A DNA stretch of 64,000 nucleotides from Flavihumibacter fluminis. GTDB taxonomy: Bacteria > Bacteroidota > Bacteroidia > Chitinophagales > Chitinophagaceae. A program made the position numbers and the translations under genes. Positions 1 through 64,000 of this stretch are shown here, in pieces. Location: the NCBI RefSeq assembly GCF_021491375.1, contig NZ_JAKEVY010000003.1, positions 434,001 to 498,000 of the forward strand. Direction: 5' to 3'. The notes under the pieces are model-generated. The model saw nothing but the letters and a program-made list of their open reading frames with translations. It did not search any database and was not told the origin of the DNA. Numbering within the stretch: the first letter of the stretch is position 1; each line of letters starts with the position of its first letter.

Positions 1-56
1 TTTTATTTCCTATGCTGTTGTTCATATGGTGTAGTATAACGTTAATGAATATGCGA

Positions 57-692
57 TTACTGAACTTTTCCGATGCCGAAGCTTACGCCAACATTGATTC
101 CGATATTTCTGTTTTTCTGATCAATGGAAGCTGCTTCCATTATGTCAGTTAAACCATGATAGTAATTCAGATCTACGTTTAGCCAGGTACGTTCAACCAA
201 TCGGTAATTAAAGCCTGCACTGGCAGCCACTCCCAGATCAACTGATTTTGCAAAATCGGAGGCTTTGGTTTCAACAGTTGTTTTAGTATCGCCTGCAATG
301 GTAGTTGCTTCGTTTTTACCTCCAATTAGAAAACCAACTGAAGGGCCCACTGTTAATTTTGGTCTGAATGCGTTTCCTCGTTCACCAAAAAAGTACATGA
401 GTTTTAGCGGAACACGTACATAGTCGAGTCGTGTTGTACTGGTAAGGTTGGATGTGGAAGTTTTTCCCCCTTCAATTGACCATTTAAGATCTGCGCCAAA
501 TCCCCAATTTGTTTCTGTACTGTATGTTAAACTAAGGCCCAGGTTACCAGCAGGCTGATAGCGGCTATTCGTTGAATTGGAGAGCCAGGTATGGCCAAAT
601 CCGGCAGTTCCGCCGAGGGATAAATTGTCTTGTGCTATTACGCTGCCACTGATGGTAAGCGCAGCAAGGGTAATGCGGATGCTTTTTTTCAT
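57..692 (-). CDS. outer-membrane beta-barrel protein (porin family)
   Basis: This 211-residue protein begins with a signal peptide (MKKSIRITLAALTISGSVIAQ) and continues as alternating polar/aromatic strands such as GLSLTYSTETNWGFGADLKW and YVRVPLKLMYFFG, ending in GINVGVSFGIGKVQ. This is the usual look of the small Bacteroidota outer-membrane beta-barrels of the PorT/OMP_b-brl type. Such proteins sit in the outer membrane and mostly have no assigned substrate. It appears to be a single gene; the region upstream of its start holds a repeat and terminators belonging to the leftward RNA genes. Family is fairly sure from pattern; specific function is unknown. Confidence 0.8.
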   Translation of the reverse strand: MKKSIRITLAALTISGSVIAQDNLSLGGTAGFGHTWLSNSTNSRYQPAGNLGLSLTYSTETNWGFGADLKWSIEGGKTSTSNLTSTTRLDYVRVPLKLMYFFGERGNAFRPKLTVGPSVGFLIGGKNEATTIAGDTKTTVETKASDFAKSVDLGVAASAGFNYRLVERTWLNVDLNYYHGLTDIMEAASIDQKNRNIGINVGVSFGIGKVQ

Positions 693-730
693 GTTCTGAA
701 GTTTTTCAGGGCATGAAAAAAATTATGCCA

Positions 731-783
731 GGGAGGAAGTGAGAAGTGAGACGTGAGAGGTGAGACGTCAGAAGTGAGAAATG
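731..783 (+). repeat. GTGAGACGTC-type dispersed repeat, copy a
   Basis: Tandem variants of GTGAGA[A/C]GTGAGA with the core GTGAGACGTCAGA. Related copies lie at 1921-1970 (inverted), 2440-2475, 6161-6190, 43297-43325, 43648-43740 and 45455-45512. This copy is the only one not next to the 3' end of a protein gene; it lies between the start of the beta-barrel gene and the terminators of the tRNA-like genes. Confidence 0.75.
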
Positions 784-812
784 AAAAAAGCCCCTCAGTG
801 AACGGAGGGGCT
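784..812 (-). terminator. rho-independent terminator (leftward)
   Basis: A perfect 8-bp stem, AGCCCCTC at 789-796 with GAGGGGCT at 805-812, is followed on the minus strand by six T. It would stop leftward transcripts arriving from the tRNA-like genes before they reach the beta-barrel gene. Confidence 0.75.
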
Positions 813-890
813 ACCTAACAGCTGTAAACACACACATGAGAAAAAACAGTGTGTACCAATGGCATGCAATCGAAACCGATGCGGCGGTAC

Positions 891-921
891 AAAAAAATCC
901 CGCGTTTAGGCCGGGATTTTT
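891..921 (-). terminator. terminator just after the tRNA-like genes (bidirectional shape)
   Basis: AAAAATCCCG and CGGGATTTTT form a 9-10 bp stem around a 9-base loop. On the minus strand it ends in a T run five bases beyond the 3' end of the first tRNA-like gene, so it is the natural end of that transcript. Confidence 0.8.
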
Positions 922-926
922 AAATG

Positions 927-1119
927 CTGTAGGGGGAGGAGTCGAACCTCCACGGGGCAGTTAGCCGTAGTACAATGCTTAGTGGTCAACCCTGGTCGGC
1001 TTTATTACAGTCCAGTTTGCACTGAACAGCAATACCAGTCGGCTCTATGCTACGTTTATCCTGTAATCCCCACCCTCGAGACGAGAGGGCATGTCTGCCA
1101 AAAATTTCATCACCCCACA
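927..1119 (-). tRNA. tRNA-like gene 1, with a 121-base variable region
   Basis: Read on the minus strand, this 193-base element folds as a cloverleaf. It has a 7-bp acceptor (TGTGGGG with CCCTACA, one G:U), TG at positions 8-9, a 3-bp D stem ATG/CAT with GG in the loop, an anticodon stem CCCTC/GAGGG around loop TCGTCTC, and a 5-bp T stem GGAGG/CCTCC with loop TTCGACT, then G73. CCA is not encoded. The region between the anticodon and T arms is 121 bases, far beyond ordinary class II tRNAs. It can form nested helices: GGGG/CCCC, CAG/CTG, CGTAG/CTACG, CTGGT/ACCAG, and a 7-bp hairpin capped by GCAA. By position the anticodon is GTC, but C33 and T37 are atypical. Whether it decodes or is a tRNA-shaped regulator or decoy is not known. 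Confidence 0.65.
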
Positions 1120-1143
1120 GTGTAAAGAGCAACTATTAAAAGT

Positions 1144-1263
1144 TGGCTGTAGGAGGAGGAGTCGAACCTCCACGGGGCAGTTAGCAAGTTTTCACTTCTT
1201 TGTCCTGTAATCCCCACCCCCGAGACAAGGGGGCATGTCTGCCGAAAATTTCATCATCCCACA
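1144..1263 (-). tRNA. tRNA-like gene 2, with a 45-base variable region and encoded CCA
   Basis: On the minus strand this 120-base element has the same cloverleaf as its neighbour: acceptor TGTGGGA/TCCTACA, D stem ATG/CAT, anticodon stem CCCCC/GGGGG with loop TTGTCTC, T stem GGAGG/CCTCC with loop TTCGACT, G73 and an encoded CCA. Two compensatory differences from copy 1 (A:T for G:C in the acceptor, C:G for T:A in the anticodon stem) support the fold. The variable region is 45 bases, with GGGG/CCCC and CAG/CTG helices and an AAGT/ACTT hairpin capped by GAAA. The D arm looks like tRNA-Leu, G73 fits Asp or Ser, and the anticodon position reads GTC, so identity is contradictory. It is probably co-transcribed with copy 1 from the promoter at 1289-1321. 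Confidence 0.7.
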
Positions 1264-1288
1264 GTATGTTCTAAGAACTTTGATAGTG

Positions 1289-1321
1289 CAAACATACAGC
1301 AAAAGGCCAATTCATTGCAAA
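1289..1321 (-). promoter_or_regulatory. promoter for the two tRNA-like genes
   Basis: On the minus strand, TTTG (1318-1321) is followed after 21 bases by TATGTTTG (1289-1296), an exact match to the Bacteroidota TAnnTTTG element. Transcription would begin near 1282, about 20 bases before tRNA-like gene 2. Confidence 0.7.
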
Positions 1322-1346
1322 TATTTCAAACAAAATTTAAAATATA

Positions 1347-1375
1347 TTGAAATCATTCAAATAATTGTATATTGC
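1347..1375 (+). promoter_or_regulatory. promoter and possible autoregulatory site of the Lrp/AsnC gene
   Basis: TTG (1347-1349), 18 bases, then TATATTGC (1368-1375) is a weak Bacteroidota promoter match. The inverted repeat TTGAA-ATCA-TTCAA (1347-1360) covers the upstream element, where an autorepressing Lrp-type protein could bind. Confidence 0.4.
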
Positions 1376-1405
1376 AATAGAATTTATCAAAAAATACTTT
1401 CTAAA

Positions 1406-1873
1406 ATGGCTGGAAAATTGAATTTAGACAAACTGGATTATCAGATTATCCAGGAGATGATGGAAAATGCCGAAACTTCCTATGCTGATTTGGGTAAAAA
1501 GTTATTCGTTTCCGGTGGAACCATACATGTCCGCATCAAAAAATTGCAGGAAATGGGCATTGTAAAAGGGAGCCGCCTGAATGTAGACCTGAAATTACTG
1601 GGGTACGATGTAATTGCCTTTATTGGTATTTACCTGGAAAAAAGTTCGCTGTATGACAATGTTGCGAAAGAGCTGAGCAAGATTCCAGAGATTGTACGGA
1701 TGAATTATACAACTGGTAACTATAGTATCCTCGCGGAGATCATTTGTAAGGATATCAACCATTTAAGAAATGTATTGCATGACCAGTTACAGAAAATAAA
1801 GGGAATTGAGCGAACCGAAACCTTTATTTCGCTGGATGAGAGTTTGAACAGGAATGTGGAAGTACGGATATGA
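1406..1873 (+). CDS. Lrp/AsnC family transcriptional regulator
   Basis: A 155-residue protein with an N-terminal winged helix-turn-helix (LDYQIIQEMMENAETSYADL, then GGTIHVRIKKLQEMGIVKG) and a C-terminal ligand-binding RAM domain (about residues 60-150, containing MNYTTGNYSILAEI). Lrp/AsnC proteins act as dimers or octamers and respond to amino acids or related small molecules. The reading frame is open from 1235, but that would overlap tRNA-like gene 2; the ATG at 1406 gives the usual family length and the MAGKLNLDKLD start, so I chose it. It is transcribed away from the tRNA-like genes. The target is unknown; a link to those RNA genes is only suggested by position. Confidence 0.9.
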   Translation: MAGKLNLDKLDYQIIQEMMENAETSYADLGKKLFVSGGTIHVRIKKLQEMGIVKGSRLNVDLKLLGYDVIAFIGIYLEKSSLYDNVAKELSKIPEIVRMNYTTGNYSILAEIICKDINHLRNVLHDQLQKIKGIERTETFISLDESLNRNVEVRI

Positions 1874-1970
1874 GCATGGAAGAGGGAGGAAAGGAAGAGG
1901 GAGGAAGGGATTGTGGAAGTTCTTCTCACGTCTCACATCTGACGTCTCACATTCTACGTTTCACATTTCT
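1873..1970. repeat. purine-rich repeat followed by an inverted GTGAGACGTC-type repeat, copy b
   Basis: Directly after the Lrp stop codon lies GGAAGAGGGAGGAAAGGAAG-type purine-rich DNA (1876-1920), then TCTCACGTCTCACATCTGAC and related units (1921-1970), the reverse complement of the dispersed repeat. The purine-rich part resembles those at 34366-34433 (other strand) and 43675-43740. Confidence 0.7.
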
Positions 1971-1978
1971 TGTGGTTC

Positions 1979-1998
1979 TAGGGCAGAAGCCCTATCTT
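1979..1998 (+). terminator. possible terminator of the Lrp gene
   Basis: TAGGGC-AGAA-GCCCTA is a perfect 6-bp stem with a tetraloop, followed by TCTTT. The T run is short, so strength is doubtful. Confidence 0.4.
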
Positions 1999-2026
1999 TA
2001 GACTAAACGTATAATTTACACATTAC

Positions 2027-2443
2027 ATGAAATCCGTTTTAGCCAGATTACTGCTTGCCTCTTTAACTGCTGCCATCCTGTTACCTGCTTGTAGTGGTGG
2101 TGGAGATGATCCGGAACCTGCAGAAGAAAACCTTGTAATAACCACTACTCCCGTTTTAAATGGTCAGCAGGAAGCAGTGGCTCCGGGACCCAATTTCCCA
2201 TTGACTGTAACGGTAACTTCCAAAATGCCTCCGCAGGGAGTGCGTATTGAAGTATCTGCACGCCCGGATGGAAGCGGCACGACGGCTTTCTTTACAGCTA
2301 ATCAGACTACTTCCAATGCTACTACCATTTTCACAATAACGAATACGCCTCAATTGACGGTTTCGCGGGTTACTGTAACTGTTACTTCTGTTTCAAAACC
2401 AAGTAATACCAAGACGGGTTTTTATCTGTATTCACGGAAGTGA
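2027..2443 (+). CDS. small secreted lipoprotein of unknown function
   Basis: A 138-residue protein with a lipoprotein signal peptide ending at the lipobox LLPACSGGGDD; the Cys is near residue 22. The mature part is rich in Thr, Val, Ser and Pro and looks like one all-beta domain (SKMPPQGVRIEVSARPDG, then LTVSRVTVTVTSVSKPSN), possibly an Ig-like or carbohydrate-binding fold, but no catalytic motif is visible. It should sit in the outer or inner membrane facing the periplasm or outside. The TGA stop codon forms part of a GTGAGACGTC-type repeat. I do not recognise a named family. Confidence 0.75.
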   Translation: MKSVLARLLLASLTAAILLPACSGGGDDPEPAEENLVITTTPVLNGQQEAVAPGPNFPLTVTVTSKMPPQGVRIEVSARPDGSGTTAFFTANQTTSNATTIFTITNTPQLTVSRVTVTVTSVSKPSNTKTGFYLYSRK

Positions 2444-2475
2444 GATGTGAGACGTCAGATGTGAGAAGTGAGAAG
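2440..2475 (+). repeat. GTGAGACGTC-type dispersed repeat, copy c
   Basis: AGTGAGATGTGAGACGTCAG and following units start within the lipoprotein stop codon (TGA at 2441-2443) and end just before the stop of the convergent ABC permease gene. Confidence 0.8.
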
Positions 2476-2478
2476 ATA

Positions 2479-3633
2479 TCAGGAGCGAACGTCGAGGGCG
2501 TCGCGAATGCCGTTGCCAATAAGATTAAAAGCGAGTACCAATAACATAATTGCAAAACCCGGTGCCAATGCAAGCATTGGGTTATTTGTTATAATAAAAT
2601 TATAGTTCTCCTTAATCATGGCCCCCCAACTGGGCTGAGGAGGCTGTACGCCCACGCCTAAAAAACTAAGCCCTGCTTCCACCACAATAGCAGATGCAAA
2701 ATTTGCTGCCGCCACCACCAATACAGGTCCCATTATGTTGGGAAGGATATGTTTTACAAGTATTCTGAAATCCCGGTATCCCAGTGCTCTGGCCGCCTCC
2801 ACATATTCCAGGTTTCGGGCTGCAATCAATTGCCCACGGACCAGCCTGGCCACATTCACCCACATGGTTAGTCCCACCGCTATAAACACCTGCCAGAACC
2901 CCTTACCCAATAGCAATGTTATCGCAAATACCAGTAGAAGCGTTGGAATGCTCCAGATCACATTTATCAGCCACATGATTACCTGGTCCGATTTGCCCCC
3001 ATAATATCCGGCAATACTTCCGAGCAAAAGCCCGATTGTGAGTGATAGTACCATTGCGATACCACCAACCAGTAAACTGATCCGGGTACCTATGATGAGC
3101 CGGCTCAGCATATCGCGGCCGAATTTATCTGTTCCCAAAAGAAACCGTTGCTCTTTAATATATCGGTCTGGGTTAACCGAAGTAATCGATTGCTGGTTGT
3201 TCAGTTTTTGATCGGAGCTTGTTGTCCGGTTGGAGGCAGCCTGGTCAGCGGAAAAAAGTGTCAGCGGAAAAGCTACTCTTTCGTACAAGTCTTCATCGAT
3301 GAATTGTTGCACAACAACTGAATCCTGGCCCCATTTATGACCACCAATCGGGATGAACGTGAAGCGATCGGGTTGTCCGTACAGGGTACGTTTCCACCAG
3401 GATACTTCAGGGGGTTGAGGAGATTTTGGGAGTAAGAGGAATTGCTGCCGGAAACCAGGAGGGCGACTTGCAATTTCAACGATCATGCGGTTGGCATCCG
3501 GGCTACTATCAGGGCTGATCCAATACCCGGATATTGCCAGCAATAATGCAAGGAAGGTAATCAAGCCTCCAATAATGGCGGAAGGTTGTCGTATTAACTT
3601 CAACCAGACAGAGGGCGATTGAACAGCTGACAT
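2479..3633 (-). CDS. ABC transporter permease, DppC/OppC (peptide/nickel) type
   Basis: A 384-residue inner-membrane permease. It has one N-terminal membrane helix (AIIGGLITFLALLLAISGYW), a periplasmic stretch of about 130 residues, and then the typical DppC core beginning LGTDKFGRDMLSRLIIGTR, with five more helices and the EAA loop around EYVEAARALGYRDFRILVKH that contacts the ATPase. The long insertion before the core is common in Bacteroidota members. An earlier in-frame start would run into the neighbouring glycosyltransferase gene, so the ATG at 3631-3633 (MSAVQSPS) is preferred. No partner permease, ATPase or binding protein is adjacent, so the other subunits must be elsewhere. The substrate is unknown; peptides are the default guess. 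Confidence 0.88.
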   Translation of the reverse strand: MSAVQSPSVWLKLIRQPSAIIGGLITFLALLLAISGYWISPDSSPDANRMIVEIASRPPGFRQQFLLLPKSPQPPEVSWWKRTLYGQPDRFTFIPIGGHKWGQDSVVVQQFIDEDLYERVAFPLTLFSADQAASNRTTSSDQKLNNQQSITSVNPDRYIKEQRFLLGTDKFGRDMLSRLIIGTRISLLVGGIAMVLSLTIGLLLGSIAGYYGGKSDQVIMWLINVIWSIPTLLLVFAITLLLGKGFWQVFIAVGLTMWVNVARLVRGQLIAARNLEYVEAARALGYRDFRILVKHILPNIMGPVLVVAAANFASAIVVEAGLSFLGVGVQPPQPSWGAMIKENYNFIITNNPMLALAPGFAIMLLVLAFNLIGNGIRDALDVRS

Positions 3634-3650
3634 GTGATAAAAATAAACAA

Positions 3651-4793
3651 TTAGCGCACTTGACGACCCTTCCATTGATAGGTTCCGAACTGTCCGAAGG
3701 TTCCTGCTGCTACCGTATAAATAATATGAAGGGGTTGATAAAAGGGAAAGAAAGTCACAAGGCGGGAGTAACCGAAAAATGCACCTACCCGAATCATAAA
3801 GGGCCACTCAATAAGGGTTTTAATCAGTATCGCAGGCAGCGCAATCCACCAGAGCTTTTGCATAAAGAAACCGGATATCAAAAGAATTAGTAAGAGCAGA
3901 TTTAGAAGGTAAACTAACAAAAGCACCCATTTTAGCTGGGATTCCTGATAGGTGCGGGCTTTACTCGCCCAGCGTATTCGTTGCTGAAGAAAGCTGGTGA
4001 TGTCGGGCATGGCAGTTGTTTCAACGATTGCCTTTTTACTTTTCAGGTAAGCGGATTTTCCTGGAAAGCGGGCGGCAATTTTTTGATGCAGCAGCATGTC
4101 ATCTCCGGAGGCAAGCTGGTCTATTCCTTCAAATCCGTTGACATCGAGAAAAGCAGCTTTCAGGTAAGAAAGATTGGCGCCATTGCTCATAGCATGAAAG
4201 CCTTTGGAAATGGAAGCACCGGTGATTCCCTGAAGACTGATAAAATCCAGGGCCTGAAAATGGGTAAGCCAGGAAGTACCGCGACGAATTTTTACCGGTC
4301 CGGATATAAAGCAGGCGCCTGTTTTCTGCTGGTAAAAAACATGTTGGAGGATCCAGTCGGGCGGCAGTATACAATCTGCATCCGTAGTCAGTATCAGCTC
4401 CCCGGATGCTTCGGCAATACCGGTTTCAAGTGCCTTTTTTTTATAGGAATTGAGTGGTAGTCCGGGTAGCTTATCTGCCAGCCGGATTAGTTTAATTCCC
4501 TGGTTCGCATATTCCCTCACAATCGCAGCGGTGTTGTCTTCGGAATGATCATCTATTACAATACATTCCCGCAATTCAAAAGGATAGCTTTGTTTCAGAT
4601 AAGATTCTAAACAGGCACGGATAGTAAAGGCTTCATTCCTTGCCGGAATCAAAACAGAGATTTTTAATGCAGGTGTAAAGTTTGACGGAATCTCATCCTG
4701 TATGGCTAGTGCCTTCCAGTTCCAATGGTAGAATGCAATAAGTGCGGCATATAAAACCAGCAGCAGTAATGTTATGAATACCAGAATGGTCAT
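3651..4793 (-). CDS. membrane-anchored family 2 glycosyltransferase
   Basis: A 380-residue protein with an N-terminal membrane helix, a GT-A glycosyltransferase domain, and two or three C-terminal helices. Visible motifs are SVLIPARNEA at the nucleotide-binding strand, VIDDHSEDNT, the metal-binding TDADC (DxD), and QQRIRW, the QxxRW motif of processive-type family 2 enzymes. It would transfer sugar from a nucleotide sugar to a lipid or glycan acceptor at the inner membrane. It lies 13 bases after an alpha/beta hydrolase gene on the same strand and 17 bases before the ABC permease, which suggests one operon. The acceptor is unknown. Confidence 0.88.
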   Translation of the reverse strand: MTILVFITLLLLVLYAALIAFYHWNWKALAIQDEIPSNFTPALKISVLIPARNEAFTIRACLESYLKQSYPFELRECIVIDDHSEDNTAAIVREYANQGIKLIRLADKLPGLPLNSYKKKALETGIAEASGELILTTDADCILPPDWILQHVFYQQKTGACFISGPVKIRRGTSWLTHFQALDFISLQGITGASISKGFHAMSNGANLSYLKAAFLDVNGFEGIDQLASGDDMLLHQKIAARFPGKSAYLKSKKAIVETTAMPDITSFLQQRIRWASKARTYQESQLKWVLLLVYLLNLLLLILLISGFFMQKLWWIALPAILIKTLIEWPFMIRVGAFFGYSRLVTFFPFYQPLHIIYTVAAGTFGQFGTYQWKGRQVR

Positions 4794-4805
4794 CAGGTGG
4801 AAGCA

Positions 4806-5627
4806 TCAGGAGCCCGGTTCGTGAATAGGCAGCCGGATTGCTGCGGCAATATTAGGCGTAATGGCCGGATCGAGCAAACGGTGCCCCGTATTTAGCAAGA
4901 TGGTGGTTGATAATGCAGCATTATTTTCCTGCATCCGCCGGCCATGGGAAGGTGGTATAATCCGGTCAAATTTTCCGAAGAATTGCCTTAGTGGAATTTG
5001 ATTTGCTATTAGTTGATCTTTTAATTCCGCCTGGTTTACTTTAAAGTTTTTGTAGAAGGTCCAGCGTTCATACAGATCTTTCCTGGCCTTTTCCTGCATC
5101 AGGAACTGAATAGAGAATTTGTAAATACCCGGATGCAGCAGTTTCAGTGACCTGACAATTTTCATGGCTTTCAGAAACCATTGAGGTTGTTGCATCGTAA
5201 ACTTAAAGAGGCGATTCCCCCAACCAGTTTGAGTGGCGATCCAATACCATGGGTTGCGATGAAAACCATCTGGTGCAAACAACCAAAGTTCTTCTATTGG
5301 CAACCTGGTGTTGGTAGCCAGGCAGCTGACCAAACGCCCTCCCATGGAATAGCCTGCGAGCACCACGGAATTAATCCCATGCTCCTGCATCAGCAATCGG
5401 ATTATTTCTTCCAGGTCTGCAGGCGCAAATGGGGTGTCGGCTTCCCAGACTGATTTCCCATGAAGTGGCAGATCGGGACAAATGAACGTATACTCCCTGC
5501 TCATTTCAGCAGCCAGGGGGTGAAAGGAAATTCCGCTTTCGCCATACCCATGAAGAGCAATAACCCAACGGGGACCGTTCCCGATCAGCTGATAGTGCAG
5601 GTATTGATTCCGGAAGGAAATCTTCAT
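4806..5627 (-). CDS. alpha/beta-hydrolase
   Basis: A 273-residue single-domain hydrolase without a signal peptide. The fold's landmarks are present: an oxyanion-hole strand ALHGYGESG near residue 25, the nucleophile elbow AGYSMGGR (Ser near residue 95), the acid in FGKFDRIIPP, and the His in LNTGHRLL near the C-terminus. It probably hydrolyses a small ester, thioester or amide in the cytoplasm. It appears to be the first gene of a leftward operon with the glycosyltransferase and ABC permease, and is divergent from the MarR gene. The substrate cannot be told from sequence. Confidence 0.85.
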   Translation of the reverse strand: MKISFRNQYLHYQLIGNGPRWVIALHGYGESGISFHPLAAEMSREYTFICPDLPLHGKSVWEADTPFAPADLEEIIRLLMQEHGINSVVLAGYSMGGRLVSCLATNTRLPIEELWLFAPDGFHRNPWYWIATQTGWGNRLFKFTMQQPQWFLKAMKIVRSLKLLHPGIYKFSIQFLMQEKARKDLYERWTFYKNFKVNQAELKDQLIANQIPLRQFFGKFDRIIPPSHGRRMQENNAALSTTILLNTGHRLLDPAITPNIAAAIRLPIHEPGS

Positions 5628-5672
5628 GTTGGAAAGCGGATTTTTTTTCCGTCCGAAATTAGCAGGAAAAGA

Positions 5673-5703
5673 TTGCAGGAGTCAATAAAATTTAGTACAT
5701 TCG
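5673..5703 (+). promoter_or_regulatory. promoter of the MarR gene
   Basis: TTG (5673-5675), 20 bases, TACATTCG (5696-5703) fits the Bacteroidota promoter with one change in TTTG. The start site would be near 5709, inside the palindrome that follows, leaving a leader of only about 15 bases. Confidence 0.6.
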
Positions 5704-5704
5704 A

Positions 5705-5724
5705 ATAGTTGTTTAACTAACTAT
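5705..5724. promoter_or_regulatory. candidate MarR operator touching its own start codon
   Basis: A perfect inverted repeat, ATAGTT-N8-AACTAT, ends on the base before the ATG of the MarR gene and covers the predicted start site. The size suits a MarR dimer and implies autorepression. Confidence 0.6.
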
Positions 5725-6165
5725 ATGCCAAACAACCAATTTAAGAAAGGAGAGTTATACAGTTTTATTACGGGTAAGGCATCGACAGCTATAGCGAGGC
5801 GGTTACAGAAAAAATTCAATTCGGCTCAACTGAACCTGACCATAGAGCAATGGAGTGTATTGTATCATTTATGGAAAGAGGATGGGATTAGTCAGCAGGA
5901 ATTATGTAATGCCACTTTCCGGGATAAACCCAGTATTACGCGGCTGGTGGACAATCTCGAAAAGTTGAAACTGGTAAAGCGGGTGGCATCGAAAGAAGAC
6001 CGCCGGATGAATATGATTTACCTGACGCCGGAAGCACGCAAGATGCAGGAAGCATCGATGGACTTGGCGGAAGAGACCTTGAATGAAGCGCTGACCGGTG
6101 TACCGGCTGATCAGGTGGAGATATGTAAAGCGGTGTTGCAGATTGTCTATGACAATTTGAAGTGA
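5725..6165 (+). CDS. MarR family transcriptional regulator
   Basis: A 146-residue winged-helix regulator. The DNA-binding part spans roughly residues 35-100: QWSVLYHLWKEDGISQQEL, the recognition helix in DKPSITRLVDNLEKLKLVKR, and the wing SKEDRRMNMIYLTPEARKM with the conserved D-x-R. MarR proteins are dimers that leave DNA when they bind a small phenolic, lipid-like or oxidising ligand. A palindrome directly before the start codon is a likely operator. The acyl-CoA dehydrogenase gene follows by 58 bases on the same strand, so control of fatty-acid or aromatic acyl-CoA breakdown is plausible, but this is inferred from context. Confidence 0.9.
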   Translation: MPNNQFKKGELYSFITGKASTAIARRLQKKFNSAQLNLTIEQWSVLYHLWKEDGISQQELCNATFRDKPSITRLVDNLEKLKLVKRVASKEDRRMNMIYLTPEARKMQEASMDLAEETLNEALTGVPADQVEICKAVLQIVYDNLK

Positions 6166-6190
6166 GACGTCAGACGTGAGATGTCAGAAG
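6161..6190 (+). repeat. GTGAGACGTC-type dispersed repeat, copy d
   Basis: AGTGAGACGTCAGACGTGAG and a partial second unit. The MarR stop codon (TGA at 6163-6165) is inside the first unit. Confidence 0.85.
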
Positions 6191-6223
6191 AAATTGATCC
6201 TTTAACTATTTAATCATATAACT

Positions 6224-8020
6224 ATGTCCAGTGCATCCCAACAACAAGCGACCGTCCTGAAGGGTGGTGAATGGCTGATCAAGGAAAGTTCCCCGTTTGA
6301 AACCTTTATACCGGAGGATTTTAACGAAGAGCAGCAAATGGTAAAAGACATGTGTGCCAGTTTCCTGGACACGGAAGTTTTACCTATTGTAGACCGGATT
6401 GATAAATTGGAGCAGGGTTTAATGCCTTCCCTGGTGGAGAAGGCGGGTGAGCAGGGCTTGTTGGGAACATCGATTCCGGAGGAATTCGGCGGACTTGGGA
6501 AAGATTTCATTACTGCTACCCTGGTTAACGAAGGCCTGGGCGGTGGATTTTCTTTTTCTGTAGCAGTAGCGGCACATACCGGGATAGGCACACTGCCCAT
6601 TCTCTATTTTGGAACACCGGAGCAGAAGGCCAGGTACATTCCGAAGCTGGCAACCGGAGAGTGGAAGGGTGCGTATGGATTGACAGAGCCGAATTCCGGT
6701 TCTGATGCGTTAGGGGCCAAAACCACGGCTAAGCTATCCGAAGACGGGAAACATTATATTCTGAATGGGCAGAAATGCTGGATCACCAATGGTGGCTTTG
6801 CTGATGTCTATACTGTATTTGCCAAAGTGGATGGTGATAAGTTCACCGGGTTTATTATAGAGCGTGGAATGGAAGGATTTACGCAGGGTCCGGAAGAACA
6901 CAAAATGGGTATCAAAGGATCCTCCACTGTTCAATTGTATTTCCAGGATTGTAAAGTGCCGGTTGAAAATGTACTGGGAGAAATCGGTAAGGGGCATATC
7001 ATCGCTTTTAATATCCTGAATATTGGTCGCCTTAAATTATGTGCCGCCGCACTGGGTGGAGCCAAGCGGGCATTTAATACCTCCATCGAGTATGCCAATA
7101 CAAGGGAGCAGTTCAAACAGCCCATCAGCAATTTCGGTGCGATTAAAAACAAGATTGCGGAAATGGCAATCCAGATCTGGGTATGCGAATCGGCACTTTA
7201 CCGTTCCAGCAAATGGATCGACAATAAAGAAGTGGAATTACTTGGCAGCGGCAAACCCTTTAATGAAGCTTTGTTAGGAGCTGCGGAAGAATACGCCATT
7301 GAATGTGCCATGCTGAAAGTATTTGGAAGCGAGGTATTGGACTTCGTGGTGGATGAAGGGGTACAGATTCATGGAGGAAATGGATTCAGTGATGAATACA
7401 TCATTTCAAAAGCGTATCGAGATAGCCGGATTAACCGGATCTATGAAGGAACGAATGAAATTAACCGGCTGCTTACCGTTGATATGGTTTTAAAGCGCGC
7501 CATGAAAGGCAAGTTGGATTTGCTTAACCCGGCCATGGCGGTCATGAAAGAACTCATGAGTATTCCAGATTTTGGTTCGGGTGATGAGCAACCATTTGAT
7601 GCAGAGAAAAAACTCATCGCGAATTTCAAAAAGGCCATCCTGATGACTGCGGGGGCAGCTGTACAGAAGCTTCAGATGAAGATAGAAGCTGAACAGGAAA
7701 TCCTGATGAATATTGCCGATATGGCCATTCTGACTTATAATGCGGAATCCGCCTTACTGCGCCTGATGAAGCTGACCGACCAGCGTGGAGAAGGACAATG
7801 CCAGCTGGAAGCTGATATGGCAAGAACCTATCTGTATGATGTGGCCGATAAGATCAATAAATATGGAAAAGACGCCATCAATGCTTTTGCGGATGGTGAT
7901 GAGCAACGTATGATGCTACTGGGCTTGAAACGCTTCACTAAAGCGGCGGCCTTCAATAGTAAGGAAGCAAGACGAAGGATCTCCGCGAAAATACTTGCGG
8001 ACAATCGCTATCCCCTCTAA
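6224..8020 (+). CDS. acyl-CoA dehydrogenase (FAD-dependent)
   Basis: A 598-residue member of the large Bacteroidota acyl-CoA dehydrogenases. It has the N-terminal helical domain, the FAD-binding signature YGLTEPNSGSDA, the middle beta domain (ITNGGFADVYTVFAKVD), the C-terminal helical domain with the catalytic Glu in RIYEGTNEINRLL, and about 180 extra C-terminal residues after it, as in the roughly 600-residue family members. It oxidises an acyl-CoA to the trans-2-enoyl-CoA and passes electrons to ETF, the first step of beta-oxidation. It probably shares a transcript with the MarR gene and ends at the terminator at 8049. Chain-length preference cannot be read. Confidence 0.93.
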   Translation: MSSASQQQATVLKGGEWLIKESSPFETFIPEDFNEEQQMVKDMCASFLDTEVLPIVDRIDKLEQGLMPSLVEKAGEQGLLGTSIPEEFGGLGKDFITATLVNEGLGGGFSFSVAVAAHTGIGTLPILYFGTPEQKARYIPKLATGEWKGAYGLTEPNSGSDALGAKTTAKLSEDGKHYILNGQKCWITNGGFADVYTVFAKVDGDKFTGFIIERGMEGFTQGPEEHKMGIKGSSTVQLYFQDCKVPVENVLGEIGKGHIIAFNILNIGRLKLCAAALGGAKRAFNTSIEYANTREQFKQPISNFGAIKNKIAEMAIQIWVCESALYRSSKWIDNKEVELLGSGKPFNEALLGAAEEYAIECAMLKVFGSEVLDFVVDEGVQIHGGNGFSDEYIISKAYRDSRINRIYEGTNEINRLLTVDMVLKRAMKGKLDLLNPAMAVMKELMSIPDFGSGDEQPFDAEKKLIANFKKAILMTAGAAVQKLQMKIEAEQEILMNIADMAILTYNAESALLRLMKLTDQRGEGQCQLEADMARTYLYDVADKINKYGKDAINAFADGDEQRMMLLGLKRFTKAAAFNSKEARRRISAKILADNRYPL

Positions 8021-8048
8021 AATTCATATTTTATAAATGTTTACACTT

Positions 8049-8072
8049 AAGGAGCCTAAGGCTCCTTTTTTT
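8049..8072 (+). terminator. rho-independent terminator of the acyl-CoA dehydrogenase
   Basis: AAGGAGCC-TAA-GGCTCCTT is a perfect 8-bp stem with a 3-base loop, followed by a run of T. Confidence 0.9.
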
Positions 8073-8142
8073 ATACCTACAAGAATTTGAACATATGTTT
8101 AGTTTTTTTTAACATTTTTTAAAAAAAATATTAAGTGTTTGA

Positions 8143-8172
8143 TTGACCGTTATAAATTTTAACATATATTCA
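8143..8172 (+). promoter_or_regulatory. possible promoter of the first SusC/SusD operon
   Basis: TTG (8143-8145), 19 bases, TATATTCA (8165-8172). The spacing is right but only the TA and first TT of the downstream element match. It would give a leader of about 200 bases before SusC. Confidence 0.35.
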
Positions 8173-8200
8173 ACATTGTAACCAAGCTAAAACCAATTTT

Positions 8201-8287
8201 ATGTCACGATTGCTGCTCTGGCTCCGCCATGTTCGGGGTGACCTATTCCTCTTATTTAAAATTCCCTGTTTATCTGTTGATAGCTAA
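8201..8287 (+). CDS. possible 28-codon leader ORF
   Basis: ATG at 8201 to TAA at 8285-8287 encodes MSRLLLWLRHVRGDLFLLFK and eight more residues, basic and Leu-rich. It lies in the 356-base gap before SusC, is more GC-rich than its AT-rich surroundings, and is followed by a hairpin at 8316-8338. It could be a leader peptide or chance. Confidence 0.25.
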   Translation: MSRLLLWLRHVRGDLFLLFKIPCLSVDS

Positions 8288-8315
8288 TGCTTTACGTCCG
8301 ATTTTGGCGATAAAG

Positions 8316-8338
8316 CAGGGTGCGCAGGACGCACCTGT
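8316..8338 (+). promoter_or_regulatory. hairpin in the SusC leader
   Basis: GGTGCG-CAGGA-CGCACC is a perfect 6-bp stem, extendable outward with AG/CT-type pairs. There is no T run, so it is not a terminator; an RNA control element or an RNA-processing site is possible. Confidence 0.35.
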
Positions 8339-8376
8339 TAACTCTAATCCAATTCAATCATTTTTAATCTACTTAA

Positions 8377-11300
8377 ATGAATGCTTCATTTAAACTCAAC
8401 CAGCTAAATGGAAAGGGCTTTGCTGCCCTGATCCTCGCTGCTGCGCTCGGGCTGGGGGTTTCGTCTCCATATCCCGTTCTCGCTGCTCCGGATGGTTATG
8501 CGGAAGCTCCTTATCAGCAGGGGCGTGAAATCAGCGGACGTGTAACGGACGAAAAGGGAAATCCCGTATCCAATGCAAGTGTAACGGTTAAAGGACGTTC
8601 TTCCGGTACCACAACGAATGACGATGGTTTATTTAAACTGACTATTGGGGAAGGCGATAAAACGCTTGTTTTCAGCTTTGTTGGATATAAAACCCTGGAA
8701 TATGACCTGACGGCATCCAATTCTGTTGCGATCACGCTGTCTGCTGCCAATGAGCAGTTATCAGATGTTGTGGTAGTGGGATATGGTACCCAACGAAAGG
8801 TTACAGTAACCGGTGCGGTGGCGGCGGTAAAAGGAGATGCGCTGGTAAAATCACCGGCGGTTGATTTGTCGAATTCACTAGCAGGTCGTTTACCCGGACT
8901 GGTCGTAATTCAAACCAGTGGTGAACCAGGTTATGATGGTGCCACCATGCGTATCCGGGGTAATAATACCCTTGGTAACAGTAGTCCGCTTATTGTAATT
9001 GATGGTATTCCTGACCGTGATGGTGGTTTGGGTCGTTTGAATCCAAAAGATATTGAGTCCATCTCCGTATTGAAGGATGCGTCTGCGGCTATTTATGGAG
9101 CACGTGCGGCAAACGGTGCGATCCTTGTAACTACCAAGAGAGGGGCTTCCGGCAAACCAAAGATTACGTATGATTTCAACCAGGGCTGGAGCCAGCCGGC
9201 AAGGATTCCGAAAATGGCCAACGCTTATCAGTATGCCACCATCATGAATGAATTGCCGATTTACCGGAATGTGGCTCCTGCCAACTGGGCTGCTGCCTGG
9301 GAGTCTATTCAGGCCACAGGCACCTATCCCGGTGTACCCAGCGTTCAGTATTCACCTGAATCTGTACAGAAATTCAGGGACGGAAGTGATCCCTGGGGCC
9401 ATCCTGATACCGATTGGTTTGGGGATGCATTTAAGACCTGGTCGCCACAATCCAGACACAACTTGCAGTTGACAGGTGGTAATGAGAATGTACGGTACTT
9501 TACCTCATTAGGATATGTTCACCAGGATGCTTATTATAAGAACTCAGCTACTTATTATAAGCAGTATAATTTCCGCACCAACCTGACAGCTAAAGTAAAT
9601 CCATACATCAATGTCAATGTAGGAATTCTGGCCAGACGAGAAGACAGGAACTTTCCTACGGAAAACGCCGGTGCGATCTTCAGAATGCTGATGAGAGGTC
9701 GTCCTACTGAGCCGGAAGTATGGCCAAATGGATTGCCGGGGCCGGATATTGAGAATGGACAGAACCCATATGTAATTACCACCAATGCTACCGGTTACCA
9801 GAAAAACCCTACAGATTTTGTGCAGGGCAATGGTTCCGTTGAAATAACCAATCCCTGGATCAAAGGCCTGAAGCTTACGTTGTCGGGTGCTGTGGATAAA
9901 ACCACATCCACCAACAAAACCTGGCAGACTCCATGGAGGCTTTACAGCTGGGATAAGATCTCCTATGAGGCAGATGGTGTAACTCCTTTGCTGGTTGGGG
10001 CCATACGTTCGAATTTTACTGATCCACGTCTGACACAGTCCTTCTCTTCCATTTTGAATACGAACCTGACAGGGATGCTGAACTATGATACCCGAATCGG
10101 GGATGATCATTCAATTGGAGTGTTAGTGGGGGTTACCCGTGAAACTTTTTCGGGCGAAGGATTCCTTGCTTACAGGAGAGATTTCCTTTCGACTGCAGTT
10201 GCGCAGATTGCAGCAGGTGGAACTGCTAACCAGCGTACTGATGGTACTGCGTATGAACGTGCCCGTTTGGGTTATTATGGTCGTGCTCAGTACAACTACA
10301 AAGAAAAATACCTGGCAGAATTTATCTGGCGTTATGATGGTTCCTATATGTTCCCGGAAGATTCCCGCTTTGGTTTCTTCCCCGGAGTTTTATTGGGATG
10401 GAACGTTTCCAATGAAAACTGGTGGAATGTTAAGGCCGTTAATAACCTGAAATTACGTGCGTCATATGGCCAGATGGGTAATGACCAGATCCTTTACAAT
10501 GGTGTACTACAGGAGTTTGCCTATCTATCCATTTATGGGAGCGGACAATACCCGATCAATGGTCAGGTACAGAATACGCTGTTCGAGCGGTTGCTGCCCA
10601 ACCCCTTCTTTACCTGGGAACGTGCGCAGAACTATAATATCGGTATGGATGCGAGCTTTCTGGATAACAGGTTTGATCTGACATTGGAATATTTCTACAA
10701 TAACCGGACAAAAATCCTGATACCCAATACGGGTGTTACGCCGGGTTCGTCTGGTATTGCGGATCGTTTGCCACCACAGAACCTGGGTGAAGTAGACAAC
10801 AGGGGCTTTGAATTTGCTTTGAATTACAACGCAAGAGCAGGCAAAGACCTGGTTATCCGTGCCGGTATCAATGGTGGTTATGCGAAAAACAAAGTGGTGT
10901 TCATGTCTGAAACCCCGGGTATTCCGGATTATCAGCGGATGGAAGGTAAGCAGATCGGAGCCTTCCTGGCCTTCCAGTACGATGGAGTATTCCGTGATGT
11001 GGACGACATTAATAAAAATACGGTTGACTATAGTGGGGTAACCGGTCAGCTGTTACCGGGAGATATGAAGATCAGGGACGTGAACGGAGACAATAAGATC
11101 AATGCCGATGATGCGGTTAGACTGGATAAAAACAATACCCCCACCTTTAACTATGGTGCAACCTTTGATCTTCGCTACAAAGGATTTGATATGAGTATGT
11201 TGTTCCAGGGAGCTACCGGAGCGTTGATCAGAATTCAGACAGAGTCCGGAGACATTGGTAACTACCTGGAATATTTCTATAAGAACAGGTGGTCCATTGA

Positions 11301-11613
11301 CAATCCCAGCAGTGTGCATCCAAGATTGGCCAGCAGGGGTGATACTTATTTCACCGGAGGTAACTATGGTAATAACACATACTATATGTTCAGTAAAAAC
11401 TATATGCGTCTGAAGAATATTGAAATCGGCTATAGTTTATCACCCGAATTACTGCAGCGCATTAAGATCAGCAATCTCCGCGTGTTTGCGAACGGATTGA
11501 ATGTATTTACCATCGATAAGATGAAAGTGTACGATCCGGAGGCAACTGTTGAGAGTGGTGTTTATTATCCGCAGGCGAGAGTGATCAACCTGGGCTTTAG
11601 TGTAACTTTTTAA
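8377..11613 (+). CDS. SusC/RagA-type TonB-linked outer-membrane transporter (first pair)
   Basis: A 1078-residue protein. A signal peptide (about 36 residues) is followed by a carboxypeptidase-regulatory-like beta domain (ISGRVTDEKGNPVSNASVTV), a VVVVGYGTQRKVTVTGAV region typical of SusC proteins at the start of the plug, the plug itself (IRGNNTLGNSSPLIVIDGIP, then IESISVLKDASAAIYGARAA), and the 22-strand barrel ending INLGFSVTF. It imports oligomers bound by its SusD partner, energised by TonB. It heads a rightward gene run through 20376. No glycoside hydrolase or polysaccharide lyase is nearby, so the substrate is not obviously a glycan. Confidence 0.95.
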   Translation: MNASFKLNQLNGKGFAALILAAALGLGVSSPYPVLAAPDGYAEAPYQQGREISGRVTDEKGNPVSNASVTVKGRSSGTTTNDDGLFKLTIGEGDKTLVFSFVGYKTLEYDLTASNSVAITLSAANEQLSDVVVVGYGTQRKVTVTGAVAAVKGDALVKSPAVDLSNSLAGRLPGLVVIQTSGEPGYDGATMRIRGNNTLGNSSPLIVIDGIPDRDGGLGRLNPKDIESISVLKDASAAIYGARAANGAILVTTKRGASGKPKITYDFNQGWSQPARIPKMANAYQYATIMNELPIYRNVAPANWAAAWESIQATGTYPGVPSVQYSPESVQKFRDGSDPWGHPDTDWFGDAFKTWSPQSRHNLQLTGGNENVRYFTSLGYVHQDAYYKNSATYYKQYNFRTNLTAKVNPYINVNVGILARREDRNFPTENAGAIFRMLMRGRPTEPEVWPNGLPGPDIENGQNPYVITTNATGYQKNPTDFVQGNGSVEITNPWIKGLKLTLSGAVDKTTSTNKTWQTPWRLYSWDKISYEADGVTPLLVGAIRSNFTDPRLTQSFSSILNTNLTGMLNYDTRIGDDHSIGVLVGVTRETFSGEGFLAYRRDFLSTAVAQIAAGGTANQRTDGTAYERARLGYYGRAQYNYKEKYLAEFIWRYDGSYMFPEDSRFGFFPGVLLGWNVSNENWWNVKAVNNLKLRASYGQMGNDQILYNGVLQEFAYLSIYGSGQYPINGQVQNTLFERLLPNPFFTWERAQNYNIGMDASFLDNRFDLTLEYFYNNRTKILIPNTGVTPGSSGIADRLPPQNLGEVDNRGFEFALNYNARAGKDLVIRAGINGGYAKNKVVFMSETPGIPDYQRMEGKQIGAFLAFQYDGVFRDVDDINKNTVDYSGVTGQLLPGDMKIRDVNGDNKINADDAVRLDKNNTPTFNYGATFDLRYKGFDMSMLFQGATGALIRIQTESGDIGNYLEYFYKNRWSIDNPSSVHPRLASRGDTYFTGGNYGNNTYYMFSKNYMRLKNIEIGYSLSPELLQRIKISNLRVFANGLNVFTIDKMKVYDPEATVESGVYYPQARVINLGFSVTF

Positions 11614-11623
11614 ACTAGTACAG

Positions 11624-13504
11624 ATGAAAAACGGGAAAATAATTACCACGATCGCATTGGCAGTTTTAGTAACAGCCGGTGCTTGTAAAAAAGACTTCCT
11701 GAACACGGAACCTCAGAACGAGTTTTCAAGTGAGTCGACCTGGACCGATGGTCCGCTTGCGCAGGCATTCGTGTTCAATGTGTACTCCTACCTGGGTTAT
11801 GGTGGGTTTGAGGAACAGATGCTGGCTGCTTATACGGATGAAGCGATGTTTACCCATGCAGGAAGAAATATCAACACCTTCACTGAAGGAGCCGAAACCC
11901 CTTCGAACCCTGCCTGGTTCAGTGGCACGTATAGCTGGAATACCATGTATGAAGCAATACGGGATGCAAACATTGCCATCAACAGATTGCCTGGCGCATC
12001 CTTTGATGATCAGCCATTAAAGGATCGTCTTCTTGGAGAAGCCTATTTCCTGAGAGGGTATTACTACCAGCAGCTGATGCGCTTCTATGGAGGTGTTCCG
12101 CTGGTTAAACGTCCGTATGGACTAAATGAAGATTACAGCATTGAGAGGAGCAGTTTTGAAGCAACTGTGGCTTCTATTGTATCTGACCTGGATAGTGCAG
12201 CCCTGTTGCTGGATGGTAAACCGGTTACTCCCGGTCGCGCTTCCAAATTATCAGCAATGGCATTAAAATCAAGAGTATTGCTGTATGCTGCCAGTGATTT
12301 ACACGATGCGAATACCGCAAAATCTAAATCTGCTACACTCAGCTCATTCTCTAATATTGAATTGGTAGCATATAATGGTGGCGACAGAACAGCACGCTGG
12401 CAAGCGGCAAAAAACGCAGCTAAAGCAGTGATAGATGCAGGCACCGGATATAAGCTCGATCTTACAGCTCCGGTATCGGCCGAGGAAGGCAAGAATAACT
12501 ATGTTTCGTTATCAATGGGTGGCGGTAGTAAGGCTGCGGAAGCGGATGCAGCTGCGGCAGCTGAACTGATCTTTTTTAGAACACTTTCCGGCTTATATAC
12601 ACAGGAAAGCAACTGGCCACTGGGTGGTTTGCATTTTGGAATCAACAATGGTCCGAATGGTTATCATAACTGGGGAGGAAATACGCCTATTCAGCAACTG
12701 GTAGATGATTATGAAATGATGGATGGCAGCAAATTTGACTGGAATGACCCGGATCATAAAGCGGACCCCTATACTGGTCGTGACCCCCGCTTTTATGCAA
12801 CTGTGCTGTATGATGGTGCACCCTGGAAACCCCGGCCTTCTGATGTAATCGGACTTGATCCGGTAAGCCAAATCCAAACTGGTTATTACAACAACGGATC
12901 CGGAACCATCAATGGTATTGATACCCGTGCCTCTTCCGTAGAAAACTGGAATGGATCCAGGACGCATTACTACAACCGCAAGTTTATTGATCCAAACCCG
13001 GCGTTACCGGATAACCAGTCCAATTTTCAGCTGGTACCCTGGCCCTTCGTCCGCTACACAGAAGTAGTGCTGAATTATATTGAAGCCTGTATAGCATTAG
13101 GTGAAGAAGCTGAGGCCCGGGCATGGCTTAACAAAATTCGTTTCCGTGCAGGTATGCCGGCTGTAACAGATGCTGGTCAGGACCTGGTCAACCGTTATCG
13201 CAACGAAAGGCGGGTTGAACTTGCCTTCGAAGAGCATCGATATCATGATGCCCGCAGGTGGATGATTGCGTCTGAAACAGTAGGCAGAGGTATTAAGAGC
13301 ATCATCGTAAATGGTACACTGAAAAGTGGAGCCACTCCGCATATTCCGTATCGGCATGATAAGTCGCGGTATAACTATACCTATACCGTGGTGGATAATA
13401 ACGAAAACGAACGGAGGAAATGGGATGATAAAATGTATTACCGTCCTATCCTGAGGGATGAAATGAATCGGAATGACAAGCTGATTCAGAATCCAGGATA
13501 CTAA
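11624..13504 (+). CDS. SusD/RagB-type substrate-binding lipoprotein (first pair)
   Basis: A 626-residue outer-membrane lipoprotein with lipobox VTAGACKKDF (Cys near residue 21), then FLNTEPQNEFS, the usual SusD opening. Tetratricopeptide-like helices follow (LLGEAYFLRGYYYQQLMRFY; RASKLSAMALKSRVLLYAAS), and the protein ends with the family's RNERRVELAFEEHRYHDARR and a final IQNPGY. It forms the lid of the SusC barrel. It starts 10 bases after SusC. A hairpin terminator lies just after it, so the downstream genes may be read at a lower level. Confidence 0.95.
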   Translation: MKNGKIITTIALAVLVTAGACKKDFLNTEPQNEFSSESTWTDGPLAQAFVFNVYSYLGYGGFEEQMLAAYTDEAMFTHAGRNINTFTEGAETPSNPAWFSGTYSWNTMYEAIRDANIAINRLPGASFDDQPLKDRLLGEAYFLRGYYYQQLMRFYGGVPLVKRPYGLNEDYSIERSSFEATVASIVSDLDSAALLLDGKPVTPGRASKLSAMALKSRVLLYAASDLHDANTAKSKSATLSSFSNIELVAYNGGDRTARWQAAKNAAKAVIDAGTGYKLDLTAPVSAEEGKNNYVSLSMGGGSKAAEADAAAAAELIFFRTLSGLYTQESNWPLGGLHFGINNGPNGYHNWGGNTPIQQLVDDYEMMDGSKFDWNDPDHKADPYTGRDPRFYATVLYDGAPWKPRPSDVIGLDPVSQIQTGYYNNGSGTINGIDTRASSVENWNGSRTHYYNRKFIDPNPALPDNQSNFQLVPWPFVRYTEVVLNYIEACIALGEEAEARAWLNKIRFRAGMPAVTDAGQDLVNRYRNERRVELAFEEHRYHDARRWMIASETVGRGIKSIIVNGTLKSGATPHIPYRHDKSRYNYTYTVVDNNENERRKWDDKMYYRPILRDEMNRNDKLIQNPGY

Positions 13505-13523
13505 TAAGAAAGATCAGAAGAAT

Positions 13524-13561
13524 AAAAAGAATCTATTCCTAAATTGGGATAGATTCTTTTT
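13524..13561. terminator. terminator or attenuator after SusD
   Basis: AAAAAGAATCTAT and ATAGATTCTTTTT form a 13-bp stem around a loop of 12 bases; the T run continues on the plus strand. Because the next gene starts at 13577 on the same strand with no clear promoter, it may act as a partial stop that lowers downstream expression. Confidence 0.75.
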
Positions 13562-13576
13562 ATATAGAACTGTTTC

Positions 13577-16500
13577 ATGAAATCACCTAGTTTATTTATA
13601 CTACTATTGGTCGTTTATTTAACGGCTTGTAATAACCAAAACGAACCGGCTTCTACTCAGGCTGAAAACGGCCTTTTTGAATTATTGCCGGCAGAACAAA
13701 CCGGAATCGCCTTTGAGAACAGGCTTACAGAAGGGTTGAATACAAATATCCTGATGTATGAATATTTTTACAATGGAGCAGGGATTGCAACCGGTGATTT
13801 CAATGGTGATGGACTCGAGGACTTATACTTCAGCTCTAATATGGGAGAGAATAAGTTCTACCTCAACAGGGGTGATTTTAAGTTTGAAGATATTACCCTG
13901 CAAACAATGGCAGGAGGAAGGCCCGGACCCTGGAAATCCGGCGTGAATGCAATAGACATCAATGGGGATGGAAGGCTGGATATTTATCTATGTTATTCCG
14001 GTGCCATGCCGGCGGAAAAAAGAAAGAACCAATTGTTTGTCAATACCGGCAATTCTCCGTCGGGTATACCGGTTTTCGAAGAGAAAGCAGAAGCTTACGG
14101 ACTTGCACAAACGGGTTTCAGCAATCAATCCTATTTTCTGGATTATGATCGGGATGGCGATCTGGATATGTTATTGATGAATCACAATCCCAAGAATCTT
14201 CCCATTCTGAATGATGTGCAGACCCGGCAAATGAATGCGCAGGATAATCCGGAAAAAGGAGTCAGACTTTTTAAGCAGCAGGATGGAAGGTTCACAGATG
14301 TAACTGTTGGTTCAGGCATTAATGGTTCTGAACTTTGTTACGGATTGGGAATTGGAATCGGCGATTTCAACAATGATGGCTGGCCTGACTTTTATCTTTC
14401 AAACGATTATGCAGTGCCTGATTTTCTGTATATCAACAATCAGAAAGGAGGTTTTATCAACCAGTTGGAGACAGCCATGGGACATACCAGCCAGTTTTCA
14501 ATGGGTAATGATGTTGCGGACATTAATAACGACGGGTTGACGGATATTTTCACCCTGGATATGCTACCGGAAGATAACCGCAGGCAAAAACTGCTGATGT
14601 CACCTGATAACTACGAGAAGTTTTCAGTGAACCTTAATAACGGTTTCTATTACCAATACATGCGCAACATGTTGCACCTGAACAATGGCAATGGGACCTT
14701 TAGTGAAATAGGACAGCAAGCGGGGGTTTCCAATACGGACTGGAGTTGGTCGGCCTTGTTGGCTGATTTTGATAATGATGGATGGAAAGACCTGCACATT
14801 ACAAACGGTTACCTAAAGGATTTTACCAACCTTGATTTCATTCATTACATGAATTCCTATATAGAGCAAAAGGGAAGATTACAACGGGAGGATGTAATGG
14901 AAATTATTCAGCAAATGCCATCTTCCAATGTAAAGAATTACATTTTTAAAAATACAGGAGCATCCGGTTTTAAAAATATGGCTGCCAGCTGGGGAGTGGA
15001 CCAGGTATCCAATAGTAATGGCGCTGTGTATGCCGATCTTGACAAGGATGGTGACCTGGACCTGATTGTTAATAATATCAACCAGCCTGCTTTTGTATAT
15101 CGGAATACCGCTGCTGCACAAAGTGACAATAACTACCTGGGAGTTAAATTACTGGGCAATTCGCCAAATACCTTAGGTATTGGAGCAAAGGCGGTGTGTT
15201 ATAGTAAGCATGGTATACAGGTGCTGGAGCAATATCCTGCAAGAGGTTATTTATCCAATGTAAGTTATCAGTTACATTTTGGAACTGGTAAGGATTCTAT
15301 CGTGGATTCATTGGTTGTAACCTGGAACAGTGGTAAAGTGCAGGTCCTGAAGCAGGTTGGCATAAATCAGGTTGTCACCTTACAGGAAAAAGATGCACTT
15401 GAAAAACCCCGGTTACCCATTGCTTCTGATCCCATTTTCAGGGCAATTGCAAGTCCGGTTAAACACAGCATTGCAGACAATGCCATCAATGATTTTAACC
15501 GGCAATCGCTGTTGCTGCACCAGTTTTCGCATGAGGGTCCCTGTATGGTGAAGACGGATATCAACAAAGACGGACTGGAAGATATATTGATAGGGGGCAC
15601 TCCTGGTGAACCAACTGCATTGTACATTCAAACAGCGGGGGGCGGCTTTTCACAAAAAAAAATACCGGTTTTTGAGCAGGATAAACAATTCCAGGATGCT
15701 GCAATAGCTGTGTTTGATGCTAACGGAGATGAATATGCGGACATTTATGTAGTAAGCGGGGGGTATCATGATTTTCAGCCGGGTGACGAACGACTGCAGG
15801 ATCGGTTGTATATCAACTCTGGCAAACTGGAGTTTTCGAAATCAGCCGGACTTCCGGAGTTGCGTTCCAGTAGTTCTACAGTTGCTGTGGAAGATATCAA
15901 TGGAGATGGTTCATTGGATCTTTTTGTGGGAGGAAGAGTGGTGCCCGGCCGTTATCCGGAACCGCCGGTATCTGCTCTACTGGTGAATGACGGAAAAGGT
16001 AATTTCAGGAATGCTACTGCTGAACTGGCGCCGGAACTGGAAAAAATAGGCATGGTAACAACGGCGCTATGGGTGGATCTGAATGGCGACAAGCAAAAAG
16101 AATTGATTGTGGCAGGTGAATGGATGCCGGTTTCCGTATTTGGAAATCAAAATGGAAAATTAAAAAATCGTACTGCTGAATTTTTACCGGATGCTGAATC
16201 TGGATTTTGGAATACAATAGTGACAGCCGATGTAAATGAAGATGGAAAACCGGATATACTGGCAGGCAACCTGGGATTGAATACACAAATACGTATCAGT
16301 AAAAAGGAACCGGCTGAAATGTATTATGCCGATTTTGACGGGAATGGTTCGGTTGATCCGATATTCAGTATGTATTTGCAGGGGAAAAAGTATCCGTATC
16401 TGACGCGTGATGAATTGATTGGACAGCTACCGGTTATGCGTAAACGATTTTCGAATTTCAAAACTTACGCGGATGTAACGATGGATGAACTCTTTGATAA

Positions 16501-16897
16501 GTCTGCATTAAACAATGCGGACCATTTGCAGGCAACTCAAACGGAGACGGTTCTTTACCTCAGTACTGCAGATGGAAAGTGGGTGAAATCATCGTTACCT
16601 GCTGAGGTACAATACTCACCGGTATATGCCATCGAACCCCTGGATTTTAATGGAGACGGTCACCTGGATATTTTATTCGGTGGCAACAGCAGTTCAGCAA
16701 AAATCCGGCTGGGCAAGATGGATGCCTCTTATGGCGGATTGCTGCAGGGGGACGGAAAGGGAGGATTTGCATGGGTTTCCAATAGGAAATCCGGACTGGC
16801 TATTCGCGGAAACATCCGATCCATTCTTCAGGTAAATGATAAACTATTAATTGGAGTAGTTGGTGAACCAGTAAAAGCAGTTACAATTAGAAAATAA
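13577..16897 (+). CDS. FG-GAP/VCBS and UnbV (ASPIC) repeat lipoprotein
   Basis: A 1106-residue lipoprotein (signal ends VVYLTACNNQ). It carries many Asp-rich calcium-binding blades such as GDFNGDGLEDLYFS, DINGDGRLDIYL, DYDRDGDLDMLL and DVNEDGKPDILAG, spread along the whole length. This suggests one or two beta-propellers. A central UnbV/ASPIC segment (LLGNSPNTLGIGAKAVCYSK, then VDSLVVTWNSGKVQVL) sits near residues 515-605. Such proteins are secreted and probably bind ligands or partners; no enzyme activity is established. The haloperoxidase-like gene follows by 5 bases and a second FG-GAP/UnbV gene comes after that. It may deliver or bind the substrate of this locus. Confidence 0.88.
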   Translation: MKSPSLFILLLVVYLTACNNQNEPASTQAENGLFELLPAEQTGIAFENRLTEGLNTNILMYEYFYNGAGIATGDFNGDGLEDLYFSSNMGENKFYLNRGDFKFEDITLQTMAGGRPGPWKSGVNAIDINGDGRLDIYLCYSGAMPAEKRKNQLFVNTGNSPSGIPVFEEKAEAYGLAQTGFSNQSYFLDYDRDGDLDMLLMNHNPKNLPILNDVQTRQMNAQDNPEKGVRLFKQQDGRFTDVTVGSGINGSELCYGLGIGIGDFNNDGWPDFYLSNDYAVPDFLYINNQKGGFINQLETAMGHTSQFSMGNDVADINNDGLTDIFTLDMLPEDNRRQKLLMSPDNYEKFSVNLNNGFYYQYMRNMLHLNNGNGTFSEIGQQAGVSNTDWSWSALLADFDNDGWKDLHITNGYLKDFTNLDFIHYMNSYIEQKGRLQREDVMEIIQQMPSSNVKNYIFKNTGASGFKNMAASWGVDQVSNSNGAVYADLDKDGDLDLIVNNINQPAFVYRNTAAAQSDNNYLGVKLLGNSPNTLGIGAKAVCYSKHGIQVLEQYPARGYLSNVSYQLHFGTGKDSIVDSLVVTWNSGKVQVLKQVGINQVVTLQEKDALEKPRLPIASDPIFRAIASPVKHSIADNAINDFNRQSLLLHQFSHEGPCMVKTDINKDGLEDILIGGTPGEPTALYIQTAGGGFSQKKIPVFEQDKQFQDAAIAVFDANGDEYADIYVVSGGYHDFQPGDERLQDRLYINSGKLEFSKSAGLPELRSSSSTVAVEDINGDGSLDLFVGGRVVPGRYPEPPVSALLVNDGKGNFRNATAELAPELEKIGMVTTALWVDLNGDKQKELIVAGEWMPVSVFGNQNGKLKNRTAEFLPDAESGFWNTIVTADVNEDGKPDILAGNLGLNTQIRISKKEPAEMYYADFDGNGSVDPIFSMYLQGKKYPYLTRDELIGQLPVMRKRFSNFKTYADVTMDELFDKSALNNADHLQATQTETVLYLSTADGKWVKSSLPAEVQYSPVYAIEPLDFNGDGHLDILFGGNSSSAKIRLGKMDASYGGLLQGDGKGGFAWVSNRKSGLAIRGNIRSILQVNDKLLIGVVGEPVKAVTIRK

Positions 16898-16902
16898 ACA
16901 GA

Positions 16903-18255
16903 ATGCTGAACGGAGTCAATAACCGAAAGTATTGCTGGCCACTGATATTGTGGACGATCCTGAGTTGGTCCTGCAAACCTTCCGTATTCCCTCCGCCAAC
17001 GGATGCGGAATTGGCCACGGCATGGGCAGAAATGACCACTTACCTGACGCAAAATACGCCTTCCAATTCGCCAACATTTGCATCAAGAGCCTTTGGATAT
17101 ATCGGACTTACGATGTACGAGTCCATTGTACAGGGATATTCAGATTACCAATCTGTTGCCCCTCAATTGAATGGATTGGGTTCACTGGCCTTACCTGAAA
17201 AACGGTTTGATTACAATTGGCAACTTGCATTAAATGCAGGCCAGGCAGAAATACTCCGATCTATTTATATACAAACCAGTGCATCCAATAAAAAACGAAT
17301 TGACTCACTGGAAGCGGCAATTGAGCAGCGATGGAGAAAACAGGTGAAGGATGAAGAGGAGCTTTTACGATCCATTCAATATGGCAAAACCATCGCCATG
17401 CAAATTTTTGAGTGGTCAAAAACGGATGGTGGTCACAGGGCTTATTTAAAAAACTTTGACAAACAACTTCCGATCCGGACATTTCCTGGTTCGTGGAAGC
17501 CGCCGTTGTATGCACAGTCGTTCAGTCATTATCCACTTCATCCGCATTGGGGCAAAAATCGATGTTTCCTGGTAGCGGATTCAGTGATGGACGCACCGGT
17601 ACCGTTGCCATATGATACGACACCCGGGTCTCCGTATTTTGAACAGTTCCGGCAGGTGTATGAAAAAAATAAAATGCTTACCCTGGAGGAAAAGGAAGCC
17701 GCTATCTGGTGGGGAGATGATCCTGATGTAAGTTTTACTCCACCTGGTCATTCCTATTCATTGGGAACCATAGCAATCCGGCAGCAGCAACCGGATCTGA
17801 TCACTTGTGCGGAGACCTATGCGCGCATAGGTATTGCCGTTGCAGATGCCTTCAGGAATTGCTGGAAGTGGAAATTTCAATATTATACGGAGAGGGCCAA
17901 TACATTTATACCAGAATATATTGATCCAAACTGGGAGTCATTCTGGCCGGATCCGCCATTCCCGGCCTTCCCTTCAGGGCATGCCATTCAAGCAGCGGCG
18001 GCAGCAACAGTTCTGACAGACCTGTATGGAGATTTCTTTCGGTTTACGGATAGCTCACATATAGGAAAACCGGAAGATCCAATTCGCAAAGTTGGTTTTA
18101 AGGCCAGAACCTTTAACTCCTTTTGGGCTGTAGCGGAAGAAACAGCTAATTCACGATTTTATGGAGGTATCCATATACCTATGGATAATGAGAAAGGATT
18201 AGAGAAAGGAAAAGAAATTGGTCAAAATGTAAATCGCCTGAAATGGAAAAAATAA
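16903..18255 (+). CDS. vanadium-dependent haloperoxidase/PAP2-type phosphatase family lipoprotein
   Basis: A 450-residue protein with a lipoprotein-type signal (ILSWSCKPS). The vanadate/phosphate-binding residues shared by vanadium haloperoxidases and PAP2 acid phosphatases are in order: K324 and R331 (KFQYYTER), S358-G359-H360 (PSGHAIQ), and R418 with H424 (SRFYGGIH). With vanadate such enzymes oxidise halides with peroxide; with phosphate-type chemistry they remove phosphate. Which applies here cannot be told. It is 5 bases after one FG-GAP/UnbV gene and overlaps the next by 13 bases, so the three are almost certainly co-translated and work outside the cytoplasm. Confidence 0.85.
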   Translation: MLNGVNNRKYCWPLILWTILSWSCKPSVFPPPTDAELATAWAEMTTYLTQNTPSNSPTFASRAFGYIGLTMYESIVQGYSDYQSVAPQLNGLGSLALPEKRFDYNWQLALNAGQAEILRSIYIQTSASNKKRIDSLEAAIEQRWRKQVKDEEELLRSIQYGKTIAMQIFEWSKTDGGHRAYLKNFDKQLPIRTFPGSWKPPLYAQSFSHYPLHPHWGKNRCFLVADSVMDAPVPLPYDTTPGSPYFEQFRQVYEKNKMLTLEEKEAAIWWGDDPDVSFTPPGHSYSLGTIAIRQQQPDLITCAETYARIGIAVADAFRNCWKWKFQYYTERANTFIPEYIDPNWESFWPDPPFPAFPSGHAIQAAAAATVLTDLYGDFFRFTDSSHIGKPEDPIRKVGFKARTFNSFWAVAEETANSRFYGGIHIPMDNEKGLEKGKEIGQNVNRLKWKK

Positions 18256-19931
18256 TTGTCCTGTTAAACGGCTTAATCCTGCTTGCATTTTCTCCATTAA
18301 TGGCGCAACTGAAGTTTACTGATATTAGTTCAGAAGCAGGTATCCGGCATGTATATAAAGTACATGAGGGATTGTTTGGCGGTGGTGCCTGTGTATTTGA
18401 CTTTAATAAAGATGGATGGGAAGACCTGTATATTACAGGAGGTAAAAAATCAGATCAGCTGTATAAAAATAATGGGGATGGAACATTCAGCGAGATACTG
18501 GAGACTACAGGTTTAACCACTACCCGTAATTATGTTACCAATGGAGTGGCAAGTGCGGATATCAACCGGGATGGCTGGCCTGATCTGGTGATTACTACAA
18601 TGACAACCATTAAAAACCCACCGGTTATTCCGCGAGCGATTAATTTATTATTTCTGAATAATGGGAAAGGAGGGTTTCTGGATGTGACCAAAGAATTTGG
18701 TTTCGGAGAACTACTTTCATTTAGTACTGCTGCAAGTTTTGGCGATATCAACGCAGATGGCTGGCCGGATCTCTATATTGGTAACTATTTCAATGAGTTT
18801 ACAGGCAACCTGGCGAGCATTACCGATGAAACTGTGGTGGGTGCGAATCAGATTGCAAAAGGCTATTTGTTTCTGAATGAAAAAGGGAAGCGATTTCGGG
18901 AGGTGGGTGCAGGGTATGGCTTGAATATAGCAGGGTTTGGATTTGGCGGGATCTTTACAGATTTCGACAATGATCGGGATCAGGATTTGTATATTAACCA
19001 TGATTTTGGGTATAAGCGTACTGCAAATCTCCTGTATGAAAATAAATACCCTTCCGTTTATTTTCAGGAAGTAGGTAAGCCTACACAAATGGACTTACGT
19101 ATCAACTCAATGAGTGCAGCTGCGGGTGATTTCAACAATGATGGTTGGATGGATTATTATATGACCAATATCCGGTTTAACTGGTTTATGGTAAATGAGG
19201 GGAAAGGGAAATTTTTTGTCAATCGTGTTAAGGAATTGGGTTGTAATTATATCGCAATCAGTTGGGGAGCGAATTTTGCGGATTTTGATCAGGATGGCGA
19301 TCTGGATTTATATGTTGCAAATGGTGACCTGAACCCTAACTGTAATCCGATTGGCGATTATTTTTTTGAAAATACGGGGGGCAGGTTTCAGGAAATTGCA
19401 AGGCAGGTTGGATTGCAGGATTATGGTATGGGAAGAGGCTCCGTGGTATTTGATTATGATAAGGATGGTGATCTGGATGTGCTGGTGGTTAACCAGGAAG
19501 CAATTTGCGCCGAATACCCTGCCAGTTCTGTTACCCGCTTATACCGCAATGATTCGAAAACCGGAAACTGGATCTCCGTAGGATTAGAAGGTGTAGATGC
19601 AGAGTCCAATGGGATTGGCTCCCGGGTTAAACTGGTAGTTGGAAAAACTGCGATGATTCGTGAAATTGATGGCGGCGGATCGAGTCATGTTTCTCAGAAT
19701 TCCATTCTTGCACATTTCGGGATTGGGGCTAATCAACTCATTGATTCTTTGATTGTGCAATGGACGGGTGGAAATACACAAGTACTCACCAATGTGAAAC
19801 CCAACCAGTTTTTGGTTATCAGGGAAATACCAAAGCCGACAAAAAAGATGAATTGGATGTATGGGCTGATAGCTTTTGGGGTTGTGATGGCTGGACTTAC
19901 CGTATGGGTGCTGCGCAAAAAAAAATCGTAG
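18243..19931 (+). CDS. CRTAC1-like FG-GAP/UnbV protein with C-terminal membrane anchor
   Basis: A 562-residue protein with a signal peptide ending SPLMAQ. It has repeated calcium-type motifs (DFNKDGWEDLYITGG, DINADGWPDLYIGN, DFDQDGDLDLYVANG, DYDKDGDLDVLVVN), then a UnbV/ASPIC domain (SNGIGSRVKLVVGK, DSLIVQWTGGNTQVL), and finally one membrane helix (MYGLIAFGVVMAGLTVWVL) with a basic RKKKS tail. The tail would hold it in a membrane, unlike the lipid-anchored paralogue upstream. It overlaps the haloperoxidase-like gene by 13 bases. Function is unknown; family members are usually called CRTAC1-like. Confidence 0.87.
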   Translation: MEKIIVLLNGLILLAFSPLMAQLKFTDISSEAGIRHVYKVHEGLFGGGACVFDFNKDGWEDLYITGGKKSDQLYKNNGDGTFSEILETTGLTTTRNYVTNGVASADINRDGWPDLVITTMTTIKNPPVIPRAINLLFLNNGKGGFLDVTKEFGFGELLSFSTAASFGDINADGWPDLYIGNYFNEFTGNLASITDETVVGANQIAKGYLFLNEKGKRFREVGAGYGLNIAGFGFGGIFTDFDNDRDQDLYINHDFGYKRTANLLYENKYPSVYFQEVGKPTQMDLRINSMSAAAGDFNNDGWMDYYMTNIRFNWFMVNEGKGKFFVNRVKELGCNYIAISWGANFADFDQDGDLDLYVANGDLNPNCNPIGDYFFENTGGRFQEIARQVGLQDYGMGRGSVVFDYDKDGDLDVLVVNQEAICAEYPASSVTRLYRNDSKTGNWISVGLEGVDAESNGIGSRVKLVVGKTAMIREIDGGGSSHVSQNSILAHFGIGANQLIDSLIVQWTGGNTQVLTNVKPNQFLVIREIPKPTKKMNWMYGLIAFGVVMAGLTVWVLRKKKS

Positions 19932-19956
19932 TTTCAACACTTTAAAGCAAGTAAAC

Positions 19957-20376
19957 ATGGATACACAATCCCGTCGTGAATTCATTTCATCAACCGGAAA
20001 ACTTACAATTATGAGCGGATTAGGACTTGGCGCGGCCTCTTTGGAAGAAGAAACTGCCCAACTCAGGAACAAGTTTATACATCATGTATTCTTTTGGCTT
20101 AAAAATCCCGATAGCCAGGAAGACAAGCAAAAGCTGATAGCGGGTTTACAAAGACTAACCAAGGCTAAAACGATTGAATCAGCTCATATCGGTGTTCCTG
20201 CAGCTACCAATCGGGAGGTGATTGAGCGCAGTTATCAAGTGTCCTGGCTACTAGTATTTAAAAATGATGCAGACCAGGAAGTTTACCAGAGTGATCCAAT
20301 ACATCTCAAATTTATTGAGGAATGCAGCATGCTTTGGGAGAAAGTGGTGGTGTACGATAGTGTTCAGGCCAAATAA
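19957..20376 (+). CDS. Dabb-family (stress-responsive alpha/beta-barrel) protein with Tat-like leader
   Basis: A 139-residue protein. The N-terminus (SRREFISSTGKLTIMSGLGL) has a twin-arginine-like export signal. The rest is one Dabb domain (FIHHVFFWLKNPDS, then SWLLVFKNDADQEVYQSDPI HLKF split over a short loop, and EKVVVYDSV), a ferredoxin-like dimeric barrel known in plant stress proteins, olivetolic-acid cyclase and some monooxygenase-like proteins. It is the last gene of the SusCD/haloperoxidase run, 25 bases after the second FG-GAP/UnbV gene. Its role is unknown; exported Dabb domains are common in Bacteroidota. Confidence 0.8.
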   Translation: MDTQSRREFISSTGKLTIMSGLGLGAASLEEETAQLRNKFIHHVFFWLKNPDSQEDKQKLIAGLQRLTKAKTIESAHIGVPAATNREVIERSYQVSWLLVFKNDADQEVYQSDPIHLKFIEECSMLWEKVVVYDSVQAK

Positions 20377-20423
20377 AAAAAAGATTCCTGGCTGCGCTTG
20401 TTAGAAAACGGACAGTCCAGGAA
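20376..20423 (-). terminator. terminator of the T9SS-exported protein gene
   Basis: TTCCTGG (20385-20391) and CCAGGAA (20417-20423) form a 7-bp stem with a 25-base loop; on the minus strand a long T run follows. It lies between two convergent genes and serves the leftward one. Confidence 0.5.
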
Positions 20424-20478
20424 CTCTACCAGAAGTGATCCTCTACACCTTCCAAATTAATCGAACCGTGTAGTATTT

Positions 20479-21648
20479 TTAAAGCACCATGATTTTGATG
20501 GCTTCACCATTCACCTGCATAACGTACATACCTTTTTGCAGTCCCTGGTGATCAAAAGCGTGACGGTTGCTATTGAAATTGATTTGTTTTACAAGTTGAC
20601 CTGAGAAGGAGAACAATTTGATATTTCTTGCTTTCGACTCAGAGAATATTAATTCCGTACGACCAACCTGGTTGATAACACGCATGGTGCTAAAGCTTTG
20701 ATTGATCCGGATAACATCTGAATAAACCATACGATCCAGGATGTTTACACCACGTACGCGGTAGAATCCATTCTGCAAAGGTGTTTTGTCAATGAACGTA
20801 TATTGACCGGTGCGACCATTAACTGTAGCTACCTGGCCGATTGTTTCATATTTCATACCATCTTCAGAACGCTCTATATAGAAAGTTTTTGCCTCGTGAT
20901 TATCAGCGGTAGTAAAGTTGATGCGGTTCTGACCGTTTTCAGCAAACCCTTTGATGCTGGTAAATTCCAGGGGAAGGGTTGAAAAGTCGTAGAAATAACC
21001 GGTTGAAAACTGAACAAAATTGTTGCGACGCTGGTTGCCATTGCTGTTAAAACTTCCAGAAATCCGGATCCGTCCGGTCAGTGTAAATCCATTGGCAAGT
21101 GTTGCATCCAACAGGTGAACGGAGTTATTGTCGCGCGGGTTTACGGTAAAGGTTTCCTGAATATTTCTGCCATTCAGTACCAGTTGGTCAATAATCATGG
21201 TACCACGATTACTTCCATTGTTTCCAATACCCATATCCAACTGCAGGTAATTCATATTGGCCAGATCTGCACTTTTGCGATTTCCTAAAAAATTGCGGAG
21301 GTTATTTATCTGTCCATTTTCTCTGTCTTCACGACGACCTCTGTTATCATATGTTTCTACTTCATTATTGAATTCATTCCTGGAAGGATTGTAAACAATT
21401 GTGAAACGGATTTCCGGTTCATTTTCAAAATCAAAATCATCGCTATTTCCTCTTGCTGTTAAGTCCGGAGTCCCGTAAATCACTTCAGCATCACCTTCGT
21501 TTGGATGAAGTCCCTGAAAACGTTGAGCCAATAAAGCATTTGATCGGTTAGCGGGAATAGCCCCGTTGTTGAACTGCGCTTCGCTCGTAACAGCGCATAA
21601 GATGATCAGGCAGAGCATGGGTATGCTCTTAAGAAGAATAGTTTTCAT
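20479..21648 (-). CDS. secreted protein with type IX secretion C-terminal sorting domain
   Basis: A 389-residue protein with signal peptide (ends VTSEAQ), an Asn/Arg/Asp-rich N-terminal half (residues 25-235) that looks beta-rich but matches nothing I recognise, a fibronectin-like stretch (INFTTADNHEAKTFYIERSE), and a C-terminal type A sorting domain (IKLFSFSGQLVKQ, ending GMYVMQVNGEAIKIMVL). Such proteins cross the outer membrane by type IX secretion and are released or attached to the cell surface. The signal FDFENEPEIRF and nearby regions show no catalytic motif. It has its own promoter and a hairpin in the leader, so it is probably expressed alone. Confidence 0.85.
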   Translation of the reverse strand: MKTILLKSIPMLCLIILCAVTSEAQFNNGAIPANRSNALLAQRFQGLHPNEGDAEVIYGTPDLTARGNSDDFDFENEPEIRFTIVYNPSRNEFNNEVETYDNRGRREDRENGQINNLRNFLGNRKSADLANMNYLQLDMGIGNNGSNRGTMIIDQLVLNGRNIQETFTVNPRDNNSVHLLDATLANGFTLTGRIRISGSFNSNGNQRRNNFVQFSTGYFYDFSTLPLEFTSIKGFAENGQNRINFTTADNHEAKTFYIERSEDGMKYETIGQVATVNGRTGQYTFIDKTPLQNGFYRVRGVNILDRMVYSDVIRINQSFSTMRVINQVGRTELIFSESKARNIKLFSFSGQLVKQINFNSNRHAFDHQGLQKGMYVMQVNGEAIKIMVL

Positions 21649-21731
21649 TTCTGGTACGATTAATTTTTTAATCGGCTTTTGGTAGGACGAGGATCGATTC
21701 TGGTATAGGGTTGATAAGGTTTAATCTGTAG

Positions 21732-21754
21732 ATCGGTATAGGGTTTCTACCGAT
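21732..21754 (-). promoter_or_regulatory. hairpin in the leader of the T9SS-exported protein gene
   Basis: ATCGGTA (21732-21738) and TACCGAT (21748-21754) form a perfect 7-bp inverted repeat, about 80 bases upstream of the start codon and inside the predicted leader RNA. Nearby sequence repeats GGTATAGGGTT twice. It may be an RNA hairpin or a protein-binding site. Confidence 0.4.
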
Positions 21755-21761
21755 GACAACA

Positions 21762-21769
21762 CAAAGGTA
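21762..21769 (-). promoter_or_regulatory. promoter element of the T9SS-exported protein gene
   Basis: On the minus strand, TACCTTTG is an exact TAnnTTTG match. The upstream TTG element is poor, so an activator may be needed. The leader would be about 105 bases. Confidence 0.5.
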
Positions 21770-21911
21770 AACACTTAGATTAATTCTACTAAGGGTAAGC
21801 ACCTATATTCGATGATAAGGCGATTTTCTTCGATGAATAGCATTTTTACCCAAAAAAAACCGTAGTTCTTCGGGTCTAACCGTATTTTCTGCAGGAATTC
21901 AGGGGGAGGGA

Positions 21912-22643
21912 TCAACGACGTTCGAGTGCTGCGGCAGCAGCCTCATCCACCATCCAGATGGTAGTTCCTTCCGTGGCTTGAACGGATTGGGAAGGGTATT
22001 GGTCGATATCTCTTGGTCCTTCAAGTACGTTTGCCAATGCTTTTGCCTTACCCGAGCCGGTAGTGAGGAATAAGATACAGCCTGATTGGTTGGCAATCGG
22101 CCGGGTAATGGTTACCCGGAACATATCCTGTTGTTCCAGGAAAAAAGAACTGCACCACCGGGTGTTCTCATGAATTACCTCTGTATTTGGGAAAAGAGAA
22201 AGCGTATGGGCGTCATCACCCATACCAAGGATGAGAAGATCAAAGCTATGTGGTTGATTGTCAAAGTATTGATGTAGTATTTTTTCATAGGCGGCGGCTG
22301 AATCAGCCGGACTATCATAATCCGTCCGCATAACATGAATTTGCTCTTCCGGGATATTCACTTTATTTAACAGGGTGTCATACGCCATCCTGGCATTATT
22401 GCGATCATCTTCCAATGGAACATACCGCTCATCTCCCCAGAATACATGGATTTTACTCCAATCAATTTGGCTTTGCAGGGGTTCTTCCGCCAGTAGCTGG
22501 TGCAGGCGTTTGGGTGTGGAACCACCTGATAAACAGATGGTAAAACGATCCTGCCGGCTCAGTACTTCTTTGATCCGGTGAACGATGAAATGTGCTGCTT
22601 CGGTTGCTACTGCTTCAGCATTGGGGAAGACATGGAGTTGCAT
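21912..22643 (-). CDS. pgl: 6-phosphogluconolactonase
   Basis: A 243-residue DevB/NagB-like protein with CLSGGSTPKRLHQLL, VFWGDERYVP and ILGMGDDAHTLSLFP. The GMGxDGHxAS-type motif of Pgl is present in altered form (GDDAHTLSLF). It hydrolyses 6-phosphogluconolactone to 6-phosphogluconate, the second step of the oxidative pentose phosphate pathway, in the cytoplasm. It lies 25 bases after the glucose-6-phosphate dehydrogenase gene on the same strand and closes a leftward operon with gnd and a sugar MFS gene. Confidence 0.92.
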   Translation of the reverse strand: MQLHVFPNAEAVATEAAHFIVHRIKEVLSRQDRFTICLSGGSTPKRLHQLLAEEPLQSQIDWSKIHVFWGDERYVPLEDDRNNARMAYDTLLNKVNIPEEQIHVMRTDYDSPADSAAAYEKILHQYFDNQPHSFDLLILGMGDDAHTLSLFPNTEVIHENTRWCSSFFLEQQDMFRVTITRPIANQSGCILFLTTGSGKAKALANVLEGPRDIDQYPSQSVQATEGTTIWMVDEAAAAALERR

Positions 22644-22668
22644 ATACTATAAAGTTTTACCGGTCGGG

Positions 22669-24189
22669 TTAGCGATCTTTGTGAGGCTCGGGTAGAGAAG
22701 CCCAGTTCCGTCCATCCCGGGCGATCAGGGCTTCTGAGTCTTCTGGTCCCCAGGAGCCTGGTGTATAATTCGGGAAATCGACCGGCGGTCGTTGTTGCCA
22801 GGCTTCCAGTATAGGCATAATCACTTTCCAGGCAGCTGCCACCTGATCCTCCCGCATGAAAAGGGTAGCATTTCCTTCCATCACATCCAGGAGCAGGGTT
22901 TCATACGCTTCGGGTTCATGTTCTTCGTAAGCATCCTGGTAACTGAAGATCATGTCAACCGGGCTGAGGGTAAGATCCTGTCCAGGTCGCTTGGCCTGGA
23001 AACGCAGCCGGATATCCATTTCCGGAGCGATACTGATGGTCAGGCGATTCGCCCTCCAGGTTTCAGCAGATTCCGGCGGGAAAGCATAACTCGGAGCAGC
23101 TTTGAATTGAACGGTTACGATGGTCTCCTTGTCTGCCATACGTTTACCGGTGCGTACATAAAATGGAACATCCTGCCAGCGCCAGTTGTCAATGTAAAAC
23201 TTAACTGCGGTAAAAGTTTCCACTGGTGAATCGGCAGCTACATTTTTTTCCTGGCGATACCCTGTCACTTCCTGGCCTTTCATCCAGCCTTCGCTGTATT
23301 GACCGCGTACCGCTATTTTGTGAACTTCTTCTTTAGAGATTTTCCGGATGGCGTGCAATACATCTACTTTTTTATTCCGGATCTCGTCGGCATCGAAACT
23401 TACGGGTGCTTCCATGGCTACCATGCAAAGCAATTGCAGGATATGGTTTTGCACCATATCACGGAGGGCGCCGGAGCTTTCATAAAAATCGCCCCTGCCT
23501 TCCACTCCTACAGTTTCGGAAGCGGTAATCTGGATATGATCGATATAATTCCGGTTCCAGATGGGTTCAAACAGTGCGTTGGCAAAACGGAGTGCGAGGA
23601 TATTCTGAACGGTTTCCTTTCCCAGGTAGTGATCGATCCGGTAAATCTGTTTTTCATCAAACATACCGGCCAGCAATTTATTCAGCTCCAGGGCAGATGC
23701 GAGATCGTGACCAAAAGGTTTCTCTACAACTACACGGGTGCATTTGGTGTCTGCACAGATATTGAGCGGTCCCAGTTTGCTAACGATACCCGGCACGAGT
23801 TGGGGTGCTACAGCCAGGTAAAAGATCACATTGGGGTGCTCTCCGTATTCCGCTTCCTTGATTTTTACGATCTCGGCAATTTTTTCATATTCCTCCTCCT
23901 TTTCAGCATCCATCTGGAGATAGGCAACATGATCAGCGAAGACCTGCCATTTGCCACCCTGGTCATCTTTACGGCGACTGAATTGCTGAATCCCGTTAAA
24001 CAGGTGTTTGCGATAAGATTCATTATCATAAGGGCGGCGGCCGATACCCACGATGTCAAATTTTTCGGGCATCCATTCGTCGATAAAGAGATTATAGAGG
24101 GCAGGAGAAAGTTTACGGTGATTGAGATCACCACTTCCACCGAAAATAAAAATCAGAGAAGAGGCAGGTCTTTTATGAGTAGCAGACAT
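22669..24189 (-). CDS. zwf: glucose-6-phosphate dehydrogenase
   Basis: About 506 residues from the chosen start MSATHKRPAS. The NADP-binding motif FGGSGDLNHRKLSPALYNL is at the N-terminus, the active-site signature RIDHYLGKE follows in the middle, and the C-terminal substrate/dimer domain contains FYVRTGKRMADKETIV. It oxidises glucose 6-phosphate to 6-phosphogluconolactone and makes NADPH. An in-frame start 13 codons upstream would overlap the gnd stop by ten bases; the ATG at 24187-24189 leaves a 29-base gap and begins next to the first beta strand, so I prefer it. Confidence 0.94.
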   Translation of the reverse strand: MSATHKRPASSLIFIFGGSGDLNHRKLSPALYNLFIDEWMPEKFDIVGIGRRPYDNESYRKHLFNGIQQFSRRKDDQGGKWQVFADHVAYLQMDAEKEEEYEKIAEIVKIKEAEYGEHPNVIFYLAVAPQLVPGIVSKLGPLNICADTKCTRVVVEKPFGHDLASALELNKLLAGMFDEKQIYRIDHYLGKETVQNILALRFANALFEPIWNRNYIDHIQITASETVGVEGRGDFYESSGALRDMVQNHILQLLCMVAMEAPVSFDADEIRNKKVDVLHAIRKISKEEVHKIAVRGQYSEGWMKGQEVTGYRQEKNVAADSPVETFTAVKFYIDNWRWQDVPFYVRTGKRMADKETIVTVQFKAAPSYAFPPESAETWRANRLTISIAPEMDIRLRFQAKRPGQDLTLSPVDMIFSYQDAYEEHEPEAYETLLLDVMEGNATLFMREDQVAAAWKVIMPILEAWQQRPPVDFPNYTPGSWGPEDSEALIARDGRNWASLPEPHKDR

Positions 24190-24218
24190 GATTTTTGAGT
24201 TTGTTGAATTTGCAGTTC

Positions 24219-25658
24219 TCAGGTCCATTGGGTATGAAATTTCCCTTCGCGATCCACTCTTTCATAAGTGTGTGCACCGAAATAATCGCGCTGGGCCTGT
24301 AAGAGGTTCAGCGGCAATCTTCCGGTAGTGAACGCATCATAATAGCTAAGGGCTGTCATGAGTCCGCCTGCAGTAAAGCCATTCAATGCTGCCAGGCTCA
24401 CCGTTTTCCGCAGAGAGCTGATTTGAATGGCTACTACGTTTGCGATTTTACCATCGAGCAGCAGATTACTTATGGAAGGGTTGCGCAGGTAGGCTTCGTA
24501 AAAATTTTCCAGCAGGGTAGACCGGATGATACAACCACCGCGCCATACTTTAACGGCGTTATGCAACGGAATATCCATGGACAATTCTTTGGAGGCGGTA
24601 TGCAGCATGGCCATGCCCTGCACATAGGAAAGAATTACTGCTGCAAAGAGTGCTTTGCGGCAATCCTCTGCCAATGCGGCTTTATCGAGTGACAGCGATT
24701 CAGATGCGGAAGCATGGGAATGCCGGCTGATTAACTCAGTGTGCAGTTTTTCAGCGGTTAAGCGATCGGTTTTTAGGGCTGAGATGGCCCGCATGGTAAC
24801 GGCCATATCAATAGTGGGAATAGCAACTCCCAGGTCCATCGCGATCTGGGAAGTCCATTTACCAGTTCCCTTGGAGCCTGCTTTATCAAGAATCTGATCT
24901 ACCAGGTGTGTCCCTGTTTCAGGATCCATCTGTTTGAAGATGGCAGCGGTAATTTCAATGAGGTAGGATTTCAATTCGCCTTCATTCCAGGTAGTGAAGA
25001 GCTGGTGCAGTTCTTCATTGCTGAAATTTCCACCCCGACGCAACAGGTCGTAGGTTTCGCAGATGAGCTGCATGATCGCATACTCGATACCGTTATGTAC
25101 CATTTTCACGAAATGGCCGGCAGCTCCCTTGCCCATATAATCCACGCAAGGCTCATTATTTACTTTGGCTGCGATGGAAGAAAGGACAGGCTTAAGTTGT
25201 TGCCAGGCGGTTTCATCTCCACCAGGCATCATGGAAGGACCTGTGCGGGCACCTTCTTCGCCACCGGAAACGCCGATACCGATAAAATGGATTCCTTTGG
25301 GTTGCAGGTATTCGTACCGGCGAAGTGTATCCCTATAGTAGGTGTTGCCACCGTCAATAATGATATCGCCCTTGCTGATAAGCGGTAAGAGGCTTTCTAT
25401 TACATCGTCCACGGGTTTGCCGGCAGGAACGAGGATCATGATACGACGCGGCAGGGAAAGTTGCGCCACCATTTCTTCGAGGGTATTCACCCCTTTAACG
25501 ATGGTACCGGGAGTTGCAGCAGCTTCAAAGTCCCGGGTTTTCTTTGGATCTTTATCAAAACCGATGGCTTTAAAGCCGTGATCGGCAACATTCAGGAGGA
25601 GGTTGCGGCCCATTACGCCGAGCCCTACCATACCGAAATCAAAGGTTTGGTTGTCCAT
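24219..25658 (-). CDS. gnd: 6-phosphogluconate dehydrogenase (decarboxylating)
   Basis: A 479-residue protein of normal length for the long-chain type. The NADP-binding motif GLGVMGRNLLLN is at the N-terminus, the substrate signature SGGEEGARTGPSMMPGG near residue 130, and the catalytic Lys in FVKMVHNGIEY. It converts 6-phosphogluconate to ribulose 5-phosphate, CO2 and NADPH. The frame is open further upstream, but MDNQTFDFG at 25658 places the Rossmann strand where it belongs, so that start was chosen. It lies between the sugar MFS gene and zwf in one leftward operon. Confidence 0.95.
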   Translation of the reverse strand: MDNQTFDFGMVGLGVMGRNLLLNVADHGFKAIGFDKDPKKTRDFEAAATPGTIVKGVNTLEEMVAQLSLPRRIMILVPAGKPVDDVIESLLPLISKGDIIIDGGNTYYRDTLRRYEYLQPKGIHFIGIGVSGGEEGARTGPSMMPGGDETAWQQLKPVLSSIAAKVNNEPCVDYMGKGAAGHFVKMVHNGIEYAIMQLICETYDLLRRGGNFSNEELHQLFTTWNEGELKSYLIEITAAIFKQMDPETGTHLVDQILDKAGSKGTGKWTSQIAMDLGVAIPTIDMAVTMRAISALKTDRLTAEKLHTELISRHSHASASESLSLDKAALAEDCRKALFAAVILSYVQGMAMLHTASKELSMDIPLHNAVKVWRGGCIIRSTLLENFYEAYLRNPSISNLLLDGKIANVVAIQISSLRKTVSLAALNGFTAGGLMTALSYYDAFTTGRLPLNLLQAQRDYFGAHTYERVDREGKFHTQWT

Positions 25659-25737
25659 TGCAGTTGGTTGGATAGGCCGCAAAGGTAAGCAGCAATGCCG
25701 AACCATTGGTCAGCATTCTGCCCAAGGCTTCTGAAAC

Positions 25738-27015
25738 CTATGCAAACGTTTTTCCGGCTTTGAATCCTTTGGCTGCGTAATAGAGGATATAGAGATAAGC
25801 CGGAGCTGAGCAGAGGAAGAAGGACAACTGGTTGGAAAGTCCCTGTGTATCCTTAAGCCATCCGTATAAAGGCGGCACCACTGCTCCACCGGCAATACCC
25901 ATAATCAGAAAGGCGGAACCGATCTGTGTGTATTTCCCAATACCATCGATTGCCAGCGGAAAGATGGCGGGCCACATAAGGGCATTCGCGAGTCCAAGTG
26001 CTGCAATCAGGAAAATAGCGGTGTATCCTGAAGCAAAATAGATCCCTACGGAGATCAACAACCCAAGAATGGCGGAATAGCGAAGGGCGCCCTGTTGGGA
26101 AAGGTATTTTGGAATTGTGAAAATGCCGATGATATATCCCAGCAGCATAGCGAAGAGGGTATAGGAGGTAAAATACTTGGTTTCATCCAGGCTCATCCCC
26201 ATTGCTTTGCCATAGGTTCCGATGGCATCACCGGCCAGCACTTCCACTCCAACATAGAGAAAAAGGCAAAGTACGCCCAGGAGAAGGTGTGGATAGGAAA
26301 ACACAGACGCGCGGGCGGGATTGGTACCGGAAGCTTCCTCCTTTGGTTCTTCAATTTCAGGTAATCCGGAGCGATAGGTCAGGAAGGCCAGAATAAATAG
26401 GCAAATGGCAATTATAATGTAAGGTGGAATGATTCTGGCAGTCAGTTCGGTCAGCAGTTCGGATTTGAGCACGGGATCGGAGGTTGCCAGTACCTTTTCT
26501 TCAATGGCCTGCGCATTTTTGAGTACGATTGCACCCAGGATAAGCGGACTTAGGATACCGGCAATCTTATTACAGACGCCAAGAATGCTGATACGTTTGG
26601 CAGCGCTTTCAATTGGCCCGAGTATGCTGGCATAAGGGTTGGAAGCGGTTTGTAAAAGTGCGAGTCCGGCTCCCTGTACAAACAGGCCAACCAGGAAAAG
26701 TGTGAAACTCCGGTCGTTGGCAGCGGGTATGAAAACCAGGGAACCCAGGGCCATCACAGCGAGGCCGAGTGCCATGCCATTTTTATAGCCGGATCTTTTC
26801 AATATCCAGGCGGAGGGGATGGCGAGAAAGAAATAGGCCATATAAAAGGCGGTAGTAACAAAGAACGCCTGCATATCGGATTTAAGTTCGCAGGCTAGTT
26901 TTAAGAAGGGGATTAGTGTACTGTTCAACCAGGTGATAAAGCCAAAAATGAAAAACAAAACGGCGATAATAGCCAGTGCATAGGTCTGACTCTTAGGTGT
27001 TTGGGTTTGGTTCAT
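25738..27015 (-). CDS. sugar MFS transporter of the FucP/GluP type
   Basis: A 425-residue inner-membrane protein with about 12 helices. Characteristic segments are FGFITWLNSTLIPFLKLACE and FFVTTAFYMAYFFLAIPSAW near the N-terminus and LVGLFVQGAGLALLQTASNPY, as in fucose and glucose/galactose proton symporters of Bacteroidota. It would bring a hexose into the cytoplasm. It heads the leftward operon with gnd, zwf and pgl, 79 bases upstream of the gnd start, which suggests glucose or another sugar feeding the oxidative pentose phosphate pathway. The exact sugar is not known. Confidence 0.9.
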   Translation of the reverse strand: MNQTQTPKSQTYALAIIAVLFFIFGFITWLNSTLIPFLKLACELKSDMQAFFVTTAFYMAYFFLAIPSAWILKRSGYKNGMALGLAVMALGSLVFIPAANDRSFTLFLVGLFVQGAGLALLQTASNPYASILGPIESAAKRISILGVCNKIAGILSPLILGAIVLKNAQAIEEKVLATSDPVLKSELLTELTARIIPPYIIIAICLFILAFLTYRSGLPEIEEPKEEASGTNPARASVFSYPHLLLGVLCLFLYVGVEVLAGDAIGTYGKAMGMSLDETKYFTSYTLFAMLLGYIIGIFTIPKYLSQQGALRYSAILGLLISVGIYFASGYTAIFLIAALGLANALMWPAIFPLAIDGIGKYTQIGSAFLIMGIAGGAVVPPLYGWLKDTQGLSNQLSFFLCSAPAYLYILYYAAKGFKAGKTFA

Positions 27016-27107
27016 GCTACTACGTTCAGGACTTCAAAATACAATGTTTGACATAATAAATCTTATGCAATCGATTCCGTATGTAATTTGCAGTCCTTAA
27101 TGCATAT

Positions 27108-28304
27108 ATGTTGAAGAACCGGAAAGCCGCGCTGAGCTTCATTTTCATTACTCTCATTGTTGATGTAACCGGATTAGCTATAATCATACCGGTTATACCT
27201 AAATTAATCAGTGAACTAATAGATGGCAATGTAAGTGATGCGGCAGGTTATGGCGGATGGCTGGGGTTTGCCTATGCAATTACTCAATTCGTTTGTGCGC
27301 CGGTGTTAGGTAACCTGAGTGATCAGTATGGCAGGAGGCCAGTATTGTTATTCTCGTTATTGGGGTTTGGTATTGATTATGTTTTAATGGCATTTGCTCC
27401 AACCATCGGATGGTTGTTTGTAGGCAGAATTATAGCAGGATTGTTTGGTGCCAGTATTACTACAGCCTCTGCTTATATTGCTGACATCAGTACGCCTGAA
27501 AACAGGGCACAGAACTTTGGAATGATAGGAGCTGCATTTGGGTTGGGATTCATCATAGGACCTGTATTGGGAGGGATACTGGGAGAATACGGAGCGCGCA
27601 TTCCTTTTTTTGCGGCTGCGGGGTTGAGTCTTCTGAATGCCTTATATGGTTATTTTGTTTTACCCGAATCGCTGTCAATAGCCAACAGGCGTAAATTTGA
27701 ATGGAAGCGGGCAAATCCCCTGGGATCATTCAAGCAGCTACGCAAATATCCGGAGGTATCCGGGCTTGTCATTTCCCTGGTATTGATTTATGTGGCGGCG
27801 CATGCGGTGCAAACGACATGGACCTATTATAACATTGAAAAGTTTGGATGGTCAGAGCAGATGATCGGGTATTCACTGGGATTGGTGGGATTGATGGTGG
27901 CCCTGGTGCAGGGAGGCTTGATCAGGATAGTAATGCCAAGGCTAGGGTATCAGCGAAGCATTTATACAGGTTTATTTTTGTACAGTCTTGGTTTTCTGCT
28001 ATTCGCTTTTGCAACGGAGAGCTGGATGATGTTTGTTTTTTCTGTTGTGTATTGTCTGGGTGGTATAACGATGCCATCCATACAAGGTTATATATCCACA
28101 GTAGTTCCACCCAGTGAACAGGGAGAATTGCAGGGTGGATTAACCAGCCTGATGAGTGCCACTTCCATTGTGGGGCCACTTCTGATGACCGGGCTGTTTT
28201 CCTATTTTACGAAAACCGGCACACCGCTGTATTTTCCGGGAGCTCCTTTTCTGGCTGCTGCGGTATTGGTATTGATTAGCGGATTGCTGGCAAGAAAAGC
28301 CTAG
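27108..28304 (+). CDS. TCR/Tet-type MFS efflux transporter
   Basis: A 398-residue protein with 12 predicted helices. The N-terminal half has [16 protein letters not shown] and the loop motif [14 protein letters not shown] (the MFS signature GxLaDrxGrkpvl), followed by [18 protein letters not shown], the motif C of drug/proton antiporters. Family members export tetracyclines or other compounds by proton antiport; this one could be a general efflux pump. It is divergent from the sugar transporter with 92 bases between, and no resistance regulator is nearby. I would not name it tetA without a comparison. Confidence 0.87.
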
Positions 28305-28316
28305 GATAAGGATACA

Positions 28317-28348
28317 TTTGGCGGAACCAGTATTATAGTCTAGCTTTG
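28317..28348 (+). promoter_or_regulatory. promoter of the RRM protein gene
   Basis: TTTG (28317-28320), 20 bases, TAGCTTTG (28341-28348) is the best Bacteroidota promoter in the window, with both elements exact. It predicts a leader of about 113 bases before the ATG at 28469, long enough for RNA-based control. Confidence 0.8.
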
Positions 28349-28468
28349 CTGCGTTATTGAGTTATTGATCCCGGTTAGGATCGAGTTATTCTGCTACGCA
28401 AATTCTGCTATCTGATTTCTCCCGCCCGTATCGTATCGCTCATTTTTTATTATCATTTTTTTATTTAC

Positions 28469-28777
28469 ATGAACATTTACGTTTCAAACCTGAGCTTCAA
28501 TGTTGAAGACGAGGACCTTAGAGAATTTTTCGCTGAGTATGGCGAAGTAACATCTGCCCGTGTTATCATGGACAAATTCACCAACAAAAGCCGTGGTTTC
28601 GGTTTTGTTGAAATGTCTGATGATGCAGCTGCCCAGAAAGCAATCGCTGAACTGGATGGTGGTATGGTAGAAGGTCGTGCTATCCGCGTAACTGTTGCCA
28701 AGCCTCGTGAAGAGCGCAGCAACAACGGTGGTGGTGGTAACCGTCGCTCTTTCAGCAACAGCGGAAGCCGCTGGTAA
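28469..28777 (+). CDS. small RRM-type RNA-binding protein
   Basis: A 102-residue protein with one RNA-recognition motif: RNP2 is IYVSNL at residues 2-7 and RNP1 is SRGFGFVEM near residues 44-52. The tail (residues 83-102) is rich in Gly, Asn, Ser and Arg (NNGGGGNRRSFSNSG). These cytoplasmic proteins bind single-stranded RNA and, in cyanobacteria and Bacteroidota, often act in cold or stress responses and RNA turnover. It is a single gene with a strong promoter, a long leader and an 11-bp terminator, so it is probably highly expressed. RNA targets are unknown. Confidence 0.93.
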   Translation: MNIYVSNLSFNVEDEDLREFFAEYGEVTSARVIMDKFTNKSRGFGFVEMSDDAAAQKAIAELDGGMVEGRAIRVTVAKPREERSNNGGGGNRRSFSNSGSRW

Positions 28778-28785
28778 TCTGATTT

Positions 28786-28822
28786 AACCGGTCAGGTTAA
28801 CCTGACCGGTTATTCTTTCTCT
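28786..28822 (+). terminator. rho-independent terminator of the RRM gene
   Basis: AACCGGTCAGG-TTAA-CCTGACCGGTT is a perfect 11-bp stem followed by a T-rich tail (ATTCTTTCTCTTTT). It lies between convergent genes. Confidence 0.92.
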
Positions 28823-28823
28823 T

Positions 28824-31253
28824 TTATTCAACGATGCGTTCCATACGTGTCAGTTTTCCTTCCACGTTAACTCCTTCCACAATTATTCTCCAGCGTTTTG
28901 TGCTATCGTTGTTGTAAACGGTAAACAGAATTCTTCGGTTGTCTTTATCAGTTATAATAAAGGGATTCCAGAAAAGTGTAGTGCGGTTGTCCGCCTGATC
29001 GTGCCGTTGATCATACCGCATGTAATCAGGAGAATAAAATTCTTTTTGAGGCACATATCCCGGAATGGTGGCAAAGTTTAATCCTTTGATATTATCATTG
29101 GCAGCTGCACCTTTTTTGGTATATACAGCGATAGCACCTCCGCTACCACCGCCGGGAGCGCCCAGGAAGGGCGGCCGGAATACCTTTACCATGGCAATAT
29201 CGGTCATTGGAATATTCTGTACCATAGATAAGTCACTGATCATCTCATTCAAAAAGAGAGAAGGAACTCCACCTCTCCAGCTCATCGACATATTTGTGCC
29301 CATGCCTGAAATCTGTAGTCCCGCCACTCTACCCTGGAGGTATTGCAATACGGTCATAGCTCCTCTTCCAGCCGGATCATCTTCAACAATAAACGTATAA
29401 TCATTTTGTCCGCGGAATAATCCGGAAGTATATTCTTCCTCCATTTTTTCCTGTTTGGACTTAACTTTTGCTGTTACAGTTACTCCTTCCAGGGTTTGAA
29501 CTTTACGTGCGGCTTCTGCAGCAGCGAGATTTTTTTCTCCCATCAGCAATGATTTTTCAACCGCTTTCGGATCCAGCCTGGTAAATACAGGAACAGGTCG
29601 ACCGGCAGTGGAGAAAGGAATTGCGCCCGGTAAAAAGGCGGGCTTCACATCTATCAGTGCTTTGGTAGTCAGCAGTTTGTTTTTATCATTATTGAACTGG
29701 TAATAAAGTTTGGCAGTATCATAAAAGACCATACCTCCCAGTTTGAAATTTCCATCGCTGGCAACCGGAATGGAAAGAAATTGCTGTCCGCCACCTTTTA
29801 GTGTAAGGATCCCTGTTAGTTCCTGGTTCGTAAGTTCACTTTTGGTAAGGCCGCTTACTTTACCATTGGCAGTGATATAATCTTCCGGCTTGTGTTTGAT
29901 TTCAGGAAATTTACCGGCCAGTACATCTTCCCATTTGAACCGGCGCCATCCATTGGTCATCATAACGAGGTCCAGGTGCCTGGCTACTGAATCTGCTTCG
30001 CTGGAAAAATAATAACCTGGTTGATGGATATACCCTTTCAGATCAGGGCTGAGCAATAAACCGGAGTAAATATCTTCTTCGCCCTTTTGAACCGGATTGA
30101 TATCTGCATCGGTAACGGACAGGGAGAGATTACATTGAATTTCGTCAGGAACATCAATCTGGATTACGTTTCGATCCCGCTTGGTCATTCCTTTCAGGGG
30201 TACATTCAGATCGGTAATAAAATAATAATCCTGGCGGTTTACAAACACAATCCGTTCTGCCAGTGGTTTATTATCTTCTGTGAACAGCGTTACCTGTACG
30301 ATGCCGGCAGGTACATTTTCAATAGGAATAACCGCTTTCACCTCTGCGGATTTAGTCAGGTTCACTTTAGCGCGATAAATCATTTGCTGCTGGGTTTGTG
30401 CCACCACCTGTACTGCTTCAACAGCCGGATTTTCTCCCTCTTTTCTTTTTACGCTGTATTGAATGCCGGCCAGGTTGTTTTCAAGTTTCAGCACAACTCC
30501 CTGGGATTTAATTGCAGGCAGGTTTTTTTGCTGGATTTTACCGGCCGGATCTTTCCAGCTGGCTTTATAGGATTCACCTGCCAGGGGTGTCAGTTCAAAG
30601 AATCCCATACCATTGTGGGTGGATGAGAAACTAGCTACTTTAGCTCCCTTTGAGTTCTGAATATCCCCGCTAACGGAAATTGGTAGTCCTCTTTTGTCAG
30701 TTGCTTTAAAAGCCACCCGGGAGGGAACACCCTGCACCAGGTCGCCGCCTTCGGGAAAGAAATCAAGGAAAAACTGAGGCGTATTGGTGGCTGCTGGTTT
30801 AGCCGCAGCGCCGGTATTGGCTGCTGGTTGTAAAACCGGAATTGCTTTAGTATAAAGGAAGGAGGAATCGAAATTGAGCATCCAGCGGGTATAGGCCCGA
30901 ATGTACACAATGGAATCCTTCAGGTTTTCGGGCAGATCGAAAGCGGCGGCGGCACCACCGACAGCAATGGGGCTGATCCGCCGGTCGAGAATTTTTCCTC
31001 CCGCGTCGATCAGTTCCGTGTACAGGTTATTACTGATAGTGGTGATGGTAGAGCCCACCATTATATAAGCTTTCAACCAGATGGTTTCCCCTGGGGTATA
31101 GGCTGCTTTATCGTATTGTACATAGATTTTTTCCTGGGGGTATTCATTATCCAGTTTAATCAGTACGGAGTCAATCAATTGGGCTTTGGCTCCCAGGGAG
31201 CAGGAAATTACCATTGCCAGTACGGCCAGAAATCTGTAGTTCAGTAGCTTCAT
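28824..31253 (-). CDS. MG2-like and TonB-plug domain outer-membrane-associated protein
   Basis: An 809-residue exported protein (signal ends SLGAKAQ). The N-terminal part (residues 30-350) resembles alpha-2-macroglobulin MG2-type beta domains: EKIYVQYDKAAYTPGETIWL, then DSIVYIRAYTRWMLN. Near residues 640-740 is a TonB-receptor plug-like domain (TVLQYLQGRVAGLQISGMG, then GGGSGGAIAVYTKKG), but no beta-barrel follows. Such proteins are common in Bacteroidota and unstudied; they may recruit a protein to a TonB barrel or act as a cell-envelope scaffold. It appears to be transcribed alone, divergent from the AhpD-like gene. Confidence 0.8.
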   Translation of the reverse strand: MKLLNYRFLAVLAMVISCSLGAKAQLIDSVLIKLDNEYPQEKIYVQYDKAAYTPGETIWLKAYIMVGSTITTISNNLYTELIDAGGKILDRRISPIAVGGAAAAFDLPENLKDSIVYIRAYTRWMLNFDSSFLYTKAIPVLQPAANTGAAAKPAATNTPQFFLDFFPEGGDLVQGVPSRVAFKATDKRGLPISVSGDIQNSKGAKVASFSSTHNGMGFFELTPLAGESYKASWKDPAGKIQQKNLPAIKSQGVVLKLENNLAGIQYSVKRKEGENPAVEAVQVVAQTQQQMIYRAKVNLTKSAEVKAVIPIENVPAGIVQVTLFTEDNKPLAERIVFVNRQDYYFITDLNVPLKGMTKRDRNVIQIDVPDEIQCNLSLSVTDADINPVQKGEEDIYSGLLLSPDLKGYIHQPGYYFSSEADSVARHLDLVMMTNGWRRFKWEDVLAGKFPEIKHKPEDYITANGKVSGLTKSELTNQELTGILTLKGGGQQFLSIPVASDGNFKLGGMVFYDTAKLYYQFNNDKNKLLTTKALIDVKPAFLPGAIPFSTAGRPVPVFTRLDPKAVEKSLLMGEKNLAAAEAARKVQTLEGVTVTAKVKSKQEKMEEEYTSGLFRGQNDYTFIVEDDPAGRGAMTVLQYLQGRVAGLQISGMGTNMSMSWRGGVPSLFLNEMISDLSMVQNIPMTDIAMVKVFRPPFLGAPGGGSGGAIAVYTKKGAAANDNIKGLNFATIPGYVPQKEFYSPDYMRYDQRHDQADNRTTLFWNPFIITDKDNRRILFTVYNNDSTKRWRIIVEGVNVEGKLTRMERIVE

Positions 31254-31304
31254 AATCGGTAAACTTCAAGAAGGCTCAATATCCTTAATTTTTTTTTGCC
31301 TTCC

Positions 31305-31312
31305 TACATTTG
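31305..31312 (+). promoter_or_regulatory. promoter element of the AhpD-like gene
   Basis: TACATTTG exactly matches TAnnTTTG, 19 bases before the ATG at 31331. The upstream TTG element is not clear. Confidence 0.45.
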
Positions 31313-31330
31313 CCAAATTAAAGAAAATGT

Positions 31331-31699
31331 ATGAGTACGTTAATTCAGGAATTTAATGATTACCGGGCGAGAATGAATGAGGTCATCCTCAGTAAGAATA
31401 ACCTGGTAATGAAAAGATTGTGGAATCTTGATACCAATACTTACGATGAGGGCGCGCTTGATAAGAAAACCAAGGAAATGCTGGGATTGGTGGCCAGTAT
31501 GGTCTTGCGCTGTGACGACTGCATAAAATATCACCTGGGAAAAAGTTTCGAGCTGGGGGTAACAACGGAGCAGGTATATGAAGTATTTGCGGTAGCCAAT
31601 ATTGTTGGAGGTACGATTGTAATTCCGCATACACGGAGAGCGGCTGAATATTGGGAGGAGTTGGTGAAAGCTTCAGAAGGATCAGGTAAAAACCAATAA
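31331..31699 (+). CDS. AhpD-like/carboxymuconolactone decarboxylase family protein
   Basis: A 122-residue all-helical protein with the redox motif CDDCIKYH (C-x2-C-x3-H) near residues 60-67, as in AhpD-like alkylhydroperoxidases, and the conserved downstream helix TTEQVYEVFAVANIVGGT. AhpD-type proteins use the two Cys with a general-base His to reduce peroxides or act as disulfide reductants; decarboxylase members lack the Cys pair, so the peroxidase type is more likely. It is cytoplasmic, with no signal peptide. The fucosidase gene starts 60 bases downstream, after an inverted repeat, so it may have its own control. Confidence 0.88.
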   Translation: MSTLIQEFNDYRARMNEVILSKNNLVMKRLWNLDTNTYDEGALDKKTKEMLGLVASMVLRCDDCIKYHLGKSFELGVTTEQVYEVFAVANIVGGTIVIPHTRRAAEYWEELVKASEGSGKNQ

Positions 31700-31719
31700 G
31701 ATCGCAACCCGGATACCGT

Positions 31720-31739
31720 TGAAATTACCCTTAATTTCA
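31720..31739. promoter_or_regulatory. 20-base palindrome upstream of the alpha-L-fucosidase gene
   Basis: TGAAATTA-CCCT-TAATTTCA is a perfect inverted repeat with 8-bp arms, ending 20 bases before the fucosidase ATG. It is a good operator candidate. It does not match the palindrome in front of the nearby LacI gene. Confidence 0.5.
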
Positions 31740-31759
31740 GGGCAATAAACGATATTCTG

Positions 31760-33103
31760 ATGCTAGTTTCAGTCCTTTCAAAATTCTCGGCCTGTATTGG
31801 CGGGCTCGCTCTGTGTATTTCATTGCAAGCCCAGATTTATACACCTGCTCCAGCCAACCTGGAAGCCAGAAAAACATTTCAGGATAACAAATACGGATTA
31901 TTTATCCATTGGGGTTTGTCGAGCATGCTGGGGGATGGAGAGTGGGTGATGAATAACCGGAATATCAAGGTGGAGGACTACAAACGATTGTTGCCGGCAT
32001 TTTATCCTGCGCAGTTTGATGCGGATAAGTGGGTGCAGACAGCCAAGAATGCCGGAATGAAATACATAGTTTTCATAACGCGCCATCACGATGGATTTTC
32101 CAATTGGGATACCAAACAATCTGATTGGAAAATCACCAATACGCCGTTTAAGCGGGATGTGTTGAAGGAACTGGCGGCTGCCTGTAAAAAGGAAGGTATT
32201 AAGCTGGGTTTGTATTATTCCACGCTGGATTGGTACCGCGAAGATTATCCGCATGAAACCGGCCGTACCGGACAAGGAACAGGCCGCACCGGCAAAGGGA
32301 ATTACGCCTCTTACCTGCAGTTCATGAAGAACCAGCTCACCGAATTGCTGACGAATTATGGTGAAATCATGTCGATCTGGTTTGATGGGCATTGGGATCA
32401 GACCAACCCGGAAGGAGCACATGACAGAAGTTCGCGTATAGATTGGCGTTATGAGGAGATTTATGGATTGATTCATTCCCTTCAACCGCAATGTATGATT
32501 GGGAACAATCACCACCTGACTCCCTTACCCGGAGAAGATTTCCAGATGTTTGAAAGGGATTTGCCCGGCGAGAATAAATCAGGGTTGAGTTTCCAGGAAG
32601 CTTCACAGGAAGTGCCGTTGGAAACCTGTGAAACCATCAATGGTGCCTGGGGTTATGATATTAAGGATCGCAGGTATAAAACAGTAAAACAGGTGATTCA
32701 GTTACTGGTGGGGGCTGCAGGAAGAAATGCCAATCTTTTATTGAATGTAGGACCAATGCCCAGTGGTCTGATACAGCCAGAGTTTACAGATACCCTGGCT
32801 GCAGCCGGAAAATGGCTGGAGAAATATGGTGAAACTATTTATGGAACACGTGGGGGGCCGATAGCGCCACAGTCCTGGGGAGTGAGCACTCAAAAAGGGA
32901 AGAAAATTTACCTGCACGTATTCAAACAGCCCTATGGAAACATGATACTGTTACCTGGGTTTAAGGAGAAAGTAAAGCAGGTGCAGGTATTTATCAATCG
33001 TCAGCCGGTAAAGTTCAAACAGCAGGCCGAAGGGTTGATAATACAAACCGAAGGTATTTCATTTGACAGCGCAGATGAAGTCATAGATATAGAACTGCGT
33101 TAA
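31760..33103 (+). CDS. alpha-L-fucosidase, GH29 family
   Basis: A 447-residue secreted enzyme (signal ends SLQAQ). GH29 landmarks are YGLFIHWGLSSMLGDGEWV, the catalytic-domain motif FITRHHDGFSNWD, and IWFDGHWD, whose D209 is the expected nucleophile. A beta-sandwich tail follows (about residues 350-447, HVFKQPYGNMILLPGF). It removes alpha-linked L-fucose from glycans in the periplasm or outside. The DUF2264 gene starts 3 bases after its stop, and a convergent LacI regulator follows. The acid/base residue of GH29 varies and I could not assign it. Confidence 0.93.
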   Translation: MLVSVLSKFSACIGGLALCISLQAQIYTPAPANLEARKTFQDNKYGLFIHWGLSSMLGDGEWVMNNRNIKVEDYKRLLPAFYPAQFDADKWVQTAKNAGMKYIVFITRHHDGFSNWDTKQSDWKITNTPFKRDVLKELAAACKKEGIKLGLYYSTLDWYREDYPHETGRTGQGTGRTGKGNYASYLQFMKNQLTELLTNYGEIMSIWFDGHWDQTNPEGAHDRSSRIDWRYEEIYGLIHSLQPQCMIGNNHHLTPLPGEDFQMFERDLPGENKSGLSFQEASQEVPLETCETINGAWGYDIKDRRYKTVKQVIQLLVGAAGRNANLLLNVGPMPSGLIQPEFTDTLAAAGKWLEKYGETIYGTRGGPIAPQSWGVSTQKGKKIYLHVFKQPYGNMILLPGFKEKVKQVQVFINRQPVKFKQQAEGLIIQTEGISFDSADEVIDIELR

Positions 33104-33106
33104 GCA

Positions 33107-34357
33107 ATGACAGCAAGAAGAAAATTTCTGCAAACAGCATCTTTTCTGGGCCTGGGATGGATTTTTCCAGAAAAGATGATGCCCGGCAAGGGGGCTGGTG
33201 TGCCTGTCCTGTCAGATAGCAGGGTTTTCTGGTATGAGTTGCTAAGTAAAATAGCTCTTCCCATACTTGATCCAATGAGCAGGGGACAGTTAAAGGCAAG
33301 TATGCAGATCGAATACAGTCCTGCCTGGGGTGCTCGTGATAAAACTGTGGCATATATGGAGGCATTTGGACGATTGATTGCTGGGCTCTCACCCTGGCTG
33401 GCCCTACCTCAGGATGAGACACCGGAGGGTAAGTTGCGTACTAAAATAACGGAGCTTCTGTTGAAAGCGCATACCCACGCTGTAAATCCAAACTCTCCGG
33501 ATTATTTAACCTGGCACAGGGAAGGTCAGCCGTTGGTGGATGCTGCATTTATTGCCCATAGTTTCCTGCGTGCACCAAAACAAACCTGGGATATGCTTGA
33601 CGGCAATACCAGGAAACGGTACATTGAACATTTTAAATCTCTTCGCAGAGTTAAACCGCCTTACAATAACTGGTTGCTATTTGCAGCTATGGTGGAGGCG
33701 TTTTTATTCTCAGTAGGGGAAGCATATGATCCTTTTCGGGTTGATATTGCGCTGAGAAAACACGAAGAGTGGTATGCAGGGGATGGCTGGTTTAAGGACG
33801 GACCTGTTTTTCATTTTGATTATTACAACGGGTATGTAATTCATCCAATGTTACTTGACATACTGAAAGTGTTTCAGGTACAGGGAAAACAACAGGAAGA
33901 AAAGTACAGGCTTGAACTAAAAAGAATGCAGCGGTATTCTACATTCTTAGAACGGTTGATTTCTCCTGAGGGAACGTTTCCTGCATTTGGAAGGTCGATC
34001 ACGTATCGGTTGGGGGCATTCCAACCGCTATCACAGCTCGCACTAATGGATCTATTGCCGGATGGGGTTTCGAATGGGCAGGTAAGAGCCGCCTTGTCGG
34101 CTGTTGCAAATCGTATGTTTGGAGTTGAGGGAAATTTTACGGATAAGGGTTATCTCAGATTAGGGTTTGCAGGCCATCAACCTACTATCGCTGATTCTTA
34201 TTCCAATTCAGGAAGTATGTACCTGACTTCTTTAGGATTTCTTCACCTCGGCTTACCGGCTGATCATGCATTCTGGACAGCACCTGCGGAAGACTGGACA
34301 TCCCGGAAAGCATGGTCAGGTCAACCCTTCAACAAAGATTACGCGGTTGATTATTAA
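33107..34357 (+). CDS. DUF2264 family protein with Tat-like leader
   Basis: A 416-residue protein. The N-terminus (MTARRKFLQTASFLGLGW) looks like a twin-arginine export signal. The body is an alpha/alpha-toroid DUF2264 domain: MEAFGRLIAGLSPWLALP, NNWLLFAAMVEAFLFSVGE, DGPVFHFDYYNGYVIHPM and FGRSITYRLGAFQPLSQLAL. Members occur in polysaccharide loci and resemble unsaturated glucuronyl hydrolases or polysaccharide lyases in fold, but activity is not firmly known. It follows the fucosidase by 3 bases, so the two are one operon and may act on the same fucose-containing glycan. Confidence 0.85.
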   Translation: MTARRKFLQTASFLGLGWIFPEKMMPGKGAGVPVLSDSRVFWYELLSKIALPILDPMSRGQLKASMQIEYSPAWGARDKTVAYMEAFGRLIAGLSPWLALPQDETPEGKLRTKITELLLKAHTHAVNPNSPDYLTWHREGQPLVDAAFIAHSFLRAPKQTWDMLDGNTRKRYIEHFKSLRRVKPPYNNWLLFAAMVEAFLFSVGEAYDPFRVDIALRKHEEWYAGDGWFKDGPVFHFDYYNGYVIHPMLLDILKVFQVQGKQQEEKYRLELKRMQRYSTFLERLISPEGTFPAFGRSITYRLGAFQPLSQLALMDLLPDGVSNGQVRAALSAVANRMFGVEGNFTDKGYLRLGFAGHQPTIADSYSNSGSMYLTSLGFLHLGLPADHAFWTAPAEDWTSRKAWSGQPFNKDYAVDY

Positions 34358-34365
34358 CTATTACT

Positions 34366-34433
34366 CGGTCTCCCGCCCCCCGCCTCCTTTCTCCCGTCTC
34401 CTTTCCTCCATTCCCCCCTCTTCCATACTCACC
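34366..34433 (-). repeat. purine-rich repeat after the LacI gene
   Basis: On the minus strand, AGGTGAGTATGGAAGAGGGG starts at the LacI stop codon (TGA at 34429-34431) and runs into GGAATGGAGGAAAGGAGACG and further purine-rich DNA. It resembles the tracts at 1876-1920 and 43675-43740. Confidence 0.65.
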
Positions 34434-35442
34434 TCTTATGCTCTACCAGCTCGCCATCAATGAGAATATTTTGAGGGGCAGGTTGTTGATCTTCCGGCGC
34501 ATCCATTAGTTGCATCAGGATTTCCGCAGCCTTTCTTCCCTGTTTGCCAGGGTATTGTTCAATGGAGGCCATAGGTGGACTTTCAAGATAGCCGGAAATG
34601 GGGAGGTTAGCATAGCTGACGAAAAATATATCCTTGTTATTTTTAATTTTTTTGGACTTACAATATTGAATGGCGTCAAGGGCAACATAATCGTTAATCG
34701 CCAGGACTGCTGTGGGTGGCTGTTTCAGGCTGAGCAGACTTTCCATAGCTTCGGCTGTCCCTTCCCGTGTGAGATCGCAATAGGCTACCAAACTGAGATC
34801 AATTTTGAGCCTTTTTTTTTGCATCACTTCCATATAAGTATCCGTACGTTCTTTGGAAGACTTCATTTCTTTGGGGCCATTGATGATACCGATTCTGCGA
34901 TGCCCTTTTTCCATCAGGAATGTAATTGCCTGGTGAGTTCCCTGCGGCATGTTAAAGGCCACTTTGTTATAGGCATTGGAGGCGGGTACACGGTCAAAGA
35001 AAACGACAGGAATTCCATATTTCTCCAGTACTGCAAAATGATCCAGATTTTTGGTATGCTTGGAAAGTGAAACAATGATGCCATCCACCCGCTGGTTTTT
35101 CATGGCTGTCAGAATTTCAATTTCGCGCTCAACATTATCCTGGGACTGTCCGATCAGCACATTGTATTTATGCTGCATGGCAAGCTCTTCAATTCCACTG
35201 ATGGCACCTGCAAAAAAATCTTCAATCAGGTAAGGAAGTATTACGCCGATTGTAAAGGTTTTTCGCTGTTTGAAGAAAATAGCGGTCTGATTGGGTTCAT
35301 AGCCCAATTCCCTGGCAAGTTCCTGCACCCTGGTTTTTGTTCTCAAGCCGATACTGGGGTGATCATGTAAGGCGCGGGAGACGGTTGAAACAGAGATTTT
35401 CAGCTGTTTTGCAATTTCTTTGATCGTTGGTACCTTACTCAT
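34429..35442 (-). CDS. LacI family transcriptional regulator
   Basis: A 337-residue regulator: an N-terminal helix-turn-helix (IKEIAKQLKISVSTVSRAL, residues 7-25), the hinge near residue 50, then a periplasmic-binding-protein-like sugar-sensing domain (TIGVILPYLIEDFFAGAISG; VDGIIVSLSKHTKN; AVLAINDYVALDAIQYCK). It would bind a sugar or sugar phosphate and regulate uptake or hydrolase genes. It converges on the fucosidase-DUF2264 pair, which are the likely targets, although no shared operator was found. A palindrome upstream of its own start suggests autoregulation. Confidence 0.92.
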   Translation of the reverse strand: MSKVPTIKEIAKQLKISVSTVSRALHDHPSIGLRTKTRVQELARELGYEPNQTAIFFKQRKTFTIGVILPYLIEDFFAGAISGIEELAMQHKYNVLIGQSQDNVEREIEILTAMKNQRVDGIIVSLSKHTKNLDHFAVLEKYGIPVVFFDRVPASNAYNKVAFNMPQGTHQAITFLMEKGHRRIGIINGPKEMKSSKERTDTYMEVMQKKRLKIDLSLVAYCDLTREGTAEAMESLLSLKQPPTAVLAINDYVALDAIQYCKSKKIKNNKDIFFVSYANLPISGYLESPPMASIEQYPGKQGRKAAEILMQLMDAPEDQQPAPQNILIDGELVEHKR

Positions 35443-35485
35443 GTTTGGCAGTGGGTTCGAATCCTAAAAATAACCATAAATAAAC

Positions 35486-35503
35486 TAAACCGAAGGCGGT
35501 TTA
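35486..35503. promoter_or_regulatory. candidate operator of the LacI gene
   Basis: TAAACCG-AAGG-CGGTTTA is a perfect palindrome of 7-bp arms, 44 bases upstream of the LacI start codon. The CG-containing half-sites flanked by A/T suit LacI-type regulators. Confidence 0.55.
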
Positions 35504-35644
35504 AATTGTAATATTGTTCCTGGAATTCGCCTCTGATAGCAGCAGTAAACTTTTTACAAAATGAAAGTATATCCACCTGACTGCTTCTTCTTACTCTTCG
35601 TATTTCCAACAGTAATTTTTAATCTTAGTTTAATCTAATAACAT

Positions 35645-36514
35645 ATGGGAAAGCTTCTCCGGGTTTTATTTGTATTTATCGTACTGGCCGGTTGTAACAA
35701 TGCTTCAGACAAATCAGTGAGCAGTAGCGTAGCATTGGTTGACAGTATTCAGTCTTCCACTAATCATTACTGTTATGAAAATGCGGCTGGAACTGATTCC
35801 ATCCGGCTGAGTATTGACCTGGTTGGTACCGATGTGTCTGGTGAATTGCTTTATGCCATACGCGGTAAAGACAGAAACGAAGGTTCTGTACACGGAGAAT
35901 GGTTCGGCGATACATTGGTGCTTGACTATATGTATCAGTCGGAGGGAAGCTTATCATCCCGCCAGGTTGTGTTTATAAAACAGGATAGTATACTGGTGGA
36001 AGGATATGGTGCCAGTGAGGAAGTGGATGGGAAAATTCGCTTTGTCAACAGGGCTGAACTTTCCTTTGGCCAGGGAATCAGGTTAAAAGAGGTGAACTGT
36101 GAAACACCCCTTGCGGCTTCCAGTCCGGTTGCTTCAACTGCCCCAATTCAGTTAGAGCAGGGTAGTGAAGTGTTGTACATGTATCGGTGGGAGTTAAAAG
36201 AACTGAATGGTACAACCATAGAAGAAGCCAGGCGGGGTCAGTTTTTTCTCCTCTTTACACCTGGTCAGGTTGGAAGGGTTTCAGGAAAAGGTGGCTGTAA
36301 CCGGATTTCCGGCAATGTTGAATTGTTGGAAAACAGGGGCTTAAAATTTGGGGCAATTGCCAGTACTAAAATGGCTTGTCCGGATATGGAGCAGGAAGCA
36401 ATTTTTCTGAAATCACTTGCAGAGGTAAATCAATGGAAGATTGTAAACAATGTGTTATACCTGCAAAAGGATGGCTCTAATCTGGCATTATTCCAGTCTG
36501 TTACAAACAAATAA
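35645..36514 (+). CDS. META-domain lipoprotein
   Basis: A 289-residue lipoprotein (lipobox VLAGCNNASD, Cys near residue 17). Residues 30-140 form a beta-rich region without a clear family (DSIRLSIDLVGTDVSGELL; HGEWFGDTLVLDYMYQS). Residues about 178-285 are a META domain (YRWELKELNGTTIEEA; GKGGCNRISGNVEL; STKMACPDMEQEAIFLKSL), related to the HslJ heat-shock protein. Such proteins sit in the envelope; HslJ affects novobiocin resistance in E. coli, but the molecular role is not known. The lipase gene begins one base after its stop. Confidence 0.88.
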   Translation: MGKLLRVLFVFIVLAGCNNASDKSVSSSVALVDSIQSSTNHYCYENAAGTDSIRLSIDLVGTDVSGELLYAIRGKDRNEGSVHGEWFGDTLVLDYMYQSEGSLSSRQVVFIKQDSILVEGYGASEEVDGKIRFVNRAELSFGQGIRLKEVNCETPLAASSPVASTAPIQLEQGSEVLYMYRWELKELNGTTIEEARRGQFFLLFTPGQVGRVSGKGGCNRISGNVELLENRGLKFGAIASTKMACPDMEQEAIFLKSLAEVNQWKIVNNVLYLQKDGSNLALFQSVTNK

Positions 36515-36515
36515 T

Positions 36516-37604
36516 ATGGCAAAACATAGTGTATGGCTAGCAGGATTGCTGCTGTTTTTTATTGAACTACCTGCCCAATCGCTTCAACCCGGTTTTGATA
36601 AAGCAGAATATGAAGAGTTGATAAAAGTTTCGGTTCGAACTGCAAAGGAAAAAGCGTATGCCGATACGTTTCCGGAACCTCAGCGTTTTCAGATGGTGTA
36701 TGAATCGCCTGTGATGGGACTTGAAAATCTGTGGGACTTATGGACAGACAAAAATGGGCAGGCGGTGATCAGTGTAAGAGGTACCACCACCAATATGGAT
36801 AGCTGGCTTGCCAATATTTATGCTGCCATGGTTCCGGCCAGGGGGACTCTCCAGTTAGAGGAAGGATATAATTTTGATTATCAGCTGGCCACGCATCCAC
36901 AGGCGGCGGTTCATGTGGGCTGGTTGCTGGCAACCGGCTACCTGGTTCGTGACATCTTACCAAAAATTGATTCAACCTACCGGTCGGGTACCAAAAATAT
37001 CCTGATCATGGGGCATAGCCAGGGGGGAGGGATTGCCTATCTGCTGACGGCTCATTTATACAGTTTGCAACGATCAGGGAAATTACCGGCGGATATTCGT
37101 TTCAAGACTTACTGCAGTGCCGGACCAAAGCCTGGTAATCTATATTTCGCGTATGATTATGAGGCTATGACCTACGGGGGATGGGGATTTAATGTGGTGA
37201 ATGCGGCCGACTGGGTGCCGGAGGTTCCACTTTCCATACAAACGATCCAGGATTTCAACAATACCAATCCATTTACCAATGCGAAAGCCCTGATCAAGAA
37301 GCAGAAATTTCCGGATAAACTGGTCTTGAAGTACGTGTACAATCGTCTGAGTAAACCAAGTATCCGGGCGCAGCGGAATTATCAGAAATACCTGGGAAAA
37401 CATACTTCCAAAATCGTGGGTAAAAAATTAAATGGCTTCCAGGCTCCCGGGTATTATAATTCCAATCATTATGTGCGTACCGGGTCCACAATAGTGTTGC
37501 ATCCGGATGAGGAGTACCGGATGCGCTGGCAGGATAGTGAAACAGATATGTTTGTGCACCACCTGCACAGCCCCTACCTCTTCCTGTTGCGAAAACTACC
37601 ATAA
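36516..37604 (+). CDS. lipase class 3 family protein, secreted
   Basis: A 362-residue protein from the ATG at 36516. The frame is open earlier but that part overlaps the META gene, and MAKHSVWLAGLLLFFIELPA is an evident signal peptide. The fungal-type lipase domain holds ISVRGTTTNMDSW (oxyanion side) and ILIMGHSQGGGIAYLLTA with the Ser nucleophile; the acid is likely in NAADWVPEVP and the His in NSNHYVRTG. It would hydrolyse a lipid or other ester outside the cytoplasm. It is coupled to the META lipoprotein gene with a one-base gap. Confidence 0.88.
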   Translation: MAKHSVWLAGLLLFFIELPAQSLQPGFDKAEYEELIKVSVRTAKEKAYADTFPEPQRFQMVYESPVMGLENLWDLWTDKNGQAVISVRGTTTNMDSWLANIYAAMVPARGTLQLEEGYNFDYQLATHPQAAVHVGWLLATGYLVRDILPKIDSTYRSGTKNILIMGHSQGGGIAYLLTAHLYSLQRSGKLPADIRFKTYCSAGPKPGNLYFAYDYEAMTYGGWGFNVVNAADWVPEVPLSIQTIQDFNNTNPFTNAKALIKKQKFPDKLVLKYVYNRLSKPSIRAQRNYQKYLGKHTSKIVGKKLNGFQAPGYYNSNHYVRTGSTIVLHPDEEYRMRWQDSETDMFVHHLHSPYLFLLRKLP

Positions 37605-37627
37605 TACCACCCGACGGGTAAAAAACT

Positions 37628-37635
37628 TAACTTTG
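37628..37635 (+). promoter_or_regulatory. promoter element of the ferredoxin-oxidoreductase gene
   Basis: TAACTTTG is an exact TAnnTTTG match, 17 bases before the ATG at 37652, which implies a very short leader. No TTG element is found at the right distance upstream. Confidence 0.4.
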
Positions 37636-37651
37636 CGGATTATTTGAGGAT

Positions 37652-38695
37652 ATGAGTACAATTGAAGCGGCCCCGGCACCAATACCGGGATTAACACCCA
37701 AGGATTTTGCAACGGATCAGGAAGTGCGCTGGTGCCCTGGATGCGGTGATTATTCCATCCTGGCACAGGTGCAAAAAGTGATGCCTGGAATTGGTGTTCC
37801 AAGAGAAAATATTGTCATTATTTCCGGCATTGGTTGCAGCAGCCGCTTCCCGTATTACATGAATACCTATGGAATGCATTCCATTCATGGGAGAGCTACC
37901 GCCATTGCGAGCGGATTGAAAGCCACCCGTCCGGAACTGAGTGTCTGGATTGTAACCGGAGATGGCGATGGATTGAGTATTGGAGGCAATCACACCATCC
38001 ATCTGCTGCGTCGCAATTTTGATGTAAATATCCTGCTCTTTAACAACCAGATTTACGGCCTGACCAAGGGCCAGTATTCACCTACTTCTGAGGAGCATAA
38101 GGTTACCAAGAGTACACCATTTGGGTCAATTGATCATCCCTTTAACCCACTTGCCCTGGCAATGGGTGCGGATGCCAGTTTTGTTGCCCGAAGTATGGAT
38201 CGTGATCCCAAGCACTTACAGGAAATGCTGATCCGCAGTCATGCGCACAAGGGTTCCTCTTTCCTGGAAATCTATCAGAACTGTAATATTTTCAACGACG
38301 GTGCCTTTGAGATATTTACAGAGAAATCAACCAAACAGGAACAGGCCCTTTTCCTTGAACAGGGCAAGCCACTTTTGTATGGAGCAAATAAAGACAAAGG
38401 GATCCGCTTGGATGGATTGAAGCCTGTATTGGTAGACCTCAATGCAGGATTCAGTGCCGACGACTGCTGGATTCATGATGAAAGAGATTTTTACAAAGCC
38501 CAGATATTGGTTCGACTCTTTGATGATCCCCGGATAGAAGGACATATGCCAAGGCCATTCGGTGTTTTCTATGAAGCGGATCGTGCCTGTTATGAAGATA
38601 TTATGGCGATGCAGATTGAAGAAGCAATTTCGCTTAAGGGTGACGGTGATCTTGACCGCCTGTTACGCGGTTCTGAAGTCTGGACCATTCAATAA
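37652..38695 (+). CDS. korB: 2-oxoacid:ferredoxin oxidoreductase, beta subunit
   Basis: A 347-residue thiamine-diphosphate subunit. The four Cys expected to hold a 4Fe-4S cluster are visible: two in WCPGCGDYS, one in GIGCSSRFPYY and one in YQNCNIFND. The thiamine/Mg motif is TGDGDGLSIGGNH, followed by NNQIYGLTKGQYSPTS, which is typical of 2-oxoglutarate or 2-oxoacid forms (KorB). With its alpha subunit it oxidatively decarboxylates 2-oxoglutarate to succinyl-CoA and reduces ferredoxin. In many genomes korA is adjacent; here it is not in the window, so the partner must be elsewhere or the pairing differs. Confidence 0.9.
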   Translation: MSTIEAAPAPIPGLTPKDFATDQEVRWCPGCGDYSILAQVQKVMPGIGVPRENIVIISGIGCSSRFPYYMNTYGMHSIHGRATAIASGLKATRPELSVWIVTGDGDGLSIGGNHTIHLLRRNFDVNILLFNNQIYGLTKGQYSPTSEEHKVTKSTPFGSIDHPFNPLALAMGADASFVARSMDRDPKHLQEMLIRSHAHKGSSFLEIYQNCNIFNDGAFEIFTEKSTKQEQALFLEQGKPLLYGANKDKGIRLDGLKPVLVDLNAGFSADDCWIHDERDFYKAQILVRLFDDPRIEGHMPRPFGVFYEADRACYEDIMAMQIEEAISLKGDGDLDRLLRGSEVWTIQ

Positions 38696-38994
38696 TCAGC
38701 CTGTTATATAGTACAAAAAATAAGCCAGCGATGGAAATCGCCGGCCTGTGCTTACCTCTGAAACCACAAAAAGAAAGAGGTTATATATGGGTTTTCAATA
38801 ATCTCAGTTGGTATGCAAACGGATTGCACACAATAAATAAAGGGGGTAATCGATCAGATGGCTTTGTCAGGATAAGGCAAGCTTCGCAATACTAACAGGA
38901 AAGGGCAGGAATTGGAATCGCAGGAATTGGACTATAGGTTAAAATGTCTAAAAAACTGGTTAAAATTAAAGCCTGAAGCAATACAACACAAAAA
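38696..38994. other. 299-base gap between convergent genes
   Basis: No credible gene. At 38724-38745 there is a hairpin GCCAGCGAT-GGAA-ATCGCCGGC with one mismatch and no T run. At 38905-38931 the 12-base unit GCAGGAATTGGA occurs twice with three bases between. The end next to the cupin gene is AT-rich. Confidence 0.6.
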
Positions 38995-39861
38995 TTAATC
39001 GGAAAAATCTACTATTTTCTTTCTTTTGTACGCGTACCACCAGTTCGGCATTGTTTTTTTCATCAGCGTATCAATATTTCTCATACCGAAAAGATTCCAG
39101 GCACCATGCAGCTTGCCTTCCAATGACTGTTGCAAAGCGCGGAGACTCATCGCGAAGCCACTCTCCAGGTATTCCATGTGGTGCCAGTATCCTGCGGGCA
39201 TGAAGAGTGTATCGCCATGTTCAAGTACCAGATCAAAGCCGGCTGCCTTTTTCAGGAGAGGAAACTCCTCCAGGTTCAGTTTGGATTGGGCAGGGTCATA
39301 ATACTTTTCAAAGTTCGCAAAACTCAAAACTTCCCAGGGTTTACGGTAGATATAACGATGCTGGTTGTAGGGAAACAGTAAAACACGCTTGCGACCAATA
39401 AATTGGGTGTGCAGAATATGCGACATATCAATATCAAAATGCATATGGGTAACGGAACCCTGGCCACCTATAAAAAGCATTGGAAATCGCTTCACAAAGC
39501 CTTTCAGATAGGCATCCGGCCATGAAAAATCCTTCACTAACTGAGGTGCATGGGTAAAGAGGTTGAACAAAAAGATACGAAGTTCAACAGGGCCTTGTTT
39601 TATCTGGTCGATATAATCGCCAAAAAGCATATAATCGTCAGCTGTATTGATGGGAGTTCGGGCATCACTTTTGATGTTATTATACACTCCCACTTTTACG
39701 GAACCTACTGCATCTTTAAAATAATCCCAGTTCCATTTCTGGAAAGCAGGCCACTGTTGAGAGAGCTTTTTGATAACAACGGGTATTCCTTTGTTGTAAT
39801 AAAGGCTTTTGAACTCATCCGGACTGATTGAATCCCAAACATCAACTGATTTCAATAGCAT
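38995..39861 (-). CDS. JmjC/cupin_8-like domain protein (possible Fe(II)/2-oxoglutarate hydroxylase)
   Basis: A 288-residue cytoplasmic protein of the cupin_8/JmjC type. The metal-binding HMHFDIDMSH (H-x-D with flanking His) is in the middle, HTQFIGRKRVLLFPYNQHRY follows with a likely 2-oxoglutarate-contacting Lys or Arg, and the second His is in LFMPAGYWHHMEYL. Related bacterial proteins hydroxylate proteins or small molecules with O2 and 2-oxoglutarate. The start MLLKSVDVWDSISPDEF is at the usual position. It is divergent from the Sua5 gene with 29 bases between. The substrate is unknown. Confidence 0.85.
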   Translation of the reverse strand: MLLKSVDVWDSISPDEFKSLYYNKGIPVVIKKLSQQWPAFQKWNWDYFKDAVGSVKVGVYNNIKSDARTPINTADDYMLFGDYIDQIKQGPVELRIFLFNLFTHAPQLVKDFSWPDAYLKGFVKRFPMLFIGGQGSVTHMHFDIDMSHILHTQFIGRKRVLLFPYNQHRYIYRKPWEVLSFANFEKYYDPAQSKLNLEEFPLLKKAAGFDLVLEHGDTLFMPAGYWHHMEYLESGFAMSLRALQQSLEGKLHGAWNLFGMRNIDTLMKKTMPNWWYAYKRKKIVDFSD

Positions 39862-39890
39862 AGGTCTGGTGTTTCTTCTTAACTTAGAAT

Positions 39891-40505
39891 ATGCTTATTC
39901 ATGTGCATCCGGAGAATCCGCAACCGCGGGCAATCCGGACCATTGTTGATACATTACGTGAGGGAGGGATTATCATTTATCCAACCGATACGATTTATGG
40001 TATTGGTTGTGATATTTTTCAACCTAAAGCGATTGAACGGATCTGCCGGATCAAACAGGTCGATCCTGCCAAAGCACAGTTATCCTTTATCTGTTACGAC
40101 CTGAGTGATCTAAGCCAGTATACCAAATCCATCTCCACGCCTCTGTACCGTTTGTTGAAAAGTCATTTGCCTGGTCCGTATACGTTTATTCTTCCGGCCA
40201 GTAAAGAGGTCCCAAAAATATTAAAAAGCCGGAAAGATACCATTGGACTTCGTGTACCTGGTAATAATATAGCCCGTACCATCGTTCGGGAGTTGGGGCA
40301 TCCCATTTTAAGTGCCTCTCTGCCGGGGGAAATGGTAGAAGAGTATACCGATCCGGAAATGATCCAGAGCAATTTTGGAAAACTCGTTGACGTGGTGGTA
40401 GACGGGGGCATTGGTGGCTGGACTCCTTCCACCATCATAGATTGCACACAGGATCCACCGGAACTGGTTCGCCAGGGAGCGGGAGAATGGTCAGAATCAG
40501 AATGA
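39891..40505 (+). CDS. L-threonylcarbamoyladenylate synthase (YrdC/Sua5 family)
   Basis: A 204-residue single-domain YrdC-type protein. The nucleotide and threonine-binding segments are IIIYPTDTIYGIGCDIFQP near the N-terminus, RICRIKQVDPAKAQLSFICY, LPGPYTFILPASKEVP, and DTIGLRVPGNNIARTI. It makes threonylcarbamoyl-AMP from Thr, bicarbonate and ATP for t6A37 on ANN-decoding tRNAs, in the cytoplasm. It has the short (YrdC/YciO) architecture without the Sua5 C-terminal domain, so a YciO-like paralogue cannot be ruled out. It ends on the base before the convergent RNase HII gene. Confidence 0.88.
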   Translation: MLIHVHPENPQPRAIRTIVDTLREGGIIIYPTDTIYGIGCDIFQPKAIERICRIKQVDPAKAQLSFICYDLSDLSQYTKSISTPLYRLLKSHLPGPYTFILPASKEVPKILKSRKDTIGLRVPGNNIARTIVRELGHPILSASLPGEMVEEYTDPEMIQSNFGKLVDVVVDGGIGGWTPSTIIDCTQDPPELVRQGAGEWSESE

Positions 40506-41102
40506 TCAGAATAAGGATGGGGTCACCGGATTGATCTGGAAACTTTTACGATGGAATTCACAGAGTCCGTATTGCAGAATGGCATCCCGGTGAACTTTTG
40601 TGCCATACCCTTTATTTTGTTTCCAGCCGTACTGCGGATAAGAATAATGCAATTGGTTCATGTGATCATCGCGACAGGTTTTGGCAAGAATGCTTGCGGC
40701 AGCTATTGACGCGTACAGGGAATCACCCTTGACAATACAACGGTGAGAAATACCCGAAAAGGAGCGAAAGCGATTCCCGTCAATGAGCAGGAGTTCCGGT
40801 TTGGTAACCAGGCTCTGAATAGCGAGGTGCATGGCTTTCCAGGTAGCCTGCAAAATATTGATGCGATCGATCTCTGCTTCTTCCACGGATGCAACAGCCC
40901 AGGCTACTGCTTTTTCCTGGATGAAACCACGTAATTCGTACCGGTCTTTTTCCTTTACCTGTTTGGAATCGTTGAGCAAGGGATGATAGAAATCGGAAGG
41001 CAGGATAACAGCGGCTGCGAATACAGGTCCGGCATAACAACCCCTACCGGCTTCATCAATTCCGGCTTCCAACAAATCCTTCTGGTAGTAGTTTTTAAGC
41101 AT
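40506..41102 (-). CDS. rnhB: ribonuclease HII
   Basis: A 198-residue protein from the ATG at 41100-41102 (MLKNYYQKDL); the four upstream codons begin with TTG and are not needed. The catalytic signature AGIDEAGRGCYAGPVFAAAV holds the Asp-Glu pair; further acidic residues are in LLNDSKQ, LLIDGNRF and the C-terminal AKTCRDDHMNQL. It cuts RNA in RNA-DNA hybrids and removes misincorporated ribonucleotides. It is divergent from the Crp/Fnr gene, and its stop codon abuts the end of the Sua5/YrdC gene. Confidence 0.95.
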   Translation of the reverse strand: MLKNYYQKDLLEAGIDEAGRGCYAGPVFAAAVILPSDFYHPLLNDSKQVKEKDRYELRGFIQEKAVAWAVASVEEAEIDRINILQATWKAMHLAIQSLVTKPELLLIDGNRFRSFSGISHRCIVKGDSLYASIAAASILAKTCRDDHMNQLHYSYPQYGWKQNKGYGTKVHRDAILQYGLCEFHRKSFQINPVTPSLF

Positions 41103-41167
41103 CTGCAGGCTCAAAAATAGAAAGAATCTTTTGTCGTATTTTTATTGGTTTACAAAAACTCAGAAAT

Positions 41168-41803
41168 ATGTCAGTAACTGAAATCAGGGAGCATTTTCCA
41201 ACTTTTGAAAAGGAATTGATCGACGATATAGAAGCAAAAAGTGAAATCCGTTCATTTACAGCAGGGGAACAACTGATGCGCACAGGGCAATATTTTAAAA
41301 GCACCATGCTTATTGTGGAGGGACTCGTAAAAGTTTACCGGGAAGATGACCAGGGGAATGAGTTTTTCATGTACTACCTGCAGCCGGGGCAAGCCTGTGC
41401 GCTGAGTATGGTATGTGCTGTAAAGCAGGAAACCAGCCAGATTATGGCTAAGGCGGTAAAAGATACCGAGGTGATCAGTATTCCGCTGGCCTATATGGAC
41501 GAATGGATGGGAAAGTACAAATCCTGGTACCATTTTGTTCTGGAAACTTATCGCGCACGGTTTGAAGAACTGCTTGTAACCATTGATCATATCGCGTTCA
41601 GGGCGATGGACGAACGGCTGGAATTCTACCTGAAAAAACATGTCCAGACACTGGGGTCAAAGATCATTCCTATCAGTCATCAGGAGATTGCGGACGAGCT
41701 CAATTCATCCCGTGAAGTAATTTCCCGATTGTTAAAGAAAATGGAACAATTGGGCAAGGTTAAGCTGCAGCGAAACTCAATAGAAGTGATCCACCTGAGC
41801 TAG
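41168..41803 (+). CDS. Crp/Fnr family transcriptional regulator
   Basis: A 211-residue protein: cyclic-nucleotide-binding-like beta-roll (about residues 20-120), a dimer helix, and a C-terminal winged helix with recognition segment ADELNSSREVISRLLKKMEQ. No Fnr-type N-terminal Cys cluster is present, but two Cys (C77 and C83, in QACALSMVCAVKQ) sit in the sensor domain. It stands 80 bases upstream of a persulfide dioxygenase-rhodanese gene and the rest of a sulfur-handling operon, on the same strand. A Crp-like palindrome lies between them. I infer it controls this operon and might sense reactive sulfur through the Cys pair. Confidence 0.9.
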   Translation: MSVTEIREHFPTFEKELIDDIEAKSEIRSFTAGEQLMRTGQYFKSTMLIVEGLVKVYREDDQGNEFFMYYLQPGQACALSMVCAVKQETSQIMAKAVKDTEVISIPLAYMDEWMGKYKSWYHFVLETYRARFEELLVTIDHIAFRAMDERLEFYLKKHVQTLGSKIIPISHQEIADELNSSREVISRLLKKMEQLGKVKLQRNSIEVIHLS

Positions 41804-41811
41804 TGGAAGAA

Positions 41812-41827
41812 TGTGACAAAAGTCATA
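41812..41827. promoter_or_regulatory. candidate Crp/Fnr binding site upstream of the sulfur operon
   Basis: TGTGAC-AAAA-GTCATA is close to the Crp consensus TGTGA-N6-TCACA with one mismatch. It lies between the Crp/Fnr gene and the first sulfur-operon gene, 57 bases before the latter's ATG, a suitable place for an activator. Confidence 0.55.
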
Positions 41828-41883
41828 GACCAGGGCTTTAATTAGTATCAAATTTGTGTTCGTAACAGCCAAATTATAGCAAC

Positions 41884-43299
41884 ATGAAAATCGAACAAAT
41901 ATATACGGGATGTCTGGCACAGGGTGCCTATTATATTGAAAGTGCAGGTGAGGCAGTGGTAATAGATCCGCTTCGCGAAGTGGAACCCTACCTGGAGCGT
42001 GCCAAAGCAGATGGTGCCAGCATTAAATATGTTTTTGAAACCCATTTCCATGCTGATTTTGTAAGCGGTCATATCGATCTGGCAAAGAAAAGCGGAGCCG
42101 CGATTGTATACGGTCCAAATGCAAATCCCAGTTTCGATGCCTACATCGCTAAAGACGGGGAAGAATTCAAAGTCGGTAAACTGACATTTAAAGTAATCCA
42201 TACACCTGGCCATACGATGGAGAGTACCTGTTATCTTTTAAAAGATGCCCAGGGAAAACATATCGGACTGTTTTCAGGTGATACTCTGTTCATTGGAGAT
42301 GTAGGTAGGCCAGACCTGGCGCAAAAAGCAGCAGACATGACACAGGAACAATTAGCCGAAACACTTTTTGATTCCTTAAGAAACAAGATCATGCCGTTGG
42401 CGGATGATATCATCGTATATCCTGCCCATGGTGCCGGCAGTGCCTGTGGAAAAAATATGAGCAAGGAAACAACGGATACATTGGGCAATCAGAAGAAAAC
42501 CAATTATGCGTTGAGAGCGGATATGACAAAAGAAGAATTTGTAAAAGAAGTAACAACCGGCCTGATGCCTCCTCCGGCTTATTTCCCTCTGAACGTGATG
42601 ATGAATAAAGAGGGTTATGACAGCATTGATGAAGTGCTGGAACGCGGACAACATGCCTTATCACCTGCGGCGTTTGAAGTAGCTGCAAATGAAACTGGTG
42701 CGTTGATATTGGATACCCGTGATCCACAGGTATTTGCAAAAGGATTTGTACCGAACTCCATTAATATCGGGATTGACGGAAACTTTGCTCCCTGGGTTGG
42801 CGCCCTGATTCCGGATGTGAAACAGGCGATCCTCCTGGTGGCAGAACCCAACCGCGTAGAAGAAGTGGTAACAAGACTGGCCCGTGTGGGATATGATTAT
42901 ACCATTGGTTACCTGGAGGGTGGATTTGAAGCCTGGGAGAAAGCAGGTAAGGAAGTGGATCGTATTAAGTCCATTACTGCTGAAGAACTGGCCGCGATTG
43001 CTGCAAAAGAAGACGTGCATATCCTGGATGTGCGCAAAAACAGTGAGTACCTGAGTGAGCATGTTGAGAATGCGGAGAATGCACCGTTGGATTATGTAAA
43101 TGAGAGCATGCTTAAAGTAGATAAAAACAAAACCTATTATGTGCATTGCGCAGGAGGTTATCGTTCTATGATCTTTAATTCCATTCTGCGTGCAAGAGGA
43201 TATGATAATCTGATTGATGTAAAAGGTGGATTTAAAGCAATCAAAGAGAGCGAAAAGCTGAAGGTGACGGATTATGTGTGTCCGAGTACGTTACTGTGA
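41884..43299 (+). CDS. persulfide dioxygenase-rhodanese fusion (CstB/ETHE1-like)
   Basis: A 471-residue cytoplasmic protein with three domains. Residues 1-240 are a metallo-beta-lactamase-fold persulfide dioxygenase: THFHADFVSGH (H54, H56, D58), H110 in HTPGHTMES and D133 in SGDTLFIGD; the three iron ligands by analogy with ETHE1 are H54, H110 and D133. Residues about 260-355 are a rhodanese fold lacking its active Cys (VAEPN). Residues about 365-455 are a second rhodanese with C422 in HCAGGYRSM. Related enzymes oxidise glutathione or other persulfides to sulfite and make thiosulfate. It is the first gene of a rightward sulfur operon. Confidence 0.93.
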   Translation: MKIEQIYTGCLAQGAYYIESAGEAVVIDPLREVEPYLERAKADGASIKYVFETHFHADFVSGHIDLAKKSGAAIVYGPNANPSFDAYIAKDGEEFKVGKLTFKVIHTPGHTMESTCYLLKDAQGKHIGLFSGDTLFIGDVGRPDLAQKAADMTQEQLAETLFDSLRNKIMPLADDIIVYPAHGAGSACGKNMSKETTDTLGNQKKTNYALRADMTKEEFVKEVTTGLMPPPAYFPLNVMMNKEGYDSIDEVLERGQHALSPAAFEVAANETGALILDTRDPQVFAKGFVPNSINIGIDGNFAPWVGALIPDVKQAILLVAEPNRVEEVVTRLARVGYDYTIGYLEGGFEAWEKAGKEVDRIKSITAEELAAIAAKEDVHILDVRKNSEYLSEHVENAENAPLDYVNESMLKVDKNKTYYVHCAGGYRSMIFNSILRARGYDNLIDVKGGFKAIKESEKLKVTDYVCPSTLL

Positions 43300-43325
43300 G
43301 ATGTGAGACGTCAGAAGTGAAATGT
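43297..43325 (+). repeat. GTGAGACGTC-type dispersed repeat, copy e
   Basis: TGAGATGTGAGACGTCAGAA and AGTGAAATG. The stop codon of the persulfide dioxygenase gene (TGA at 43297-43299) is the first three bases. It lies inside an apparent operon, 14 bases before the next start codon. Confidence 0.8.
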
Positions 43326-43339
43326 AAAAAAGAAAAATT

Positions 43340-43645
43340 ATGATGAATATTTTTAAATCAATGTTTGGTCCGGCTGAAGATTTTAAAGCCCTCAAAGAAG
43401 CAGGTGCAATCGTGCTGGATGTGAGAACTCCGGCTGAATTTCAATCCGGACATGTAAAGGGATCTGTAAACATTCCCCTGGACATTCTCAATAAGCAGTT
43501 GAATAGTCTGAAGAAAGAAGGTAAAGCAATCATTGCTGTTTGCCGGTCTGGAAACAGAAGTGCAATGGCGGTGTCTCAGTTGAAAGCGGCTGGGATTGAA
43601 GCGTATAATGGTGGAGCATGGAACAGCTTGCAGGGGAAGATCTAA
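43340..43645 (+). CDS. single-domain rhodanese-like sulfurtransferase
   Basis: A 101-residue protein consisting of one rhodanese domain. Landmarks are AIVLDVRTPAEFQSGHVKGS and the active loop AVCRSGNRSAMA, with the catalytic Cys near residue 73, so it should carry a persulfide. It can move sulfane sulfur from persulfides to thiosulfate, thioredoxin or other acceptors in the cytoplasm. It lies 40 bases after the persulfide dioxygenase gene and upstream of a thioredoxin, which could be its reductant. The loop has the six-residue size typical of sulfurtransferases. Confidence 0.93.
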   Translation: MMNIFKSMFGPAEDFKALKEAGAIVLDVRTPAEFQSGHVKGSVNIPLDILNKQLNSLKKEGKAIIAVCRSGNRSAMAVSQLKAAGIEAYNGGAWNSLQGKI

Positions 43646-43647
43646 GA

Positions 43648-43740
43648 GGTGAGACGTCAGACGTCAGACGTGAGAAGGGAGGAATGGAAGAGAGAAGAAT
43701 GGAGGAAAGGACAAAGGAAGAGAGAGAGAAATGGTTAATG
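43648..43740 (+). repeat. GTGAGACGTC-type repeat followed by a purine-rich tract, copy f
   Basis: GAGGTGAGACGTCAGACGTC and a third unit run from three bases after the rhodanese stop to about 43674. A purine-rich tract with GAATGGAAGAGAGAAGAATG follows to 43740. It separates two genes of the sulfur operon. Confidence 0.8.
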
Positions 43741-43760
43741 GAGGATAAAAATTAGTAAAA

Positions 43761-44012
43761 ATGGAAAGAGTATTAAGGGGTTGGAATTTCATGCGTTGGT
43801 TGAGATTGGGTATTGGGGTGTATGCGCTGGTGGCTGCGGTGCAGCAACAGGAACTGATACTTGGCATTGCAGGAATCTTTCTGACAGCAATGGCAGTGTT
43901 TGGATTCGGATGTTGTGCAGGCGGTTATTGTGCACCTGCGCCCAGAAGAAATTCCCGCACTAACACAACCGGAACTTCCATCCAATTTGAAGAAATAAAA
44001 TCAGATAATTAA
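43761..44012 (+). CDS. small two-helix membrane protein, DUF2892-like
   Basis: An 83-residue protein with two predicted membrane helices (FMRWLRLGIGVYALVAAVQQ and LILGIAGIFLTAMAVFGFGC) and the sequence GCCAGGYCAP right after them, ending in a polar tail. The layout resembles the YgaP C-terminal (DUF2892) membrane domain often found with rhodaneses. The three Cys could carry sulfur at the membrane. It starts 115 bases after the rhodanese gene and ends 5 bases before the thioredoxin gene. The role is inferred from context. Confidence 0.75.
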   Translation: MERVLRGWNFMRWLRLGIGVYALVAAVQQQELILGIAGIFLTAMAVFGFGCCAGGYCAPAPRRNSRTNTTGTSIQFEEIKSDN

Positions 44013-44017
44013 GTACC

Positions 44018-44311
44018 ATGAATAAATTTCAGGAACTGATCAATTCTGACAAACCCGTGCTGGTTGACTTTTTTGCAGAGTGGTGCGGCCCTTGTAAAAT
44101 GATGGCACCCATACTAAAAGATGTGAAAAACAAACTGGGTGATGCGGTTACCATTGTAAAAGTGGACGTGGATAAAAATCCGGATGCGGCCCGCCAGTTT
44201 AATATTCAGGGGGTGCCCACGCTGATGGTTTTTCAGAACGGAGAAGTCAAGTGGCGCCAGAGTGGCGTTGTACAGGCGCGTCAGTTAGAACATGTTTTAA
44301 GTTCGGTGTAA
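44018..44311 (+). CDS. thioredoxin
   Basis: A 97-residue thioredoxin fold with the active site EWCGPCK (C23 and C26), the cis-Pro in QGVPTLMVF, and VKVDVDKNPDAARQF. It is a cytoplasmic disulfide/persulfide reductase. Its position between a rhodanese and transporter genes suggests it accepts or removes sulfane sulfur here rather than serving as the general thioredoxin of the cell. The neighbouring membrane-protein gene ends 5 bases upstream. Confidence 0.94.
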   Translation: MNKFQELINSDKPVLVDFFAEWCGPCKMMAPILKDVKNKLGDAVTIVKVDVDKNPDAARQFNIQGVPTLMVFQNGEVKWRQSGVVQARQLEHVLSSV

Positions 44312-44348
44312 ACAATAAATTCAAAATCGTAAACATTAATCGATCCAT

Positions 44349-44912
44349 ATGCTTGAATGGTTAAAGCAGCCCTGGCCCTGGTATGTAGCTGGTCCGCTGA
44401 TTGGGCTTACAGTGCCTACACTGTTAATTTTAGGAAACAAAAGTTTTGGGATTTCATCCTCCCTCCGGCATGTTTGTGCAGCCTGTATGCCTGCCAAAAT
44501 TCCATTCTTTCAGTACGATTGGAAAAAAGAACTCTGGAATATGTTTTTTGTGTTGGGGATCTTTTTAGGTGGAGTGATTGCCGCCTGGTTGTTGTCAAAT
44601 CCTGACCCCATGGTAGTTCATCCGAATCTACAGGCAGAAATGGCCGGATACGGAATTACTGACTACAGTGGGCTGGTACCAAACGAAGTTTTTAACTGGC
44701 CTGCACTTCTTACTCCGCGAGGATTTATAATGATGGTTGCGGGAGGTTTCCTGGTTGGATTTGGTACCCGTTATGCAGGAGGTTGTACTTCTGGTCACGC
44801 TATTATGGGTATCAGTAATCTTCAGATGCCTTCTGTGATTGCTACCTGTTGTTTCATGGTTGGCGGATTTATCATGGCTAACCTGATCCTTCCCTTCATT
44901 TTATCACTTTAA
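44349..44912 (+). CDS. YeeE/YedE-type sulfur transporter, first half
   Basis: A 187-residue membrane protein with about four or five helices. It carries the Cys signature [20 protein letters not shown] of the YeeE/YedE family and two further Cys in HVCAACMP. In Spirochaeta and others the full-length relative TsuA imports thiosulfate and passes it along conserved Cys. In Bacteroidota the protein is often split into two genes; the partner starts 12 bases downstream. In this operon it probably imports thiosulfate, or exports a sulfur species produced by the persulfide dioxygenase. Confidence 0.9.
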
Positions 44913-44924
44913 GATTTATTGAAA

Positions 44925-45452
44925 ATGTCAACTACCAATACATTTGTTCAAAACCAGGAACCAAAGGTTCATGATACAGATTTTGAAGTCCGTTCACTCG
45001 ACACCATGTGTGTTAGCGATACCGAAATTAAAGAGCCCTGGTATGGCAATCTGAAATACCTGCTGATAGGTGTGTTATTCGGGATTGTTTTTGTAAAAGC
45101 TGAAATCATCAGCTGGTTCCGGATTCAGGAAATGTTCCGCCTGCAAAGCTTCCATATGTACGGCGTGATCGGATCTGCCATAGCGGTTGGCATGCTTTCT
45201 ATCTTCCTGATCAAGAAATTCAATATTAAAACCATTCATGGCGAGAAAATTGAATTCCATGATAAGAAATTCAACAAAGGACAGATCTATGGTGGACTGC
45301 TCTTTGGTTTAGGTTGGGCGATCACAGGTGCCTGTCCTGGTCCGTTGTTTGCACAAATCGGAACCGGAGCTACAGCTGTGGTGGTTACCTTGCTGAGCGC
45401 TATTGCGGGAACCTGGGTGTATGGAAAGTTCAGAGAGAAGTTGCCGCACTAA
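44925..45452 (+). CDS. YeeE/YedE-type sulfur transporter, second half
   Basis: A 175-residue protein from the ATG at 44925; a TTG two codons upstream is also open but unnecessary. It has a polar N-terminus of about 40 residues, then four or five helices, with the second family Cys motif WAITGACPGPLFAQIG near residue 135. It pairs with the preceding gene to make a complete channel of two inverted halves. It is the last gene of the sulfur operon, followed directly by a dispersed repeat and the convergent hydroxyproline epimerase. Confidence 0.9.
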   Translation: MSTTNTFVQNQEPKVHDTDFEVRSLDTMCVSDTEIKEPWYGNLKYLLIGVLFGIVFVKAEIISWFRIQEMFRLQSFHMYGVIGSAIAVGMLSIFLIKKFNIKTIHGEKIEFHDKKFNKGQIYGGLLFGLGWAITGACPGPLFAQIGTGATAVVVTLLSAIAGTWVYGKFREKLPH

Positions 45453-45454
45453 GA

Positions 45455-45512
45455 AGGTGAGACGTCAGACGTGAGACGTGAGAAGACGTGAAAGGTGAAA
45501 AGTGAAAGGTGA
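45455..45512 (+). repeat. GTGAGACGTC-type dispersed repeat, copy g
   Basis: GGTGAGACGTCAGACGTGAG and three or four decaying units (GTGAGAAGACGTGAAAGGTG) begin six bases after the last sulfur-operon stop codon. The repeat reaches the end of the convergent epimerase gene. Confidence 0.8.
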
Positions 45513-45517
45513 AAAAA

Positions 45518-46519
45518 TCAGAGGACCTGGAAGCCGTAGGCATAAGGGTCGTCTTCGGGGTCAATGGTGATGGTATTGTATCCATACACTTTGGCCCATC
45601 CTTCAATACCTGGACGGATAGCCGGTTTACCGGCTATCGTTGTTTCCTCCTCGATCGTTCCAATAAAAGTGGATCCGATTATACTTTCATGGATAAACGG
45701 ATCTCCTTTTTTCAGTAAACCTTTGGTATACCATTGCGCCATTCGTGCAGAAGTTCCGGTGCCACAGGGACTGCGATCAATGGCTTTATCTCCATAGAAA
45801 ACCGCATTTCTTGCTGTGGATGCGGGATTGAGTACAGCACCTGTCCAGAGAATATGTGAACAACCCCGGATGGTTGGATCATCCGGATGCACGAATTCAT
45901 ATTGCTGGTTGATTCGTTTTCTCAACTCCCTTGCCCAGGCAATTAATTTATCCGCAGGATACTGTTCCAGTCCGGCAAAATTCTTCTGCACATCCACGAT
46001 CGCATAAAAATTGCCTCCATAAGAAACATCGATCACCAGTTCTCCGAGTTCCGGGCAATCTACCGTTAATTCAGTTGCCGCGAGATAAGCCGGAACATTG
46101 GTAAGCTTTACAGATTTTACTTTATTGCCTTCCTGTTTGTAGGTGATTTCCACCAATCCGGCTGGCGCTTCCATTCTGATACGGCCTGGAATTTTAGGTG
46201 TAATCAATCCTTCTTCAACTGCAATGGTAATGGTACCAATCGTGCCATGGCCACACATAGGCAAACAGCCACTGGTTTCTATAAAAAGTACTGCTACATC
46301 ATTGGCAGCATCATGTGGCGCATATAAAATGGAGCCGCTCATCATATCATGCCCACGAGGCTCGAACATCAGTCCTTTCCGGATCCAGTCATAGTTGTTC
46401 AGAAAATGCTGTCTCTTCTCACTCATGGTTCGGCCTTCCAGTGTTGGTCCGCCACCAGCTACCAGTCGCACCGGATTTCCACAGGTATGCGCATCGATAC
46501 AGAAAAAAGTTTTCTTCAT
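45518..46519 (-). CDS. 4-hydroxyproline 2-epimerase (proline racemase family)
   Basis: A 333-residue enzyme with two mirrored domains and both catalytic Cys: C89 in PMCGHGTIGT and C252 in RSPCGTGTSARM. Having Cys at both places fits an epimerase or racemase rather than the 3-hydroxyproline dehydratase, which has Thr or Ser at one of them. It converts trans-4-hydroxy-L-proline to cis-4-hydroxy-D-proline in the cytoplasm. Genes for the next three steps begin 2 kb downstream on the other strand (48556-52319), which strongly supports hydroxyproline over proline as substrate. It has its own leftward promoter. Confidence 0.92.
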   Translation of the reverse strand: MKKTFFCIDAHTCGNPVRLVAGGGPTLEGRTMSEKRQHFLNNYDWIRKGLMFEPRGHDMMSGSILYAPHDAANDVAVLFIETSGCLPMCGHGTIGTITIAVEEGLITPKIPGRIRMEAPAGLVEITYKQEGNKVKSVKLTNVPAYLAATELTVDCPELGELVIDVSYGGNFYAIVDVQKNFAGLEQYPADKLIAWARELRKRINQQYEFVHPDDPTIRGCSHILWTGAVLNPASTARNAVFYGDKAIDRSPCGTGTSARMAQWYTKGLLKKGDPFIHESIIGSTFIGTIEEETTIAGKPAIRPGIEGWAKVYGYNTITIDPEDDPYAYGFQVL

Positions 46520-46536
46520 ATAGAATCCTGAATATC

Positions 46537-46565
46537 CGAAATTACGGGTAGTTAAGCTAGTGCAA
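46537..46565 (-). promoter_or_regulatory. promoter of the hydroxyproline epimerase gene
   Basis: On the minus strand, TTG (46563-46565), 18 bases, TAATTTCG (46537-46544). One base differs from TAnnTTTG. The same TAATTTCG occurs upstream of the DapA-like gene at 48519. Confidence 0.5.
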
Positions 46566-46672
46566 TCACCTGTATTTAGTGAAAACTTTACAGATTTTAG
46601 CCAATCCCTTTATTGGTTAAATTCTGAGAATGACAGGCTAAACCAGGTTTATCTCTTCCCTTCGATTTCCAG

Positions 46673-46680
46673 TATGTTTG
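46673..46680 (+). promoter_or_regulatory. promoter element of the DUF885 gene
   Basis: TATGTTTG matches TAnnTTTG exactly, 22 bases before the ATG at 46703. The upstream TTG element is weak (TTT). Confidence 0.5.
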
Positions 46681-46702
46681 ATCCAAACAGGCAGCGTTAC
46701 AT

Positions 46703-48451
46703 ATGAGTACTAAATTATTTCGGATGATCCTTTGCAGTGGAATACTGCTTGGGGTGTTAACAGGAGGCAGTGTAGCTGCCCAGATAGATACCAAAAAAGA
46801 AATCTCCAGCCAGGCATCGGAACTGACCCATACCATACAGCAATATAAAGCGGACAGGGGTAGCCTGAGCCGGTTTTATTTCCTGGAAACATCTCCGGAA
46901 CGTATTGAACGGATGAAAGAATTGACCCAGCAATACCAAAAGTTGCTGGATCGCTTTTCCTACAACCAGCTTAGCATGGATGGCAAGGTTGACTATGTAT
47001 TATTCAGCCGGAATCTGCAAAATGAATGGAACCTGTTGGAGACTGGTGAGGCAGAACTCCCTATCGCGAAAGCCTATGTTACTTTTTCAGATGAATTGTT
47101 TGGCTATGAAAGAAAAAGAAGGAGGGGTGCGGTATTGCCAGCAGCAACCTTGGCCGGCGAATGGCAGGGTTGGAAAAAACAATTGGAAGAACGCATTACT
47201 GCAATAGAAAAAGATCAGCAACTAACACTATCGATGGCCTATGCAGTTCAGAAAAGACTGGAAGATATTCAGGTAGCTGCAAAATCCATTTATGATTTTT
47301 ATTATGGCTATGATCCCCAATTCAGCTGGTGGATGGAACAACCCTATAAAGGAACCGACAGCCTGATCAAACGGTATAGCAGTGCTGTAATGGCAAAGGC
47401 AAGAAAAAACTCCGCGGCGGCAGATGATGGTAGCGGGATCCTGGGCCGGCCTATAGGAGCTGCGGAACTGAAAAGACAGCTGGAACTGGAATTCATCCCT
47501 TATACAGCTGAAGAATTAATAAAGATCGCAGAGGAAGAATTTGCCTGGTGTGATAAGGAATTATTGAAGGCTACCAAAGAAATGGGTTTTGGAACCGACT
47601 GGAAAGCAGCTATGGAGAAAGTGAAGAACAGTTATGTGCCGGAAGGCAAACAGCCTGAGATGATCCTGGATCTGTTTAATCAGAGTGTAGAATTTATCAA
47701 AAAGCATAAACTGGTAACGATACCTCCTGTTGCAGAAGAGACCTGGAGGATGAATATGATGTCACCGGAAAGGCAATTGGTCAACCCCTTTTTCCTGGGG
47801 GGAGAAAGTATTATCATTTCCTATCCCACGCATACCATGGCTCAGGCGGATAAGTTGATGAGCATGCGGGGTAATAATCCGCATTTTTCAAGAGCAACGG
47901 TGCATCATGAATTAATTGCAGGGCATCATTTGCAGATGTACCAGAACCAGCGGTATAAAACCTATCGTAATTTTTATACGCCTTTCTGGATTGAGGGATG
48001 GGCCCTGTATTGGGAGATGATTCTTTGGGATATGAATTTTCCACGCGGGCCAGAAGATAAAATCGGGATGTTATTCTGGCGTATGCATCGTTGTGCGCGG
48101 ATCATTTTCTCCCTGAACTATCATTTGGGTAAATGGACACCTCAGCAGTGTATTGATTTCCTGGTGGATCGGGTAGGTCATGAGAGGGCCAATGCGGAAG
48201 GAGAAGTGCGCAGATCTTTCCAGGGCAATTATGGACCACTTTACCAGCTGGCTTATATGATTGGTGGCTTACAGTTTTACCAGTTGAAAAAGGAACTGGT
48301 GGATGGGGGAAAAATGAGTTATCTGCAGTTTCATGACCGGATTCTGCAGGAACACCAGATGCCGGTGGAAATGATTCGCCATATTTTAACCAACAAGCCG
48401 CCGAAGAAGGATTTTAAAACGGAATGGCGCTTTTATCCCAAACTCAAATAA
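46703..48451 (+). CDS. DUF885 family metallopeptidase-like protein, secreted
   Basis: A 582-residue protein with a signal peptide (ends GGSVAAQ). The DUF885 signature is VHHELIAGHHLQMYQNQ near residue 400, a version of the usual HEAxPGHH, where the two His and the Glu should bind zinc; GWALYWEMILWDM follows and supplies a further acidic ligand. These proteins are helical peptidases related to the M2/M3/M32 clan and usually act as di- or carboxypeptidases; exact specificity is unknown. It stands between hydroxyproline epimerase and the rest of the hydroxyproline genes, which suggests cleavage of Hyp- or Pro-containing peptides in the periplasm. Confidence 0.85.
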   Translation: MSTKLFRMILCSGILLGVLTGGSVAAQIDTKKEISSQASELTHTIQQYKADRGSLSRFYFLETSPERIERMKELTQQYQKLLDRFSYNQLSMDGKVDYVLFSRNLQNEWNLLETGEAELPIAKAYVTFSDELFGYERKRRRGAVLPAATLAGEWQGWKKQLEERITAIEKDQQLTLSMAYAVQKRLEDIQVAAKSIYDFYYGYDPQFSWWMEQPYKGTDSLIKRYSSAVMAKARKNSAAADDGSGILGRPIGAAELKRQLELEFIPYTAEELIKIAEEEFAWCDKELLKATKEMGFGTDWKAAMEKVKNSYVPEGKQPEMILDLFNQSVEFIKKHKLVTIPPVAEETWRMNMMSPERQLVNPFFLGGESIIISYPTHTMAQADKLMSMRGNNPHFSRATVHHELIAGHHLQMYQNQRYKTYRNFYTPFWIEGWALYWEMILWDMNFPRGPEDKIGMLFWRMHRCARIIFSLNYHLGKWTPQQCIDFLVDRVGHERANAEGEVRRSFQGNYGPLYQLAYMIGGLQFYQLKKELVDGGKMSYLQFHDRILQEHQMPVEMIRHILTNKPPKKDFKTEWRFYPKLK

Positions 48452-48518
48452 AAAGATGCCAGTTAAAATTGGTAAATTTTAGATTAAATGCCGGATAGCT
48501 GGCTGCAAACACATGTTC

Positions 48519-48526
48519 TAATTTCG
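48519..48526 (+). promoter_or_regulatory. possible promoter element of the hydroxyproline operon
   Basis: TAATTTCG, 29 bases before the DapA-like start codon, equals the element upstream of the epimerase. No TTG lies at the right distance, so it may depend on an activator. Confidence 0.3.
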
Positions 48527-48555
48527 AATCAACATAACAAGCAAAACTACATTCT

Positions 48556-49500
48556 ATGGCAAGTATAAACTGGAGCGGGGTGTATCCGGCTCTGCTTACG
48601 CCTTTCAATCAGCAGGAAGAAATTGATTTCGATCTATATAAAATCAACCTGGATGCCCAGGTGGAGGCAGGTGTGGATGGAGTTATTATCGGAGGATCAC
48701 TGGGTGAAACCAGCACGCTGTTAGGTGAAGAAAAAAGAGACTTACTCATTTATTCAAAAGAAGTGGCGCCTGCTCATATCCCGGTACTAGTGAATATCGC
48801 AGAGCAAAGTACAAAAGTGGCAATAGCCCTGGCACAGGAGGCTGAACAGCATGGAGCTGATGGCTTGATGCTGCTGCCACCCATGCGATACAAGGCGGAT
48901 GACCGCGAGACAGTTGAATTTTTTAAAGCGGTAGCACGTAATACCTCCTTACCGATCCTCTTATATAATAATCCGGTTGATTATAAAATTGAGATCACGC
49001 TGGACATGTTTGAACAATTGCTGGGTTTTGAAAACATCCAGGCAGTTAAGGAATCAACCCGCAACACGATGAATGTAACGAGAATGCTTAACCGATTTGG
49101 TGAGCGGTATAAAATCTTAACCGGCGTTGACCCGATTGCATTGGAAAGCCTGCTATTAGGGGCTCATGGCTGGGTAGCCGGACTTGTAGATGCATTCCCT
49201 CGTGAAACCGTTGCGATTTTCCGCCTGATAAAAGCAGGTCGTTATGAAGAAGCAGTTGCTATTAACCGATGGTTCCTTCCCCTCTGTGAGCTGGATATTC
49301 ATCCGAAACTGGTACAGTATATTAAGCTCGCTGCAAAAGCAACCGGTATCGGATCTGAATTTGTAAGGGCACCCCGTTTATTGCTGGAAGGAGAGGAGTT
49401 GACACGTGTACAGAAAGTAATTGATGATGCATTGGCCTGTCGCCCTGAATTACCCGATTATCTCAACCTGCAAACAGTATCCAATGCTCAGTGGGCTTAG
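48556..49500 (+). CDS. DapA-like lyase/deaminase of the hydroxyproline pathway
   Basis: A 314-residue TIM-barrel protein of the dihydrodipicolinate synthase/N-acetylneuraminate lyase family. The Schiff-base Lys is K165 (QAVKESTRN) and the catalytic Tyr is Y137 (ILLYNNP). The N-terminal GGSLGETSTL matches the family's G-x-x-GE-x-x-x-L pattern. In hydroxyproline catabolism this family supplies 1-pyrroline-4-hydroxy-2-carboxylate deaminase, which makes 2-oxoglutarate semialdehyde and ammonia. The next gene (aldehyde dehydrogenase) overlaps its end and the one after is a D-amino-acid dehydrogenase, so that assignment is favoured over lysine biosynthesis. Confidence 0.9.
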   Translation: MASINWSGVYPALLTPFNQQEEIDFDLYKINLDAQVEAGVDGVIIGGSLGETSTLLGEEKRDLLIYSKEVAPAHIPVLVNIAEQSTKVAIALAQEAEQHGADGLMLLPPMRYKADDRETVEFFKAVARNTSLPILLYNNPVDYKIEITLDMFEQLLGFENIQAVKESTRNTMNVTRMLNRFGERYKILTGVDPIALESLLLGAHGWVAGLVDAFPRETVAIFRLIKAGRYEEAVAINRWFLPLCELDIHPKLVQYIKLAAKATGIGSEFVRAPRLLLEGEELTRVQKVIDDALACRPELPDYLNLQTVSNAQWA

Positions 49501-51076
49501 TATTATTGGTCGGAACCGCGGAGCTGTAACTGCTCATCAATTGAACGCAAAAAGTCCGGTTACCGGTCAATCCTTACCGGAGGAATTTCATATAGCAAGT
49601 CCGGATGAAATTAACCGGGCATTGGAACTTGCGGCAAAAGCAGCACCTGAATTCAGTTCATTAAAAGCGGAACAACGAGCAGCATTTCTTGAAACGATAG
49701 GGGAAGAGATAATGGCTATCGGTCCGGCTTTACTGGAGCGGGCGCATCTTGAAACCGGATTACCGGAGGCAAGACTGAGTGGAGAAAGAGATCGTACTGT
49801 TAATCAGTTAAAATTATTTGCTGCTGTACTGCGCGAAGGAAGCTGGGTGGAAGCTGTTATAGATACAGCCTTGCCGGATCGCAAACCTTTGCCACGCACC
49901 GATCTCCGTAAAATGAATGTGGCGATTGGGCCGGTAGCAGTTTTTGCTGCAAGCAATTTCCCCCTGGCATTTTCAACGGCCGGAGGTGATACAGCAGCTG
50001 CCTTGGCTGCAGGTTGTCCGGTTATTGTAAAAGCGCATGGGTCACATCTGGGCACCAATGAACTGGTTGCCATTGCTATTCAAAATGCTTCCATAAAGTG
50101 TGGCATGCCGGATGGAGTATTTTCATCGCTTATAGGTGAAGGTGCTGCATTGGGTCAGCAACTGGCTAAAGATGAACGCATCAAAGCAATCGGGTTTACC
50201 GGATCTTTTAAGGCAGGTATGGCTCTTTTTCATACTGCAACCAAAGAGCGAAAAGAACCCATCCCTGTTTATGCCGAGATGAGCAGTATTAATCCGGTGC
50301 TGTTGTTACCTGCTCTTGTAAAAGCGGATCCGGAGGCACTTGCGGCACAGTTGGCTGCTTCGATAACATTAGGTGTTGGACAGTTTTGTACCAATCCGGG
50401 ATTATTATTCATACTGGAAGATGCAACTACAGACAAGCTCGTTCATGCGCTTACAGAAGCCCTGAAAAAAGCTGCCGCCGGCGTGATGCTGAACAGTTCC
50501 ATCTGCCGGAGTTATTATACTAACCGAACCCACCTTAAAGGAATAGCTGGTGTGAAGGCATTACTGGAAGGAGAGGACGCTTTTGACAGTTGTAAAGGAA
50601 GCGCTGCCTTGTATGAAGTAAGTGCTGCTGAATTTTTGAAGCAACCCGCATTGCAGGAAGAAATTTTCGGTCCTGCATCTCTGTTAGTAAGATGTAAATC
50701 AAAAGCAGACATGCTGCTTGCCATTCAGCATATGCAGGGACAATTAACCGGTTCTGTCTTTGGACAATTAACGGAGTTGGATGATTTCAGAGATTGCATC
50801 ACTATGCTGCAAAGTCGCGTGGGTCGTTTAATCTTTAACCAGGTACCAACCGGTGTAGAAGTTTGCCATGCGATGGTACATGGAGGCCCTTTTCCTGCTA
50901 CCACCGATGCAAGCTCTACTTCAGTAGGAGCTTCTTCCATTGAACGCTTTTTGCGGCCGGTATGCTGGCAGAATTGTCCGGCTGATTTTCTTCCTGAGGC
51001 CTTACAAAACAACAATCCATTAGGGATCATGCGCAAGATCAATGGGCAGTACACCCGGGATCCCATAACCAGTTAA
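49484..51076 (+). CDS. 2-oxoglutarate semialdehyde (2,5-dioxovalerate) dehydrogenase
   Basis: A 530-residue NAD(P)-dependent aldehyde dehydrogenase. The catalytic Cys is in VGQFCTNPG and the general-base Glu in YAEMSSINPVLL; the cofactor loop is IGFTGSFKAGMALF. The family layout is that of KGSA dehydrogenase, which oxidises 2-oxoglutarate semialdehyde to 2-oxoglutarate. Earlier in-frame Met codons lie deep in the upstream gene; the ATG at 49484 (MLSGLSIIG) overlaps it by only 17 bases, so it was chosen. Together with its neighbours it completes the conversion of hydroxyproline to 2-oxoglutarate. Confidence 0.92.
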   Translation: MLSGLSIIGRNRGAVTAHQLNAKSPVTGQSLPEEFHIASPDEINRALELAAKAAPEFSSLKAEQRAAFLETIGEEIMAIGPALLERAHLETGLPEARLSGERDRTVNQLKLFAAVLREGSWVEAVIDTALPDRKPLPRTDLRKMNVAIGPVAVFAASNFPLAFSTAGGDTAAALAAGCPVIVKAHGSHLGTNELVAIAIQNASIKCGMPDGVFSSLIGEGAALGQQLAKDERIKAIGFTGSFKAGMALFHTATKERKEPIPVYAEMSSINPVLLLPALVKADPEALAAQLAASITLGVGQFCTNPGLLFILEDATTDKLVHALTEALKKAAAGVMLNSSICRSYYTNRTHLKGIAGVKALLEGEDAFDSCKGSAALYEVSAAEFLKQPALQEEIFGPASLLVRCKSKADMLLAIQHMQGQLTGSVFGQLTELDDFRDCITMLQSRVGRLIFNQVPTGVEVCHAMVHGGPFPATTDASSTSVGASSIERFLRPVCWQNCPADFLPEALQNNNPLGIMRKINGQYTRDPITS

Positions 51077-51080
51077 AGAA

Positions 51081-52319
51081 ATGAAAGCGGTAATTATAGG
51101 AGGCGGAATCATTGGCCTGAGCAGTGCGTATTATTTATCGGAAGCGGGTTGGGAAGTAGAGGTACTGGAGGCCGGAGATTTTGCTGATAACTGTTCTTAT
51201 GGTAACCTGGGCATGGTTGTGCCCAGTCATTTTGTGCCCTTGGCAGCACCCGGAATAGTAGCACAGGGGGTTCGCTGGATGTTCAATTCCAGCAGTCCGT
51301 TTTATATAAAACCCGGATTAAATTCAAAGCTGATCAACTGGGGATTAAAATTTCTTCGCAGTGCGAATGCAAAGCAGGCGGAAGCTGCAGCCAGGCCTTT
51401 GCTGGAACTGAACCTGTTCAGCAAATCACTATATGAAGAACTTGCAACGCAACTGAATTTTGGCCTGAAGAAAAAGGGCATCCTGATGTATTTCAAAACG
51501 GAGTCGGTTGCGGAGGAAGAAAATCATCTTGCTGAAAAGGCGAGGGCAATGGGGTTGGATGCTATTTACCTGAACAGGCAGGAATTGCTTCACCTGGAAC
51601 CGGAGCAACAGCCGGATGTATTGGGAGCAGTGCATTATCGTTGTGATGCGCATTTGCATCCCAATGCTGTAATGCGTGAAATGATTAACATACTGAAGCA
51701 AAAAGGCGTCATCTTATCAGCTGGTAAACCACTTCAAAAAATAGTGCGTGATCAGGATCAGATCAGGGAAATCATCGCAGGTGGTGAATCGATAAAAGCT
51801 GATCTGTTTGTAATGGCCAGTGGCTCCTGGTTACCTGAAACCATGAAGCAGGCAGGCATATCCATTCCACTGATGCCAGGCAAAGGATATTCATTTACAG
51901 GAAATGAAGGCGGACCTTCATTACGTATTCCAGCTATCTTATGTGAAGCAAGGGTTGCTATTACGCCAATGGCAGGCCAACTGCGTTTTGGAGGCACCAT
52001 GGAACTGGCCGGTTTCCAGCATAAAGTGAACATGAATCGGGTGAGAGGCATAGTGGAATCAGTACCCAACTATTTTCCGGCTATGAAGCTTGAAATGCCC
52101 CAGGAAAAGGAAGTATGGTATGGATTCAGACCCTGTTCTCCGGATGGGTTGCCCTATATCGGGTTTGCAAAAAATAGCAGGAACCTGCTGGTTGCAGGAG
52201 GGCATGCCATGATGGGACTCAGTTTAGGTCCCGCTACCGGAAAGCTCATTGCAGAATTAGCACAATCCAAAAGCACTTCCGTTGATATCAGTGCGTTTGA
52301 CCCGAATCGTTTTTCCTGA
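51081..52319 (+). CDS. FAD-dependent D-amino-acid/D-hydroxyproline dehydrogenase
   Basis: A 412-residue DadA-type flavoprotein. The FAD-binding motif is VIIGGGIIGLSSAYYLSEAG at the N-terminus; GNLGMVVPSHFVPLAAPG is the typical DadA segment; the C-terminal FAD contact is YGFRPCSPDGLPYIGF and GGHAMMGLSLGPATGK. It oxidises a D-amino acid to the imino acid and passes electrons to the respiratory chain. By context it should act on cis-4-hydroxy-D-proline, made by the epimerase at 45518, giving 1-pyrroline-4-hydroxy-2-carboxylate for the DapA-like enzyme. It starts 4 bases after the aldehyde dehydrogenase and overlaps the convergent permease by 32 bases. Confidence 0.92.
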   Translation: MKAVIIGGGIIGLSSAYYLSEAGWEVEVLEAGDFADNCSYGNLGMVVPSHFVPLAAPGIVAQGVRWMFNSSSPFYIKPGLNSKLINWGLKFLRSANAKQAEAAARPLLELNLFSKSLYEELATQLNFGLKKKGILMYFKTESVAEEENHLAEKARAMGLDAIYLNRQELLHLEPEQQPDVLGAVHYRCDAHLHPNAVMREMINILKQKGVILSAGKPLQKIVRDQDQIREIIAGGESIKADLFVMASGSWLPETMKQAGISIPLMPGKGYSFTGNEGGPSLRIPAILCEARVAITPMAGQLRFGGTMELAGFQHKVNMNRVRGIVESVPNYFPAMKLEMPQEKEVWYGFRPCSPDGLPYIGFAKNSRNLLVAGGHAMMGLSLGPATGKLIAELAQSKSTSVDISAFDPNRFS

Positions 52320-53697
52320 TTGCATAATAGATAGGAATTCCCAGCAGGGTGATGATCAATCCCGGCCAGGTATAATTCGGTTTGAAAAAGATCAGCAACA
52401 CACAGAAACTCAATCCCATCAAGATATAGAGAATTGGCAGAACCGGGTATCCAAAGGCTTTGTAAGGCCTTGGATGATCCGGTCTTTTTTTGCGCAGAAT
52501 AAAAATGCCTGCGATGGTCAGCATGTAAAAGGCAACAACCACAAAGGATATCATATCCAGCAGCTGGCCATATTGCCCGCTTACGCTCCAGGCACAGGCA
52601 AAAAGACACTGAAACCAAAGCGCATAACCAGGAACGTTATTTCCATTCAGTGTACCTGCTTTTTTGAAAAAGAGTCTGTCTTTGGCCATGGTATGATATA
52701 CTCTTGCCCCTGCAAGAATCAGTCCGTTATTGCATCCGAATGTGCTGATCATTATCATGACTGCAATAATGATGGTACCTGCAGGACCAAAAATTACCTG
52801 TGCAGCAGCAACACCGACCCTGTCTTTTTCAGCACCAGCGATACCATCAAGTGGAAGCACTGCCAGGTAAACCAGGTTGGTGCATACATAGATGATGGTA
52901 ACCAGCAGTGTTCCAAGAAACAAACTCAGGCCGATATTGCGTTGCGGATTTTTGATTTCCCCTGCAATAAACGTGACATTGTTCCAGGAGTCGCTGCTGA
53001 AAATTGAACCAACCATGGCTGCAGCGATAGCACCCATAACCGCAATCCCTGAATATAGTTCAGTACCCTCACCAGGAGTGAATTTGCCAAGGAGCCAGGG
53101 CAAATCCCAGTTCTGTTTCCATACCTCAGGCTGAAAGGCGAATAAACCAAAGAGGATCAATCCGAGCAAGCTGAGAATCTTGGTAAGCGTAAAAGTGGTT
53201 TGAATGAGTTTTCCACTTTGAATACCTCGGGTATTTATAAAAGTCAGCAATATAATAATGACAATGGAAAGCAACTGTGCTGCAGAAAAATGGAAGCTGC
53301 CAATGGATAACAGGATGGAATCTTCTCCAACAGCCGGGAAAATATATGCGGTAAATTTTGCAAAGGCAACAGCTACTGCTGCAATGGTAGCTGTTTGGAT
53401 GACGGAGAAAAAACTCCAGCCATATAAAAATCCAATAAGGGGATTATAGGCTTCTTTCAGGTAAACATACTGACCACCTGCTTTCGGAAACATGGCACTC
53501 AGTTCTCCATAACTGAGTGCTGCAGTAATGGTCATAAAGCCGGTGATCAGCCAGATGGCGATCAGCCAGCCGGCACTTCCCACATTGCGGGTGATATCTG
53601 CACTCACAATAAAGATTCCGGAACCAATCATCGAGCCGGCAACAATCATAGTTGCATCCAGTAATCTAAGGGTAGGCTTAAAGTTCGAATCCTGCAT
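52288..53697 (-). CDS. APC-family amino-acid permease
   Basis: A 469-residue inner-membrane protein with 12 predicted helices. The first helix has the substrate-binding motif of the APC family (ATMIVAGSMIGSGIFIVSAD), followed by the amphipathic segment GELSAMFPKAGGQYVYLKEAY and a helix-5/6 region FISDSWNNVTFIAGE-like as SIFSSDSWNNVTFIAGE. It resembles LAT-type exchangers and symporters of Bacteroidota. In this locus it probably brings in Hyp, Pro or other peptide-derived amino acids. It is transcribed leftward and its last 32 bases overlap the end of the dehydrogenase gene; the S9 peptidase is divergent. Confidence 0.9.
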   Translation of the reverse strand: MQDSNFKPTLRLLDATMIVAGSMIGSGIFIVSADITRNVGSAGWLIAIWLITGFMTITAALSYGELSAMFPKAGGQYVYLKEAYNPLIGFLYGWSFFSVIQTATIAAVAVAFAKFTAYIFPAVGEDSILLSIGSFHFSAAQLLSIVIIILLTFINTRGIQSGKLIQTTFTLTKILSLLGLILFGLFAFQPEVWKQNWDLPWLLGKFTPGEGTELYSGIAVMGAIAAAMVGSIFSSDSWNNVTFIAGEIKNPQRNIGLSLFLGTLLVTIIYVCTNLVYLAVLPLDGIAGAEKDRVGVAAAQVIFGPAGTIIIAVMIMISTFGCNNGLILAGARVYHTMAKDRLFFKKAGTLNGNNVPGYALWFQCLFACAWSVSGQYGQLLDMISFVVVAFYMLTIAGIFILRKKRPDHPRPYKAFGYPVLPILYILMGLSFCVLLIFFKPNYTWPGLIITLLGIPIYYAIRKNDSGQTH

Positions 53698-53832
53698 ACA
53701 GTTCTTTTAGGTAAAGGGAAATTAAGGAATTCATTTTCCTCCAAGCAATTCGGGTTAAAATCTGAACAGCTTCCGCTAAATCAGGTAAAACTCCGCCTGG
53801 CAGCTACGGTTAAGTTTGAAAACAAAAAGGCT

Positions 53833-56115
53833 ATGATCAGAATAGTATGCATTCTGCAGGTTATGTTGCTGTTAAACGCAGAGTTGGTGTTGGCGCAATA
53901 TAAAAGGGAAACAAAACCCTGGTGGCCTACCAGGGAAGAGATTCTGGCCCGATATGAGAAAGCAAAATGGCTGGACAGTGCAGCAAAAACAGCCGTATAC
54001 TATCAGTCTGTTCAACCAGTTTGGGAAGAAAATGGTACCGGCTTCTGGTTTAAACGAACACATCCCGACAGCACGGTTGAGTTTCTGAAAGTGGATCCCA
54101 CAAAAAGAAATCGTTTCAAGGCATTTGATCATCAACGGCTGGCGGATAGTTTGTCTTTTGTTGCCGCTAAAAGACTTACTGCTGATCGGTTGCCCATCAC
54201 AGTTACAACTGTGAACCGAACAGCCAATAAAATCGAATTTAGTTATGATCAAAAAAGATGGCAGGCAGATCTAGGTACGTATTCCATAGAGGCAATTTCT
54301 CTGAATGAAAGATTCGGGCGCCGAAATTCCAATGGAACAGGTTGGACCCGCAGGAGTCACTGGATGAGCTTTGGTACAGATGCCTTGTCCCCTGATAAGA
54401 AATGGAAAGCAGTTGTAGTGAACAATAATATTCAGATTCAATCTGAAAATGGAGAAATAAAAAAGCAGCTTACCACTGATGGTACAGATACTGCAACCTA
54501 CGGATCTGTTGCCTGGTCGCCGGATAGTAGGTATTTTATTTTTTACCGAATTGTTCCTTACAAAGACTCCGTCATACATTATATTAAAAAAGCAGTAGCG
54601 GGCACCAGCCGTGGGCAGCATTATGCCATTCCCTACAAGCAACCAGGAGATCCATTCACTACCTATGAAATGATGGTGTACAGGCTGGGTGAAGAACGTC
54701 CGAAAAAAATACAGACCCCTATCATGGATTTCTTCAGTGCTCCTTATCTGCATTTCAGTAAAAAAAGCCCGGGGAAATTTTTGTTTGAGAGGGTGGATCG
54801 TGGTCACCAGCGATTTCGCATACTGGAGGCTGATAGTGAAACCGGACTTGCACGTACCATATATGATGAGCAATCCTCCACCTTTATTTATGAATCCAGA
54901 ATTTTTACAGATTATAATTTAGATAAAGAAGAATTGATTCTCAGTTCTGAAAAGGATGGCTGGCGGCATTTGTATTTACTGGACATAAGCAGCGGAAAAA
55001 TTAAAAACCCCATCACATCCGGCAACTGGATTGTCAGGGAAATTGACAGTATTGATTATAAAAAAAGACAGATCTGGTTCCGCGCTTCCGGCATACAGCC
55101 GGGAGAAGATCCTTATTATGTACACCATTGCAGGATCGGCATGGATGGAAAAAACCTGGTTGTGCTGAATCCTGAACGCGGTCATCACCAGGTGAGTTAT
55201 TCACCTGATGGCAACTATTTCCTGGATACGTATTCAGAAGTAAACAAGGCGCCGGTAATTACCTTGCGTTCTCCAGTGAATGGTAAACATATAATGACGG
55301 TGGAGCAACCCGATACGAGCAGATTACTACAATTGAAGCTGCCGGCGCCTATGCCTTTCACAGCAAAAGCACGTGATGGAATTACTGACATCTGGGGTGT
55401 AGTGTGCTGGCCAACTGATCTTGATTCTGGCAAGCAGTATCCGGTGATCGAAAATATATATGCTGGTCCGCAGGATGCTTTTGTACCCAAATCTTTCCTG
55501 CCTTACAGTGAGATGCAAAGCCTGGCTGCTTTGGGTTTTGTGGTTGTTCAGATTGATGGCATGGGAACAGCCAATCGTTCCAAAGCTTTCCATGATGTAT
55601 GCTGGAAAAACCTGGCAGATGCAGGATTCCCCGACCGGATCAACTGGATCAGATCACTGGCCCAGTCATATCCATGGGTAGATACTAACAGAGTGGGATT
55701 GTATGGAACATCTGCAGGTGGACAAAATGCATTAGGTGGATTATTGTTTCATCCCGGCTTTTATAAAGCGGCCGTATCAGCCTGTGGTTGTCATGATAAC
55801 CGCGTAGATAAACAATGGTGGAATGAACAATGGATGGGTTATCCATTAGGTAAACACTATGAGGAACAATCTAACATCACCAATGCCGGTAAACTGAAGG
55901 GTGAGCTATTACTAATTGTGGGTGATGAAGACAGCAATGTACCACCAGAATCAACCTATCGTGTGGCAGATGCACTTATCAAACAGGGAAAACATTTTGA
56001 AATGCTGACTATTCCCGGTATGGGACATAGCGATGGCGGTCCCTATGGCCGTATTCGTAAACGCGACTTTTTTGTGCGCTCACTTCTTCACCTCCTGCCT
56101 CCCCAGCGTAATTAA
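53833..56115 (+). CDS. S9-family (dipeptidyl peptidase IV-like) serine peptidase
   Basis: A 760-residue secreted peptidase (signal ends AELVLAQ). Residues about 90-500 form a DPP IV-type beta-propeller (WSPDSRYFIFYR, LLDISSGKIKNPIT). The C-terminal alpha/beta-hydrolase domain has the triad S627 (YGTSAGGQNA), D700 (VGDEDSNVP) and H732 (GMGHSDGG). The nucleophile elbow is GTSAGG, not the usual GWSYGG of DPP IV, so specificity may differ. S9B enzymes release X-Pro or X-Hyp dipeptides. It lies between hydroxyproline catabolism and a SusCD-GH127 cluster, which fits release of Hyp or Pro peptides from a glycoprotein. Confidence 0.9.
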   Translation: MIRIVCILQVMLLLNAELVLAQYKRETKPWWPTREEILARYEKAKWLDSAAKTAVYYQSVQPVWEENGTGFWFKRTHPDSTVEFLKVDPTKRNRFKAFDHQRLADSLSFVAAKRLTADRLPITVTTVNRTANKIEFSYDQKRWQADLGTYSIEAISLNERFGRRNSNGTGWTRRSHWMSFGTDALSPDKKWKAVVVNNNIQIQSENGEIKKQLTTDGTDTATYGSVAWSPDSRYFIFYRIVPYKDSVIHYIKKAVAGTSRGQHYAIPYKQPGDPFTTYEMMVYRLGEERPKKIQTPIMDFFSAPYLHFSKKSPGKFLFERVDRGHQRFRILEADSETGLARTIYDEQSSTFIYESRIFTDYNLDKEELILSSEKDGWRHLYLLDISSGKIKNPITSGNWIVREIDSIDYKKRQIWFRASGIQPGEDPYYVHHCRIGMDGKNLVVLNPERGHHQVSYSPDGNYFLDTYSEVNKAPVITLRSPVNGKHIMTVEQPDTSRLLQLKLPAPMPFTAKARDGITDIWGVVCWPTDLDSGKQYPVIENIYAGPQDAFVPKSFLPYSEMQSLAALGFVVVQIDGMGTANRSKAFHDVCWKNLADAGFPDRINWIRSLAQSYPWVDTNRVGLYGTSAGGQNALGGLLFHPGFYKAAVSACGCHDNRVDKQWWNEQWMGYPLGKHYEEQSNITNAGKLKGELLLIVGDEDSNVPPESTYRVADALIKQGKHFEMLTIPGMGHSDGGPYGRIRKRDFFVRSLLHLLPPQRN

Positions 56116-56242
56116 AAGGGGCTAATATCTGGTAACAATTAAATAAAATGTGTGAATCCATAGCTGTTTTCTCGTTCTACATTTAAGTGTAAAAATTACA
56201 ATTAACCGATTGCTTTCTGTCACAACCAAAAATTGTCAAGCT

Positions 56243-59230
56243 ATGAGAATTTCTTTCGGGAGGATCAGCGCTCTGCTTTTCTTTCTACTAATGACTGTAT
56301 TTCTTGTTGGTGCCGGGTTAGAAGTCCGCGCCCAGGAAAGATCACCCAACCAGGTAAATGGAAAAATTACCAATGAGGAAGGTGTTCCGCTGCCGGGTGT
56401 ATCGGTGACGGAAATTGGTACACAGAATGGAACTACTACAGATGAAAAAGGAGAATTTGTTTTAACACTGAGCCGGGCCAACGCGAAAATCCGGATCAGT
56501 TCTGTAGGATTTGCCAGCCAGGATATTGATGCTGCAGGGCGTTCCACTCTTTCCATACAAATGAGCGCAGCTCAATCCAGCCTGGATGATGTAGTAGTAG
56601 TGGGATATGGCAAGCAGAAAAAAGGCGAAGTAACAGGTGCCGTGGCGAATGTGAAAAGAGAAGATTTCACGCAAGGGTTTGCGCGGGATGCGGGACAATT
56701 GATCCAGGGTAAGGTAGCCGGACTCGCAATAGTTACTCCCAGTGGTAACCCCAATGCCACCACGCAGATATCATTAAGAGGAAATAGTACGATATTGTCT
56801 ACAACTGAGCCGCTCATATTAATTGATGGTATCCCCGGCTCACTGAACACGGTTGCACCGGAAGATATTGAATCCATAGATGTATTGAAAGATGGATCTG
56901 CTGCTGCGATTTATGGAACCCGTGGTACCAATGGAGTAATCCTGATCACCACGCGCAAGAGAAGTGGAAAAATGCCTGCTACACTGAGTTACGACAGTTA
57001 CGTGAGTGTGCAGACCATTGCCCGCCGCATGGAATTCCTGGAAGCCGGTGATGTACGGAAACTGGTAAATGATGGATTTTACCCCGCCACCTATGATAAA
57101 GGAACCAGTACCGACTGGTTAAAGGAGATCAGTCGCAATCCTGTAAGCCATGTACATAATGTATCGCTGCAGGGTGGCACTGCGCAATCCAATTATATAG
57201 CAACGCTTAATTTGCGGAATTGGGAAGGTTTGTTCAATCGTTCCGATAACAAACAGTTTACAGGTCGTATTGATCTGAATCATTCCATGCTGGATAACCG
57301 GTTGCGCTTTAACGTTAGTTTATTGGGCAGAAACCGGAAGTATTTCTCTGGCCCGAACTACGATTATATTTACCGGCAGGCAATCATTCGCAACCCAACC
57401 GACAGTGTGTATGATTATTTAGGTCGCTGGAAAGAAGATCCCAACGCCTATAATTATGACAACCCGGTTCGCAGTATTGAAGAAACATCTGGTGAATTCC
57501 GTACCTCAGAACTTCGTTTGAACGGTAGTGTGATTTTCTCTCCCATAAAGGATCTGAATATCAAACTCCTGGTATCGAATGTGAAGATCAATTCACTCTC
57601 TGGTTATTCCGAGACCTTTAATCACCGTGCATCTGTGGTGAATAACAGGACAGGGTATGCATCCCGCACCACCAGCCTCTTCCAGGACAACCTGCTGGAA
57701 CTTACAACGGATTATACCAAATCATTTGGTCAGCATCGGGTAACCGTGCTGGGTGGATATAGCTGGCAGGATGTGACCAGTGAAGGATTTAACGCTGCCA
57801 ACTCCAATTTTCCAACAGATCTCTATACCTATAATAACCTGGCAGCCGGTGATGCACTCCTGTTGCAGAATAACAGTGCCTTTGGATTGGGATCCTTTAA
57901 AACCAATCATAAGCTGATCGGGTTCTTCGGCCGGGTGAATTATTCACTCAGTGAGAAATATCTCCTGATGGCCAGTATGCGCTATGAAGGATCTTCCAAG
58001 TTTGGAGCCAACTATAAGTGGGGTACATTCCCCGCGGTTTCAGTTGGATGGCGACTTAACAGGGAATCATTCCTGGCAAATGCTGATTTCCTGGATGACC
58101 TGAAACTCCGGGCAGGATTTGGTATCACCGGTACTGTTCCGACCGATCCTTATCAGTCGCTCATTTCACTAACGTATAGCAATAACCGCTACCTGTACAA
58201 TGGTCAGTGGATCCAGCCAATTTCTCCCACCAGGAACCCCAACCCAGATTTACGCTGGGAAAAAAAGGAGGAATACAATATCGGATTGGATTACGCCATG
58301 TTCCGCGGTCGCCTGAGTGGTAGTATTGATTTTTACCAGCGTAATACCAAGGATATGTTGTACAACTTCCCGGTTCCGGTTCCACCCAACTTGTTTGGTA
58401 CCACCCTGGCGAATGCAGGCAGCATGTTAAACCGTGGTGTGGAAGTTTTGGTGAATTATGATTTTATCCGCAAGAAGGATATGGATTTCAGAGCCAACCT
58501 TACCTATTCTGCCAATAAGAATAAACTGATTTCCATTTCAAATGATTTGTATCAGACAACCAATGATTTCTTTTTCGCAGGGTATACCGGTGAGCCCATC
58601 CAGGAATCAACACACCGCGTGAAAGTGGGTGAATCAATCGGAAATTTCTGGGGTTACAAAACCATTGATGTAGATGCAGATGGCAAATGGATCATTGAAG
58701 GCGAGGATGGAAAACCCAAGCCGATCGGACAGTCTACCCCTTCTGATAAAAAAGTGCTGGGTAATGGTATTCCAAAACATGTAGCTGGACTCAATCTCTA
58801 TTTCCGATACAAGAGAGCTGATATCGCTGTAAACATGCGTGGTGCATTTGGTTACCAGATTCTGAATTTCCAGCGTATGTATTATGAGAACCCCAAGATC
58901 AAGCAATACAATATGCTGAAATCAGCATTGGACCCGGTATATGGGAAAAGAATGCTGGATAATGACCTGGCTTATGTATCCCATTATATTGAGGATGGCG
59001 ACCACTGGAAAGTGGATAACGTAACGCTTGGATACAGCTTTAATGTAACAAACAGCAAGTATTTCCGTACCGCACGGATATATGCATCAGCGCTTAATCT
59101 GCTTGTGCTGACCGGCTATAAGGGAATCGACCCAGAAGTAAACCGGTTGGGGTTAGATCCGGGCGTGGATTCAAGAGATAAGTATCCTACTACCAGAACC
59201 TTCACTGTGGGAGTAAACATTGGTTTTTAA
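56243..59230 (+). CDS. SusC/RagA-type TonB-linked outer-membrane transporter (second pair)
   Basis: A 995-residue protein. The ATG at 56243 starts a clear signal peptide (MRISFGRISALLFFLLMTVF); the 11 upstream in-frame codons are not needed. Then come the carboxypeptidase-regulatory-like domain (VNGKITNEEGVPLPGVSVTE), the VVVVGYGKQKKGEVTGAVAN region, the plug (LRGNSTILSTTEPLILIDGI; IESIDVLKDGSAAAIYGTRG) and the barrel, ending FTVGVNIGF. It imports large oligomers with SusD. The operon continues with SusD and a GH127 enzyme, which suggests an arabinofuranose-bearing substrate, probably a glycopeptide. Confidence 0.95.
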   Translation: MRISFGRISALLFFLLMTVFLVGAGLEVRAQERSPNQVNGKITNEEGVPLPGVSVTEIGTQNGTTTDEKGEFVLTLSRANAKIRISSVGFASQDIDAAGRSTLSIQMSAAQSSLDDVVVVGYGKQKKGEVTGAVANVKREDFTQGFARDAGQLIQGKVAGLAIVTPSGNPNATTQISLRGNSTILSTTEPLILIDGIPGSLNTVAPEDIESIDVLKDGSAAAIYGTRGTNGVILITTRKRSGKMPATLSYDSYVSVQTIARRMEFLEAGDVRKLVNDGFYPATYDKGTSTDWLKEISRNPVSHVHNVSLQGGTAQSNYIATLNLRNWEGLFNRSDNKQFTGRIDLNHSMLDNRLRFNVSLLGRNRKYFSGPNYDYIYRQAIIRNPTDSVYDYLGRWKEDPNAYNYDNPVRSIEETSGEFRTSELRLNGSVIFSPIKDLNIKLLVSNVKINSLSGYSETFNHRASVVNNRTGYASRTTSLFQDNLLELTTDYTKSFGQHRVTVLGGYSWQDVTSEGFNAANSNFPTDLYTYNNLAAGDALLLQNNSAFGLGSFKTNHKLIGFFGRVNYSLSEKYLLMASMRYEGSSKFGANYKWGTFPAVSVGWRLNRESFLANADFLDDLKLRAGFGITGTVPTDPYQSLISLTYSNNRYLYNGQWIQPISPTRNPNPDLRWEKKEEYNIGLDYAMFRGRLSGSIDFYQRNTKDMLYNFPVPVPPNLFGTTLANAGSMLNRGVEVLVNYDFIRKKDMDFRANLTYSANKNKLISISNDLYQTTNDFFFAGYTGEPIQESTHRVKVGESIGNFWGYKTIDVDADGKWIIEGEDGKPKPIGQSTPSDKKVLGNGIPKHVAGLNLYFRYKRADIAVNMRGAFGYQILNFQRMYYENPKIKQYNMLKSALDPVYGKRMLDNDLAYVSHYIEDGDHWKVDNVTLGYSFNVTNSKYFRTARIYASALNLLVLTGYKGIDPEVNRLGLDPGVDSRDKYPTTRTFTVGVNIGF

Positions 59231-59247
59231 AGTAAAAAAGAGTAATC

Positions 59248-60843
59248 ATGAAACAACATAAAATTCTAAGTATCTCAGTATTGATGGCAGGTGCACTCCT
59301 GCTGAATACAGGATGTACCAAACTGGATGAGGAAGTATACGACCAGGTATTGGAAACTTCTTTTCGTCCGTCTGAAAAGGATATTCCGGCAATTATCGGC
59401 CCGGCTTATACCATCATGCGTCCCATGTATGCGGGCTGGCAGGGAAATTTTGATCTGCAGGAAGAACCGGCTGATGTAATTGTAACACCGGCGCGTCCGA
59501 ATGGATGGTATGATGGTGGTACTTACCAGCGGATGCACAACCACGAGTGGAACCAGGTGCAATGGCAACCGCAGAACTTGTGGAACAACTGTTACAATGG
59601 AATTAATACCGTGAACCGGATTCTGTTCCAGATTGAATCTGGCTCCATTCCAATTGCCAATGGAAAAGATGCGCTGGTATCAGAATTGAAAGCGCTGAGA
59701 GCATTTTATTATTCACTCTTGGTGGATACACATGGCAATGTACCATTGGTAACGGATTTCTCGGATGCTACCTTGCCGCAACAGGCAACACGGCAGCAGG
59801 TATATGAATTTGTAGAGAAGGAATTGCTGGAGAATATGAACAACCTGAGTGTGGTTGCGGATAAATCAATGTATGGACGCATTAATAAATGGGTAGCTAA
59901 AGCAATACTGGCACGCCTTTACCTGAATGCGGAAGTATATACTGGAACTGCGCAGTGGCAGAAATGTATTGAACAGTGTAATGATATCATCAATGCAAAC
60001 ATTTATATCCTGGAGCCGAATTACAAGAACAATTTTGTAACGGCGAATGAAAATTCAAAAGAATTGATTCTGGCAGTTCCTTATGATGAGGTATTTGCAA
60101 CACAGAATTCCATTCATATGAAAACCCTGGCAACGGCCCATCGTAATGTGTTGAATATGGCAGCGCAGCCCTGGGGTGGTAACTGTGCAGTTCCTCAATT
60201 CATTGATACCTATGATCCGGATGATTCAAGAATGAAGGATACCTGGATTATGGGACCTCAATACAGTGTAACTACTGGTGAAGAGATCCTGAATTATACC
60301 CGTCATGTTGATGGCATTGCGCTTGCAGGATTTTTCCAGGGTTATCGCATCGGTAAATATGAAATCAAAGTTGGTGCACGTGGTGGTTTAAGCACTGATT
60401 TTCCGGTATTCCGATATGCAGATATCCTCATGATGAAAGCCGAGTCGTTGCTCAGAACAGGAAATGCTGCAGATGCCGCAACCCTGGTAACACAGGTTAG
60501 ACAGCGTGCATTTGCAACCACCAATCCGGCTAAGGCTGCTGTTACAGCAGATGATCTTACCAAAGGAAGTGTTTACAATTACGGTTACTGGAAAGATGGT
60601 GCTGTTACCGAAGTACAGGGTGGTGCAGATATTCCCTTTGGTCGCTTTTATGATGAACTGGGATGGGAGTTTGCTGCTGAAGCGCATCGCCGGCAGGATA
60701 TGATCCGGTTTGGTGTATTCCATCGCAAAACCTGGTTCAATCACCGGCCCAAAAATGATGGCAAGATGAGAACCCTGTTCCCGATTCCGGAAGCAGAATT
60801 GAATAAGAATCCCAATCTTGCACAGAATCCGGATTACAGATGA
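59248..60843 (+). CDS. SusD/RagB-type substrate-binding lipoprotein (second pair)
   Basis: A 531-residue lipoprotein with lipobox LLLNTGCTKLDEE (Cys near residue 23). SusD features are the helical core (ALVSELKALRAFYYSLLVDT; INKWVAKAILARLYLNAEVY), RYADILMMKAESLLRTGNAA, and the C-terminal WEFAAEAHRRQDMIRFGVF and LNKNPNLAQNPDYR. It binds ligand over the SusC barrel at the cell surface. It starts 17 bases after SusC and 59 bases before GH127. The ligand is probably the arabinose-carrying substrate of that enzyme. Confidence 0.95.
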   Translation: MKQHKILSISVLMAGALLLNTGCTKLDEEVYDQVLETSFRPSEKDIPAIIGPAYTIMRPMYAGWQGNFDLQEEPADVIVTPARPNGWYDGGTYQRMHNHEWNQVQWQPQNLWNNCYNGINTVNRILFQIESGSIPIANGKDALVSELKALRAFYYSLLVDTHGNVPLVTDFSDATLPQQATRQQVYEFVEKELLENMNNLSVVADKSMYGRINKWVAKAILARLYLNAEVYTGTAQWQKCIEQCNDIINANIYILEPNYKNNFVTANENSKELILAVPYDEVFATQNSIHMKTLATAHRNVLNMAAQPWGGNCAVPQFIDTYDPDDSRMKDTWIMGPQYSVTTGEEILNYTRHVDGIALAGFFQGYRIGKYEIKVGARGGLSTDFPVFRYADILMMKAESLLRTGNAADAATLVTQVRQRAFATTNPAKAAVTADDLTKGSVYNYGYWKDGAVTEVQGGADIPFGRFYDELGWEFAAEAHRRQDMIRFGVFHRKTWFNHRPKNDGKMRTLFPIPEAELNKNPNLAQNPDYR

Positions 60844-60902
60844 TTTACGTATATTGTTGTATAAATGTCATTAATACATTTATATGTTAAACTGAAAAAA
60901 GC

Positions 60903-63311
60903 ATGAGAAATTTCCGTTTATCGATTGTACTCGCCACTGGTTTGATAACACAGACCGGAATTGCACAGGACGCTCAACACGATTACCCGATACAACCGGT
61001 GCCTTTTACGAAAGTGCATTTTCATGATGCTTTCTGGGCACCCAAAATTGAAGTGAATGCAAAAGTGAGCATTCCCTATACCCTTCAGAAATGTCGGGAA
61101 ACCGGACGCATTGATAATTTCCTGAAAGCTGCGGGCAAAATGCCCGTGGGGAAAATCACAGAGTATCCATTTGACGATACAGATGTCTACAAGCTGATTG
61201 AAGGAGCTTCCTATTCGCTGCAGACCAAACCTGATCCGGAGCTTGAAAAAACACTGGATACCCTCATCAGTATCATTGCTGACGCGCAGGAACCGGATGG
61301 CTATCTCTATACTTTCCGCACCATGAAACCGGATACCCTGCATCCCTGGATCAGTCCGAAGCGTTGGGAAAAAACTCCGGATCTGAGTCATGAATTATAC
61401 AATTGCGGGCACCTGTACGAAGCTGCAGTTGCGCATTACCTGGCAACCGGGAAACGTAATTTCCTGGACATCGCACTAAAAAATGCAGATCTCTTATTGC
61501 GTGATTTCGGTCCGGGGAAAGCAGCCTATTTTCCTGGTCACCAGGTGGTTGAAATGGGATTGGCCCGCCTCTATCGCGTCACTGGCAAAAAGGAGTACCT
61601 CGACCTGGCTAAGTTTTTCCTGGATATCCGGGGCAATGGCAATATCAAGGGATCAGAATATAGTCAGTCGCACAAGATGGTAACCGACCAGCACGAAGCA
61701 GTTGGGCATGCAGTTCGCGCAGCCTATATGTACACCGGTATGGCGGATGTTGCTGCACTCACCGGAAACAAAGAGTATATCAATGCCATCCAGGATATCT
61801 GGAAAGATGTGATGGAACACAAGCTGTACCTCACCGGCGGTATTGGTGCAACAGGGCATGGTGAAGCATTTGGCGCTGCTTATCAGTTACCCAATATGTC
61901 GGCCTATGCAGAAACCTGTGCCTCCATTGCCAATGTGTACTGGAACAGTCGCATGTTTTTAATGAACGGAGATGCACAGTATGTGGATGTACTGGAGCGC
62001 ATTTTATACAATGGCTTGTTATCAGGAGTATCCTTGAGCGGCGACCGGTTTTTCTATCCCAATCCACTGGCATCAATGGGGCAGCACCAGCGAAGTGCCT
62101 GGTTTGGTTGTGCCTGTTGTATCAGTAACATGACACGCTTCATGCCATCTGTTCCCGGATATGTATATGCGAAAAAAGAGAATGATCTCTATGTGAATTT
62201 ATACGTGGCCAGTACTTCGGATATAGAACTGCCGGCAGGGAAACTGCAACTGGAGCAGGTGACAGAATATCCCTGGAAAGGGCAGGTTGGGATGCTGATA
62301 AAAGAGGCACCCTCCAAATCATTTACCATAAGGTTGCGTATTCCCGGCTGGGCAAGGCAGGAAGCAGTACCAGGAAGTTTGTATGCATTCCTGGATACAC
62401 AAAGAAAGCCCATTCGAATCCTTCTGAATGGGAAGGCGGTTGAGTATAAGATGGAGAAAGGTTACGCGGTAATCAATCGCAGCTGGAAAAAAGGAGATAA
62501 GCTGGAACTGGAGTTGCCCCTGGAAATTGAAAAAGTAATCGCCAACCAGCAGGTGAAAGATAATATCAATCGTTTTGCCCTGCAGCGCGGACCAATTGTA
62601 TATTGTATAGAGGGACCAGACAATAAAGACAATGCGGTGAATAATATTGTGGTGGATCGTTCAGCAGGAATTCAGGCCAACTATGAACCGGAATTATTGA
62701 ATGGGGTAATGGTGCTGACTGCAAAAGGGAGCAGTACTAAAAGACAGGTGAATACAACAGCACTCCTGCGTTCAGAGCAAACAGTAAAAGCTATTCCCTA
62801 CTATTCCTGGAATAACCGTGGTGCAGGAGAAATGCAGGTTTGGATTCCCTATGCAGAATCTGCAGCCTTACCAATGCCGGCGCCAACCATTGCGTCCAAA
62901 AGTAAAGTCAGTTCATCACAGAAGAACCCCCGTATGCTGAAAGGGATGAACGATCAGTATGAGCCATCGAGTTCACAGGATCGCAATTCCATTTACCTGC
63001 ATTGGTGGCCAAAGGAAAATACAACGGAGTGGGTGCAATATGATTTTGATCAGCCGCAAACCGTGCACTCCAGCAAATTCTACTGGTTTGATGATGGTCC
63101 CTTTGGAGGATGCAGGATTCCTGCCGGCTACCAACTGCTCTATGAAAAAGATGGCAACTGGCTACCGGTGGAAGTGGAGCAGCAGGATGCGATCACCAAG
63201 GATGCCTATAACAGCATCCGGTTCAAACCGGTTAAGACCAAAGGGCTTCGACTGGAGGTCAAATTACCGGAGAAACATTCTGCAGGTATGCATGAATGGA
63301 TCGTGAACTGA
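60903..63311 (+). CDS. GH127 beta-L-arabinofuranosidase-like enzyme
   Basis: An 802-residue secreted enzyme (signal ends TQTGIAQ). The (alpha/alpha)6 barrel of GH127 has all residues known from HypBA1: acid/base E321 (GHGEAFGAAYQLPN), zinc ligands E337 and C339 (AETCASI), and C405-C406 (FGCACCISN), with C405 the expected nucleophile. A beta-sandwich follows (about 430-660), then an F5/8-like C-terminal region (residues 690-802, NTTEWVQYDFDQPQTVHSSK). HypBA1 removes beta-L-arabinofuranose from hydroxyproline-linked arabinosides of extensin. The adjacent hydroxyproline catabolic genes make that activity likely here. Confidence 0.9.
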   Translation: MRNFRLSIVLATGLITQTGIAQDAQHDYPIQPVPFTKVHFHDAFWAPKIEVNAKVSIPYTLQKCRETGRIDNFLKAAGKMPVGKITEYPFDDTDVYKLIEGASYSLQTKPDPELEKTLDTLISIIADAQEPDGYLYTFRTMKPDTLHPWISPKRWEKTPDLSHELYNCGHLYEAAVAHYLATGKRNFLDIALKNADLLLRDFGPGKAAYFPGHQVVEMGLARLYRVTGKKEYLDLAKFFLDIRGNGNIKGSEYSQSHKMVTDQHEAVGHAVRAAYMYTGMADVAALTGNKEYINAIQDIWKDVMEHKLYLTGGIGATGHGEAFGAAYQLPNMSAYAETCASIANVYWNSRMFLMNGDAQYVDVLERILYNGLLSGVSLSGDRFFYPNPLASMGQHQRSAWFGCACCISNMTRFMPSVPGYVYAKKENDLYVNLYVASTSDIELPAGKLQLEQVTEYPWKGQVGMLIKEAPSKSFTIRLRIPGWARQEAVPGSLYAFLDTQRKPIRILLNGKAVEYKMEKGYAVINRSWKKGDKLELELPLEIEKVIANQQVKDNINRFALQRGPIVYCIEGPDNKDNAVNNIVVDRSAGIQANYEPELLNGVMVLTAKGSSTKRQVNTTALLRSEQTVKAIPYYSWNNRGAGEMQVWIPYAESAALPMPAPTIASKSKVSSSQKNPRMLKGMNDQYEPSSSQDRNSIYLHWWPKENTTEWVQYDFDQPQTVHSSKFYWFDDGPFGGCRIPAGYQLLYEKDGNWLPVEVEQQDAITKDAYNSIRFKPVKTKGLRLEVKLPEKHSAGMHEWIVN

Positions 63312-63312
63312 T

Positions 63313-64000
63313 TTAGCTGGCAACATCATAAGCGTGCAGCGTGTAGGATTCTACATATTCGCTGGGTGATTTGCCCAATACAGCTTTGAACACGCGATTG
63401 AAATTGGTAATGCTGTTGAATCCGCAGGTATAAGCAACCGTTGAAATACTGTCGAACCCGCCTTCCGTGAGTTTCTTACAAGCCTCATTGATTCGAACTT
63501 CATTGAGGAAAGAAACAAAGGTATGGCGGGTTCTTTTTTTGAAAAACCGGCAGAAAGCCTGTGGTGTCATATGTGCCTGTTTCGCTACATCGTCCAGGGT
63601 TATCTGCTCTGCATAATTGCTCAGGATAAAATTATAGATCCTGCCAAGACGCAGTCCTTCATTTTCACTGAACTGGACCATTTCGGAAACACTTCCCAGT
63701 TCCTTTAATTGGGAGGATGCACAACAGGCTCGCATCAGTTCCAGGAAACTGATGATCTGATCAATGCCGGATTGCTGCTCTATTTTTAACATCAGACTGC
63801 TGATTTCATCCGTCATTTCCTCTGGCAGGATAAAACCGGAACGATATTTCTGCAGGAACTGACGAATCAGTTTGGTCTCCGTGAGATCAAAGAGGAAATG
63901 CAACTTGCCGGAGGGATTGAAGAAAATGGTCAGGGCTTCTACTTCCAGGTTCCCGCCATAATAAATGGGATCGTTTTTAAAAACATGGGGCTGATTGGCA
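63313..64000 (-). CDS. AraC family transcriptional regulator (5' end beyond the window)
   Basis: The frame is open to the window edge, so the start is missing; at least 229 residues are present. The N-terminal part seen here (NDPIYYGGNLEVEALTIFFN) looks like an AraC-type cupin sensor. The C-terminal DNA-binding part has two helix-turn-helix units: ITLDDVAKQAHMTPQAFCRF and VAYTCGFNSITNFNRVFKAV, then KSPSEYVESY. It ends one base from the convergent GH127 gene. It probably responds to a sugar such as L-arabinose or an arabinoside and controls the SusCD-GH127 operon, but that is inferred from position. Confidence 0.9.
   Translation of the reverse strand, partial: ANQPHVFKNDPIYYGGNLEVEALTIFFNPSGKLHFLFDLTETKLIRQFLQKYRSGFILPEEMTDEISSLMLKIEQQSGIDQIISFLELMRACCASSQLKELGSVSEMVQFSENEGLRLGRIYNFILSNYAEQITLDDVAKQAHMTPQAFCRFFKKRTRHTFVSFLNEVRINEACKKLTEGGFDSISTVAYTCGFNSITNFNRVFKAVLGKSPSEYVESYTLHAYDVAS

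Follow-up and report, generated by a model that had tools for sequence, protein, structure and literature searches.

A tRNA-like RNA family of Bacteroidota and of viral contigs as a candidate non-decoding carrier for tRNA-dependent asparagine synthesis

Two tRNA-like genes, the short copy A and the long copy B, lie in tandem on the minus strand of the window (the whole 64,000-nt stretch of Flavihumibacter fluminis DNA that was analysed), next to a divergently oriented gene for an AsnC-like regulator (Table 1). A first-pass annotation made from the letters alone had described such a pair at 927-1263, with one common cloverleaf, variable regions of 121 and 45 bases and inner hairpins capped by GNRA loops; strand, coordinates and fold are as it described, the caps being GAAA and GCAA. 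The anticodon loops that it gave are also read directly, TTGTCTC in copy A and TCGTCTC in copy B, both with anticodon GTC and a pyrimidine at position 37, and with C33 in copy B. The variable region of copy B contains inner hairpins and a GGGTTGACCAC element.

Table 1. Features of the locus in window coordinates; coordinates of the two copies and their variable regions were read off the window sequence.
Feature	Position	Strand	Remarks
Terminator (probable) of the gene pair	about 890..921	-	Hairpin then T-run; direct reading, no terminator program
Long copy B, U1..G73	1119..927	-	193 nt; R1 match of 179.9 bits at 923-1122
Variable region of copy B	1072..952	-	121 nt
Anticodon GTC of copy B	1082-1080	-
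boxA-like TTGCTCTTTA preceding copy B	1123..1132	-	Motif count and direct reading
Short copy A, U1..G73	1263..1147	-	117 nt; R1 match of 140.4 bits at 1143-1266
Variable region of copy A	1216..1172	-	45 nt
Anticodon GTC of copy A	1226-1224	-
Leader with boxA-like AGTTCTTAGA preceding copy A	1267..1282	-	Motif count and reading
Promoter -7 box TATGTTTG	1289..1296	-	Direct reading
Near-palindrome TTGAAATATTTGCAA	1315..1329	-	Overlaps presumed -33 region; motif chosen by eye from these sequences
AsnC-like Lrp/AsnC regulator gene	1406..1873	+	Pfam PF01037, PF13404, PF13412; divergent from the RNA

The TAnnTTTG promoter and the terminator that had been annotated are both present by direct reading, and an exact TAnnTTTG lies within 118 nt upstream of the RNA in 34 of the 44 loci that have an AsnC-like neighbour. 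The near-palindrome is possibly a candidate site for the regulator, or a promoter element only; at a score of 10 or more, its motif is about equally common in copies with (34/44) and without (14/18) an AsnC-like neighbour. A single AsnC operator was rejected, as the TTGAAnnATTTGCAA element is equally common where the regulator is missing. Upstream of both genes are sequences that we take to be boxA-like, and the motif [GT][CT]TCTT occurs within 30 nt upstream of 35/103 copies of the RNA, compared to a mean of 4.6 and a maximum of 12 after shuffling. Short repeats GTGAGACGTGAGA / TCTCACGTCTCAC found between genes of the window (741-780, 1925-1965, and 2440-2475) resemble interspersed repeats.

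Single-sequence folding is weak for copy A (z -1.17, 23/200 shuffles as good) and better for copy B (z -2.48, 3/200), so the argument that the fold is better than chance relies on pair conservation among relatives. A covariance model (R1) was built from 32 aligned copies, which include copies A and B, whose R1 scores are therefore not independent; in this alignment 99.8% of pairs are standard and 12/28 pairs show double changes. In 62 loci that we picked from its hits, R1 found 103 copies, 102 of them distinct, a search for relatives that had been suggested with the original annotation and that yielded homologues with conserved arms. In the 102 distinct copies the pairing is kept in 99.0% of pair cells, and double changes occur in 20/28 pairs, with 0/500 shuffles as good and 360 double-change cells observed against a shuffled mean of 82.7, which bears out the compensatory stem changes noted earlier. 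Slid partners pair in only 52.0-56.7% of cells in the same alignment, which was fitted to the R1 structure and is biased towards it. The 5-bp T stem is paired in 100% of cells, the 7-bp acceptor stem may be extended by an eighth pair, N-1:G73, that is C-G or U-G in 95/102 copies, and the variable arm has stems of 4 bp and 3 bp that covary, together with an internal loop, GATAAA / CTAA, that is conserved. Given that relatives with a conserved fold exist, the alternative of degenerate tRNA pseudogenes is ruled out.

ARAGORN called no tRNA in the window, and Rfam, also suggested as a check for a known family, gave 0 matches at the gathering cut-off; relaxing the limit to E 10 yielded sub-threshold matches alone, the best to U4atac (24.1 of 53 bits). 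A search of the open-licence literature found no description of this RNA family. The two genes are confirmed to belong to a conserved family of RNAs that occurs both in many Bacteroidota and on viral contigs; in this window neither Rfam nor ARAGORN reported it. Two further structural candidates were rejected. A hairpin around GGGTTGACCAC is not claimed, because only its first flanking pair beats shuffles (49/118 versus a mean of 30.1 and a maximum of 44) and the remaining pairs do not, and a GTTGACCACTAA string that resembled a short tmRNA-like tag frame has a final codon that varies. One copy (L068, 956-1164) has an extra D-loop hairpin and a further variable-region insert, and several viral copies (L358, L330, and L350) have enlarged D loops too.

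The family is widespread. In a nucleotide search with E values of 0.1 or less, relatives were present in 37 of 59 related genomes, and matches at E up to 1e-18 occur in 103/147 genomes of the window's family. Of 394 genomes sampled across the phylum, 196 pass E 1e-8; by hand count 40 of these 394 score at least about 94 bits, the next highest score is 62.8 bits, and the weaker matches are presumed to be tRNA-Leu. The 40 high-scoring genomes belong to families f1, f18, f23, f28, f29, and f30, and to f68 of another class. An exact anticodon-arm pattern finds at least 120 stretches in named genomes, where 80/80 loci examined hold a copy; titles among the matches listed include Chitinophaga, Flavihumibacter, Niabella, Dyadobacter, Spirosoma, Cyclobacterium, Algoriphagus, Neolewinella, and one Ignavibacteriales bin. 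Tandem copies are common, and the short form of copy A is found in the genus, in G022, and in a few others. Beyond the window, ARAGORN leaves uncalled a pair of weak tRNA-like matches in tandem (L072, G000:C32:249669-249793; 31.4 and 28.5 bits to RF00005), which look like a run of tRNA remnants. A 90-nt gene with a long variable arm (L077, G000:C21:239335-239418), named tRNA-Phe(gaa) by ARAGORN, could also be read as a tRNA of Ser type (anticodon TGA), and the first pairs of its acceptor stem are mismatched.

The same pattern finds 118 stretches in IMG/VR, and a copy is present in 80/80 viral loci examined; contig ends truncate two of these. ARAGORN found other tRNA genes in 25 and a tmRNA in 6 of 46 such loci, and in one (L326) genes for a terminase and a portal protein lie near the RNA. 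No AsnC-like gene is present in the 80 viral loci. In a test that used single-letter shuffles and dropped copies without the GACCAC motif, a palindrome of at least 8 nt just after GACCAC occurs in 26/45 distinct viral regions (shuffled mean 3.7, maximum 8), and in host sets in 6/30 (mean 2.2, maximum 6) and 2/44 (mean 3.3). Palindromes of 10-12 nt, as in L361, L383, and L311 (GCTAGCTAGC, GCCGGCCGGC, GCATGCATGC), are usually absent in host copies, and such a self-complementary loop may allow a kissing dimer. Searches of named phages and plasmids with the window or two viral queries gave no match, and a third viral query gave 35-base matches only, to tRNA-Tyr of two Enterobacter phages. Like tmRNA, which is present in some of the same phages, the RNA has tRNA-like ends, but its insert has no conserved open tag frame and its best Rfam tmRNA match is 9.4 bits over 17 positions.

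The strong aspartate determinants of bacteria listed in the accessible text of PMC9976931 are G73, G34, U35, C36, and C38. G73, U35, C36, and C38 are each present in 102/102 distinct copies and G34 in 99/102, and G2-C71, a further likeness to tRNA-Asp, is invariant (102/102). The first-pass annotation had seen conflicting identity signals, with a Leu-like D arm and an Asp/Ser-like G73. The conflict and the Leu-like D arm stand; the Asp-like signals prove to be a nearly complete determinant set and not noise, while a Ser set fails at C72 (A72 in 102/102) and at C11-G24 (16/102). Compared by eye, the RNA resembles tRNA-Leu in its D arm (GATGAAATT..GGCAGAC), a 3-bp D stem and the variable-stem topology, but differs in having G73 instead of A73, the anticodon GTC, U1-A72, and a 45-121 nt variable region; because of the D arm and variable-arm topology, the RNA body would appear to descend from tRNA-Leu. 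It differs from tRNA-Asp in U1-A72, a position 10 that is mostly A (G10 in 9/102), the large variable arm, a free position 33, and a pyrimidine at 37. This identity set, with the drop in score between the 40 genomes and the rest of the phylum sample, rules out an ordinary duplicate of tRNA-Leu or tRNA-Asp, and a normal tRNA-Asp(GTC) is present in the window's genome.

Of the 102 copies, 77 have U at position 33, 13 have C, 7 have A, and 5 have G, so 25 lack U33; position 37 is U in 94, C in 5, and G in 3, and never A. The U33 and purine 37 of a decoding tRNA-Asp are thus not maintained, and the best reading of these loops is that the RNA is probably non-decoding. Allo-tRNAs are also unusual tRNA genes whose anticodon is at odds with the body; as excerpted in PMC7609411, they have 8/4 or 9/3 acceptor/T arms and Ser identity (Mukai et al. 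2017), and some are uncharged by E. coli enzymes. The family described here differs in its 7/5 (or 8/5) arms, its Asp identity, and its link to an AsnC-like gene.

The accessible text of PMC9976931 further states that G1-C72 is strictly conserved and crucial in bacterial tRNA-Asp, and that U1-A72 allows amidation of Asp-tRNA by GatCAB while G1-C72 plus U20a prevent it. U1-A72 is found in 102/102 distinct copies, 94/95 named-genome copies, and 57/59 viral copies, the exceptions being A1-U72 in 2 viral copies and A-A in 1 named-genome copy. The presumed position 20a, in our own numbering, is A in 102/102 copies, so the U20a antideterminant is missing. Of the 36 tRNAs listed for the window's genome, U1-A72 is confined to tRNA-Asn and tRNA-Gln, and tRNA-Asp has G1-C72. 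With aspartate determinants and U1-A72 in one molecule, the RNA therefore carries the recognition features of two enzymes whose successive action yields asparagine.

We compared 24 genomes with the RNA and 20 without it, six of the latter from one family. GatCAB presence, judged from gatB alone, follows the RNA: gatB occurs in 24/24 RNA-positive and 0/19 RNA-negative genomes with G215 set aside (p 1.2e-12, uncorrected for kinship). G215, the sole RNA-negative genome (1/20) with gatB, was set aside because its AsnC-like gene lies 157 nt from a contig start, which may have cut off the RNA. AsnRS is present in 44/44 genomes. Two genomes, G222 and G271, keep the AsnC-like gene without RNA or gatB; in G222 (L437, 1486-2839) about 120 nt separate that gene from the next open frame, presumably trmB-like to judge by its start, and the RNA seems to have been cleanly lost. 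Beside the AsnC-like gene of RNA-negative genomes (six loci, filters off), a search for a diverged RNA gave nothing above 8.7 bits.

The AsnC-like gene itself is most similar to AsnC. Its best NCBIfam model is AsnC at 162 bits, below the 227-bit equivalog cut-off (next model, 67 bits), and its best PDB chain is E. coli AsnC (5.4e-33; next, 1.9e-20). Across the 147 genomes of the family, 101 have both RNA and gene, 6 the gene only, 2 the RNA only, and 38 neither (p 2.2e-26, uncorrected for kinship); RNA-positive and RNA-negative genomes are related, so this p-value and that for gatB are overstated. RNA and gene are mostly lost together. Where both are present, they are divergent and within 500 nt in 97/101 genomes, at a median of 150 nt, and in two of the four non-adjacent cases the gene lies at a contig start. 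The AsnC-like gene is the next divergent upstream neighbour in 45/62 loci, which extend beyond the window's family. In E. coli, asnA adjoins asnC. AsnC there activates asnA, whose product makes asparagine from aspartate (PMC4482635, in excerpt). Only 3 of the 44 compared genomes have asnA, and asnB models score over cut-off in 35/44; 6/24 RNA-positive genomes have neither asnA nor an asnB that reaches its cut-off.

Taking fold, conserved determinants, adjacency, and co-distribution with gatB and the AsnC-like gene together, we consider it likely, from sequence comparison, that the RNA does not decode and serves as a dedicated carrier in tRNA-dependent asparagine synthesis. Once expressed, it would be loaded with aspartate by AspRS reading G34-U35-C36, C38, and G73, and GatCAB, reading U1-A72, would then amidate the bound aspartate to asparagine. 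The product would be kept off the ribosome by the free position 33, by a position 37 that is a pyrimidine or, rarely, G, and by the large variable arm, and asparagine would be released or passed on by a further step. The divergent AsnC-like regulator probably sets transcription of the RNA, which would take the place of asnA beside asnC and come under control by asparagine. The first-pass annotation had offered a regulator, an enzyme sponge, or a strange tRNA class; its suspicion of a non-decoding RNA holds, and the data point more specifically to an AspRS/GatCAB substrate linked to an AsnC-like gene.

This carrier would resemble the tRNA-Asn route (non-discriminating AspRS, GatCAB, and the transamidosome), in which aspartate loaded by AspRS is amidated by GatCAB via U1-A72 (PMC4206432 and PMC9976931, both in excerpt), steps that are only proposed for the RNA family. 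There, the carrier is the decoding tRNA-Asn and requires a non-discriminating AspRS, whereas here it would be a distinct RNA whose anticodon is that of Asp and whose loop does not suit decoding. The variable arm may serve to keep the enzymes assembled, a role that tRNA-Asn plays in the transamidosome.

Several observations weigh against a carrier. U1-A72 replaces G1-C72 and G10 is scarce, so AspRS may charge the RNA poorly; G34 is lost in 3 copies, most copies keep U33, and U1-A72 has the exceptions given above. As 18/24 RNA-positive genomes already have asnA or over-cut-off asnB, the carrier route would not always be the sole route to asparagine. The regulator scores below the curated AsnC cut-off and is not adjacent to the RNA in several Saprospiraceae-type (f18) genomes, and its presumed operator is not specific to loci that have it.

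The aspartate determinants and the AsnC-like neighbour would also suit a decoy or aspartate sensor, in which AspRS binds or charges the RNA to tune AspRS or the regulator and no amidation takes place; we think this unlikely, as it leaves unexplained both the invariant U1-A72 in place of G1-C72 and the gatB match. The gatB link could instead be indirect, with RNA-positive genomes that lack GlnRS keeping GatCAB for Gln-tRNA-Gln and the RNA doing another job. A GlnRS motif scan of 456 loci (about 3.1 Mb) and of 1.6 Mb of one RNA-positive genome gave no match, but it likewise missed GluRS, which must exist. RNA-negative genomes without gatB would need GlnRS to translate, yet they are scattered in the same family, even beside RNA-positive members of group g46, and the accessible text of PMC4206432 names Bacteroidetes among clades with AsnRS, GlnRS, and GatCAB together. 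Keeping gatB for Gln only gives no reason for the joint loss of RNA and AsnC-like gene and leaves U1-A72 unexplained, and we regard such an indirect link as quite improbable. In Staphylococcus, non-decoding tRNAs feed the cell wall, a precedent for Asn (or Asp) on the RNA being transferred non-ribosomally, for instance to lipid, cell wall, or a protein end, instead of supplying free asparagine; this seems very improbable, as the conserved neighbour is an AsnC-like regulator and no conserved transferase gene lies beside the RNA. A translating tRNA, such as an allo-tRNA-like missense or suppressor tRNA, is hardly credible despite the cloverleaf, T loop, GTC anticodon, frequent U33, and phage copies among tRNA genes, given the copies without U33, the complete lack of A37, the 7/5 (or 8/5) arms, and the normal tRNA-Asp(GTC) already in the genome.

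For the carrier reading as a statement about the whole class we lean only slightly towards acceptance: the family would be a dedicated RNA cofactor for amino-acid making, aspartate-loaded and amidation-ready, that no longer decodes, takes the place of asparagine synthetase under an asparagine-type regulator, and is carried by Bacteroidota phages with a possibly dimerising self-complementary loop. Many bacteria hold AsnRS and GatCAB together, and their reason for retaining the amidotransferase is still debated (PMC4206432, in excerpt). If the carrier reading is true, a separate carrier RNA would explain the retention of GatCAB for many Bacteroidota without a non-discriminating AspRS, a tRNA would have been wholly repurposed for metabolism, and phages would have a reason to carry the RNA.
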